A DNA stretch of 64,000 bases from Aldrovandia affinis. Lineage: Eukaryota > Chordata > Actinopteri > Notacanthiformes > Halosauridae. The notes beneath the pieces are model-generated. The model saw only the letters and a list, made by a program, of their open reading frames with translations, had not been told where the DNA came from and searched no databases. The position numbers were made by a program, and so were the translations under genes. Location: assembly GCA_029706075.1 (NCBI GenBank), contig JAINUG010000004.1, positions 1,156,547 to 1,220,546 of the forward strand. The letters run 5' to 3'. Positions 1-64,000 of the stretch are shown here, piece after piece. The number at the start of each line of letters is the position of its first letter. The stretch's first letter is position 1.

Positions 1-576
1 CTGTAATGTATCACCTCCTACCCCTTGCATAAACATCCTCCCACGAAATGTCCTTTTGGAAGAAATCTTAACGTAGTCTGACAATCGCGTTTAAGTGTGC
101 ACCTAATGCCAGCATTAATGCATAACCTTGGTGAAAGCAATCAAACCGAATGCTTTCTACAGCCGGCGGCTGCCTCAGATGGATTTCCTTTTCTTTTCTG
201 TGTCAACTTTTCTCTGTTAAAGATAAATTGGTCAGAGACACGTGAAGGTTAATCTCGTGTTTCCTTGGCGAGGATGAAGGATTCCGGTGTGTGCTCGTAC
301 GTTGCTGCCAGTGAGTGATCGGCGGCTGAAACCCCGAGACGCGGCTGCTCCACGTGGATCCATGTTTCAGCTTTTGATTATTATTTAATAAGTTCCATTC
401 ACTTTGCTGACTGGGACACCAAAGACAACGGGTTATTCATAGAACATTAACCTCATGTTAAATTAATATGCCGTTTTTTGAGCTCCGTGAAGAATTTGCG
501 GGAGCAAAATACTGACATTAACGACAACAATAGCTCTATTGGCAAACTAACGAAACAATAGGCTTTTCATTACGGT
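1..576. other. Intergenic, no gene seen
   Basis: Unique AT-rich sequence with no usable open frame and no repeat I recognise. Low-complexity content is minimal, so it could include conserved noncoding sequence, but this cannot be judged without an alignment. Confidence 0.5.
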
Positions 577-694
577 TTGTTCATTACATTTTACATTTTA
601 CATTTTAAGCATTTAGCAGATGCTCTTATCCAGAGCAATTTACAAGATGTGCATAAATACATGGTAGGAACAATCATAGTTCGCGCAAGAGATC
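577..694 (-). mobile_element. L2-clade LINE 3' tail, first half (split)
   Basis: Read on the minus strand this ends in the L2-type tail: GCTCT-GGATA-AGAGC stem-loop, then CTGCTAAATGC and short A/T-rich repeats. The copy is broken by a second LINE at 695-1067 and resumes at about 1073. An unbroken copy at 27021-27170 shows the undisturbed order of the two halves. Confidence 0.75.
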
Positions 695-1067
695 TATGGT
701 GGAACGACCTTCCGCAATCGGTCAGGACCGCGGAATCTTCCGCAAGAGACTCAAAACCCACCTCTTCAGACTCCACTACCACTAAACTCTGTCCATCTAG
801 CTAAATTGTCTTCACCACTGTTTACTTGTTCAACACTATACAAAAAAATAAATAAAAATAATAATAATAATAATAATAATTACACTAACCTTTTCCTTCC
901 CGGTGTTACAGGTATGCTACGCAGATGCCTGCAATGATGTCTATTGCTGTATTACTGCACTGATCTCGTGCGCTAACTATGATTGTCCCTACCATGTATT
1001 AATGCACATCTTGTAAGTCGCTCTGGATAAGAGCGTCTGCTAAATGCTAAATGTAAAATGTAAATGT
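695..1067 (+). mobile_element. 5'-truncated L2-clade LINE, nested insertion
   Basis: The left part (about 695-775) encodes a decayed C-terminal end of a LINE reverse transcriptase; W-N-D-L-P-Q-S-V-R-T is readable, then a frameshift leads into K-T-H-L-F. The right part is the 3' UTR and tail with the stem-loop GCTCT-GGATA-AGAGC (near 1018-1034) and ATGTAAATG-type terminal repeats. It is flanked by AGATC at 690-694 and 1068-1072. The homologous uninterrupted site near 27118 has a single AGATC, so this is a target-site duplication. The 3' UTR also matches the copy at 24455-24736. Confidence 0.82.
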
Positions 1068-1072
1068 AGATC

Positions 1073-1170
1073 AGTGTAGTAATACAGCGATAGTCATCAT
1101 TGAAGGCAGCTGCGTACCATACCTGTAACACTGGGAAGGAAAAGGTTAGTAATTTTTTTATTTTTTTATT
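1073..1170 (-). mobile_element. L2-clade LINE 3' tail, second half (split)
   Basis: Continuation of the copy at 577-694 after the nested insertion. It is the reverse complement of 885-985, so 885-1170 could fold into a long hairpin. Confidence 0.7.
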
Positions 1171-1379
1171 AAATGGAGTAAGCAGGGGTATATAGTGTTG
1201 AGCAAGTAGGCAGTGTTCATAGTTGAGACCATGTAGGCTTCTATTTAATTTTTATAGATTAAGCAAAAATAACTACTTGCAAATATGGGATCATGTCAAC
1301 CATTGCCAGCTCCATCTTGTCCACCATGTTGCAGCTAGCCTTGGTTGAGAGTAAGTATTTTCTGATAGAGAGAGAAAAT

Positions 1380-1815
1380 ATATCTTTTCTCCCCGGCTCC
1401 GTGGCACCTGCCCGGAGCTCACCTGCCCCAGAGTCAACACCCCACCCCTGCCATGTGTTAGCCGGATGCCGCTGGCCCAGACCCTAGCTGCTGGTTCCAT
1501 CCCCCGCCCTGCCCTGGTATCTGGAGGGATGAGGTCCACCCCACTCCTACACTTAGAATGCCCTTCCAGTGGTCTGTTAAGCCACATGAGCCTCAAGGAC
1601 TATTTGTGTTGTTTTCTCTGTATCCCACAATTTTCCAGGAGTTCATCTCGACCGCCTTTTAAGGGGTCAGGGAATAATTTTCCAGTTTCCTACATTGGCT
1701 CCAATGGTTTTCTGTTTTTTTGATTCCCTCTGGAAAATGCCAATTGTGAAGCGCTGTGTGACAACCTGTTTGTAAATGGCGCTATACAAAAATAAAGATT
1801 GATTGATTGATTGAT
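1380..1815 (+). repeat. Interspersed repeat with (GATT)n tail
   Basis: The segment ends AAGCGCTGTGTGACAACCTG, then GGCGCTATACAAA and a run of GATT units. That is the usual form of a fish LINE/SINE 3' end. A similar tail is at 48804-48867. I recognise the style but not the family name. Confidence 0.55.
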
Positions 1816-2098
1816 ATAGTTTTTGCTGGTATAGTTTGCAATCCAAAGCAGACGCATATTTTACTTTATTGGCTTCATAGCTTGCCAGGCCCTTTTTTTC
1901 ACCTATGTGAAATACACACCTGATCTATGCATTTAGAGATTAAGATTTCTTATCAGTGCTCTCAATGCAGTGCTAGAATTCCATCTCTTTTGAATTTATA
2001 GGTCACTGGTTTCATCCATCGGTTTTAGTTGCCATGCCCATGAGGTGAGAGGTGAGGTCAGATAGGCTCATTTCTGAGTCGGTTGAAAGCGGTTTTGT

Positions 2099-2260
2099 GG
2101 TATTGTACATGTTTATACGTATGAGATACTCTATATGGTATTGTATATGTTTCTATGAGATATGTGGTATTATATATGTTTATATGAGATATGTGATATT
2201 GTATATGTATATTTGAGATATGTGGTATTGTATATGTTTCTATGAAATACTGTTTCTATG
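2099..2260. repeat. 29-bp minisatellite, about 5 copies
   Basis: Tandem units begin GGTATTGTATATGTTT and end GAGATATGT. The first unit is longer and the last is partial. The array abuts the left end of the Tc1 element at 2261. Confidence 0.85.
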
Positions 2261-2761
2261 AACTGCCAGATAAAGGAAACACTAACATAAAGTGTCTTAG
2301 GATGTTGTGCCACCATAAGCCGTCAGAACAGCTTTAATGCACCTTGACATGGATTCTGTAAGTGTCTGGAACTCTGTTGAAGGTCTGCAACACCATTCTT
2401 GCATGATAAATTCCATTCTTTGGTGTTTTGTTGATGGTGGTGGAAAATTTTGTCTCAGGTGCCACTCCAGAATCTCCCATAAGTGTTCAATTGGGTTGAG
2501 ATCTAGTGACTGAAACGGCCATGGCATATGATTTATATCATTTTCATGCTCATCAAACCATTTAGCGACCACTCATGCCCTGTGGATGGAGGCATTGTCA
2601 TCCTGAAAGAGACCACTCCCATCAGGATAGAAACGCTTCAGCATAGGGTGAAGGTGATCACTCAGAATTTGTATTTATTGGCATTTACTTTGCCCTCTAA
2701 GGGTCAAGTGTACCTAAACCATGGCAGGAAAATTCACCGCACACCATAACAGAACCACCAG
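2261..2761 (-). mobile_element. Tc1-like transposon remnant (C-terminal transposase)
   Basis: Minus-strand translation gives the C-terminal part of a Tc1-like DDE transposase. W-F-D-E-H-E-N-D, then S-L-D-L-N-P-I-E-H-L-W-E-I-L is visible, the region holding the last catalytic acid. The left end (AACTGCC...AAAGGAAACAC) is the family terminal inverted repeat without its first bases. The N-terminal half and the opposite terminus are missing. Related copies are at 23423-24215 and 30574-31096. Confidence 0.88.
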
Positions 2762-3344
2762 TCATTAATGTTTAGTTCCTGCAGAGAGAGGGTTCTGGCC
2801 AGTGAGTATTTCAGACTAAGGCATGTCTATTATGGGGTTGTCCTATGCCTTTGATGTTCTACAGCAAAGCATATCGGCAGATGCTTCTTACCCGTGTCCT
2901 GGCACCTCGTGTTTGTGTTCCTCAGACGCGACGTCCATCCTTTGCCCGCCACCTCGATACGACCTCCTACAATTCAATTTGGGGGAAAATGCTCCCGAGG
3001 GTTCCGCTAGACTGCAAGATGGATTGGGCGAAGTGCTAGGTGCTACACTGACGCACGGAAGGGCGCACTTATTTACTGTTCATAAATGATGACATCACTG
3101 CAAGCGCAATAAAGGACTCGCAGGCCTTCATGTCCACCCGGGAGATGGATGGAGAGGCTGGAGCGCCTTATTCATCCTTTTATTATCAAGCCCAAGGCAT
3201 TTCACCTTCAACAGCACAGTCTAATCATCTCCTGTTATAGTCTCTTAAGGTTCAACAACCCCAAAAGCAACAACCCCGAAAGATTGTTATTGGCAGTGCA
3301 ATAACAAAGATACATCATTAGAAATAAGACTGTTTTGCATATAT
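2762..3344. other. Unassigned sequence
   Basis: No gene recognised. Open frames here are under 90 codons and give no recognisable protein. Ends in an AT dinucleotide run near 3340. Confidence 0.4.
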
Positions 3345-4705
3345 ATATATATATGAGTACACAAAATAGTGGAAATACCAAACAGTATATGAATATTTAT
3401 TAAATAATAAGGAGTAGGGCTGTCCTTCCACATTAACAGATTCAGTCTTTCTTGGAATGGTGCTGTAGATTTCAGCTGTTTCTAGTGGGATATAGGACCA
3501 TTCTCAAGAAGGAAAGCCTCCAATTATTTGATAGATGAAGGCGGGTGAAATCTACTCTGCACTCTATGTTCCAGAACTTCTAATAAAGGTTCAATGATGT
3601 TTAGACCTGGTGATTAGGCAGGCTAGGGAAGGTGTTTAACGTCATCCTGGTGTTCTTGAATCACTCTTGAATCCGTTTAGCAGTGTATATGGGGGCGTTA
3701 TCGTCTTGGAATATGGGAACATTTTGAGTAAACAATGTTTGCACCATAGGGTCCACCTGGTCACCTAAAATGGCTTTGCCTTTGGCTGTAAATCTACCAT
3801 GGAGAGTATTAATCAGACCCAATGACTCCCACAAGATGGCTGCCCATACCATGATAGATCCACTACAGTATGTTGGGAACAAGTAATGTGGATTCAAGGC
3901 TTCCTTTGGCTTTCCCAAAACATAAACCCATCCAGATATATGATTGTTATATGATTATATATATTGTTTTGTGCTTTTTAGCAGCTATCTTGTTAAGTAT
4001 TCATCTAACCCTGTCAGCGAGCATTGACTTGCGACCACTGTTCCTGATGCAGTTTCCCCCCCCCCGATTTCTCCCAATTTGGTGGCCAATTATACCCTCT
4101 ATTACTTAAATTCTCTCCCATAAGCCTGCCGCCCACATCTACAGGACAAGCCGCTCCCCTAAGGCAAGCGATGAACTGCTTCATCCGAGGCGGAACTTGC
4201 CTACTTATTTTGCCCACAGCGAGCCCTCTGCGGTCCTCGGCGAGCTTGTTTTGGCTCTCCCACCCCCCTCCCCCTGGGATGGACAGCCAATCACCGTCCC
4301 CGAACAGAGCTCCCAGGCTGGCGCAGCTGGGGTTCGATCCCGGCCACAGTGGGCAACCTGCACTCCGGGCTAATGCTTTTACCGTTACATCACCCGAGGC
4401 CCAGTTTCTCCTTGTTTGGTGTATTTCGTCATGATTTTAGACACTGATCCCTTGACCCTTTAAATAATTTTGCCGTTTCTGTGACTAACGCACCTGAAAT
4501 TCCAGCACCAATTATTTGACCTCCTTCAAAATCTGTTGGATGTTGCTTTAGAAACTCAAATATTAAAGCATCAATATTAAAATGTATTTTTAACAGAAAC
4601 ATATTGGTAATGAATCACATGTGTAGACTCCTTTTTAATTATGATGTAAACGAGTCTTCTTTCATTTGGTGTTTCCATTGGATTGTCTACCCACTGTATA
4701 TACGT
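3345..4705 (-). mobile_element. Tc1-like transposon, decayed, with nested SINE
   Basis: On the minus strand, 4410-4575 encodes a helix-turn-helix DNA-binding segment (T-E-T-A-K-L-F-K-G-S-R). 3661-3918 encodes part of the DDE catalytic core (G-S-I-M-V-W-A-A-I, then F-Q-D-D-N-A-P-I). The ends share an imperfect inverted repeat (TGGAAATACCAAA at left; reverse complement TGGAAACACCAAA at right). It is a different Tc1-type family from the copies at 2261, 23423 and 30574. Frameshifts and the inserted SINE make it inactive. The exact termini are uncertain. Confidence 0.75.
4057..4401 (-). mobile_element. tRNA-derived SINE nested in Tc1-like element
   Basis: Read on the minus strand it starts with an A-box-like TGATGTAACGGTAAAAGCA and a B-box/T-arm-like GGGATCGAACCCC about 40 bases on. 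It is flanked by a 7-bp direct repeat CAGTTTC (4050-4056 and 4402-4408), and joining across it restores the Tc1-like reading frame. It differs from the L2-tailed SINEs elsewhere in the window. Confidence 0.75.
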
Positions 4706-6159
4706 AAATACAAATTATTTCCATCAGTTTAAAACATTCTAATTAATTCTGTCTAATCTAAAGTACTGTGCTAGAGAGAGCCAGCCTTCCTTTGGTGCAA
4801 TGGTCCACACAAATACACTGCCAGCTGATTGGATCACAGAGAGTGTGGCTGTCCAGGGTTAAAAGGATTCAACACTTCCACAGCTGCCTCCTTTCTTAGT
4901 GGAAGTGCATCAAATCCAAACCAATTAAAACAGTTTTTATTGCCTGTCTGACAGCTTTCCATTTGCCGCGTGTGTGTCCAGAGCGCTCTATTACGTTGGT
5001 CTCTAGAGGGAGGAGTGCACTGATCAATGCCATCTCAAAACACAGGCTCAAGATTTCCTTCTTCTTCTGGTGTTTCTCCCATGCAATGTAGACCTAGCAC
5101 GACAAATTTGATTTCTTCGGCTCATTTTGTGACATCTCCCACTGAAGATATCACATTAGTAATACTATCCTTTTGATGAAGAAATATCTATTTTTTTGTG
5201 TGCACTTTAAAAAAAATGGAATGTTTCTTCTTAACATTCACCAAGAATACACTTACTTTGCACAGAACAGTTTTACGCCAAATTCGTGTAATTTGTAGAG
5301 ACCTAAACAATTGGAACTTTAACTGTGGCGTTTTGCAAGTAGTTTCCTTTGGGTAGTGTAATTATTTTATTTCACAAAAACTGGCTTTACACTGGGGATG
5401 AAATAAAAATACCTTCCTCATAAATCCACAGCTATCATTAGGGAAAAAGCTCTTGGCAGTGCCAATGGATTGTAAATGACTTTTGTGTTATTTGGAGAAA
5501 AAAAGAAACATGTCAAACAGTGGTAAAAACAGGCTGCGTAAACTTGTCTGTGAATGAGATATTACAGCAAGTCAAACTTCCTTAAATTTCTTACTCAAGG
5601 TTGAGTACAAAGCAACCCGAGACTATATTGAATCCAGGCAGCAAGTCTAAATCACGGCTTCTGCAGACTGCCCTCTGACATTAAACTGCCATTAAAATCC
5701 TATAAATAAAAGATTAGTGGGCCTTATTCAGTCCATACCATAGCTCTCAGCTCTGTTTAAGCTGTTTCGATTTTTGACAATTTTATTTATATTCATTTCT
5801 TATGGACACTGTGTTCAAATATTTTGGAGCGGCCGTGCGATATACCCACCCACAGACTCTGTTACAGTTCTGTCACTGAGGGTGAAATTGGGTTGAGAAA
5901 TCAGAAGTGTGTAAAATACACATGATCTCTGACTGTGTCTATGCATGTGCACGTGCCATCTTTCCCCCTCGCTAGTGAGAGCCGGACTCAATATTAAAAA
6001 AGCATTATTGACCTAAATGAATAAATGTTACATTAATTTATTTGAGATGCGGCCACTGCTATTCAAAGTTTAATAGCAAACAAAACCATGATGTAAGCTA
6101 AGAAAGAATCCATCAAAGAGAGAGAATCGCAAAAATGTAGCCGTCCCCAAATTGCCTGA
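4706..6159. other. Intergenic, no gene seen
   Basis: AT-rich unique sequence. No open frame of note, no recognisable repeat and no RNA gene. Confidence 0.5.
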
Positions 6160-6300
6160 AACTCCACACACACACACACCCACATCCATATACAACCACA
6201 CACACCCACATACAGCCCCCAATGCACCCACACCCAGACACACACCCACATCCACACCCCCACCCATCCACATACACACCCACACACACCCACAAATAAA
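6160..6300. repeat. (CA)n-rich compound microsatellite
   Basis: Runs of CA interleaved with CCCACAT/CCACATC units. Cys/Val/Gly-rich open frames on the minus strand across it are repeat artefacts. Confidence 0.9.
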
Positions 6301-7410
6301 AAAAGAAATAACAATTAAATAAATAAGCAGAGAATCATTTTTGTATGGGCAAAACTGACTTGGCAGAACATTAAAACTGAGCCCAATTATAATTGCCATG
6401 ATCGGATCCAAGCAAACATTTGCCACTGTCAGCTATAATCAAGCAGACTTTCACCCCGAGGAGCTAGGAACTGGCCCTGAAAGGCCAAACACTGCCAGAG
6501 AACTGGCAAAGGCAAAAATGGTTAATATGTTTGAGTCTCCTCTCCCACTGTCTCTTTCTCTCTGGGTTTTTACAGTTGAAATGACTATCCAGGAGGAATG
6601 TATTGATTGTTTCCTCTGTGTCAGAAGAAAGGAAAACTTTCCCCTCTCTGAATCACTTTACAACAGAGCGATATTCAACAAGCTAAAAACGTTTTCTCAT
6701 TCTCTCTCAGTGCACCGTGAATTAATTAGACCCCCCAACCAGCACCTGCCAAAGGAAAAATACAAAATGATGGCACTGCATTTGAAGTAGACTCAATGCA
6801 ATGCTGACATCGAGTTGCAGTGAAAATTAAGGAGTGGAGGTACCCCCTGCTCATAGATGCTGGTGTCCCAAGCTACCAATAACCATGGCGACGAAGATGA
6901 GAACCGTTCATTCACATTCCTAATTGGTTTTGAAATCTATGGCGAAGGGTCTAGCTGTAAGTGTTTTCACTTGAAGACAAGGAGATTTTCTCTCTCTTCG
7001 CCATCTCTTTTCTCCATAACTGAAAGCCGACGACAAACCGTGTGATTCTGTAATAAGGCCGAGTTAAACGAATCGGAGTGGATTCCATCGAATTCCCACG
7101 GCGTACTTCTTGAAAACCCAAACAGCTTACAGCAGTAATATCTGTACGATACACTGCCATGCCATTATCATGCGTCTCCCACATGATTAACTCTATGGAT
7201 TGGACTAATTTGACATATGTTGTTTGCAAGCGACTGAAAGAAGAGATTCAAACTCACTGAAGCTCCCCTTCACTGCATAGTGGGATATTCTTCCATCGGT
7301 CATGTTGAGTGTGTCTCAGCTCCTCAATCCATTATAGAAATAGCAAGGGAACAGTGGAATGATAAAACTTGAATATTATGGTTCATAAATTATTCCTAAT
7401 GGATAAAAAC
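6301..7410. other. Intergenic, no gene seen
   Basis: Unique sequence. A 130-codon plus-strand frame at 6398-6790 has no recognisable domain or splice context and is not called. Confidence 0.45.
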
Positions 7411-7548
7411 TGGCCCTGCGATGGATTGGCGACCTGTCCAGGGTGTATTCCTGCCTCTCGCCCGGAACGCATGCTGGGATAGGCTCCAGCCCCACCCCGT
7501 GACCCTGACCAGGAATAAGCGGCTTAGATAATGGATGGATGGATGGAT
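7411..7548 (+). mobile_element. LINE 3' end with (GGAT)n tail
   Basis: Contains the GGCGACCTGTCCAGGGTGTA and GGGATAGGCTCCAGC blocks, then ATAAGCGG and a run of GGAT units. This is a very common teleost LINE 3' end. The family (Maui/Expander-like) is from memory and unsure. Confidence 0.65.
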
Positions 7549-9340
7549 AAAACCCGTTTTAAAACGGTCTGGTCTGGATTCAAACATGTTTCCTCAATAT
7601 TGACTTTCAAACAAATCCCAGCGTTACTTGTTTTCTTCCCAAGCTCTTGATAAGTCAATTGGGTGATTGCTGAACTCACCAAACTTGAATTTGCATTTAA
7701 TTGTTAATCAAATTAAGGACAATTCTTAGATTGCCACCACATTTGGGTTATTACCCATATCTATGACACTTTTTTAATTAATACACATAGAGTGATCTTG
7801 AGTAATCAGTTTTGGTCACACTTTAGTGTCAGATTCCTAGTTTTTAGATTATGGTATATGGGAGAGATACAGTATGTCGATATTAGATTATTGGTTCAGG
7901 TTTGTTGCAATATTTAAAGTGGCCTGTTCTCTCTTGCCTAAATCTCCAACTGGTGTCTGTTTCTGCCTCTCTTTCCCCTCCCCAAACATCAAAGGGAACT
8001 CCTTGGGCAAATAAAAGACTGCCCCAATATACATAAACACATAAAGACTCTTCTGGTGTTCTCCATCACTGACAGGTTTTAATACTACTCTGAAAGAACA
8101 CCAGAGCACTTAAATATGTAGTTATAGGAGCCGTGAACCAGAGGGTTAACGTTTTTCCCATTTGGAGTTGCCTAAATTTGAATGCCCTAAAGTTCCTTTG
8201 CTGAATTTTTTATCTGTGACATTCAATTGACAATATAAATTGAACATCTTAACCCCAAGTACGTAATGGTTGAGTCTTACATTTCCGAGGCTGCGCCAGA
8301 TAAAAGCGGAGGTCCGCATGTCTCTATTGGCCTCGTCACATGGTATCAATATTCCTTCCCTGAAAATGTAAATTCACCAATGGTTGTTTTTGACAATTAT
8401 TATTTATGATCATCACCTCTATTGTTGAAAGCAGGAATACATTTCCCATTTCTGTAAGTATTTGCTGGTATTTAATAGCGGAATGACCTCATAACCTATA
8501 TGTTTGTTCTCCTAAAAAGGGCTTTAAACAACAAATATTTAGCTAACAATACCATGGTGCTTAGCCCTGCTTTGGACAACCTAGAGTTACTTTTTAACAA
8601 AAGTAATTTTATCAGAGCTAGTCCTTGCCATAAATGGACCTGACCCCTTCAGTGCTCTAACTTCGAATTATCCAATCAAGGTTAATATTTTACACCCTGT
8701 CATTATATGACAGAGCGACATAGAGAGGAGGGCTTGAGTCTAGTTTGAGTTTGGAGAAGAGAAAAATATTCTTCTTTTTGTTTTCGTGGTGGTTTCCTGA
8801 TTGTGCCTTATTCCATCTATTATTTATACCTCCTTTCTTTTGTCCCTTTGCATTGAAGCTGAAAGTTGGTTATTCTTTGGCAAGGTCTGCTTTTATCTGG
8901 TCTCATTCACTTTCTTCTGTTAACCTTCCATTTCTTTGCCTGTTTGATGTATTCTTAAGTAAATTATAAGTAGTGAGCCTATATGTGATATATGCTTGTC
9001 TTCCACAAATTCGAACTGTAACTAGAGATATACGGTTCTTCCACATTCTGTGTATAAATTCTGACATAAAATTAAAAAAATAAAATAACAATAGTTAACG
9101 TAAGTGATGAGGTATGTTTCACTGTCAAACTCATGAAGTGGTTTATATACTCTAAAAATAAGAAATGATTGATTATCTGAAAATGAAAAAATATGCACAC
9201 ATAGTATGTTTCTTGGTTGCATGGGCTCATTTGTCATTTCTAGTCGCAAGCTAGAGCTTTTGCTTTATAATGTTCCTGATATTTCAATAAAGCCTTCCCT
9301 ACATGAATTGCCTTAGAGGAAAACTAAAGATACTAAAGTA
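7549..9340. other. Intergenic, no gene seen
   Basis: AT-rich unique sequence with short open frames only. Confidence 0.5.
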
Positions 9341-9590
9341 TCGACTGATGGACAACAAATACACAGTAGTTCTGCCAGGGAGAGAGAGACAGAGGAACCG
9401 AGAGAGACAGAGAGAGAGACATTGAGAAAGGCAGAGTGAGAGAAATAGGCAGAGAGAGAGAGGGAGAGAGAGAGAAAGAGAAAAATAGACCTTATAGAAA
9501 TAAATGAAAAAAATTACAATGCTCGACTGATGGACAACAAATACACAGTAGTTCTGCCAGAAAGAGAGAGACAGAGGAACAGAGAGAGAC

Positions 9591-9676
<86 letters not shown>

Positions 9677-9788
9677 AGAGAAAAATATACCTTATAGAAA
9701 TATATGCAAAAAATAACAATGCTCGACTGATGGACAACAAATACACAGTAGTTCTGCCAGAGAGAGAGAGAGAGGAACAGAGAGAGAC

Positions 9789-9838
<50 letters not shown>

Positions 9839-9984
9839 AGAAAGAGAAAAATATACATTGCAAAAATAACAATGAAACAACAAATACACAGACAGAGTTG
9901 AGAAAGAAATAGACAGAGAGAGAGACAGAAAGAGAAAGAGAAAAATAGACCTTATAGAAATATATGCAAAAAAATAACAATGCT
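9341..9984. repeat. Macrosatellite of about 180-200-bp units with embedded (AG)n
   Basis: Units start TCGACTGATGGACAACAAAT at 9341, 9523 and 9723; a degraded fourth begins near 9866. Each unit has a unique head (ACACAGTAGTTCTGCCAG), an expandable AG tract (longest about 9597-9670) and a tail (AAAAATA-ACCTTATAGAAATA). The Leu/Ser-rich minus-strand frames across it are repeat translations. Confidence 0.92.
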
Positions 9985-12900
9985 GGCAAATAGTGTTCCC
10001 TTACTCTGCTGTTTCCATTGGCAGGGCTCATATATCTAATTCCCAGAGCCTGCTGCAGCCGCTTGGTCTAATTTAGCCACATCCCCTGTCCATTGTCCTT
10101 CCGGCAAGTGGACCCAAGCCATATAATTTTGAGAGTGAAACAATCGAGCACTCAATTATTCCGGCATGGCATTTCCAGGTATCCGTGGGGGAAAAACAAC
10201 AGGAAATGACACAAGGTAATTAGGGAGGGGGCGGTTTACCGCAAAAGTGGAAAACTATTTTACCGTGATATTAACGGACAAAAATAATCATAGCGCCGTA
10301 TGTGCCCAGGAGATGAAACATTTCTTGTTGTTGGGGGCGGGCATACACTGAGGTGGGAAGATGTGTTGGTAAAGCGTGGAAAAAGTGAGCATGATACAAA
10401 ACGGGCCTTTATAAGGACCAGGACCAGGACCAGGCCTTACGGATGTGTGCTTGGTACATCTGGGTCCCAGATAGACTAAAATCACACACAAAATGAAATG
10501 TTAATCCTCCGCTGCTCCCTCCAAATGATCTTTCGGCAAATTACTTTATGGGTGTCGTTTTTTTGACACAAAGTCACAGAGAAGTTTTGATGGCATGCGT
10601 TTAAAACATCAATTTTTGTCAATTTGAAGCCTGATTCTTTCATTTTAGGTGTTAAGTAAATGAAGGGGGAGCATTGCACTGCGCAGACAGAGCAAACATG
10701 GCATACGTCCCAGTAAATCGGCCTCAAAGACCCAGCAAATCGGCTGCAGTCGTCCGAGGCCCAAGTCACTGTGCCTCCAGCTGCTGGTGGAGCACGCAGC
10801 AGCCAGTCAAAGGCGAAGTAACATGTGAGGCTTTGCATTGTTCACAAAGGTGCACTTTAAAAGGCTGGGGATGCTTTCAAAAGCTCCCACACCAACCGTC
10901 CCCTGTGAAATGAACCAGACCTCTACCCCTGCACCAAGGAAAGAGAAAAAGACCACTGCGTATACGTGTACCGTTCTAGGCTCAAAATAAATTTAATTTC
11001 AGGAGGTGACATAAGGTTGTCATCCGCCACAGATAACAGGAAGATGCACTGCTAAGACACACATCTTAAAAAATTGTTTTGGGGGCATTCAATATAAATA
11101 AGTCCAGGGAACATGTTAGACAGGGCACCTTGTGGTTATATAAATGTTGCTTTTGTTTGGGTGGAAATGGGAGGACAGACTAGGTTTGTGGTGAGGACTG
11201 AGAGTTTCAAAACTCTATGTGTTGATTTCTTGATGTTTGTTAAAAAAAAGAAAAGAAAATTATCGTAGGTCTGCCCTCTCTGAAAAAACACTGTAAGTCT
11301 GCATTTACCATTCATATGTGATTTAACAAATAAACATGGATGCTGGAATTTTTATACACCTGGCCTTCATCGCCTGACAGTCAACTGTGACTTTAAATCT
11401 GGTCAAAGGTGGTAGTCATTTTAAACTGAAAAGAAGTCGGCTATGCTGTTTTGCTAAATGTTCAGATTGATAAGGGTAGACATAATGGGTGGAGTCTTTT
11501 TAGCCAATCAAAACACCTGGCCCAACTCAGGAAGTCCTGTCATCCCTGATCATACTGAAAGTTCTGGAAGCATTGATTGTCTAAAGGACACGGCGCATAC
11601 TTAGACATGGTGGCACACTTAAAGAAGCTCAATAGAACATATGTGGGCAGAAAAATACATAAACGGTAACATAATGAAATTCGCCTCAGAACCGTAATAT
11701 GCCATATTTCCATGTAATAAACGTCTGTATTTCATTTGCAACTTTTTTTTTTGTCCAGAAGGAATCATTTAATAATTTGATATAAATTCTCTGCTTATGT
11801 GGGTTGAAATTACTTCACCTCCTCAGTGTGATGAAAAATAATACAAAAAATATAATTCTGTGTGCTCTGGAATCTATCCAGTGAAAACATCGCATTGCTT
11901 CAGGATGTTTCAGAAAGGTAATTGGGGTCTTGGCCATGACTGTTTGTCAAACACGGCATCGGTTGTCAGGCTGAAGGCGTTTTCTGAGACAGTTTGCACC
12001 TCTGTGTGGGTCCGTTGGGCCCCCTGTGTATTCTACACGTGTATGACTCAGTATAAATAGTGCTCACAGCTTTTCGCTGCTACTATATCAAAATGGCTGC
12101 CGCGGTCTTCAACTCACAGGACTTGCATCAAGCCTTTTCCTCCAAAGCTCTCTCAGTTAGCAAAGTGCAGTGCATTAGATTCTGCATGCAGTGGGGGGCT
12201 GGACATGGCTGTGAGTTTCTGGGGTTTGGGGGAAGGGGGGCTAATGGGAGTGGTGCTAGCAAGCTTTGATGCCCGGGTGACAGAAAGACAGACAATCCCC
12301 AAATGCGGATATGGAAAGAAAGTACACCCTTATAAATATGCTACCCTTCTAAAAGTTTTTTTTGTATTCATCAAACAAATGTTAACAGTTGCTTAAATTA
12401 ATTAAAGGCCCAGGCAAGGTGCAGAGAGACTCCGCGCAGAACGTACACAGTCGTTAGGAGCCACTTCTGCTTACAGCAGAGGCCAAGGTGGTACTGAATG
12501 CCACCAGGGTGTTACATTTTCGGGTCACAGATCATAAGTGGCTGGCGTGTGCAACTTCTGATCTTAAAACCCTGCATGGTGATGCTCAATGCCATGGAAA
12601 AAGGCACTTAGTAGCCACATGTGAATGAATAAAATCGCATGTGACAGGACAGTACGAAGTTCATTAATATGTTACAGCAGAATATGTATTGAGTACATAT
12701 TCTACACTGCTTTTTACACAGTGATAACAGAAAATAAGTACAGAAATGTATGTTATTGTATTGAGTTTTGTATGACTGAGTGGCTCACGGTTTGGACGTT
12801 GAAGCTGTAGCTCTGAAGCAGTGGCAGGTGGCATGTGTTTGCTCTGAGCCCATGTGTTTGTTAGCCAAAGCTTATGACTCGCAATATGCGCTTGTTTACC

Positions 12901-12992
12901 TGTCAGTCAAACACACTCAGTAAACCAACAGAGGGACCTGTCAGATGTACACCTGGTTCTACAGTTTCAGCATTTGGATCCCCGCGGAGGGA
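9985..12992. other. Intergenic, no gene seen
   Basis: Unique sequence. A short direct repeat of GGACCA units lies near 10420. Frames up to about 118 codons have no recognisable content. Confidence 0.45.
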
Positions 12993-13024
12993 GTGTATGT
13001 GTGGGTGTGTGTGTGTGTGTGCGT
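12993..13024. repeat. (GT)n microsatellite
   Basis: About 30 bases of interrupted GT dinucleotides. Confidence 0.9.
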
Positions 13025-13273
13025 GAATGGGGGGTGATGGAAGATAGCAGCTCGCAGGAAATGGGGGCATTTTTACAGTCACACCCCCTCTCTAACAAAG
13101 GCGTAAAAACCAGGGGAACATGCTGCCATATCCTGCAAATATAATTTAACACCAACTCTGCGCTCACTCTCAGTGCCATTCCTGACATCAAATTAATAAA
13201 TAAAGCAACACTCCAAGAAAGTACATCCAATCAAAAAAAATAAGTGAAAGATAAGGGAAAGAAGAGTCTAGAG

Positions 13274-13442
13274 CAGGGTTACTCAAATTGCGGTCCTCAG
13301 GGGCCGAGTACTGCTGTTTTTACACCCTGCCTTTACCTGGGAGTCAGGTGTGAAGACACCCTGGCCAATAAATTGCACTAATTGTTCAATTACCTACCTG
13401 AGAAAAGAAAACCAGAACCGAATTTGGATTCGTGGGTCAGAG
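13274..13442 (+). mobile_element. hAT-like MITE fragment
   Basis: Begins CAGGGTTACTCAA and continues GGTCCTCAGGGGCCGAGTA, resembling the hAT-type non-autonomous elements common in fish. The expected matching right terminus is not visible, so the copy looks truncated. Confidence 0.45.
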
Positions 13443-13465
13443 AAGGCAAGCAGATGGGCAACCAT

Positions 13466-13622
13466 GGGCGGAGCTGGGGGGTATGGCGGCGGACCTGGGG
13501 GAATATGGGCGGAGCTGTGGGGGAATTTGGACCGACCTGGGGAATATAGGTGGACGTGGGGGAATATGGGTGGGGCTGGGGGAATTTGGGCAAACTTGAG
13601 AGAATGGGTTGGAGAGTTTGCA
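13466..13622. repeat. G-rich imperfect minisatellite
   Basis: Degenerate units of about 21-26 bases of the form GGGCGGAGCTGGGGGAATAT, at least six. The plus strand is strongly purine-rich with several G runs. Confidence 0.75.
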
Positions 13623-13649
13623 AAGTATAAAAGATCAAAATAAAGAAGG

Positions 13650-15447
13650 GGAAATTTTGATCAGAACTCAGGTTAAAGGCCTGGTGGTGGGCTGTGCAGA
13701 GAAACAGCAGAAAAAAATCACTAGTAACATACTGAAGCAGATGCCATGTGGATTGAATTTACTATAGCTACATGCACTGAAGTTGTACAAAACCAAACTA
13801 GTACTTCTGACTTTTATATTATCATTAATACTACTACTGTGGTCACATTTTTACACATAGGTCTATTTTATATAGCTGGATATTTACTATTTACTAACAC
13901 AGTTTAGATTATGAAAGATAAAAGATGAATCCAGATCCGAGACCAAGCTCCCAATTTTTAAGGAGCACAGCCATTTCTTAAAGTTTTTGCATAAACCCCT
14001 GCGGCATGTGGACACATCACCTGAATGATTTCAGCCAATCACCCGCTGCTAGGAGGAGTCAGGACGGGGCACACCTGGGAACATTTTAGTGGATTGTTCT
14101 GACCTAGAAATCAACCTGGAAAGTGTACGGAGGGGAGGGGAAAACAATGGGAGCGCCGTTACGTGACTGAGCAGAGGGGATCTCTCCGAATAACTTTTCT
14201 CTCTTCTGTCAAGCATAGTTTCAAGTCCGAAGATAAATGAGTGCGCTTTCATACCACTGCAGGGAACACTGCGGTCTCAGCGGGCCACATGCAAATGTGG
14301 CAGGCATTAGCGGAAAGACAGAAAAAGCATAACGAAATGGCGAACTCAGTACATCAGAACCTTATGCATACACAGAAACTGGGCTAGTCGTGCCCAGGAT
14401 ACCTTGAAAAGCGGATGAATTACCCATTTTGACTCATGTCTTAATTTGGCGCAGTGTTGCCTTGTGATTGTTGCCTGTATCAAAGAACAAGAGGCACATT
14501 TGTTCGTGAATGTGGAAAAAAAAGAATTGTGTTTTAAATCCCAATACTGCAAAACAACCGATTTGTCACCCAGTGCACTTGGCTCGGCTAATTCTCTACA
14601 ATTTAGGAAATTCCAATACAGTCAATGCTTCCCCTGAAGGGCCATAACATTTAAATGGTTATTAGCACAGTCGGGCAAAAGGCTCAAGCAAATCACGGCA
14701 GACTAAACACAGTCTCCCGTTTGAGAGGAGATGAATAACACTGCATAATAAATCCATTATTCCACGCCAAAAGCTGCTCACTGTGAAACCTCGGTATGGG
14801 AGAACAGTGGACAACACTGGAAGGTTTGCTGGAAAATTGTTAGCATCAGTCAACCGAAGAATGGATAACGCTCCTTTTTTTTTTAAATGGTCAAAATTTT
14901 GTCAGAAATCAAACTACGACTATGACCATTAAAAAATCCATAGATTGTTTAATACAACATACCATATTTTCAACAATTTAACATCAATAAAATTTTGTTG
15001 AATAAAAAAGAAAAATCTGCATATTACCTTTATTGCACAGAACAATTTGAATGTATTTTGTCGTTGATTTTTTTCTCTCAATATCTTTTAATAAAAAGTT
15101 GGTTCAGACTACATATACAACATAGTCCTGGGTTAGCATTTTAAAAAAAGAAAAAAGAAACAAAAATCCAATTAATCTGAATAAAATGGGACAGGAGGGC
15201 TTGATACAGTAGCCACACGTTTAACGGAAATAACATTTTAAATCAGCACATTAGAGCAGTATGCAGACCGTCATGGCCGAAGGTTCTGGGAAATAAAAAG
15301 GATTTATTCTAAATCCTCTCCATGGAGCCCACTATCGGACAAAACATCTGTGTCATTTTCCATCAGCATATTCAATCCATACTGGCAACCCCATTAACTT
15401 GGCTTGGCGATTTTAAACGTCAAACATCGTAAGTAACTCAGCCCTTC
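13650..15447. other. Intergenic, no gene seen
   Basis: Unique sequence beyond the probable 3' end of lingo1. 13825-13895 resembles the internal part of the window's L2-tailed SINEs (TATAGCTGGATATTTACT) but is too short to call. Open frames are short. Confidence 0.4.
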
Positions 15448-15917
15448 GCTCCTATACTGGCAGGCCCCCACTGTCCACAGCATGTGCGGGAAAATGTGAG
15501 GGCTTTGTATGTACAACCATGGCCGTCTGTCCAAATCCTCTGTTTGTTTGTTTGTTTGTTTGTTTTAGTTGCTGTTCACATCCTTCATATTTTTCAAGAC
15601 TCACAGACAGCAAAGGAAACGTGGAGCAGTTCTTGGGTATGTTTGACTGAAAGAGGAGGCGAGGTAAAAAAAGAAAAAAAAAAAGCTCCTATACTGGCAG
15701 GCCCCCACTGTCCACAGCATGTGCGGAAAATGTGAGGGCTTTGTATGTACAACCATGGCCGTCTGTCCAAATCCTCTGTTTGTTTGTTTGTTTGTTTGTT
15801 TTAGTTGCTGTTCACATCCTTCATATTTTTCAAGACTCACAGACAGCAAAGGAAACGTGGAGCAGTTCTTGGGTATTTTTGACTGAAAGAGGAGGCGAGG
15901 TAAAAAAAAAAAAAAAA
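15448..15917. repeat. 237-bp tandem duplication
   Basis: 15448-15684 is repeated at 15685-15917 with only a few differences: one G missing in GCGGGAAAA, one G/T change, and A-run length. Each copy has a five-unit TTTG run and ends in a poly-A/GA stretch. The near identity implies a recent event or an assembly duplication. Confidence 0.95.
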
Positions 15918-17711
15918 ATCAGTTCTTAAAAAAGAGAACTTTTAATCCGTTAAACTTGTTTATATTTCCGCTTCCTAAAATTCCAGTGACAACCAGCTTT
16001 CAAAGGGTTAATGAACACATTACCGAACACACATTTAAAACAAAACAATTACAATTTCACTCTGGAACTGAAATGATATTGAGTAATTTTGGGGTATTTT
16101 TATCTCTGAAATTAACCAACAACAACAAAAAAAAGTACAATAAACATGTAACCAGTAAACTCCTTTTGATGTAGGATCCAATCGGAATGGATTCATGTTG
16201 CAAAAACGGTGACGGAGGAAACCTGTGGCTGGATTCTTCCAGAAATGTGCCTGTGCTCTCTGTCAATCTGTGGATGTTTGCAGAAATAATATTTCCTGAA
16301 ATAATAAAAATCCCATCTCATGAGCAGTTTGATCCTATTTCTTCAATATTTTCATCCGGGGAACATTATTCCACTTTAGATACACGATTGCCAGTCTGCC
16401 ACCTTGACTTGTCTCTCCTTCCCAAAACTACCAATGAGAGAGATTAACTGTAAAATGCTATCGGCTTAACTATTTTTCATTAACAAACATCCCCTTTACA
16501 CTGTTGCAAGAATTGTGCGCGCCACAAGAAAAGGCTGGTGGAAAGCTTTGAGAAAGGCCCAGCATTGTGTGGTGTAAATAATGCAGAACACAGTGGCCTA
16601 CTTCTAACATGCTGCATTTCAATGGCAGCTACTCTATCACAGGTGGCATTCTTGCCTCATGAACTCTATCTGAGAGCTGGAGCTCGCAACCTGTCAACGC
16701 CTCGTCAAGCAGACAAGCGTCCCCTTTACATTGCGGTCTCTGGGGTACTCTGAGCAGGAGTATGGTACTCTACACTGTAAGACATAGACTGCCTTAATGT
16801 TTTTGGGAAGTCAACATTTAAAATGCAGTGTTTTGACACAATTTTACATTTTTACGAGGCTCAGCAGAGCCACAATGATCTGAATATTCGCTTTGGCTGA
16901 AAATAAAGTGCAGGTTTTAAAGCTGGAATTACAGAACAAAGTTTTTTTTATTATTCTAGATGATTCACATCACAGCAACGGCCTACGTGGGACTTGTGAT
17001 TACGAGCGCTGTTTATAATTACACATTTTTATATGACCTACTTTCATTGATTCTCCATCTGCCACTGAAAATTGAGGAGTGTTTAACATGCAATTGTTTT
17101 TTCTGTTGTTTATTGCAAACTGAAAATGTATCTCTTTTTCTGCACACAAATCAGCTAAAATACAAGTAATGTGCTCATCAACCCAGAACTAGATGATATA
17201 TCTTGCTCCATTCCCGTAAACAAACAATATGTTCCCATTGTTATTAAAAAAAGCAAAAGACAGCACAGGAGAAAGATGATCTGCCTCTCGTACGTCGCCC
17301 GGATGAAAATAACATCTTGAAGGGTTCAATCCTTTTTTATCAACTTTCCCCCCTGTAAAACTCCACTGGAATCCGAATCCCTTACAACAAAGTTCACTTT
17401 CAAAAGAAATGGCCCCTGGAGGCCAAGTAGAAATGAACATCTAAGGGGGGCTCTGCTGTGCTATATATATTTTTTCCCTTAAATTCAACATATAATGAAA
17501 GCAAAGAACATCTCTTCCCCATCTTTCAAGTCAGGAAAGAAAATTCGGTTACTCTATGGAAAAAGTCTCAGAATCCAGGGTTTTTTTTGGGGGGGGGTTG
17601 TAAGGGGGTTGTAACGGAGAACTTCACTTATTCATTTATTATTTAAAAAAAACAGATTCCTTTCTTTTATAGGTCCCCTCATCCCTCTTTCTTGGTGGTT
17701 GGGTTGGGGGG
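15918..17711 (-). other. Probable lingo1 3' UTR and flank
   Basis: Downstream of the lingo1 stop on the minus strand. Noncoding and AT-rich with several possible AATAAA signals on the minus strand (for example 17635-17640 and near 17107). How much is transcribed cannot be read from sequence. Confidence 0.4.
17635..17640 (-). terminator. Candidate polyadenylation signal for lingo1
   Basis: AATAAA on the minus strand about 72 bases past the stop codon. It is the nearest canonical hexamer. More distal signals may be used instead, since LINGO1 transcripts usually have a longer 3' UTR. Confidence 0.35.
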
Positions 17712-19571
17712 TCAGATCATTTTCATGTTGAACTTGCGGGGGGCATCCGCTGCACTGCTGCTCATTCCAGCGTCCGACTTACGGGGCACGTACTCAATCT
17801 CGATGTTGTGCTTGGTGTTGCCCTTGCCCCTGCTCCACAGGAAGAGAAGCACCAGGCAGAACAGAACGACTCCCAGGAATGATATGAATCCCATTGTGGT
17901 GGCTATGATCAGTGTCTTAATGTCGAAGGGGAAGGGCACGGTGGCACGGGTCCCATTGGCACCATTCTCGTTGGGCTGGTTGGAGATGAAGGCAAAGGTT
18001 TTGTTGGGCTGGTGTGGCCAGTCGGGGGAGTAGCTGTGGACGTGCAGGTGAGCCAGTGCCGTGTCGTTGCCACCAGCGTTGCTAGCGATGCACACATATG
18101 TACCGTTGTCCTGGATCTGGGCGTACCTCACCTCCAGGGTGCCGTCTGGGAACACCGTCAGGCGACCGATGGTTTTGGCGGTGATGAACTGTTTCCGGGG
18201 AGACAGCCACATGATGACGGGGGCTGGGTCGCCGTCCGCCTGGCACACGAAATGGACGGTGGTCCCCTCGTCCACAAACATCTGCTGGGCCTTGCGGTCT
18301 CGGATCCGGGACTTGCGGCAGGTGAAGTAGTTAGGCTGGAGGATATCCGGGAAGTCCTTGAACTCCTTGCCTTGCACAAACTCCGGGGAGGTGCAGGTGG
18401 GCTGCTGGCGGTTGAAGTTGAGCCTCCAGCGCCGGCGGAAGACCCATAGCAGGCGGCAGTCACAGGCCAGTGGGTTGTCGTACAGGGCCAGCGTCTCCAG
18501 GTTGCCCACGGAGTGGAAGGCCGACTCCTCCAGAGTGCTGAGAGAGTTACCAGACACATTGAGGATCTTCAGGTAGTTGAGGCCACGGAAGGAGTAGGGT
18601 TCGATAGTGAACAGTCTCCCCCCAACTAAGTGGAACTCCTGCAGCCTCAGCAGGTCATGGAGCTTGTTTCCTTCGATGGTGTGGATGGGGTTGAAGGACA
18701 GGTTCAGGAAACGCAGGTAAACTAGGTGCCGGAGGGCTATGTAGGGGATGCTGGTCAGGTTGCCGTTGGTGATGGTCAAGGATGTGAGGTTGAGGCCGTA
18801 GAGGCAGTTGGAGGTCATGGTGTCCAGGTAGGGCCAGTCAGAAATCTCCAGCACCTTGAGCCGGTACAGCAGCTTGAAGGAGTAGTCCCTGATGACATTG
18901 ATGTTGAGGTGGCGCAGCCTGAGAGAGATCAGGCTGTGGAGGTGGGTGAAGGCCTCCGTGGGCACAGAGGTCAGGTTGCACTTCTCCAGCGTGAGCTGCT
19001 CCAGGCTGCTGAGGCCATGGAAGGCCCGGTGGGAGATGAACACCAGATCGTTGTCCCCAACCTCCAGGGCCCTCAGGTTGTACAGGTCCTGGAACATGTA
19101 GTCTAGCAGAATGACGATCTTGTTCTCGCTGATGTCCAGCTGGGTCAGGTTACTGAGTCCCGTGAACACACCCAGCTGGATGAGCTTCAGCTTGTTGCTA
19201 CGCAGCCCCAACGTCCGCAATCCATAGAGGTTGTTGAAGGCACCTGGTTCGATGGCCGAGATGGTGTTCTCGTTCAGCTCCAGGTCCTCCAGGTGTGGGT
19301 AGTTGACGAACTCATCTGGGTTGATGGTTTTGATGCGGTTCTTGCTGAGGTCCAGGAGGCGAGTCTCACTGGGGATACCTTCGGGGACGAGCAGCAGCTT
19401 CTTGCGGTGGCACACCACCGAGCGCTCCTGGGCATTGCACTCGCAGCGGGACGGGCAGCCCGTGGCTGACCCCGACAACACGGTGCCCAGCATCAATATC
19501 AGGATGGGCTGCCAGCAAGCCACCAGGTAGCTGTGCCCGCTTGCCTCCCCTGCCACCATCCTACCTGTTAC
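17712..19571 (-). CDS. LINGO1, main coding exon
   Basis: LINGO1 is a neuronal cell-surface protein, known in mammals as a Nogo-receptor/p75 co-receptor that restrains axon growth and oligodendrocyte maturation. Numbered on the spliced protein (621 residues; human about 620): signal peptide about 1-40 (hydrophobic I-L-I-L-M-L-G); LRRNT cysteines 41, 45, 47, 56; about 11-12 leucine-rich repeats 68-368; LRRCT with C-D-C-R-L-L-W-V-F and cysteines 372, 374, 395, 420; one I-set Ig domain with cysteine pair 445/496; transmembrane segment about 555-581; short cytoplasmic tail with E-Y-V-P-R-K-S-D and terminal F-N-M-K-M-I. About ten N-glycosylation sequons are visible. The tail motif separates LINGO1 from LINGO2-4. 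The exon starts after a pyrimidine-rich acceptor ending CTCCTCAG; V-T-G-R precedes the first ATG at 19559. Translation from that ATG gives 615 residues, like the shorter human isoform. The frame is intact. Confidence 0.97.
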
Positions 19572-21007
19572 CTGAGGAGACACAAGAGGGAGGAGAACTT
19601 ACAATTACTAAAGAACAAAAAAGAGCCTTTTCAGCAGTCAGCGAAACTTCCTGAATGGCCGGAGCTATATCATGTGCTTTCATCTCTGCCCTATTAGAAG
19701 CAATCTCAGCGTTTTGCTACAGAGAGCAAAAGCTTACGATCCACACGAGGAAGTGGCTGACAGCATATGGAGGCTCCACCCATTATGGGGTTCTTGAAGG
19801 CTCGCTCATTCCATCACTCATTTTAAAGACAAGCTACACGGGCCCCATTTGCTTAGAGCTCATGAGCTCTTTGTTCATCTGTCACTCCCTCATAATTAAA
19901 ATGACTACAGCCACCCGGACAAAATCTAGAGTAGCTTCATCATGCGCTGCTGTGCTTTATCTCCTTATACGTTTGCAGGTTTGCGCGCTTGCGGCTCTGC
20001 GCAGGGACTGTAATTGAACACATCTCATGCTTCCAACCACAGATTCAGGAATAAGAAATAACGAGCCGCCATCTGGTTCACTTTCCCACCGCATGCAATT
20101 AATTTCCCCTGTTTGGATGACTGACACATCGGTTCAGTCACAGGCTTGCGGAGTGCCTAATGCAAATTAAACAGCTGAACACGAGTGCATTGATAATGGA
20201 TCCATATTATTTTCTTCCACAATAGAGGGCGAAAGTCTTTGTGCCATGTAGGGCCTGTTGTCAGGATTTAAAATGGATATGAATGTAGACAATTGCCTAT
20301 AAGACTATGCAGCGCAGGGTTGTTTGGAATGCGTTTTCCCCTCTGCAATATTCATCCCGGTGAGGCCGAAGGAAGCAGAGGCACTAGGCATAAGGTGTAC
20401 ACATGAATAATGGAGAGGGACTGACATATTTGGATTCTACAACACTCACTCAGAGGCATTTGATATGCATGGGTGTTGCGATGCAATGGTGAGGCAGCAG
20501 CAGTCACATGAAGACAAGGTTTCCTCCATTCTCCACACTCCAGGCCCCATATTCATCTTCACAAGTGTTCAGTTGAGTTTTCCACAAACAACTGCATTCA
20601 GACAACAGAGCAAATTCTAACCCACGCGAGCGCCTGCCGAGCGCCTGCCATATTGACCGTCTCCTCAAACCCATTTCTTGACTAAACCTGAGAAAGGTAA
20701 ACAGCTTTTGCCTTGTGCACGCTAGGCTGGAGTTTCAACGTGCCATGAAAGGAAAAGCCAAACCCTGCCGGCCATAAGGAGGCAGGAAGGCCTGACTGGG
20801 GCGAGGAAGTTAACCAGCTGAAAACAAAGGCCTGCAGCCAAATGAATAATACGGCTCTCTCGCACACGAGGCTACACGAGGAAAAGTGCTTAGAACAGGC
20901 CTGCTTATACAGGTTACTACTTTATAATGAAGGAATAGGGAATGGATACCCGCACACCCTAGCTCTGTTCTTTTACTCATGACTGTTACTTCAACGATAC
21001 ACACGCT

Positions 21008-21140
21008 GTATCGAAAAGCAACACACAATATCACATACACACACACACTATACTGCACAACAACAAACACTATGCCACACAACAACAGACAATACCACAT
21101 AGAAACACACACTATACCACAACAACACACACTATACCAC
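21008..21140. repeat. CA/ACAACA low-complexity tract
   Basis: Irregular units such as ACACTATACCAC and ACAACAACA. No coding significance. Confidence 0.75.
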
Positions 21141-21199
21141 AGAACTAATCTTCATTCCTGCTCTAAACTCTCCCCACCTTGATTTCTCCATTTCCCTAG

Positions 21200-21324
21200 G
21201 TGACACCTTGGTGACACCATCACCCTGCGCAACGAATCTCGGTGTGGTGATGGACAACAGGCTGTCCCTATCAAAGAACATTGCAGCGGTAAGCCGGGCA
21301 TGCAGATTCTTCCTGTATAACATT
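21200..21324 (+). pseudogene. L2-clade LINE reverse transcriptase fragment
   Basis: A 42-codon stretch reads through A-T-N-L-G-V-V-M-D and S-R-A-C-R-F-F-L-Y-N-I. This matches the conserved region after the catalytic palm in L2/CR1-type reverse transcriptases (N-L-G-V...D...L-S, then R-I-R). The rest of the element is absent. It lies antisense to lingo1, inside its intron. Confidence 0.75.
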
Positions 21325-23422
21325 CAGTTCTAACAAGGGGTATAGAACCGTACATCTCAGGTTTCATCTCAAGAAAATTCATAAGCACGGTTTGAAGCAT
21401 GCCTGACCCAATGATAACACAAATACGGTGTGCACATTTTACCCCCAAAAAGATAACAATCTTGCAAAGGCTTAGCAGCCCATGCGCTAACCTACACAGA
21501 TTCCACATTATCATGCAGGCCGTGGTGGCACGTAATTCAAGATCAATCAGCTGGTGCTGCTTTCTTAATATTAAATGATGGCGTTTCAAAAGAGGCCAGG
21601 TGCTGCTGGAATGAGCCACATTTTTCAAAAAGTAATCAAATTCCTGCTGTGTCAGGCACACGGATGCCGGCAACATCTGCGGTGTGTGTGGGCTTTACAC
21701 AATCTTTCTCGCTCACCCACTGCCACTGCACTCCACTAGACTGTGTGGGTATGGGGTGGTAGTTGGGGGGTTGGTTGAGTGTCAGCAATGGGGAGCAATC
21801 AAGGACAAACTGCCAAATCTTTATGAATGTATGTGCCACTGTTAACATTCACACCCCCCCACCACTAATATCTGAGCTGCAGTGAAAGAGGGAGTTGCTT
21901 CAGAAAGAGACCAGGATACAACCAACAAACAACATGACATGTAGGCTATAATGCTATTTGTGGTGCCATTTCCCATCCATGAGTTCTGTTTCTGACGACT
22001 GATTTTGCCATTACAAATGCCAGATTTGTGAAAAGATGTGTTTTTTTGTATTGTATTTTTGTTTTGTTTTGTGCAGAAGTCACTCTTGTAAGGCACTTTG
22101 TATGAAAGCATCCACCAAATAACAAAATAGTAAAAATGTTAAAATTGAAGTACCCATAGGAGTGATACACAAGACCATGACCTGCCCACTCCCTGCCATT
22201 AACATGTAATTTCACTTTCATTCATGTTCCCACTTTCGATTGAAGGACATCCTTTCAATACTCCTGACCTTGTATTCTTTTCTGTATTCTAAACAAAAAT
22301 GTTCAGTTTCAAATTAAGAGGCATGCGGAAACACTCAAACTCGCAATTGTATGTGCACTTGTAAGATAATGTTGGTATGAGTACTCGCGTATGGGAGTGG
22401 ATTTGAAGTGCAACCTAGGCTACAACCCAATATAACAAATATGTATGCAGTACTACTACCAAGAACAAACCGGCTGGAGGATATTTACCTGTCATTTAAA
22501 AGTACAAAGAGGTTTGTCTCCGGTTCATTTCTTTTGTTCTTATCCGGTGATGATATTTGAAAGAAAAAAAAAAGACGTTCTGAATCCCTCACTCATGTCA
22601 CAGCTGCATCTCCTAACTCTGCATCTCCTAGTTAGCAAGCGGATAGCGGTGGCAATGCCAGCTAGCTGTGCACGGTAGGCTAAGACGAATGCAAAGTTTG
22701 ACTGTGACTGAAGGAAAACTACTGGCAGGGATTGGTGGAATACACCAGCAATTATGCTGAAAAGTACATGACTATAAATATACTCTGTATATCAGCCACC
22801 AGCTAGCTGTCTAGCATGGTATCCAAGGTGAGAAATGAATGAAAATAACTTTAATTTGAACACATTCTTTTTATGGTTCAGCTAATGGTGTTTTATTATT
22901 AGATACCTGCATGCTGCCTTCCCTGCTGCTCAGGCTTATATTTGGACGCCTAAATGTATCCAATCTTCCCATAATGAACAGGCTGGCTAAGTAATCAAAG
23001 CAAGCCCATGCAAATGATCCCTTTGGAACTTGAAATGGACAAATAGCAAATATGTTACACAGTAAGTCACTGTGAACTACGTTCACCATTTTGAAATGGC
23101 AAAATCAGCCAGCTTGTGTTAAAATATCATCTGTTTGTGATGGGGGAACACAGCAGCAACTGAGGGGTAAACAAATTGAAACTCAGCGCAGGTTGGGGAA
23201 CCCTTATGTCTGGCGTTGATAGCCTCCCGAGATTTAATCAGGCAGCAGGCGAAGAGGGAACTCACATGATTACAACGGCTGTGGGACTTACTGATTCACA
23301 ACTCAGCTTTCCATCTATGCTTCATCTTACATCTTAACTTAGAAAAGAGAGTTTGATGAAATGCTAGTAGTGTATGGCAACACAAACCCGACTATATGAC
23401 TATATATATATATATATATATA

Positions 23423-24215
23423 CAGGTAACTGCTAAAAGAAAGGAATACATACAGGTAACTTAAAGTGTCGTAATAGGGATGAAGAGCCTAGATTGCCTA
23501 CTCTGATGAAGAGTGCATTATGCCAGTGTGCGGATATTTCTGTTTTTGATTCGTGACTTTTGGCTCTGTCCGGCACCTGCAAGTTTTTCTGCTTTAACCG
23601 CCAGAACAGCTTCACTGGCCCTTGGTAGATTCTACAAATGTATGGAACTATATTGGAGGGATGCAACATCATTCTTCCATGAGAAATTCCATTATTTTGG
23701 TGATTTGTTGATGGTGGTGGAAAATGCTGTATTAGGCACACTCGAGAATCTCCCCTAAATGTTCAATTGGGTTGAGATCTGGTGACTCCAACAGCCATGG
23801 CATATGGTTTACATCGTCATCATGCTCATCAAACCACTCAGTGACCACTCATGCCCTGTGGATGGGGGCATTGTCATCCCCACCGGGGCCACATATACTG
23901 AAAAATGTATGCATTCACTACTGTAAGTCGCTTTGGATAAAAGCGTCTGCTAAATGGCATATATTATATTATTATACATGTTATTATTATATTATCTTGA
24001 AAGAAACCACTCCCATCAGGAGATAAATTCTTCACCATAGGATGCTTCACTCTTCATGTGATCACTCATGCTCACATGGCTTTGTATTTATTGGCATTTA
24101 CCTTGCCCTCTAAGGGGTTGAGTGGCTCTAAATCATGCCAGGAAAATGCACCCCACACCACAACACATGTGCTTAACTTATAATAAAGTGTTTCCTATAT
24201 TTTGGCAGCTACCTG
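23423..24215 (-). mobile_element. Tc1-like transposon remnant, both ends present
   Basis: Same family as 2261-2761. Left end CAGGTAACTGC and right end GGCAGCTACCTG form matching inverted repeats. The C-terminal transposase region is recognisable on the minus strand from homology but has lost its frame. It sits in an AT run at 23401-23422, consistent with TA targeting. It is interrupted at 23880-23996. Internal deletion and decay make it inactive. Confidence 0.85.
23880..23996 (+). mobile_element. Small L2-tailed repeat inside Tc1-like element
   Basis: Interrupts the sequence GTCATCC/TGAAAG that is continuous in the copy at 2261-2761. Carries GTAAGTCGCTTTGGATAAAA, i.e. the stem-loop GCTTT-GGATA-AAAGC, then CTGCTAAATG and AT-rich (TTA)n. 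The body upstream of the hairpin is only about 45 bases. Confidence 0.7.
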
Positions 24216-24227
24216 TGTGTATATGGT

Positions 24228-24330
24228 AAGGCTTTGCCTTTTGCCAGACCACCATTGTAAATAAGAATTTGTTCTTAATGGCTTGCCTGGTTAAATAAAG
24301 GTTAAATAAAAAATAAAAAAAAAAAAAAAT
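24228..24330 (+). repeat. Interspersed 3' tail ending TTAAATAAAGGTTAAATAAA
   Basis: AATAAGAATTTGTTCTTAA, then GCTTGCCTGGTTAAATAAAG and A-rich tail. This is a widespread teleost repeat end. A second copy in opposite orientation is at 38136-38194. Confidence 0.65.
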
Positions 24331-24454
24331 ATAAATGTAAAAATTTTAAAAAATAAAAAATAATATATATATATATATATATAAATATGGATGGTTCATT
24401 GATACAAATATTACCATATCCTGTCAACTATGGAATAGCACAGGATCTGAATTC

Positions 24455-24736
24455 TGTACATCTAGCCAGTTGTCATCACCACTGCCGACTTGCTCAACAC
24501 TCCTTGTATATGTATCCCTGCCTTCTCATTTAATAAAATAAAAAATGAAAAATGACTAACCTTTTCCTTCCCTGTGTTACAGGTATGGTATGCAGCTGCC
24601 TACAACAATGTCTATCGCTGTATTACTGCACTGATCTCTTGCGCTAACTATGATTGTTCCTACCATGTATTAATGCACATCTTGTAAGTCGCTCTGGATA
24701 AGAGCGTCTGCTAAATGCTTAAAATGCAAATGTAAA
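24455..24736 (+). mobile_element. 5'-truncated L2-clade LINE 3' UTR and tail
   Basis: Collinear with 795-1067: CATCTAGC, then CTTTTCCTTCCCTGTGTTAC, TGCACATCTTG, stem-loop GCTCT-GGATA-AGAGC and CTGCTAAATGC with a terminal ATGCAAATGTAAAT. It contains no coding sequence. Confidence 0.8.
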
Positions 24737-25053
24737 TCTATCCAACACAATTCCATTAAACGAGGGTTGAGCTTCCAGGGGGGCTATGGGCCCCTCCGTC
24801 GGTTAAATGAAAAATACATGAAAAGGACGAGGTTAGGTCTGAATACAGCATTAATGTTTAAAGACCTGATGGCACAGGGAATACGCCTCATGGTGCCATT
24901 TTTGATTAATTTTTTTATTATTCCACTTTCAGAGCTGCAGGTGTCTGACTGATCCAAACGTCTTTCACGCAGAGGTTTGGAAAAAGAAGAAGGAAAAATT
25001 AATGTGCCAACAAAACAGAAAAGTTGTGCGTCTCTGCCGTGTACATTGCTTAC

Positions 25054-25059
25054 CTGCAT
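25054..25059 (-). CDS. lingo1 start-codon segment (Met-Gln)
   Basis: On the minus strand the sequence reads CTGTATGCAG|GTAAGC, a start codon and one Gln codon followed at once by a consensus splice donor. Joined in phase 0 to the main exon it gives M-Q-V-T-G-R-M, matching mammalian LINGO1 M-Q-V-S-K-R-M; this supports the call beyond the splice motif. The exon's 5' edge is uncertain. A close acceptor (GGTTTCTTAG) would start it at about 25097. A more distal one (TTTCACTGCAG near 25265) would include an upstream in-frame GCCACCATGG at about 25180 and lengthen the N-terminus by about 40 residues. Confidence 0.72.
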
Positions 25060-26329
25060 ACAGAGTTCAGCGATTACAATCGGGTGCTGATTCCTAAGAA
25101 ACCGGGACACCAGCTGCTTACTTAAAAAGACCAGCTCCACAACCTGAATGATAATGATTTTTTTTTCGGTCTCCATGGTGGCACGCAACTCTGAACAATC
25201 AACCATTCTGGTCATGGAGACCAGTTTGCCCTGCAATAACCTGGTAATGCCCTGAGCTGCAGTGAAACAGCTCACTCACACAAGCTGGGATGGGACCACC
25301 AGTTAATATTCATGTAGAACTGTAACCAGTTTTCACATACTGGATTTAGAATTGTAGTCTCAATTTTGTGCCCAGAATTTATTCTAGAAAATAAAAAAGT
25401 GTATATTTATTTTAATACTCTATTTTTTTAAAGTCTGTCTATTGACAAGCACTATAAACAAAAATGACAGACGGCATCGGCAGTTGTGGTAGCAAACGGC
25501 AGTTGTGGTACCAAATGAATGTTGGAATACTAGAAATGTAACTAGCGTGCCTATGGAGATGGCGATAGTCATTGAAAATCCTGCTTCATAGCAAAAACGA
25601 CCCAAGTGATTGATTTAAAATATGTTTATTTTCATAATCTTTACAGATTTATCTAGTCAACTAATATAGACATTGGGGTGATGCCTTGAAATCCTGCCCC
25701 AAAGTCTTCATTCACAATTTCTGTTCACTTTTAAGTAAAAGATCCACCAGCTTCACTCAGCTTGTCCCCACGTCTTATAGTTCAAAAAAACGCCAATTCA
25801 TACCGTAAAATTAAAAACCCACTGGAGCAAATTAAGTTAAAAATATGCAGGACTGATGTTTTTTGGTGCGTGGCGGTTGAATGGAATTCTATGAGATTAG
25901 GCTGAGAGATACGTTATAATTAAACTTGCTGGAAGGCCCATCCCAAGGTATTTCGATGCATAGTGAAGTTACTCCATTCACTTGCCTCCCCGAGGAACCA
26001 CTGTCAATGTGTCATAGCTGTACAAGCCTCTCGCCTGGTGCTCAGCAGTTCAACCTCTCCTTATTAACCTGTCTTTCAGAGGGGCATGCCAGGAAACACA
26101 GAGACATGGACCCTTGACTGCATATCAAAATGTCTGCAGGCCCGTGTCCCGCATATCTTCCAGCTCCAAACCCTATTGTATAGACTTAATACATGGCTCT
26201 GTCACCAGACTCGGGCAGTGCTCGCATACATGACAAACATCGTAAATATACCCGCTGTACGTATGCCAGATTCTGTATTCATAAACAACATCATCATATC
26301 TCTGTCATTCGCCGTAGCTGTGTTTTAGT
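25060..26329. other. 5' UTR/upstream lingo1 sequence
   Basis: Upstream of the start segment on the minus strand. The first 200 bases are probably partly exonic. The remainder is unique AT-rich sequence without another gene. A local direct repeat, GGCAGTTGTGGTA, occurs twice near 25479-25510. Confidence 0.4.
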
Positions 26330-26560
26330 GGGCTAACTCCATGGGTGCATACATAAGGCCTATACATGCTCGAGCGACTGCAACGCAACATCCTCTGCAA
26401 CGTTGCGTTGATGTTGCAGAGGGTGTTGCAGAGGATGTTGCGTACCTAGCACAAAAATCAAACTCGCAACATGTCCTGTAGATGTTGCACAGCATTGATT
26501 GGTTGGTTAGCGAATGGATGAGCTGTCATGGTCATAGTTAATCGAGCTAGTACATCATTT

Positions 26561-26618
26561 TTTTACATTTTACATTTTAAGCATTTAGCAGACGCTTTTA
26601 TCCAGAGCGACATCCAGA
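26561..26618 (-). mobile_element. L2-type tail fragment
   Basis: TTTAAGCATTTAGCAGACGC followed by TTTTATCCAGAGCGAC. On the minus strand the hairpin reads GCTCT-GGATA-AAAGC. Confidence 0.65.
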
Positions 26619-27020
26619 TTAGGGGAGAAAGATAAAAGCAGCGATTTTTTTAATTCTGTGAAAAGACCATCCTTCATTTCCCTTAATACATTAAAATTAT
26701 TTTCAAGAGTTGTCTGCTGGTTCCTTTGTTCCACGTGAATTTACTCTATTATTTTAATGCTATAAAGGTGAGTTGCTCGCACACAAGCTGCTTTCATGGT
26801 TTTAAAGTCTATTGTACTGACAGTACATTAAACTCTGAGATTCTGCAAACAATGAACAATCGACTGTGGTCTTCACGCCGTTCTAAATTATATATTTAAG
26901 GTTGGAAATATCCAGATGTTTTGTGTTGTGCTTTAGATTACATATAAATGTAGCATGTCACTACAACACCTTAATATGCAGAATATTCAACTAACAAAAC
27001 AAAGAAAGAGCAGGGTGCAT

Positions 27021-27170
27021 ATACATTTTTTTAAAGCATATAGCAGATGCTCTTATCCAGAGCGATTTACTAGATGTGCATTAATACATGGTAAGGACAA
27101 TCATAGTTCACACAAGAGATCAGTGAAGTAATACAGCGATAGACATCATTGTTGGCAGCTGCATACAATG
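27021..27170 (-). mobile_element. L2-type LINE tail, unbroken copy
   Basis: Same sequence as 577-694 plus 1073-1170 joined through a single AGATC. It supplies the reference for the nested insertion at 695-1067. Confidence 0.75.
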
Positions 27171-27466
27171 ATATATATAGAGCAACAACTGTATATATCT
27201 ATGTCAACGTTAGCTAAGCAAAACTATCGATATCTAGCTAGCTAGCCAAATAAAGCTCGCTAACAGTAGCTAACGATATAGATAGCTAGCATAATTTGTT
27301 CAACACGGTATAAAATGAACCAGCTTCAGGAAGTGTAAGGACAACATCTTGTGTAGGTTGCGCAGAAGTATGTATTGCCAAGTGCTCTGCAACATGTTGC
27401 AGAGGAATGTCGCGTCGCAGTCCCGTTGCTTATGCAGAAGCATGTAGAGGCCTATAGGGTTAGCTC

Positions 27467-30400
27467 AAAAACAGAGCACTTGGATTTCATACAGTCGCTA
27501 CACCTTCACAAGCTCACAGGTAAAAACTAAGGAACAGAAAGAGGACAAAGCAGGCATAATTTGGGGAGTATTACACTTTTATTTCTTATGTATCGGTGTC
27601 TGATTGAACAGGAAGGACCTAAACATGAGTCATGGCAAGTGGTGTCTTTGTCTGTGCCTGATCATAAGTTGTGCATGCGTAACTCCACTGGAAGGGGGAG
27701 ATACTGATTCACAGCACAAATGTACATGTTTTAATGCTTTTATGTGTCCCCTGGGTCTATGTTGTGGGAACAGATTGGGTAAAGGAGGTAAGAATATTGT
27801 TGTGTGGCAGGCGGAGGCCCAAGCTAAGGGAAATGTATCTGTAAGTATTCAATTGTTAGCCATGCTCCCGAGATTGGTATATGGACTGGTCTGAGGGGAG
27901 GGGCTAACAACTGAAAAGGGAGAGCCCCAGTAGTTTGGTGGGTATGTGATTAGGAGGGCAAGTGAGTGCAGCAGCTTGGGGGAAAGGAAAGTGTAGATTG
28001 GGCTTATGGAGTATTGTGTATATATGTATACATATCTGTATATAATAGACATAGACACTCTTTGTTTTGTGTATTTTTTTTCCCACTTCATTTTCGGAGT
28101 TTTCGTGTTTGCGGATTTGTGTTGTCATTGGGAACGGTAACACTGTACATTTTAAATCACCATTGCGCTCACGTGCTATTGCGGCTGTGCCATTGTTTAT
28201 TTCATGAGACTGAAGTGCCTTCGCAGCCTGCACTACCCATACCCGGGGACGGGGTGTGACACACGTACATGTAGCACTTGTTTCGAAAAGCAACTACTGA
28301 CTCGTAAGTGGACCAATACTCCAGGTTCGGTAAGAGTGGTTAAGAAATAACGAGACCAGGATATAGAAAATAGAACTTGAAAATGTATTTGAAGGGATCA
28401 GTATAAAATAAAGAATTGTTTGAATCACCATATCAACAAGCAATAAATGTTTTGAATGACAATATCACAGGCCATACACAAGTTCACATGACATCATTAA
28501 ACCTGGTGTAACCTCCTTAAAATAGTGATCACACTCTCTTTTTATTAATTGAATTATCCGTGAGGTGAGTTTACTCTAGGTTTTTTTGCTTCCTATTTGA
28601 CATCTGTTTTGTATATTTATAAAGTATTTCCCTTTATTTACTTCAACAGCTTATGCATGAATAATATATGTATGTATTTTATTTTTATTAATAAGGTTTT
28701 TATCTATCACTTATTTGTTACTATTTATTCAGCTATGATTTACTCAATAGTTCTAGAGAGGTATTTTAATAATAATTGTATTATATTATTTTAATATCCC
28801 AACGGATGAGTATGGTTTAAATTCTAATCAACCCCCCTTAAAGGTCAGATCCTTCAATCATCCAATCCAATTTAACACCTGTATAATAACATTATCAAAC
28901 CATTCAGTTCAATATACACACACAATTAGTAGGTCAATCAAAATACAGCTTTTTAAAACGTGGAAAAGAAAGGAAAATAAAATAAAATGTCCCTTCAGTT
29001 TGCAATGGCGAAGTGCTCCTTTAACTGGTGAAAGTTCCTTTAACTTGCAGAAGAGAATGAAAGCTCATTCCTTCGCCCTCAGTAGGAAGTCAAATAACAC
29101 AATTTGGTCATTCCGATCACTCCAGGGTATGGCTCGGCACCTCTGACGCACAGAGGAAATCCAGCTCTGATCCGCCGCTCGTTCTTGCATCGGCTGATCT
29201 GAGACCAGCGCAGAACAAACGATACAAAAAAAAAACAGCCTGGGGGTACCAGGCAATTAATTACTAAACAGTGTCTTAACTAGTTACTCTTATCATTAAC
29301 CACATAACCATACAGTAAACCATATCAAACATATTTATCTATCTGTAGTACTTTTCCCAAATCACTTCAAGTGAACATTTCGATCACTCTTGTGCACATA
29401 TTTAACCGTAGCTTTAGCTAACAGAGGGCAGCATTACGCCGTCTTCAACACAAGGACACATTTCTTTCACAAAATTTTCATGAAATGGCCGCCATTTGCA
29501 TCTCCGCTCACGTTCAAATAACGTTAGCTTAATTAAACCAGCAACCATGAAATAACACTCCCAACTGTAAAGTTACAAACCAAAACCATTTCCTTTCTCA
29601 TTCCAGTGCACAATCGTCATTTTTGCAATGCATAAACTTTGTTTCCATAATGTACATGTCCCCACATTCTACACCTAGCTAGCAATCGTTTTACAAGCTA
29701 ATGCTATGCTATCAAGCACATTTTCTCACAGCTAACATGTTAGCTACATATATTACTCACCGCCCAATCGTATTCTAAACCATGCTCGCTGCAAACTCCA
29801 CTCTCATTTGCATAGACAAGCATGTGCTCTCCTCCAAAACCTGTGATGAGACTGTCAGCTTTACACTGTCACTGTGGGCAGCCCCATTGACCAACGTGAC
29901 ATGGAAAATCCCTCCCTCCCTGGGCGATGCTACCACTTTTGGATACTTATGCATCGCCCTGTGGGGCTGCTGGCCACAATCGGCACTGCTACGGTCTGGA
30001 TTCAAAACCAGGGCTCATCCACACAATAGAACAGTGCCTTAACAGAATGAGCCTCCCAGCAGCCCAAACCATATTTAATTACGAGAATGGCTGCTGGCTA
30101 TAGCCCCTATAATCACAATTGTTAGGTGTAAGAATTAGGACACAATGGTTCATAGGTCACTACTTTAAAAAAAACTTTAAAAAACTTGGGGGGCCATGAA
30201 ACATTACCACGTCAACAATATCACTATTGAATATACAGCTTTATGAAAGTGCCTCTCTGAAAGAATAATACTTCTGAGTAGTTTCATTGGCTGGGGAAAG
30301 GATATAGTTTGTGCTTTTGGCGTTGCTCCAGGTGTTTCTTAAATATTTGATGATTTCTTACATCCTCAGGTAAGCAATTAGTCTCAGGCCCAAATTCCAC

Positions 30401-30573
30401 TGACATCAATAAATTTAATCATGTGAGCAACTAAATGCATTCCGTGCTGGAAAACAGTTTCAATGGCAAAAATGTGGAGAAATTACCATTGGCAGTTGGT
30501 CAGTTTGGAAGCGGAATTAACGTTTGCTCCAACAGCAAACTGACCAGACTAGCTACAAGCGACTAGCCATCTA
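27467..30573. other. Intergenic, no gene seen
   Basis: Mostly unique AT-rich sequence. 27600-28260 ends GACGGGGTGTGACA and has a U-rich segment, reminiscent of a fish Gypsy-type solo LTR, but I cannot define its left end or a target duplication. A Cys-rich 96-codon frame at 27604-27894 has no ATG at its upstream edge and is not called. Confidence 0.35.
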
Positions 30574-31096
30574 CAGGTAACTGCCTAAATAAAAAAAACA
30601 CTTGAGTAAAGAAGGGTTCTGGTGGTTCTGTTATGGCATGGGGTGCATTTTCCTGGCGTGGTTTAGGTTCACTCAACCCCTTAGAAGGGCGCAAGGTAAA
30701 TGACAATAAATACAAAGCCGTTCCGAATTATCACCTTCATCCTATGGTGAAGTATTTCTATTCTGATGGGAGTGGTCTCTTCAGGATGACAATGCCCATC
30801 CACAGGGCACAAGTAGTCACTAAATGGTTTGATGAGCATGAAAATGATGTAAACCATATGCCATGGCCATTTCAGTCACCAGATCTCAACCAAATTGAAC
30901 ACTTAAGGGAGATTCTGTAACAGCGCCTAACAAGTTCATTTCTCATGGGGAAATGGTGTTGCATCCCTCCAATAGAGTTCCAGACACTTATAGAATCTAT
31001 GTCAAGGTGCATTGAACCTGTTCTGGTGGCTCGTGGTAGCCCAACACCGTATTATGACACTTAATGTTGGTGTTACCTTTTTTTGGCAGTTACCTG
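30574..31096 (+). mobile_element. Internally deleted Tc1-like transposon
   Basis: Precise ends: CAGGTAACTGCC at the left and GGCAGTTACCTG at the right, flanked by TA at 30572-30573 and 31097-31098. From 30619 it encodes the C-terminal half of the transposase (V-M-A-W-G-A-F-S-W-like start, R-M-T-M-P, W-F-D-E-H-E-N-D, S-P-D-L-N-Q-I-E-H-L), then a stop at about 30920. The DNA-binding half is deleted. In the D-D-N motif region, R-M-T-M replaces the usual Q-D-D-N, so it is catalytically dead. Confidence 0.9.
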
Positions 31097-33333
31097 TACT
31101 TATTCATCAAACATGCAGCTTCTGAAAAGAATGTGTTTCAGGCTCATTTAAAAAAAATACTGTTAGCTGCTTACATAATTAAAATATATATTTTGATTGC
31201 ATAGTACAAACCATCTTTTAAGAGCCTGATGTATCTGGTAGAATGAGACAATTCTATTTTACAGTTCTTAACTGCCCACACATAAATATGAATATGTTTG
31301 GAGGTGTCCCATATGGTGAATCTGAATCACCTTATAAAATGCAATCAGTGTTTTATAAAGAATTCTTGTTTTTCTTTCTTTTCTTTTGGATCGAGAACAC
31401 CAGGTCCTTTCCACCAATCACGATTACCATAATTTAAAGGTCAGATTCTCAAATACGTCTTATCGTCGCCTCGCAGGGATGTGGTCTTAATGCGATTCTT
31501 CTTCGCAATCAGCATGCCAGCATGTTCTTGGAGAAATGCATTAATTGCATCAAGGTACCCAAATAGAGGGAGGCTAAGAGAGAGAGATAGAGAGAGAGAA
31601 AATGACCTCGATTTCTTTATGCAAATATATTAGAGGGGAGCAAATACTAGTGTGCTGGTGGACTGAGGCCCCCTCTAAAGCTGATTTTTGGAGTGAGGCT
31701 TCAGGAAGCATGTAATGGATGAAGAAACCACATGCTGTCAATCGGTGAGTCGTGTTGACCAACCCTAACACATTTTGCTCTATACAGTGGTTTATGAAGC
31801 CTTGCTCTTCCACCAACACCATTGTGACACAGCAACTGCTCAGCTGCTGGATCTTCATTGTTTTGGTTTCCGTAGCGATCGATGATGTAAGTACAACAAA
31901 GTAAAAGTAATTAGCTGAAAGTGTGCTGGTGATTGGACACATGCAGATGTTTCAATAAGCCAATTATGTTGGTTCATCTGGTCTTTGCTGTCATCTGGTG
32001 ATGTTTTACTTCTCCTAATTATTCATTTAGTATAACACAATAATGATAATACAAATTGGTCAGAATATACTTGTTTATTTTTATTTTTCATTTCATTATT
32101 CATATTATTTATCACGTCTTCGTTTACAAGACTAAATGCCAAATGAGGAACACTACATGTAACTGGAATACAAAAGCAACATTCATAACGTGAAGTTATG
32201 ACTTACATTTCCGATAATGCAGTAGAGTTGGTTTGGATAGAGGTATTTAATTGTGTACTTGTACTGCACTTCAATTTCTCTGCAAAGCAGAACATAAATC
32301 CTGACTGTTGTGTAGGAAAATAAAACAGAACTGTCAATTAATATACAAAGATTTATTGCATAGATTTTGAACCGTTACATGATTCAATCCATACTATGCA
32401 ATCTCTAATTCTCACTATTACATTGCTGGAGACGGTCCTAAAACTTGCAGAAACACTTCTCATCCTTTCCCTTTCCTTAAAATCCTAAAATTAAGGAGAA
32501 CCCTTTAATCTTTACCAGTTGGATTTATCTTTTACTTTTTGCAGTCCACATTATTCCTGTGGCCATATTAAACAATGACCATTGATCTCAGGTGACTTCT
32601 GCAATCAAAGTTATTGCTGTGTTTCCTCATCTTGCTTCAACAATAATAAAAAAAAAGTTAATCGTTCCAATATAACACAAGCGACCCATTGCAACAAATA
32701 CTTAACTACACCTTTTTAAAAAGAAAAACCACCTCTGATTCGGTTCAACCAAAAAGATTGAGAAAGGAATGGCCATTGAATTACCTATTGAAGGCATTTC
32801 TGCCTTTCGTCTCTGTACTGTCGTAGATAGTTAAACACCTGTGATCTCAAAGAGAGCCTTCTTAAGCTGCTGACGGCTGTGTTCACACAAAGTGTTAGAG
32901 CCCTTAGCCAACAACACGGAGGCTGAGCGCCATTAGTCAGCATTGTGTCTAATCCCCTGGGGAGGGACGTCCAGGGCTGCTCTGTCCCATTTGCATGGCT
33001 GTGGAGGTCCGCCTCGCAAAACACTGGACTGCATCTTTGCCCCGCCCCAACAAATTACACTGCAGTGGGCCTGAACTGCTGTTTCACACCCCCTATTTTT
33101 CTCCCAATTGGCCTTTGGTATACATTTTTGTAACAATTTTTCCTCACTTTTTTTTCTCTTCAATTAGGAATCATAAATTGTCTCACAAGGCACTCCTGTG
33201 GCCCCTGCAGCCTGAGGAATAAGCCCCGCATCTCCTCCTAATATTATATTATATTATATATTACAATATTCACTCTACAGGCCACACAGTGCAACAGGAG
33301 TGGTAATGCTGATCAGAGGGCGGTATATCTGGG
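31097..33333. other. Intergenic, no gene seen
   Basis: Unique sequence. Short AG run near 31580-31600. No coding frame of note. Confidence 0.45.
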
Positions 33334-33554
33334 ATGGTAGTGTAGTATAATGATTAGGGAACTGGGCTTGTAACACAAAGGTTTCAGGTTTGATTCCCAG
33401 GTGGGACATTGCCATTGTACCATTGAGAGGGGTCCTTAACCTGAATTGCTTCAGTAAATATCCAGCTGTATAAATCGATAGTATGTAACGTAAATGTGAA
33501 ACTGTAAGTTGATCTGGATCTGGATCTAGAGTGTCTGCTAAATACCTGTAATGC
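33334..33554 (+). mobile_element. tRNA-derived SINE with L2-type tail
   Basis: A box TAGTATAATGATTAGGGA, B box GGTTTGATTCC, a body with GTAAATATCCAGCTGTATAA, and a 3' end GTGTCTGCTAAATACCTGTA. The GGATA hairpin is disrupted by a small duplication (GGATCTGGATCT). The layout is like the eel UnaSINE1/UnaL2 pair. Confidence 0.85.
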
Positions 33555-33849
33555 ATCCCTCACTGATGACAACTGGTACTGTGTTTTATCTCTCAGTGAT
33601 GACAACCGGTACCCTGTGGGCACCTGCCATGTTATTAGAGGGAACTAGTGCAGCAGTAATCCAAGTAACCATGGCTTAATTGACCCTTCGCTAAACCACG
33701 CCCCAAAATGCAGACTGGCCAATCACAGCGCAGTATTTGACAGACTCCGACAGAGGTCCGACAGTTTTTGGCTGCACTCCATTGACTTTGATGGAAAAAT
33801 TTGAGATTTTCTTCATTTTCAAGCTGGTTTTGTGGATTTTTAGCTAATT

Positions 33850-34215
33850 ATGGTTAAACGTTGTGCCTGGGGCACTCGTTACCCAGAGAGGTTGGAAGGA
33901 GATATACGTTTTTTTTCCTTTACAAAACCAAAATCAAATCCTGAAAAGTGTTAGCCAGCTAAGCTAACGTGGCTACGGTCTGGATATACAGCTCCGGGTT
34001 GCAATGTTGGTAAAGTTAGACTAAATGTTAGCTTTGTTATTCGTGATCCAGCCAGCTTGCTAACATTAAGATGTTACAGTCAAGCTCTAAAAAACCTGTG
34101 GGTAACGTTACCTTGATGTCAAAATGTAATACTATTTTTTCATGACTATTTCAGCACTTTGTCAATGGGAAGCCCAGTCCCGAGTACCCAAATCTTGTGG
34201 AGGACTGGGCTGACA
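33850..34215 (+). pseudogene. THAP-domain transposase remnant
   Basis: Starts M-V-K-R-C-A-W-G-T, then R-Y-P-E-R-L-E-G and F-T-K-P-K-S, the usual opening of a fish THAP zinc finger (C2CH, DNA binding). The second zinc cysteine appears deleted between G-T and R-Y. An in-frame TAG lies at 33952-33954. A donor GTAAAG at 34010 and acceptor TTTCAG at 34154 bound a short intron. The second exon reads H-F-V-N-G-K-P-S-P-E-Y-P. The catalytic domain is absent. Confidence 0.75.
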
Positions 34216-34370
34216 CACTGCTGATACTTTTTGCTTTACAGAGGTCCAGGGTATGGAGCTACCTGTGGAGCTAACCAGAGTAATGTCGTTACAGCACACT
34301 ATAGGCTACTAATGTTACGTTAGTTAGCTAATGCTAGCTAACTTACTACTGAATGTAACGTTATATAGGC

Positions 34371-34679
34371 CTACTGCTTTTGCTTTTTAATGATTGTAAT
34401 AGTGAATAGAGACCTACCCAGCTTTACAGGAAGAGTGTTGCTCCTTAATGTCGTTGTCCTCTGTCTCAATCGCCAGGTGATGCGGTGGTTCACTTTTACT
34501 CTGATCTTAATTTTTTTTACGTCATTTTGTTGCTGAGTCAGTGTGATATCTTGAATATAACCTTCAAATGCATATTGTAGACCCTTCTGTCTGCTTCTAT
34601 CTGAAATCGCTTTTTCTATTTTCCAAAAATTGGACAATATTTCTCTAGGGAGTGCAGTTAGCGACAGTGGGAGCGCCAT
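34371..34679 (-). pseudogene. Second transposon-encoded frame, antisense
   Basis: A 102-codon frame with a real ATG (M-A-L-P-L-S-L-T-A-L-P), 68 bases inside the right terminal repeat and pointing toward the THAP remnant. Q-Y-A-F-E-G-Y-I-Q-D-I resembles the N-terminal part of uncharacterised fish proteins that carry a SWIM-type zinc finger; this is from memory and unverified. A GTAGGT donor-like site near 34420 suggests it was the first exon of a spliced gene now lost. Confidence 0.4.
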
Positions 34680-34751
34680 GCTGGCTCCGAAAGCTTGATG
34701 GACTTAGCAACAGTAACTAAGGGGGGCGTGGTTTAGCGAAGGGTCAATTAA

Positions 34752-36038
34752 ACCCATGCTACCTCCGGTGGGACAAAGCCCATTTATCCCACTGCAGGAC
34801 AAAGCCAATTGGTCCTGGTCATGGAGTCACAATAGAAGGTTCTAGAGGCATAAAGCTGAGATGTCATAAAATTGATCCATAAGGAACAGTTAAGATGAAG
34901 TGTGCCTTGCTTTTTTTCTCACCGACCCACGCTTGTTGTTCAGTGGTCCAGAAACCTTCTGCTTGGTATGTATCTGATGGAGTCGCGAACTTGCAGGAGC
35001 CACCTAATACGGAGTGAGAAGGACCACTGATTCATCTCTGGACGAGATGCCTCGGCTTAACCAATGAGCCGCCAGGGAAGAGTTATGACACCGGGGGCGC
35101 CGTAAAGTGCCAAGGCCTCGTGCCTGGCTGCCGTGGGCAACCGCGGTTGCAGTGCGCTTTCCTCTGCTGTTTTACCCGCCACTGGGCCGGGTCCGTTATT
35201 ACACCGGGGTGTCACGAGTACTGGCTTTATGGATTTTTCATTTGCCGGCTGAATTGCGGCAGGAAGGTGACCTGCGTGTCATTGTGGGCAAGATGCGGAT
35301 CAGCAGAGGCGGGCTGGCTTAGGCCGGCTTGATATGACCAGCCTTAAATCCCAGCTAACGTCGGACAGATGGGCCACAAAGATGTAATCCCGGAGAAGGA
35401 GCCGCCTGCAGAAAACTAGGGGGGCGGCACCCCTGGCGGAGAGCAGCTGTTCCAGCAAGCGTCACCCACGGCTCTGCGTAGCGTCCAACTGAACCTCACC
35501 TTCATCCCCGGCCCTACACCTGCCACGCCCCCCGACCCTACACCTACCACACCACTGCTCGTCTCACCTAGGAGCTGTGGCTCCCAACATTCCACACAGC
35601 CCTTTCATACAAAATACAATATAACAATCCTGTATCACATTGTCCAACATAATCGAATGTACAGCACGTATAATCTTTTTTCATAGATATAATCTTTTCA
35701 TCCTCAAAATATTTCTGCCTTACCACATGTTACAGCTGTATTGATACCAATATAATCTAATATACATGTAATCTCATAGTTGCCATAACAATATGAGTGT
35801 AATCAAATATTAATGGAATGTAATAGATAATGTAATATTACAGGAATTAATATCCTTTCCAGGGAGTTTGTGGCCATGAAAACCGAATTCCCCAGTGCAG
35901 CCGCTGCTCTGTGTGAGCATCTGCTCTACGTCTGGTAGCAAACAGACAGAAGATGTACCTGTAACATTCTGCCATTGTTTTCCATCTGTTCAACATGTCA
36001 TGCAGGACGCTCTGAAAACAAGAAAGTTTGCCTGAACA
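34752..36038. other. Intergenic, partly GC-rich
   Basis: 35060-35520 is distinctly GC- and CpG-richer than its surroundings, without a recognisable gene. It could be a decayed repeat or a regulatory block. The rest is AT-rich. Confidence 0.35.
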
Positions 36039-36228
36039 TTACATTACAGGCATTTAGCAGACACTCTTACATAGTTTACACACCTTCATATCCAGCTGTA
36101 TATTAACTTAAGCAATTCAGGTGAAGTACCTTGCTCAAAGGTAATATGGCAGTGCCCCACCTGGGGTTCAAACCTACAACCTTTGCGTCACAAGCCCAGT
36201 TCCCTAACCATTATACTACACTACTGCC
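36039..36228 (-). mobile_element. tRNA-derived SINE with L2-type tail
   Basis: Reverse orientation copy: AGTGTAGTATAATGGTTAGG A box and GGTTTGAACCC B box on the minus strand; internal CAAGGTACTTCACCTGAATT; tail CTGCTAAATGCCTGTAATG. The hairpin is eroded. Confidence 0.88.
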
Positions 36229-38135
36229 TCTAGCTATATATTAATAGATAGGACATACTGCTTCAGAGTACGGTAAAATAAAAATAAGCATAGGCTAACG
36301 TGCTACAGTACTAGCCTTCTAAGAGAGCCCACCGTGATCAGGAATAAGAGATTTGAAAGTTTTATAGTACCTCTGATTGTAGTTCATAACATGCTCGAAC
36401 CCCTTCGTGGAGACACTGCTGTAGAAGACAGTATTGATTCCCAATGGCAGCAGGTAAGTGGCAGTTTCTCTTCCTGCGAAATTAAGCCTTGATGCTAAGC
36501 TGTCTCACAGAGGAGGCTCGAAAACTAGCACAGTTCTTTGAAAGCCATGACAACAAGCGATGATGTGCGTGGAACCGTCGACTCGCCCACAAGGTCCCAT
36601 GGAAGGGAAACACGGGGGGCTGTCTGAATGCCTGCACTGCTGGAGTTATGAGAGAAAAGCAGGGAAAGGAAAGAAAGACAGGAAGTGTTCTGTGGGGGGA
36701 GACGCTGGGGAAACGGGGGCAGGAGAGCCTGCCTCCATTATACAGCTCTTCCATTCAACTGCATTTCCCAGATAACCTTGACCGTCTGCATGTGATCTGA
36801 TCTCTGCACTGAAGCTCCTTCCTCTGTGTGTGTGCGTGTGTGTGTGTGTGTGTGCGCATGCTATGCAAACGCTGAGGACTGTGGCACACTGCGACGGATT
36901 GGCCTCCGTCACAGATATGACAGGGGGGTGAATCTGTGGAGCCGCACAGATCTGTTTTCACAGAGACACATTTTATGCCGAAGAGTGTCGCATATTCTCT
37001 TGTTAAGCCTCCATCTCTGTTCCAATTCCTCGAGGCGGGTCAGGGTTAGCTTTGATTTGCTGTGTCTTCCCTCAGCAGCGTCTTTCCCCGCCAACGTACA
37101 TCAACATAAAGATTGGAGCGATCAAAAAAGTTACGGTCAATTTCGATGCTATGGTTCTAGCCGCAAAGGCAAAAAACATTAATGGATCAGAAACTGATCA
37201 AACGTTACAGAAAATAATAAATACATGAAAGGATCTTGGAAGCTCCTTAACTGGATTGAAGATGAATGCTCTCGGTTTTAACAAGAGAAATATGGTGTTA
37301 ATTTAAAATGAACGTTTTGATTCTACCACTTTTGAAGCTCAACGTGTTCGGATTGGCTGGCTGCTTATGAATATGCATGAGGGGTGTGACCAAAGATTGA
37401 ACATCCATAGCTCCTGGAGCAAAGACAAAAAACACTGGAAACTCCTAGAATAAGGGCGTATAGAGGAAAGGAGGGATCGCCAGAGCAGAATATCTAGCCA
37501 GCAAATATCATATCTGGGGTTTAACCTTGGAAAGACTGATAACCTCCAGCAGACATTCCAGAGGGGATGCTCTGAAGACTAGGCCTGCTTTTTTTCCTGC
37601 ACAGATACGAGGATTATGGGAAGAGCAACGAGCTCTGTAACATACAGCACTCCTCACCCCTAAGGAAACAGCAGTCTCTGTGGTTAAACCCCCCCTCTAC
37701 GTGCCAGATTATGTTGGCCCCTTGGGCCGTAGCAACCTTAGATGTTCCTTCGTGCCACTTGCTGCTAAACTGGCGAAAATGAAAACTGCACACCGGTGTG
37801 GAACAAAAAAAAAAAGAAGCAGTAATTGATTTAAGGTCACCTCGTCTCATATTTCATATGGGCTATGACCTTGTGTGCCGGGTTGATCCATGCATGCATG
37901 TGGCAGTGCTTACTTATCCATGGCACTTCAGCGGGAACGAGGCTCGTGCGCTGACTGCTTATGCGCGAGCCACTAACACACAACAACGTGTTGCCTGAAC
38001 TGACCAAATGCAAGAGACGAAACCATAAAATGTGCATCGACCCTCACTACGTACACAACCAAAATGTTTATAAATCATACAACATATTCTAGACCGACCA
38101 GGTGGCAAGGACCCACCGGAGAGGTATATAAAACG
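36229..38135. other. Intergenic, no gene seen
   Basis: Unique sequence with a (GT)n tract at about 36823-36857. Open frames up to 118 codons overlap that tract or lack any recognisable content. Confidence 0.45.
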
Positions 38136-38194
38136 TTTTATTTAACCTTTATTTAACCAGGCAAGCCATTAAGAACAAATTCTTATTTACGATG
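38136..38194 (-). repeat. Interspersed 3' tail (copy of 24228-24330)
   Basis: TTTATTTAACCAGGCAAGCC followed by AAGAACAAATTCTTATTTAC, the reverse complement of the 24.2 kb repeat. Confidence 0.65.
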
Positions 38195-39092
38195 ACGTTA
38201 AAACATGCGTTTGTCATCGTGATATGCTAGGCGCGAAAAGAACGTAGAAATGAACAAATAAGCAGATGGTGATTTGTTTGAAGGCCAGCATTTGTGTTTT
38301 GGGGGGACGGAAACGGACTCAAAATTTAAATTCACCCCCAAAGCTGCATATACAATACGCAATAACGAGAGGCTTTGTGAGGAGACAGCATCTGCTCCCA
38401 GGACAGTGCTTAAAGTGGCACGTTTTCCTCAGTAATACACAAAAGGGCCGTATTGTGTTCCGGAGGGCCGCAGAGCGCAGCCGTTTGGCTACGGCCACGA
38501 TGGAGCATGGGAGCGTTTCCGCTTTTGTGTGTTCACCAGCTCGGAAATACAGAGGAATATTGTATTCAGGTTCCGCCCCCATTGTGACACACAATTACAA
38601 GTATGGAAAAGGGAGAGAAACCGCAGGGCGGGCAGGATCACGGCTGCCATTACGACTCACACAATGCCACCCTTTTCCAGTCCACCGCACTATCTGCAGA
38701 ATGCAGTGGGCTGAAACTGTCACTTGACTTTTGGCGTCATCGCCTTGGCTCCTCAGTCAATAAAACTACTTAGTATTCCTGAAAACGCTGTTTATTTTAT
38801 TCTTTTCCCCCCCTTTTCTGATATGCACAATTCTTGTTTCCGATGAGCGTTTCCTCACCTAAATGATAATAATGAAACAAGCAGTCAAACTGAGGAATGA
38901 TGTTTACACAGCATCAAAGAATCACACTTTCCCCCAAAGGCTTGCTATTAAGATACTGTTCTAATGCATAAGAGATATGACTCTATTCACATGCATTGAT
39001 TTTCTGTTTCACTCTTAAGAAGCCATCATTAATATCCGCCTATTCACTGCACCTGATCCTGTCTTCCCAAGTATAAGACAATTATCTTTCCT
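38195..39092. other. Intergenic, no gene seen
   Basis: Unique sequence. A 153-codon plus-strand frame (38266-38727) is not recognised and has no homolog I can name. Confidence 0.4.
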
Positions 39093-39364
39093 TGTGTGTG
39101 TGTGCCTGTGTGTTTGTGTGTATGCGTGCCTGTGTGTGTGTGTGCATGTGTGTGTGTGTGTGTGTGCATGTGTGTGAGTATGTGCATGCCTGCATGTATG
39201 TGTGTGCAAGCGTGTGCCTGTGTGTATGGGCAAGAGTGTTCATAAGTTTGTTTTGTGTGTGCGTGCGTGTGTGCATATGCCTGTGTGTATGTGCATGAGT
39301 TTACGTGTGCATGTGTGTGTGTGTTCGTGAGTGTGTATGTGTGTGAATGTTTGTGTTTGTGTGT
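39093..39364. repeat. (GT)n compound microsatellite
   Basis: GT runs interspersed with GCATG, GCCT and GAGTAT units over about 270 bases. Cys/Val or His/Thr repeat translations in all frames are artefacts. Confidence 0.92.
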
Positions 39365-40319
39365 GGTCTGGTCATGCTAGGGTGCTGGGCATGTAGGTAA
39401 CTAAGCAAGTTGTTAGGCTAGGTTGAGGGTTCATTATAGGCACATTGCTGTATGCTGAAAGCCTCAGTAAATACACAGTGTCTAAATGAGTCCTGGAAAA
39501 TACTGTTTCCAAAGAAGATAAATAATACTGTAATTAATTACGGTCATTACGCACTTATCTGTATAAAAATAAATTGCCATTTTTGGATGAACATACCAAG
39601 AGCAAAGCGTAAAAATATGCATTTATTTGCGGCTGACAGGATTAATTAACCATTCATTTCCAGTAGAAAAAAATAAACATTGGAGGATACACTCTGGAAG
39701 AGAAAGTGCACAATGCCACAATTGTGGCCGGATATCATCTACTGTACAATAACATGAGCTCCCTTTAATATCAGCTACTGTGCAATAACACAAGGATATC
39801 CCTGAGGCCAAAATGTCTGCATGGTTTACAACATCTACATTGTTTAAGATAAAATGTCTACCATTCAACCCATATCTTCTTGGCAGTAACTTAAGGCTCA
39901 TTATACTCTCCTGGAGAAAAAGGCAGAGTGATTGTGTTCTGAAATGATGACAAAGTCATGAAAGTGCCCCTTCAAGTAGTCCATTCATTTTTGGCCTGTT
40001 TCCAGTTGTCCACAGCAGCAGGTGAAATGGCTGCTTATGTTCCAACATTCAGTGTTAATTCAACCACCAACGGACCTGTGCCAACCTCAAATCCATCGAG
40101 AGTGGAGATTTTGTCACCCTTTTACCCTGACACACAGGACACACACACAGACACACACACACAGACACTCAAACAACCCCCACACACACTTTGAATAAAT
40201 TGCACAGCATTTTGTCACCGGTAAAGGACAAATCTATTTCATTCTTTGAATCAAAACATACAACCAAAAAATATATACTATATATTTCTAACACAAATCT
40301 GTTGGGCTGAAGTGAAATC
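39365..40319. other. Intergenic, no gene seen
   Basis: Unique sequence with a short CA tract at about 40138-40190. Confidence 0.45.
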
Positions 40320-40473
40320 AGGGCCCATATGTATAAAGCGTCTCAGAGTAGGAGTGCTAATCTAGGACCAGTTTTACCATTTAGCTCTTAATGGATAAGG
40401 TTAGGATAAGGACAGGGGAAACCTGATCTTAGATCAGCACTCCTACTCAGAGATACTTTTTACATACAAGCCC
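40320..40473. mobile_element. Palindromic MITE
   Basis: About 42-bp imperfect terminal inverted repeats: GTCTCAGAGTAGGAGTGCTA at the left and, reverse-complemented, ATCTCTGAGTAGGAGTGCTG at the right, outermost GGGC(C/T)...ATATGTA. About 70 bases separate the arms. Resembles fish hAT-type foldback MITEs. Confidence 0.75.
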
Positions 40474-40563
40474 TGTTATTGGATCTCTAGCTCATACATA
40501 GATTAATAACCTAAACGAGGAAGGGAGAGGAAGCCCAAATAAACCAGCAAGAGGGCGGTAATG

Positions 40564-40688
40564 GGCCAATGGGACTGCGTTCTCTGTGTTAACAGGCCAA
40601 TGGGAGTGCGTTCCCTGTGTTAACGGGCCAATGGGAGTGCGTTCTCTGTGTTAACAGGCCAATGGGAGTGCGTTCTCTGCCTCTCAGC
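40564..40688. repeat. 31-bp minisatellite, 4 copies, each with a CCAAT box
   Basis: Units GGCCAATGGGAGTGCGTTCT followed by CTGTGTTAACA repeat at a 31-bp step from 40564. The last unit is truncated. Each holds GGCCAATGGG, a strong NF-Y-type CCAAT motif in the same orientation. Confidence 0.88.
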
Positions 40689-41169
40689 AGCGTGCGACCA
40701 TTAACGGCCGGCTCCTCCGTGAGTCTCGCGCTGCGACAAATCAGTAGGTGGGGAGCGCTCGCTTGTGCGGCCGTTACGATATTGATTTAATCACGGCTGG
40801 CATTTGAACTCGGTTTCCAGCCCGCGGCCCAGAGGAAGCGCCATTTAAAGGAATTGAAGTGTAATTAGTGCCCGCTGGAAGGGAAGTGACCCGTCATAAA
40901 GACCAGGCCCTGGCCAGGCCCCCGTTAAGGCTCCTGTCAGAACAACAGCCTTCGCACGAACGGTGGCTGCGAAGCACGGCTCGGGGAACGGGGGCAAGTG
41001 CTGCCGGAGCATTTTAAAAACTCAGAGCCCGGCTGCTGATCTCACGAGGCTCCAGAGTGCTGTGGCTCAGGGGCGCCTCTGAGCCCCGCGGGTCTGGCTA
41101 TATTGCACAGCTTCAAGCACTGCCTTTGGTTGCCCCTGGGTCCTCTGAAAACCCATCCCGCCTTTTCAC
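40689..41169. promoter_or_regulatory. GC-rich block next to CCAAT array, candidate regulatory region
   Basis: CpG-containing and GC-rich, unlike the AT-rich flanks, with homeodomain-type TTGATTTAATCAC and GTGTAATTAGTG motifs. No TATA box or start site can be assigned. The role is inferred only from composition and motifs. Confidence 0.3.
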
Positions 41170-41171
41170 AT

Positions 41172-41375
41172 TGACATTATTAGGCATTTAGCAGATGCTC
41201 TTATCCAGAGAGACTTTTTATATTAGTATTTCAACACAGTTTTATATATTTTTACATACAATCCATTTATACAGCTGGATATTTAGTGAAAAAATTCAAC
41301 TTAAGTACCTTTCTCAAGGGTACAACAGCAGTGCCCCACCTAGGAATCCAACCTGCTGAGTTATAAGACCAGTTT
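41172..41375 (-). mobile_element. L2-tailed tRNA SINE, head truncated
   Basis: TAGGCATTTAGCAGATGCTC, TATACAGCTGGATATTTAGT, CAGTGCCCCACCTAGGAATC on the plus strand. The A-box end is missing after TTATAAGACCAGTT. Confidence 0.8.
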
Positions 41376-42010
41376 AGGCAAGACCAGAGTTTGTCAAACC
41401 TCCCCTCTGCAATAAATCAGGCCATCAGTCCGAGGTTGTGTGTGATTTCCTATTTTGGAGATGACAACCCCTGATCGCGGACTGAAGTTGTCGCATGTTT
41501 TTCACCTTTCCCGACTCGAGACTGATCTTTGTCCATGTCGCCCGTTGCCTTGGTGATAAACAATGCAGGAGTCAGCATACGACTTCATCTCAATTCCAGG
41601 CAAGTAATAGCAAATAAAAAAATAAAAAATCTGCTGATTTTCCCAAAGACTCTCTGATTTATGGTCCCCCGAAACTCACCGGCTGTTGAATGAAATATAA
41701 AACTGCGCAGGCAAAAGTCACTTCTGTTTACTCGTTTAAAATTTATCTTCTCCAACACGGCGCCTTAAGAAGCAATTTCTCATAAGAGCCAGCTCAGGGA
41801 AAAAAATGGTGCATTATAATAATGGCACATAAAACAACACATGCTGTTAACGGGGCGCTTGTTGAATTGGAATTAGAAGCTCAATCCCCTGCAATGTGGA
41901 GAGGGGCCCTGCTTAAGTCACCTGCTGTCCCCTTCGGCTGCTTGGCCCAACACCAGGGCTGCTCTATGGAAGCACCACTCCACTCAGCCTTCTGATCGCT
42001 GCAGTTATCC
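41376..42010. other. Intergenic, no gene seen
   Basis: Unique sequence without coding content. Confidence 0.45.
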
Positions 42011-42515
42011 CTGCATGTTACTGCTATCACACACACACACCTGCCTCTAGCCTGCTATCATACACACACACATACACACACACACACACACATACACCTG
42101 CCTGTAACCTGCTATCACACACACACACACACACACACACACCTGCCTGTAACCTGCTATCACACACATACCTGTCTCCAGCCTGCTATCATACACACAT
42201 ACACACACACACACACACCCTGCATGTTACTGCTGTCACACACACACACACCTGCCTCTAGCCTGCTATCATACACACACACGCATACACCTGCCTGTAA
42301 CCTGCTATCACACATACACATACCTACCTGTAACCTGCTATCACACACATACCTGTCTCCAGCCTGCAATTATACACACATACACACACACACCTGCCTG
42401 TTACATGCTATGACACACACATACCTGCCTGTTACATGCTATGACACACACATACCTGCCTGTTACATGCTATGACACACACATACCTGCCTGTTACATG
42501 CTATAACACACACAC
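42011..42515. repeat. Compound minisatellite with (CA)n cores
   Basis: About 15-20 variable units alternating a CA run with CCTGCCTGTAACCTGCTATC or CCTGTCTCCAGCCTGC. Near 42390-42490 the unit settles to a regular 36-bp form (GCCTGTTACATGCTATGACA plus CA/TACCT). Confidence 0.9.
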
Positions 42516-44044
42516 CTCCCAAATACCTGCCATCTCAGGCAGGATTCAGCCAATATGGACAGGCTATTTGAATGGCAATAAAAACCGGCCTATAAAATGT
42601 GACACAATCTGATCAGATCCAGAGGTACACTCATGCCTTTCCTCATGCCTTACACGGTTTCCTTCATGGGAGGAGTACCTGGCATGGGTTGGAACAGTTC
42701 ACAGGGATTGTCTCAAAGATTTCCACAAAGACAGTCATTTTCGTAATTTGGAATAGGGCTAAAGACCCAGTCTTCAGACCCGTTTATTAGATAATGGATG
42801 ACAACTACGGGGGAGGCGGACAAGTGCCTCCCCATTTTAATCATGTGGATAAAAGCTTTGGATAAAAGCGTCTGCTAAATGGCATATTTTATTATTATTA
42901 TAGTATTAATCACTTGTTTTGCATTTGAGTGATTTATTTTTAACATGAAGCCCTTTTTTTTTTTTTTTTTTTGGCAGATGCTAATAACACAAACCCCCTG
43001 CCTGAGATAGCGGACCTAATCCCTGTCCACGGAGACATTCAGGGGGAAAAAGGGGCCTTAATTAGTCCGATAAGCCCACTCAACGAGGCTATTGATACTG
43101 ACTATAGACCCAAGGACTAAGAAAAATGAATACAAAGCAACAGAGGGGAAAAAAAGTTGAGGAAGCAGCAGTGAGTCGGAGAAACGGGGTCATTCTTCAC
43201 TCAGTCGCCTTTTATCCATCGAAATCCCCATGTTGCCCATATTAAGAGGTTTACCCTGGAAAAGGCTGTGTTAAACACAGACTTGCTTACCTTTGCAAAA
43301 TGAGAAGATAAGGGAAACACATTGGCTATACATGTATATATATATATAAATGTTTTCAAATCGTAACACAAAACACTGATGGGAACTGTCAATCATTTTC
43401 GGACACAATGGCCTCCCCTCTGTCTGCTCTCGGTGCTCTGATCCTTTGTGCCGAGTTCAGGGCAATGAATTTCAATTATTCTTATTTTTGTCTTAGAGAA
43501 ATGATAAGTGATAACGCTTAACATTTAAATGAGTTTCTCAGAGTTAAAGACAAAGCGTACTACGGCTGGATTAAGCGGTGAGCGGTAACTAGTCTAAACC
43601 ACTTCCCTGCTCTCTGTCCTTCTCTCTCTCTCTCGCAATTCTCTCTCCCACTTTCTCTTTCACTGTGGGCTCTAGTTTCATTATCAAAGTGCAATGCGCA
43701 GCTGGTGGTGTTAGTACAGGATGGGAGGCGCATTATGGTGTATCCAACCCTGGTTTCGTGGCAAGCGAGCCTGCAGCGCAGCTGTAAAAGAGATTGGTTT
43801 AATACAAATAAACTACCTGTGGGCGTGGTGAGGGTTTGGTTCATTATGGCCAATCAGATCATCAGCTTACTTTCCTTTAATGCCTCTGCCATAGTGAAGT
43901 GGCAATTTCATCATGTCTGATGAGGAGTAAGCCCCATGGCTTGCGAAGAGCAAGTTATGAAACTTGCTTTCAGTACAATAAAGTGGAGTACATAATTGGA
44001 CGGTGTATCACATGGCAATACTAAACTAAACTAAACGTGTGTGT
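42516..44044. other. Intergenic, no gene seen
   Basis: Unique sequence with an L2-type tail (below), a poly-T run at about 42955-42972, and a TC tract at 43618-43636. Confidence 0.45.
42841..42902 (+). mobile_element. L2-type tail fragment
   Basis: AAGCTTTGGATAAAAGCGTC then TGCTAAATGGCATA and (TTA)n. Hairpin GCTTT-GGATA-AAAGC is intact. Same subtype as the insert at 23880-23996. Confidence 0.7.
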
Positions 44045-44098
44045 GTGTATCAGTTTCCTACTGAAAAAAGTGTTTGTCTCAGCAGGAAACTGATATAC
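44045..44098. other. Inverted repeat/hairpin
   Basis: GTGTATCAGTTTCCTACTG pairs with CAGCAGGAAACTGATATAC: 19-bp arms with two mismatches and a 16-base A/T-rich loop. The stem is short for a microRNA precursor and shows no extension outward. Confidence 0.7.
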
Positions 44099-45324
44099 AG
44101 TAGAATCTCTGAGATATGGACTGACTGGTCAGCTGAATGTGGCATGTGTGGTAATATACATTGTATATTAAAACTTGTTTATTAATGGTATGAACTACCT
44201 TTCATTGATGCACTTGTGATGCTCTGCAACCAAAAGGTCCTTCCTCTCCCATGCGTGTCTCTCCAATCTCTGCAATCGCTCAAGGCACTGCCGCGTGACA
44301 CGCTGTCCAATTATGTACTCAATTTTATTGTAGCTAAAGTTAAATAGTTCACATAACAGAAACCATGGCGCATACATACATACATATATTTATGTAAAAA
44401 ACATGTATCTTACACAATGTGATGGTTGCAGAGATGGTCTCTCTCTCATTTATGTACATTGAAACACTCATTACAAGTGCAAAGCTCAAATGCTTTGAAC
44501 TGCTTAGTTGAATACAGATTGCATTTCCAATAGTCCTTTATTGAATGATTTTCCTCAGAGTGAGGTAAAACACAGAACATCCACAAAGCAGTGTTGTGTG
44601 ATGGCAGATTTCTCGCTTGTCTGCCCTATCTGTTCATATGTACCCATTAATAACTAACATAAAAAAACGAGCACAACATGCCAGCGTTTGATTTAAGAGC
44701 TGGTCTGAGTATGAAAATGTAAATGTACCAGACACGAAACTCGCACAGTACCTAATGTTTTTAATGACATCCCCCTAATTGCGCTGCCCAACCCAATTTG
44801 ATGCAAATGCCTTTATTGATGACCACAAAACTATTAAACTGTGTGGAGGTGAGAAATGCTCTGTTTGCAACGGACCAAACACTAGCGGTGACACTACCAC
44901 CCAGGTGTGTTTTCATTACCATCCACACCAAACTAAAGCCCTCTATCTCACTCTTTCTCTCCCTCTCTCACTCTATATCTCTCTCTTTTTCTACTCTTTC
45001 TCTCCCTCTCTTTCATTCTTCTCACTCCCTCTCTCCCTCCCTCTCTACCCCCCTCTCTATCTCTGTGCACTGGGTTATCTCACTAGCCTAGGCTAGTCAG
45101 TTCTTCTTCACTTTTTAATCATGGCTGCCAGTGGGGTGGGGTGACTTCTAGCACTGACAAAGGGAATCCATCTCGCAAATCTGATATGATCAGTTGATAA
45201 AGTAACCCACATCCGAGACTCTCTCAGCACTGACAATCCATCACTGACACACGCAACCATGAAACCGCACACGGAAACAAGCCCTGCTACAGAGCAGCTG
45301 TGAACGCATCGTACTGTGGGAGGA
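44099..45324. other. Intergenic, pyrimidine-rich tract
   Basis: 44939-45065 is almost pure CT on the plus strand (CTCTCTCC/TTTCTCT units). No gene; Leu/Ser-rich frames there are artefacts. Confidence 0.5.
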
Positions 45325-45685
45325 GCGTCAGTAACACAGTGTGTTGTGTGAGTTAAGAACGGCGTCAGTAACACAGTGTGATGTTTGAGTTAAGAGGAGC
45401 ATCAGTATCACAGTGTGATGTTTGAGTTAAGAGGAGTGTCAGTAACACAGTGTGATGTTTGAGTTAAGAGCGGCGTCAGTAACACAGTGTGATGTTTGAG
45501 TTAAGAGCAGCGTCAGTAACACAGTGTGATGTTTGAGTTAAGAGGAGTGTCAGTAACACAGTGTGACGTTTGAGTTAAGAGCGGCGTCAGTAACACAGTG
45601 TGACGTTTGAGTTAAGAGCAGCGTCAGTAACACAGTGTGATGTTTGAGTGAAGAGGAGCAACAATAACGCGGTGCGATGTTTGAC
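45325..45685. repeat. 37-bp minisatellite, about 10 copies
   Basis: Units GCGTCAGTAACACAGTGTGA followed by TGTTTGAGTTAAGAGGA. Copies differ at a few positions: GA/CG/CA at the unit end, and TGATG versus TGACG mid-unit in two adjacent copies. The final unit is diverged. Confidence 0.95.
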
Positions 45686-48600
45686 ATCACCCTGCCTGCA
45701 AGTGAAATTGGTTCAAAAACTAAGAGCTAATTTCGAAACAAATCGAAACCGCGGGTGCCGCTTTGATCCACCAAACAGATCGCCCTCAAATTAAAGAGAA
45801 GCGGTGAAGGCATTTGCTCGATTTTAAAGTGCGGCCGTGCCTCCTTTGATAATTCCCCATCAACACAGGGGCCCCCTGAGCAAATTAATTCCGCTAATGT
45901 TGGTTAACACATCCAAGCAAATCGGTTATTCTCAGACGATGTGAAATGCATCATGCTGTTGAACGGCACCTGCCATTTATTAATCTATTCGTACATCAGT
46001 TATAATACAATGCCGAGACACTGTCGAAAACAAGTGCCTGATCAATACTTTCCGCTTAACTTACAAATAAAAGTGTTAGGTTTCGAAGGGCACACAAATT
46101 CAAGTATTAGGATTTTTCTTCACAAGCGGAGCTTGGCAAGATCATTTTGATGACTGCTGAATAGGCCACACTGTATTTGTGTAGAAACCCCCCCCAAAAA
46201 AAAACTGCCAGTAGAACTGAATAATTTAATCACAAGTCAAACTTAAGGACAAATTGAATACCGGCCATAATGTGTGCTATATGTGTGCCTAATGTTGAGG
46301 CTAATTTCCCGGCGTTTGTCTCTGGTAATGGCACATGAGGCGTTCGTTATTCTGCGTAATGGCGGTAGGGCCCCCGCGGCGGGAAGGTGAAAGCCGCCAA
46401 CTTCCTGTGCTCCCCGGCGCCACACGGCTCCTTATTAATGCCCTATCGGGAGACAGCTGGGAGCACAGAATAAATAAATAAATAATAATAAATAAAAAAT
46501 GAGCAGAATTATTTATAATACATTTGCATATCTGCCAAAGGCTCCGGCTGGGGGAAATTGTATTAAGGAAAGATTAACTCCAAGCCTCCCTTCTGCACAA
46601 GCTCCACTGGCTCCACCAATTTACAGAAGCCATTACTTTTCATTTTAGGTAAAAATATAACAAATTAAGGGAGGCATATTACCACTCCATATGGGGGAGA
46701 AAGAGACATTTTCACCTGAGATGGACCAATGAGATGTCCCGGTGAAGTTTGGGGGTACCAGATAAAAGGGCAAAGTAAAACACAACTTTTTTTTCACAAA
46801 TGATGAAATATAAGTGTGTCTGTCTTTCTATAGAAGCATAGTTTGGCAAGTTTAGCCATCACCAAAATTACAAAACTGTGTTTTGAAGTAATCACCAACA
46901 TTAACTTGCCAAACAGGTTACATTTGCATTCAAAATTATTATGTTTTTGTTTTGCTATGGAACACAACATTTTTGATTGGTTACTAGGTGTCAGTGATTG
47001 ACAGCATATGATAGTGCCACCCAATCTCTCCACTCAGAGTGCTAGCTCCGGCCAGGATGATTGACAGCAGACAGCCTCCAGTTGTTGCCTCTGGCGATGC
47101 CTGGCGCTCAGTGGAGGAACATTCACAGTTGGTTTTGGAGGCGCATGAACATGTGTATGCCAAAACTGCTTCACTCAACTTCCAAAAACAAATCTTGCAT
47201 TATAATAATGCACTTGCATTAGTCCCAAAATACAGATGTTTATTAAAAACCTCATCACTCAATTCTGCAAATACTGCAATACAATACACTCAGTGTCTGT
47301 ATCTCGCAGCTGTGCAAAACTGTGTCCCTCAGCTGTGCAAAAACCATGTATTTGTATTATTCCCTAACAGATTTTATCTGTAGCCTTGACTCTGCAAAAA
47401 TATATATTGCCCATATATTACATTCCTTCGTGATAATTCAATGCCCAGTTGTCCACTTAAACTGCAATTAATAAATAATGGGTGCATTTTAACTCTGACC
47501 ACAGCAGGATCAGGGGGATTATAATGTCACAAACCCTTTAGGTTGGTCAGCTCCTGATTGGTTCTCATCAGTCTGGTGCTGTTGTGGCCTTTTACAGCTA
47601 TAGGATAACCCACCACAGCCAACCACAGCAAGACTCATTATTAGTCAGAACATCTGCGCACATTCATAAAATTATGATTGTGGGAAAATGTGATTTATAG
47701 CAAAATCATTTACAGGCAGATCATGACTAAATGGGCCTATTCGGGGTATTTAAACAAAGCTCTAAGGCAGAGTTAAGAGCCTAATGTTCTATTGTTCTGT
47801 GGAGAAAGGAAATTCCTGAATGTATGCGCTGTATTTGTTGTCGAATGAGAGAAAAAAGAACACAACAATAATGACCCACTGGAAAATAACATGAGGGTTA
47901 CAGTGTATTAAAAATATTAGAATAATCCCGGTTGCAGTAATTCAATGACATGGGCCCATTATGATATTGTGGAAACAGTTGGAGAACAGTCCACAAGGCC
48001 TTAATGTACTCTAATGTGATTAACGGACATTAATACCCAGCTTATTTTTACTGGACAGAAGCACAAAGCGACCCTGCACTGCTGGGCTGGGCTAAAACCA
48101 CTCAAAGTACAAACCAAAGCTCATTCTTTTTTTTTTCTCCCTGTTTGTTTTAAAGGGAAATTGTGCTCCAGAGCCTGATAAATACGGCGGAACACATCTG
48201 GCAGGCCACCGTTGTGGCTGCACCCTGGACAATCGGAGCCTGGCTCTTCATCCACTCCTGTACGGGAATGACATCTTCAAGGGGAAAGATGACCTTTGTG
48301 TGCATGGCAACACTGGCCCACGCATAGCACGGAACTACTTTCAAAGTGGCTGAAAGTGCTGCACTGTTGATTGATGGGTGTTGGGAGTGGAATTTCTACA
48401 CACATATGGAGCAAGGCTGAAATCCCTTGTTGTCCTACTTGAATAAGAGAGATTGAGAGATCATAGTGGCTGAGGGGCACTTCCATGAACAGGTTAAGAC
48501 TGGACAAAAGGTAAACGCAGCTATTGTTGTTGAACAAAACTCCCATCTACTCATGGTTCGACGGTCTCCTGGTGAATGGATTCAAAATTGCCTGTTTGTG

Positions 48601-48803
48601 CTATGGTGCTCCCTTGCTGTGATGTGGGTTATTCATTGTTTTATGTGCTCTATGCTTAAGAAACACGTAGTTAACTCTCTGATGTTGTCACAGGCTTTTC
48701 CTATGGTACAATGTCCTACTGTGTCATATGAGGACCAAGAGTTTGTACTAGGCATTTGCCTAGGCCTGGGTTCTGGGGGTCTAGGCCTGGGTTTCCTTCT
48801 GTT
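45686..48803. other. Intergenic, candidate noncoding elements, no gene seen
   Basis: 45690-45960 and 46480-46600 are low-repeat, motif-dense sequences (TTTGATCC, ATTTGCATA octamer). 46980-47070 has two TALE decamers (separate entry). Open frames (114 and 116 codons) lack recognisable domains. Confidence 0.35.
46995..47067. promoter_or_regulatory. Paired TGATTGACAG (PBX/PREP-type) sites
   Basis: Exact TGATTGACAG at 46995-47004 and 47058-47067, same strand, 63 bases apart. The decamer is the known PBX-PREP/MEIS (TALE) composite site. Function here is inferred from motif only. Confidence 0.4.
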
Positions 48804-48867
48804 AAGCGTTTTGTGACAATTCATTTGTGAAAAGTGCTATACAAATAAATGTAATTTGATTTTATTT
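48804..48867 (+). repeat. LINE-type 3' tail
   Basis: AAGCGTTTTGTGACAATTCA, then AAAAGTGCTATACAAATAAA and a T/A-rich end. Similar to the tail at 1740-1815. Confidence 0.55.
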
Positions 48868-51072
48868 GATACATGCTGTCACACGCCACGTGACAATCCC
48901 TGTACGGAATAGAGCAGTCTGGAAACAGGGGTGGAGTTTTCGGTCTACGGACTGGATTCTTTATTATTTATTTTACCATGTTCTCTGATCCCGACACGGG
49001 CAGAGAACCAGACCGGGAGTTTTCAAACAAATAAACAAAACTAAATCTGTCCGTCGCCCTCACGGCTGCTGAGACCGATGCCTTCCACACATGCCTAATC
49101 CAATATGGAGATAGATATGAATTTGTGATACAAATAGTTATAAAGGGGGCACTGTTGTAGTGGAATTTCTACATATGTATTTGATAACAATTACACATAT
49201 CTTTCTCTATGCTTTAGTAGGTGCTATGTGCCTTCCTATGTTACTTTGCCTACTCTGATGTACAGGGGTTTCAGAGATATGTTTGTATTATACAGAACAT
49301 TCCAAAGGTCAATGTAACTCTCAACATCAGTCTTAGTGATGGCAACATGCATCTCTTAGGCTGCTGTGTGTTATACCATCACTCTCCTGTTTGCTATAAA
49401 AATGTGCTCTGTCCTTTGCTCAAGGATGAGAATTACTTGGCCGGGGTGAAGTTCTGTCTCTCCTTGCAAGTTGCAATAAACTCTGGAAAATATCAGCTGT
49501 TGTCCATGTGCATCTCTACACTCAGGGTTTTGGGGGCGCAAACAGATTAATAGTTAATAGTTGATCTGCCCTAAGAGGGGTCTGGGGAACTTTTGGGGTG
49601 TTTTCTTTGCAAGGTGTCACCTCCAACTTCACCTTCTACCACCATGCATCGGGGAGAGGTTATCTGATCAGCACAGCGAGACAAATGCATTCAGCCAACA
49701 GGGAGGGCAAGCATTAGCATCTGAGAGCACCTAGTGTGGCAGGGCCGCCAACACAGACGCTTTGCAGCGCTAACACTTGCCGGCGTGGTGGGAAGTGTGG
49801 AGGGGAATTAGGCACACTCATCCTGGGTGGCACTTGACAGGCCGTTCTTAATTACACAACTGTCAGAGAGGTCATAAAAACTGACACAGAATGGGTGCTC
49901 AGCCTGTGCTTACAGGAAAGCACTTAGCTCACATATTTCTACCAGGCAGTTTAAGGCAGCAAGTGTTTCCACAGGAACATCATGGTTGGTGCAGTACACC
50001 AAAAGAAGTGGTGCACATTGGTTAACAACTTTCATCTCTCCTCGGGTTGGACATGACAGCTATGCTGAGGTGGCTGCATCCAAAGCACAAAAAGTACTGT
50101 AGAGTAAAAACAAAAAGACAAAAGACAAAAATGTAATGTATCAAAACCATTACAAGTTAAATTACAAATCAAAAACCATTACAAGTTCGGCTTTGAAAGC
50201 TTTCCTTGGTTCTCGTTCAAAACGCTTGAACACAATGCCAACTTTTGCCTTTTGTCTTTTCCTTTCTGGGGATGTGCTTACTGTAATTTGTTCACCTCGT
50301 GTGTAGTAAAAGATAAATAGATGAATCCCATTAGCCGCTGAATTTACAGGAGACTGCCACGTCAGCTGTTTCCTCTGCAGAAGCTGATGTGTACACAGCC
50401 TGAGAGCTCAGAAAGCTGAGAATATGGAAGCCCCCGTGCAGGGACCATGACCCCCCAATGTAATCTACAGCACCCCCAATCCATTTTGACATGCCTGTCA
50501 ATCATCACCACATCCTCCAAATGTTCTCATTCCGCCCGGCAACAGAGGAAAGGTGCTATTCTGCGCACACACACATACCCCTGCCGCAATAGTGCTGTGA
50601 TGAATGCAGATCCATCCGCCCTGGGACCGCAGGACTGGCAGTCAGCACAACATCCCGCCCTCCAAACCCTTGACCTGTGACCCCTCCTTACACCCGCGGC
50701 TTTGCACAGGCATGCCTCCCATGACCACACAAGGCAGGCCGGCATTTTATTAACCAGTACGTGTGCGCGCAGACACAACATCCCCAAATCTAATTTCACT
50801 CACTTTATCTGCCCACATCGCACCAGCCGGTTTTTATAGTGCTAATATCACACCTTCAGTGTGCCACACTGTTTTCTGGCTGTTAGCAGGATGTGTTGTG
50901 TGGCCTATGGTTTCCAAGGCTACTCAGTACTCCTGAAGTTCACCCTTAATGTCGATCAACACATTTCACGGCTGTACACTCATAATGCTATGCAGTTAAT
51001 TGGTCAAAGTACAAAATAAAAAATAAAAAAATAATAAAGATTGCTGCATAGATTGGTCATGATTTACTGGGC
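48868..51072. other. Intergenic, no gene seen
   Basis: Unique sequence. The 109-codon plus frame at 49221-49550 has no recognisable content. Confidence 0.4.
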
Positions 51073-51228
51073 AGGTGTGTGGTATAGTGGTTAAGAAACG
51101 GACCTTCAAATCCCAGCGGCGACACTGCTGTCGTACCCTTGAGCAAGGCACTGAAACCTGAACACTCAGTAAAACAGATGTATAAAAAAGTCAGCCGTGT
51201 AAGTCACTCTGGATAAGGGAGTCTGCTG
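51073..51228 (+). mobile_element. tRNA-derived SINE with L2-type tail, B box lost
   Basis: A box TGGTATAGTGGTTAAGAAAC, ACCCTTGAGCAAGGCACT, CAGATGTATAAA, and tail GTAAGTCACTCTGGATAAGG. The part carrying the B box is shortened (CAAATCCCAG). Confidence 0.75.
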
Positions 51229-52152
51229 TGCATCTGATTCCCACCGCCCCCCTGCCCACCCCCCAGGTAAACGCTGTCACAGTGACACACACAGAGGAGC
51301 GGTGCGCGGAGCGTTCCAGCCCCAAAAGCAGCACTAAGGGAGCGCTCGCTGCAACAGCGCTCGGGCTCAGTAAACAGCAGGGCACAAATTCCTGGTGGCT
51401 ATTGGCATTCATAAAAGAGACGCTGTTGTTCAGCTCTTCCTGTGCCACCAGCTTTCAGGAACGCACGCTTGCAAATTGGTGGCATTTTTTAAAAGGGCAG
51501 CTGCTTTACTTCAGGGGCTTTTCCCTTTTCCCCCGTTGGTTAAAAAAGCACCGCGCTGCACTTGTGCAAGCTCGCTGCTGTTATTCAACATCAGCCCTTT
51601 TACGAGGTGCATTCCTTTGGGCAGGCGAACCAGCCGGGAATAAACCAGCCGAACGAACGCGCACGAAACTGGTTATTTCTGTCTTGACATTTCGGAGGCA
51701 TTCAATACGTGATGTACCTGCAACCTGCGGTAATTTAATGAGCCTAACAATTTTTAAGGAAAATGATACTGGTGGGGGGGGGAAGGGGGATAAAGCTGCC
51801 AGAGTGAACAGTTCCAATTAAACGGCGCATTAAAACGGTGTTCAAAGAACTCTGGGGAATGTAATTTATAATAGTGGAAATCACGGACCGGAGCAGTCCG
51901 TTTCAAAAGGCAGGAACAATAAAGCACTGTTGAAAAACTGTGTGCAAAATGCAAGTATCGAAAACAGACATTAACACATTTAAGCTAGTGCAACCACAGG
52001 TTATTGCATAAAATGTCTCATTCAGAGACGGACATAGAGCTGCATGGATGCATGCGTTGGATGCTGCTAACGTGTTGTGCTGAACACCAGCGCAGTGCCA
52101 TCAGCGGACAGCTAGCGTTTCTGCTGTTTCTTTCGATCACATCTCGCTGAGG
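51229..52152. other. No convincing gene
   Basis: A 197-codon plus-strand frame (51228-51821) is the longest outside lingo1, but has no recognisable domain, contains a G-run near its end and has no splice or family support. GC-rich start (51290-51370). Confidence 0.4.
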
Positions 52153-52351
52153 CAGGGGTCACCAACCCTGAGAGCCATGGGGTCTGCTGGTTTTTGTTTT
52201 CTCCTCAAAATCAGCAACCAATTTAGACCCCAAGAAACCACCAGGGGAGTTAACTGTGTAATCAACTGTGTTAATCGATCAATTAAGTGCTGAGTAACAA
52301 CAGAAACCAGCAGGCCCTGCGGCCCTCTGGCACTAGGATTAGGGACCCCTG
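52153..52351. mobile_element. hAT-like MITE
   Basis: Terminal inverted repeats CAGGGGTCACCAACCCTG at the left and, reverse-complemented, CAGGGGTCCCTAATCCTAG at the right, 199 bp in all. Internal GTTAACTGTGTAATCAACTG. Matching flanking 8-bp duplications are not visible. Confidence 0.75.
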
Positions 52352-52404
52352 GGCTAAAGTCATCTCTGTCAGTCATCTCTGACGCAGCAGGCTCTCTCAC
52401 ATTT

Positions 52405-52614
52405 CACATTTACATTTTAGGCATTTAGCAGACGCTCTTATCCAAAGTGACTTACACAGTTTTACATTTCTTTCTATACAGCTGGATATTTTTTACTGAA
52501 GCAATTTAGGTTAAGTACCTTGCTCAAAGGTACAACAGCAGTGTCCCACCTGGGAATTGAACATGCAATCTCTGAGTTACAAGCCCAGCTCCCTAACCAT
52601 TACACTACACTGCC
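52405..52614 (-). mobile_element. tRNA-derived SINE with L2-type tail, near full length
   Basis: Minus-strand A box GTGTAGTGTAATGGTTAGGG, B-box region GTTCAATTCCC, CAAGGTACTTAACC, ATCCAGCTGTATAG, then stem ACTTT-GGATA-AGAGC and CTGCTAAATGCC. Confidence 0.9.
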
Positions 52615-55600
52615 AGCATGAGGGACCAACACTGCGAGCATAAAAATAATAAAATACCAAAAGTGTGTGAAGATTATTTTTCCTTTCTGCTCTTGATCAC
52701 GAACAATACATGAAAGGTTTCACTCTGCTTCATTGGTGTAGCTATTTTAAGCGGTTAACACGCCAACATGTGTCAGATACCGGCTTCTGAATTAGTTCCA
52801 CATAAGACACGTATGAGTGACAGGGCTAGATCTCGTCCTCTTCGCTGAATGCAGATCACAGCAGACTGCTCTTTGATTCTTTGGATTCAGAAATAGTTGA
52901 GCAACGTGATATCATCTATTGCTTATTACCAACATATTTATGGGCAGCTCGGCACAGCCAGAGACAAGAAATGTACTGCAGTTCTGAAATGTACAGTTAA
53001 GAATCATGCCAATTCAATCTAACCGCAATGCGGTTTATCTTTACCGTGGAATAAATCAAACATTCCTGCAATTAAATATTTTTTTTCATCATGATTCTGT
53101 ACTATATATCCATGTTGAATGTTTGCTCAATTTCTTGTATTCAATCACTGAACAAGGCACAAAAGGAAAGTAAACCCTGCTTCAACAAGGTAAACACCCT
53201 GGTTCTGGTTCTCCACCGGTTGTACATTACCTCTCAGAATAGCTCTGAATAATGAAATTGATCGGGGGAAGATAATGAAATGATAGAGCGTGGGAAGAGT
53301 ATAGATCCAGTATGGAATCCCTCAACACGATCAGAGCTGCAGACGAATGCCCCTACCCGCCTCCATCCTCCACACACAAATACGGGCTGAACTCAAACCA
53401 GCCACTGAGCCTGGGTTTCTGTATAAGATTTGAGATTTAAAAATATTTTATTTGCCACTTGATAAACCGCCATCTAATTTGAAAGCACCTGAGCAACACT
53501 AATATGGAAAAAATAATGGTTATTCAATGGAGCTCTTACCTCTGCAGTAGACGTAATGCATTTCATTTAAAGATTAGCAGGTTGGCGGATCCATTTTTCT
53601 GTGTCCACGCAGCAGCACATAACTGATTTGGATTGAGAGTGGAATGAATCATAATGACTTAACCTGTGACAGACTGTCATGTGTACACTTTCAACACACG
53701 TGCCATCTGGTATATGATGACACATATATCTGCATGAGGAACCACTCACTGTCAGGAGATATGTGACATACAATTCAAAATGCTTTGCCACTTTGACAAC
53801 TAAGAAATGCATTTCTTATGAATATGTCCATATTATACATCGGTGGTTTTAATTTTTAGGCAAGGACACGTCTAGAGTAAAAGCGGGGCGGGGGGTCATT
53901 AAATATCATTGCTATTGTGCCTTTTTGGAAGAAATTGTTACATTTTACTTTCCATCTTTAGATATCACCATATTGCTATGTGTTCTGCAGTCACCAGAAT
54001 TGATATTGCTAATACTTTGATAACATATTGTGTAATATTTGATTAAATTTGTTACTCAGAATTATTGACAAAGGGCCATGGGGTTTTGACTGAATATCCT
54101 CCTAATCCCTGAACATTGTTAAAGATACCCCGTAGAACTGAGCATTGTAGCACAAAGTCTCACTTGTGGAACCAGACAGAATTCTTACATTCCAGAAACA
54201 TTCACAGTCCATCATTATGACATCAGACATGCCTTAATTCCTTGACAAATTCACTCTTTTGAAATATGTCAGATATCAAAAGGCAAACAAAAGCAAAGCA
54301 TATGTGCATTCACCGATAACACAACAAACAAAAAACACAATGGGACGAAACTCACTGCTGGTGTACAGTGTACTCATGGTAAAAAAATGCATTTGCCCTG
54401 AAAGACCATTACATTGCTTTTCTGACTGCATATAATTTATTATTTGCATAAACCTTAATCTAGGGTGAAAAGCAGAGTATTTTACTTCTTTAGTTACTTA
54501 CGTCATTTGACTATGCTGTCCATTCCTACGGCTGGATGTTTCCTGAAGCAATTCAGGTCAAGTGCCTTGCGCAAGGGTTAAACTGCACCACTCAAATACC
54601 CAAATACCCCAAATGCTCAGATCTGAGAGTTGCTCAGCTAAGGTAACATACAATGCAAAATTGTATTAACACAGACATAACATACAAAAACACAAAGGGC
54701 TGTGTCTCACTGTGGAATTCCAACAGAAAGTGTGCAGGCTGAGACCGTTTAATTACCTCGTAACCACCGCAGAAGGCATAGATTTACACCAAGGACAAGC
54801 GTCTCCGATAGACGAGTCCGCAGAACCGGACGCCTGAACGAAGCTGATCCACGTGGGCCTCAGGCATAGCCACATGTAGGGCCTTTGTCTCAAACGCAAG
54901 TACAGATGGCCGATTCAGCAGCTCTCGGATTTCTATAAAACCTCGGAATTGCTGTTAGGTTTGGTGACAGCCAACAGTCGGCACTGTGAGGGAGCAACTG
55001 CCATGTGCTGGATTTACACATTCACGGAGCGGAGAATCAACTCGCCCGCACAAAAAGTCGAGATTTTAATACGACGTGAGAAAAAAAAGGACTCAAAATT
55101 CAAACGGCCGGTGGGGAATGGATGCTGCACTGCTTTTTAAACACTGTGCACCTTGTGTGCTGTACATTCCTGTAGCTTGATCACTGTTCCATGTTCCATA
55201 CATTCTTTCATCAGCAGATCCCCCCCCCCCCCACCCACCCACCCACACACGCACATGCACACACACACATAACCCATTGATGTACTGTACAGTGCAGTTC
55301 AATGCATAACAGAACTGGCTGGTCTGTACCCTCCGGGTATGCCCCAAACAACCTTCTTCAAAGGGATTTTTTACAAGCCTCTGCAGACAAATGGGGGAAC
55401 ACAAGGGGGTCAGTTTACCACTGGTAACTCAACATGAGGCAGCAGCATTAGTGTCTTAGTTGGGGGAACAAAACAATTCCCAGATATTTTTTATTGTGGC
55501 AGCCGTGCACCCGGTGCAGGTATTAAGGGTCCTTTACAGGTTGTAAGGGGCGGATGGATGGGTGATAAAATGGCTCCTGCTCCAGAGGCTCCCAGTCTAA

Positions 55601-55787
55601 CCAGCCCCTTCACACTTTATTTCACACGCAAACCAAAAAAAATTGTGAGACAAGAAAAATATTCATTGGCAAACAGAAAGCCACGCCCATGAAAATCCCA
55701 CACTTTTCACAGGAGATCATTTGAATTTCCAAGCTTTTGCACTCAAATATACATACACACAAAAAACAAAAACAAATAAAACTGTTT

Positions 55788-55827
<40 letters not shown>

Positions 55828-55999
55828 ATTTAATGTCATATAGCCCAGTCCATATATGGGCTAAAATATAAACATCCAAAATGCCAAAATGCCACGCACA
55901 GACGCACTTTTTATCAAGGAAAAATAAACTGATACACATAGCTTTAATGTACTCCTGCACCAATCGTCATACATACAGGTAGATAGCCGCTAAGCCTGC
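52615..55999. other. Intergenic, no gene seen
   Basis: Unique sequence with an (AC)n at 55795-55823, a C-run plus CCCA/CA tract at 55209-55270, and a SINE scrap at 54526-54592. Confidence 0.45.
54526..54592 (-). mobile_element. SINE internal fragment
   Basis: TACGGCTGGATGTTTCCTGA then GCAATTCAGGTCAAGTGCCT and TGCGCAAGGGTTAAACTGCA, matching the body of the L2-tailed SINEs. Both ends missing. Confidence 0.6.
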
Positions 56000-57900
56000 A
56001 TGGCATCCAGGGAAACGGAACTTGCACGTGATGAAGAAACAAAAAAAACTACAAATCTGATATGCATACTAATGCCATAATCAGACCGGGGTGGGGTTGG
56101 TGCGCGGGCATGTCCGGAGTTAAAATAAAATGAAATATCAACAAAATAATATAACATCGTATATATAAAATAGTTCCCGTTCTTGGAACGGGGAAAATCT
56201 GACACGTTTCCGAACATTCTTCTCAAGGTTGAAAACAGGCTATTAGGAAACTGGCAATGACCGGGACGCACAGACGCTGATCAAAGTCCGCCAAAGCCTA
56301 CAGTCTGCAATTGCTATATTCCGTGTGCAGAGCCCGTCGGAGTAGCCTATTTCCAATGCACCACCAGGCTTGCCTTCCGAAAAAGTAAAGGAGAATGAAA
56401 AAACAACTCGTATGCTTTTCTAATGCAAAGGAACGGATTGTTCCTCGTCTCGAACGTTTGCTTATTGTCACAAGTCTAACAACACTTATCGATGCTCCAT
56501 ACCTCTCACCGCCGCCCTCCCATCACGCACACAAAGGGTAATATTGTACCACTGTACGAAGACTACCTGTCCTAAATTTCCGTATTTTCTTTGGTTACAT
56601 TTCCATAATTTGTAGGGGGGTAAAACAGTAGTAATTTAATACTGTCATTTTTCCATGCACTTAAATTGTCCTTATTGCAGTTTAGAAAGAGTAAAGTACA
56701 ATATTATTGTAGTAGTAAATAATAAAACATGTATGATATTCAGAGTTCTGAAATAGACAGGCAATATTACCGTTTCGGTATTTTACCTGAAGAGGACGCG
56801 CGGAGCCACGCAAATGCACAACATTTCCTCCTTACGCGTGCTGTCTGTGATTCCTTCAGCGTTCAATCTACTGCATACGGATTCCTGATCCATTGCAGTG
56901 CATTGAGTTTTATGTCCTTTTCAACCGTATCAACATTAAAAACAACACCATATTCACTCCCGAGAGAAAAGTCCATGGCTACGAAACCCCAAATCTATAA
57001 CCCAATAGCATATCCTTGAAAATGAGAACAAATTATCTTTGAAATTCAACGCACTCGACTGGCTATCGGAAAAAACATGTTCATGAGAATTCTGATCCAT
57101 CCCCGGTCTACCCCAACCTTTTATATTACCCGTGCAGTATAGACAACCTGTCTATTTTATTCATGTTCGTCCCGTCGTAACTAGTTTGTTACGGAAACGT
57201 CTAGTTATCCTCATCGCCCGTTTGAAATCGCTCCTGATACTTTTACTGCTGCGGTGCCCGCCGTGAGGAAGCTTTGAGCTCTGTTACTCACCTAAAGCGA
57301 CTAGCGAGCATCCTCACGCAACTCGCCCATCGGCAACTCCCAAACGCGAAGAGACAAAAACGGAGAGATCCACTATCTCGGGTCCATCGCTACAAAGGAC
57401 TGATTTCAGAAACAGGTATTTTCCCCGTCGAATTCCGACGCCCTCAATGTCTTAACGCGAACAGATCGATACTCCAGTTAGTCTGTCCCGTCGTTGTATT
57501 ATGATAACGCACCGGTTCTTGCTCCGAAGGTATCCTACGCGAATCGAGTAGATCTTCCCTCCTCGCCCTGTGACTGTCTGCACTCGGCGGTGCGGGAAAC
57601 GATAATAAGAGGAGCACTCCCACACATTCGAACCCCTTGCCCCGCGCAGCGTTCGCCCAGCTCTGTGCGGTCCGAGCTCTCTCAGACGCCACTCGCAAGG
57701 TTACTGCGCGACTGACTGCTGTTTTCAGCAGCGGCACGGAGCAGAGGGAGGGACGAATCCGAGGAAATGGGAAAGGGATGTACCTCACAGTGCCCCTCGA
57801 CACAGTGGAAATACACAGTCTAGATATTTGGGTCTATCAGCTGTGGCGGAAAACCAACAAATAAAATGGATGCAAATACATTTAAGCGAATACATATGTA
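56000..57900. promoter_or_regulatory. CpG-rich block, candidate promoter
   Basis: CpG dinucleotides are frequent, especially 57180-57760 (GCGCAGCGTTCGCCC, CGACTGACTGC, GCGGCACGGAG), against an AT-rich, CpG-poor surround. Candidate donors exist on both strands: CAGAAACAG/GTATTT at 57421 plus, and TTAGGACAG/GTAGTC near 56568 minus. It could be the distal first exon of lingo1 (minus strand, about 32 kb upstream of the start segment) or of an unseen gene. Open frames within it (up to 119 codons) are not recognisable. Confidence 0.4.
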
Positions 57901-58716
57901 CTTTTCCCACATGTGCGGCCAACATTAGAATCGTATAAGTGTGCCCTTTACGCACCCCCTTCCCCCATATTCCAGCAACATACATATAATCAACTGTGAA
58001 TGTACTGTAATTTCCAGCTAATTTATTTAACTAGGATCAACTAGGCTATGGCAACATTAATTACATACTATTTGAACGATGAGAACACGTTGATGGAATA
58101 TTTACTAAGAATACTGCTGAATGGGTAAACAGTACTATAAGCTATTTATATTTATTACATGCATACGCTTGTAGAACCAAGTGGGCGAATAGACGACAGA
58201 TTCATAGTATAATAGTATGTTGCCTTATGACAATTCTCGTCGCATTTTGCAGCAACAACAAAAACAACAACAACCAATCATTTATATATTATTGTAATAA
58301 TTTCTAAATTATGTTGTTACTATACCTTCGAGTAAGATAATGATCATCCCTTCTCATTTTTGATAAAGTATGTCGCAATTGCTCCATTACTGTCCACCGA
58401 GACGTTCAAATGAGATTCAAATTAAATCGGGGAGGGGGCGGGGGGCGAGGGTTAGTTGAAATGTTTTCTCAGTAATATGAGTTCATATTTAGAAGCCAAA
58501 CTGCAGTTCGATTCAAGGTGAATTCCCAGCGGCCTATTAATGAAACATCATTTTTATGACAAAATGGTAGTCGCAGTTCCTGTCTCTGTGCACGGGCCAA
58601 ACTGGGAGAGCACAAGATTAGCGGCAGCGTCCGACAGCCATTAATCAATTAGTGACCGCAGATGCACTACGGGGGCATTTGAAACCGAGCTCCTCCGATC
58701 ATTTTGTGCGTCCATG
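57901..58716. other. Intergenic, candidate conserved sequence
   Basis: 58480-58700 contains homeodomain-type AGCCATTAATCAATTAGTGA and a low-repeat context immediately before the hAT insertion. Nothing coding. Confidence 0.35.
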
Positions 58717-60340
58717 CAGGGCCGTGCACAGACATTTTGGGGGGCAGGGGCTAAAGCTAAAAAAAAGGGCACTCACCCCACCGACACGCACTATTCCCAT
58801 CCCGATGTTGCCACACCGCCGCCATCCATAATCACACACTATGTTCATAACATGGGACCTGTTTAAATTCTACTGAAACACATTATTCCATGAAGAAACC
58901 ACAGATTTGATGTAGTAATGCAAGTCAGTCAGTGTAAGTAATGCAGTCAGTCAGTGTTCAGTTGTTTAGACCAATGCAGTCACATTAGATCAGTGGTTTC
59001 TTTGAGTTAGTTAGGAAGGATGCAATTTAATGGCATTCAAATAGATCATACCTTTCCAGTATGTGCACTTCCTAAGTGTGGCATGGTTCATGCTCTACAG
59101 ATTGTATCACCCTGTCTACAACAGCAATTCACACAGACATCAAATAGACCTTAGTCTTCAATCTTTATTCCAGGAACAGGAATAACAAAACATAAAACAC
59201 ATGCAATACATCATTTAAATGAATAATTAAAATAAATAAAAAGGAATAAATAGGCCTATATAAACAAAACATCTCTATAAGATAATAAATGTAAACCTAG
59301 CCATATAGCTAAAACACCTATTTAAACAACATAACAAACATTAAAATAAATAAACATTACAAAGAAAAACAATGATAGGCCTAAATAATAGGTTTTCCAG
59401 TGTTCCTTCTCAATCAGCAATCACAGGAGCATCCTCCTTGGAGCCACTCACTTGAATGTCTCGTTCAGTGGCTAGCAGAAGAAGGTCGGAGAGCCTGTCT
59501 ACTCTGCAGAGGCTTCTGAGTTTGTTCTTTATTATCTTCAACTTGGAGAAGGACCTCTCCACTGTGGCTGTAGACACTGGCAGTGTGTAGCATAGGTTTT
59601 AATCATCTGAACCAGGGTTGGGAATATGAGCTGGCCCCTGTTTTCTTTTAGTGTAGCAGTATTTTAATAGGGAAACACACTGCTACATGCCCAAACAATA
59701 ATACACTTTTAAACATCAGTTTTTTAGAAAACTGGCTATAAAGAAAATGGGGTGACTACACTAAACTAGCAAAACTATGCAAAACGTAACTACCTGCTTC
59801 AGAAATGAATTGCATATTTGTAAGTTGTCCTGCATGACGGAGATAATGTCGTTTTAATGATAATTAGACTAGCTTACTTGCTCGCGAGTACCGAGGCTAG
59901 TAATGATGGAATTACAGCGTGAAGGTGGCAAGTCCTACTGACCTACTTCATAGTTTTTTTAACGGATATATAACATAAAAAGTAAGTAAGTGTTATTTCA
60001 TCGTGGTTCATTAAAACAGTGCCTACCTGAGTGATATCATTCACCGTAACCGAACTGGGGCTGGGGATGCGGTCCTTTTCATGACAAGTTGTATTCGGAA
60101 TGTCGGAAGATGCGAAGTTGATTGATTGATTGAGACAAAACCATTTTTTAAATCGATAAGGTGTATTTTTTCATGGATACTACTATACATTTCCCTCTTT
60201 ATATTTTATAGAATTGCAATAACAAATAAAGAAAAAATAAAATACAATTAACACCAGCCAAAAAAAGGGCACTTTTTGACTCTGAGGGCAAAAGGGCAGG
60301 GGCTCAAGCCCGCCTTGGGCCCTATCTGTGCACGTGCCTG
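58717..60340 (-). mobile_element. hAT-superfamily transposon, internally deleted
   Basis: Ends CAGGGCCGTGCACAGAC and, reverse-complemented, CAGGCACGTGCACAGATA are inverted repeats. Flanks CGTCCATG (58709-58716) and TGTCCATG (60341-60348) form an 8-bp target duplication with one difference, as expected for hAT. A hAT dimerisation-domain remnant is at 59410-59583. Most transposase sequence is gone. Confidence 0.88.
59410..59583 (-). pseudogene. hAT transposase C-terminal (dimerisation) fragment
   Basis: Reads L-P-V-S-T-A-T-V-E-R-S-F-S-K-L-K, then K-N-K-L-R-S and L-L-L-L-A-T-E-R-D-I, ending V-I-A-D and a stop: the classic hAT C-terminal dimerisation signature. 57 codons, uninterrupted. Upstream catalytic sequence was not found. 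Confidence 0.88.
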
Positions 60341-61993
60341 TGTCCATGTGATTTTTTGTGTGTGCGTTGCACAGCCAGCGAGGGGTGTTCATTGACTAAC
60401 CCTATCATAGGAGGAACCGTTTACCACGTATGAGTGGGTTACTTTTGAACGAGTTTGAACCCAGACCGATAGAACACCCTCTGTTAATAGGGATCTAATA
60501 ATACCCAGATATCACATGATACAACATGAATCTATAGCCTATACAGTATGTATCACACGTATAAGTCAATGATGGGTTAGGTTTGTTTCACTTGTTATGG
60601 AAACTAGTCTTATTTATTATCACCATTACCATTATTACAATAACATCAGATATTTTATAAGAAAAAAGTGGTTATTTCACAATGTATGAGTTGTGCGTTT
60701 TTTATAGGAGTCTTCTACATACTGCATCAGGGACAGTCTGGATGAAACACCCAGGTTTGTCATGAGCCTAATGTGACAGAGCAGCCTCCTCAGCCTCTCG
60801 TGCTTCCGGAAGAAGCTGCCTTTCAGATAGCAGCAATACCCTAATCAGAAGCCCTGGTGGCACTGTGGGCCACACAAATACACCATCTGTAAAAACACAG
60901 GCAGGCACATCTCCATTTTCCCCCTCCTCTTCCAGATTCATTTTCTTTTTGTATATAACTTCACACCGAATGAAGATAATAGGTTCTTAAAACCCCTCTC
61001 GGTCAATAACACAAGCCTTCATCGGTGTGGACAGTGCGTTCTCACACGATCAGCTGTGTGCAAGCGTGTGAGCGTGATGGATTGAGGCTGTCACAAGGCA
61101 TTCTAAGACGCCGTGTGGCGCGTCTGTACGTGAGAGGTGGGTATATGTTTCCATATTGCGAATACGTGAAAATGACTTTGATCACTCAAAAATGCATTTT
61201 CTCCCCTGTTGACACTGCTGTGTCTTTAATCCCCCTCCACATATGTGCAGTTTGCAGTTGCATGCCATTAGGACTCCAGCCACTGAAGTGTCTCTCTGTG
61301 TGTGACTACTGTATCATCAGCACCAGTTTATACACAAGCAGGAGGCTTTGGCTTAAAAGAAGAGTCATTTTTAAAGCCATTTACTGGAGAGCCAGAAGTA
61401 GTAGCCTCAGTGCTAAATGGCTCCCTTGAGGCTAAACGGCCTAGCCTCCCAAGCAATACATTGACAGAACTTAATTGTACCGGTCAAGCCAACAGCTCCC
61501 ACAGCTGCACTGAACGGGAGGAAGGACCATGTGAAGAGGGCAAGGGAAAGAGAGATAGAGAGAAACAGGTCACTTCGAGCAGCAAAAAGCCTTTGGGATG
61601 GCAGGAGGAGTCACATTCTTTCACGCTCCCTGCGGCCTGCGTTCTGCTTGTATTGAGCCTCTTTTCTCGAGCCCCGTTATGCCGGGTGTCGCTGGTAATT
61701 GGGATGAATGGGGGCCTGGTGAAGGCGGAGTAATGGAAACAGGGCTAGCACAAACACAGCAACAGCAATAACAACAACGCAATCAATAGAGTCGCGGGCT
61801 CATTTCTGTTTGATAGCACAGGCCCATTTGTGCTGCCAGGGATGAGCCAACAAGCTTGTTGTCGGCACAACCTGTGCGATCTGGGCCCTTGCAGCTCCAG
61901 GTGAGATCACCGGAGTATCCAGCCACATGCTTGCCCTGACTTATCAGCGGTATTGTACTCACACATTCTTCCTGAGCCACACCGCCATATATA
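60341..61993. other. Intergenic, no gene seen
   Basis: Unique sequence. Overlapping plus-strand frames at 61025-61429 and 61302-61733 (134 and 143 codons) have no recognisable content. 61790-61970 is motif-dense and might be conserved. Confidence 0.4.
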
Positions 61994-62202
61994 CAGGTAA
62001 CTGGTACAGGTAATTCTCAATTTTTTTAACCTATATACAGGTATACAGGTAAAAAAAATAAAGGTATCACTTCAGTAAGTAAGGGATCCTTTAAGCGGGC
62101 GTAGTACTGGATAGGCTCCCCGGCCCTCTTAGGCTGGGCCAGGGCCGTTTAAGTGTCCCCCCAGGGTTACCAAAGTGTTGCATTTATTTTGGCAGTTACC
62201 TG
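61994..62202. mobile_element. MITE with Tc1-type ends
   Basis: CAGGTAACTGG at the left and GGCAGTTACCTG at the right, flanked by TA (61992-61993, 62203-62204). The 209-bp interior does not encode transposase; extra CAGGTA motifs recur near the left end. Confidence 0.82.
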
Positions 62203-64000
62203 TATATATTCTCCGCTTCTAAATTCCTGCGGATATTATAGTCAGCTGTTGGGTGCTTGGTCTACAACCGTGGCACCAGTGTGGCTGGTGTGCTCCTACT
62301 GAGGATTCAAAACCTCACTGTTCCCAGCCACAACACACAGTTCGCATCCAGAGACACAGTGACCTGGCTGTGCTAAAGACCCAGGTCAGTAGTGAAGGGA
62401 ACCAATCGTGCGCTGTGCATTGTGACATCACCACCTTGCCCTTCTGAGCTGCTCTCCACTGCCTCTCTGTCTCAGCTCTCTCTGTCTCCCCTTGCTTGGA
62501 AAGGCTGTCATGGTATGGCAAAGAGCTGACGCAGATGTACATTTCACTGATGCCAGAAGTTTTGAATCTGAATTTGCTCATTTTGAACCCCCTGCAGTGG
62601 CGGTTAAAAATTGTGCTTATTTACACAATACATTTTTCCAGCGTGTCTAATGCAATGCCGTGGACATTTACAGTGAGCGAGGCGTATCCCTCAAGGCTCT
62701 AAGACTGGTGTCATATCTTTGGATTTGAACTTACAGTCCCATTCAATTGGGGAGACGCACAGCCACTTCCTCAGGCATGGGCAAAATAAATAAATAAATA
62801 ACACGAAGCATTCCTCTGACCTGAGGCCATGCAAGGGTTTATTAATTTGACCTTAATAAGCGACTCCTTTGAGTAAGCAGTGAGAGCAGTGCTATGCCTC
62901 AGCCTGTGAACCTGCAACAATAACATCCGCATCCCATTATTCCCGACAGCATCCAAACCGATCTGCTTTGGCGATGACATTTCAAAGCTGACAACCTTTA
63001 ATGTCTTTGATAGCTCAATCAGGTGTCTGATCCCCCACTCCCCCATCCCATCCCCCAGTTCCACTTCAAATGCCTTGATCTGGCTCTGAAGCGAAGGTCA
63101 GCCGTACCTGCCACATTTAGAAATGAGAGGCCACAGCGGTTGAGAAATACACCTGACATTACATTCGCAAGGTGTGAACAGGGAGGACAGGAGGCCGAGA
63201 TGGAGGTCATCTCCATTAGCCACGTCCAGCGGAATTCAATGTCTGATCCTTTTATTTTTTTCTGTTCCCCCTCCCGCCCAATGTTTGGCTGGCACCGGTT
63301 GCCGTTCACCCTGACGTCGGAGGTTCATTCTCACCCTCAGTCCCATCTCTAGGGCTGAAGAATGCATTCCCCAGGGACGGGATCCATCCCGCGCTCTGCT
63401 CCAATCCGCACGCAGAGCCCCCGCCCGTGGCATTCCCCTGGAAATGACGGCCTTTTCATTTCATTTATGATTTTTTTTCCTTCCGTGAGGCGTGATTCAT
63501 TGCTGTGCCGTGGCCTTCGACTCGGTGGGTTTTACGATGCTGGGATTCTCTGGGAAATATGATGTTGTCTGGAGCCGGCTGTGTCACGCCACTAACCTGA
63601 CCGGGACATCGTGTCCTTAACATCCCAGCAGCATGGCAGCAGTGTTCAAGCAACCGGAGAATGATAACATCGCAATGTTTTTTTTGGGATCACATACAAT
63701 AAAAAAAAAAAAAAAAAGGTCACAGCGATTTCACTCATTCACCAGCTGGGGGCGCTGTCGAAGACCAGTGATGACATGAAAAGCCAGGACGAGGATGAGG
63801 ACGAGAAGGGACGTTTTCACTGAGTTGAAAAAAATCTGAAGCGTAAAATGGAAGCCAAAGCGACACAGCTGCTGCGTGGACAGCGGACCTTCTCGCCCAC
63901 GTTCCCCCGGCAGCGCTCCTTTCCTGTGAGTGCTGCTTAGTGCTGGCTACTACACGGGAGAAGTGCGGTGCCTTGGTAAAGGAAAATAAATATATATGTA
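62203..64000. other. Intergenic, candidate conserved elements
   Basis: 62820-63020 contains closely spaced TCAAAG, TTTGATAG and TTAATTTGACC motifs and little repeat. A poly-A run is near 63702. No gene seen. Confidence 0.35.
63742..63756 (+). promoter_or_regulatory. CTCF-like site
   Basis: CCAGCTGGGGGCGCT fits the CTCF core CCASYAGRKGGCRS with one mismatch (T for A at position 6). Confidence 0.4.

Follow-up and report, generated by a model that had tools for sequence, protein, structure and literature searches.

The closest described system is mammalian LINGO1 (LRRN6A/LERN1), which we take to have a long isoform starting MQVSKRM and a short isoform without the first six residues, with an intron presumably lying after codon 2. 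A full-text search for the peptide MQVSKRM found no paper, and no paper on the LINGO1 first exon appeared among the matches listed (titles and abstract beginnings). Based on an analysis of 64,000 nt of Aldrovandia affinis DNA (GCA_029706075.1, JAINUG010000004.1:1,156,547-1,220,546, forward strand; contig C1911 in our labels), referred to here as the window, together with searches of the 1.22-Gb genome, we propose that lingo1 of this fish quite probably has a longer isoform built from a first exon ending in ATGCAG, a phase-0 intron of ~5.5 kb and a main exon (19571-17712) that carries the rest. The features are collected in Table 1.

Table 1. Features of the lingo1 locus and of related loci; positions are those of the window unless a contig label precedes them
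Feature	Position	Strand	Basis or remark
Proposed first coding segment ATGCAG (Met-Gln), followed by phase-0 intron	25054..25059	-	sequence
5' splice site GTAAGC	25048..25053	-	near-consensus; donor-matrix score
Proposed phase-0 intron, 5,482 bases	19572..25053	-	sequence of both splice sites
3' splice site, pyrimidine-rich tract then CAG	19572..19594	-	sequence; alignment to second copy
lingo1 main coding exon	17712..19571	-	VTGRM..., leader, LRRs, Ig I-set, transmembrane segment (by eye), stop
Internal ATG	19557..19559	-	strong context (A at -3, G at +4); starts short 615-aa form
In-frame upstream ATG, perfect Kozak context GCCACCATGG	25174..25176	-	39 codons before ATGCAG
Rival two-codon exon ATGAAG, followed by GTGAGG	35505-35500	-	inside CpG-rich stretch 34901-35700
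LINGO-like genes with acceptor-like AG 12 bases before Met	C424:1710035-1711852, C2467:1403064-1404872, C1794:1003897-1004637		

The protein contains LRR_8 (1.2e-53) and I-set (1.4e-14) Pfam domains and matches the LINGO-1 ectodomains 4oqt (E 5.6e-275, 917 bits) and 2id5 (E 3.4e-274, 914 bits), against 205 bits for the next chain, LRRC4C, among the best 60 of 445 matches. With an LRR array, an Ig I-set domain and the LINGO-1 ectodomain as closest solved relative, the assignment of the gene to LINGO1 is well supported by its sequence. An earlier note had claimed that only ATGCAG is coded before a GTAAGC donor, and this is indeed what the minus strand reads at 25059-25054 (...ctctgt ATGCAG gtaagcaatg..., with the donor starting at 25053). 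Its further claim, that joining to an acceptor at 19572 recreates M-Q-V-T-G-R-M, holds as well: ATGCAG and the main exon joined in phase 0 encode 621 aa without interruption (622 letters if the stop is counted), ending ...KFNMKMI. The features that we presume for the long isoform are thus found in the fish gene, namely ATGCAG ahead of a phase-0 donor and a Val codon in the main exon four codons before the internal Met. Lingo1 of this fish shares with the mammalian protein given above the positions of Met-Gln, Val and Arg-Met, the LRR and Ig domains and, presumably, an intron following codon 2, but has TG where the latter has SK.

The acceptor is the firmer of the two splice sites. On the minus strand the junction reads ...gtgtctcctcag followed by GTAACAGGTAGGATGGTGGC, so that the AG ends at 19572, the exon runs from 19571 and the internal ATG follows at 19559. 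A genome protein search identified a second lingo1 copy (C1800:13704270-13706126), whose protein is 85% identical over the whole query (524/619 residues). The two copies are alike in having an AG followed by the identical 12 bases, GTAACAGGTAGG, ahead of the internal ATG: the exon side of the junction is the same at 12/12 bases, against 19/60 on the intron side, and the nucleotide alignment extends just 3 bases (CAG) past the junction. The first five codons, VTGRM, are identical in both copies, which at the gene's own rate has a chance of ~0.05 and is counted here among the points against the proposed model. Taken at the level of sequence, an acceptor at 19572 is well supported. Some 208 kb from the window gene, C1911:1384263-1384580 reproduces part of the main exon's 5' end with 92% DNA identity across 283 bases. 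It keeps intron bases, has AT in place of the acceptor AG and looks like a decayed genomic duplicate. It was also considered as a retrocopy that might reveal the spliced exon 1 and was rejected, as upstream intron bases (ttgttctttagta, by eye) are kept and exon-1 sequence is not seen.

The same arrangement recurs in the wider family. In three of five further LINGO-like loci (C424, C2467 and C1794) an AG after a pyrimidine-rich tract precedes an in-frame Met by exactly 12 bases, a pattern that was noticed after the fact. These three genes share the spacing with lingo1 and differ in the four codons between; C424 and C2467 have additional in-frame Met codons nearby, any of which may be where the protein begins. 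The loci on C1 and C1943 are without an AG at this distance. The recurrence in three of the five makes the intron position look old, and hints that it predates the LINGO duplications. The putative intron itself includes repeat-like stretches that match other DNA compared (23598-23976, 23994-24216, 24253-24311 and 24447-24740). Two of the four UnaL2 LINE 3' elements recognised by Rfam in the window (1001-1053, 23910-23963 and 24672-24724 on the plus strand, 52415-52468 on the minus strand) fall inside it. Elsewhere in the window lie two tandem arrays, at 45320-45684 (37-base unit, 9.9 copies) and 40564-40679 (31-base unit, 3.7 copies).

How strong is the case for the six-base exon? By a generic donor matrix, not fitted to this genome, two minus-strand 9-mers of the window, the site at 25053 included, reach its score or more. 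Counting both strands, the window has a single ATGCAGGTRAG, against a shuffle mean of 0.09 and at least one match in 9 of 100 shuffles; scaled to length, the motif is expected ~0.004 times on one strand of the 5.5-kb interval separating the two exons and ~0.03 times across the 44 kb that lie upstream of the main exon. Within those 44 kb, 10 short ATG-to-donor candidates exceed the threshold, ATGCAG included. When 24900-25350 (451 bases) was searched against the 1.22-Gb genome, with simple repeats and very common words skipped, the single match was the stretch itself, and a local BLAST comparison of 24850-25600 with L001-L010 yielded nothing beyond one 15-base match (E 0.095). A pattern scan run on viral contigs was negative. 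The sequence ATGCAGGTAAGC was located 137 times genome-wide, compared with 27 times for a reversed control that contains two CpGs and is biased low; nothing was drawn from this count. We regard the ATGCAG exon as likely to be real. Position, phase, donor and the presumed mammalian N-terminus make it probable; the searches for a conserved counterpart described below found none.

Among the other candidates, ATGAAG at 35505-35500 would also supply a two-codon exon and yield MKVTGRM. Its donor (11.12 bits, compared with 11.29 for that of ATGCAG) and its CpG-rich surroundings speak for it, but its second residue would be Lys and not Gln, it lies 16 kb away from the main exon, and the 80 kb compared at the locus of the second copy contain no match to its surroundings. 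We hold this alternative to be extremely improbable.

The locus of the second copy was searched for an ATGCAG exon over increasing distances. Neither of two patterns fitted within 10 kb (L025), a pattern and an ungapped scan fitted nothing within 40 kb, and a pattern and sensitive BLAST fitted nothing within 80 kb, where the gene strand has three ATGCAGGT, none of them followed by GTRAG. Across 110 kb (C1800:13704001-13814000, with one 100-N gap at 13716847) there are four ATGCAGGT on the gene strand, 0 of which continue as GTRAG, and BLAST of 24851-25400 gave no match better than E 0.15. The second copy, alike in its protein and acceptor, thus differs from the window gene in that the 110 kb searched around it yielded no ATGCAG exon. 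The first 80 kb hold seven short ATG-to-donor candidates, so the second copy may use a different first exon; the best of these (MYCLSSRMELK) scores 12.32 bits, above the donor in the window.

The result at the second copy is among the points in favour of a reading in which chance alone placed ATGCAG at 25059, non-coding first exons are joined to the main exon and translation starts at 19559 to give 615 aa. VTGR would then be 5' UTR following an old 5'-UTR intron, as may hold for other LINGO genes; the AG 12 bases before Met in three of the five other loci, where the stretch may be UTR, the strong start context at 19559 and the CpG-rich stretches upstream (such as 34901-35700, 40501-41100 and 57201-57900) also favour it. 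Against this stand the small number of ATGCAG-GTRAG matches expected in 5.5 kb (~0.004), the right phase of ATGCAG and the mammalian N-terminus given in the earlier note, which predicts exactly such an exon. On balance we judge a chance match unlikely. The reading of the earlier note, a tiny coding exon of lingo1, stands in unequal parts: gene identity and acceptor are well supported, and the six-base exon is probable.

Sequence shared with the second copy does occur further upstream. Some 440 bases upstream of ATGCAG, 25498-25854 on the minus strand is 68% identical over 374 columns to C1800:13728662-13729026, which lies upstream of the second copy; it is the sole match to that copy within 19585-25900 at E<=1e-4 that has no match to other DNA compared, and no coding role is seen in it. 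The stretch is possibly a regulatory element or promoter-proximal sequence. It was rejected as a first exon, there being no donor common to both copies in the alignment (by eye).

Where would the first exon begin? Read back from ATGCAG, the frame meets its first stop, a TGA, at 25278 (it is open from 25275) and includes three in-frame ATGs, at 25215, 25206 and 25176. That at 25176 has the context GCCACCATGG, a string present just once in the window, counting both strands. From 25176 to 25054 (-) there is a 41-codon open stretch (METEKKIIIIQVVELVFLSKQLV...) running into ATGCAG. Given the perfect Kozak context at 25176, the 5' end of the exon should fall downstream of that position, barring an extended protein; the normal product would require the exon to start somewhere from 25176 to 25059, or else splicing into it at an acceptor, for example the possible one at the AG at 25094, and an exon beginning above 25176, if true, would be expected to give a product of 660 aa. 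One may therefore envisage that the exon is real and that translation starts at 25176 (or 25206/25215), placing at least 39 residues before the usual signal peptide of Lingo1. The frame open from 25275 to the donor and the unique GCCACCATGG in frame favour such an extension. However, 73-codon open stretches are not very unusual (they start at 1219 of 43781 same-strand positions, 2.8%), the open frame through ATGCAG runs on into the intron for 163 codons overall, the signal peptide would be buried by a 39-residue leader, and the extension would be excluded by use of the possible acceptor at 25094 or by a transcription start below 25176. We consider translation from these upstream codons very unlikely. 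It is likewise highly improbable that fish lingo1 also makes a 660-aa form from 25176, whose 39-residue leader (METEKKIIIIQVVELVFLSKQLV...) would precede the signal peptide and alter targeting or topology.

We thus return to the isoform that begins with ATGCAG. Its first exon would be mostly 5' UTR and end with ATGCAG at 25054; transcription of this exon and the position of its start are inferred. Transcripts starting just upstream of 25059 and spliced from 25054 to 19571 would encode the 621-aa form. The ATG at 25059 has a weak start context (T at -3, C at +4) and the next in-frame ATG, at 19559, a strong one, so leaky scanning is expected, and both 621-aa and 615-aa products would result. 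Other promoters would give the 615-aa form alone. In the solved LINGO-1 structures the chains do not begin until query residue 37, past MQVTGR, which argues that these six residues probably belong to the signal peptide or cleaved leader. They would then probably do no more than lengthen its n-region and leave the mature receptor unchanged. The earlier note mentions neither the upstream in-frame ATGs nor the contrast in start context between 25059 and 19559, nor that the six residues come before the solved ectodomain.

What are the implications for gene models and for the history of the family? RNA-seq-aware annotation pipelines are able to place such tiny exons, so the earlier note's claim that automated gene callers would miss the exon is too strong. 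Its general worry over gene models nevertheless fits a published paper, in which many Ensembl predictions for extracellular-LRR genes, mammalian above all, are described as being without the 5'-most exon coding for the signal peptide (PMC2235866). The probable tiny exon of lingo1 is an ordinary detail of the structure of a known gene; it is also a useful correction to the gene model and an easily checked two-codon coding start on a neuronal receptor. In the scenario that we favour, an old intron lay 12 bases before the Met, and an ATG that in lingo1 stands two codons ahead of the donor would have placed that intron inside the coding sequence. The common intron position 12 bases before Met may thus offer a way to date the gain of the upstream start by lingo1.
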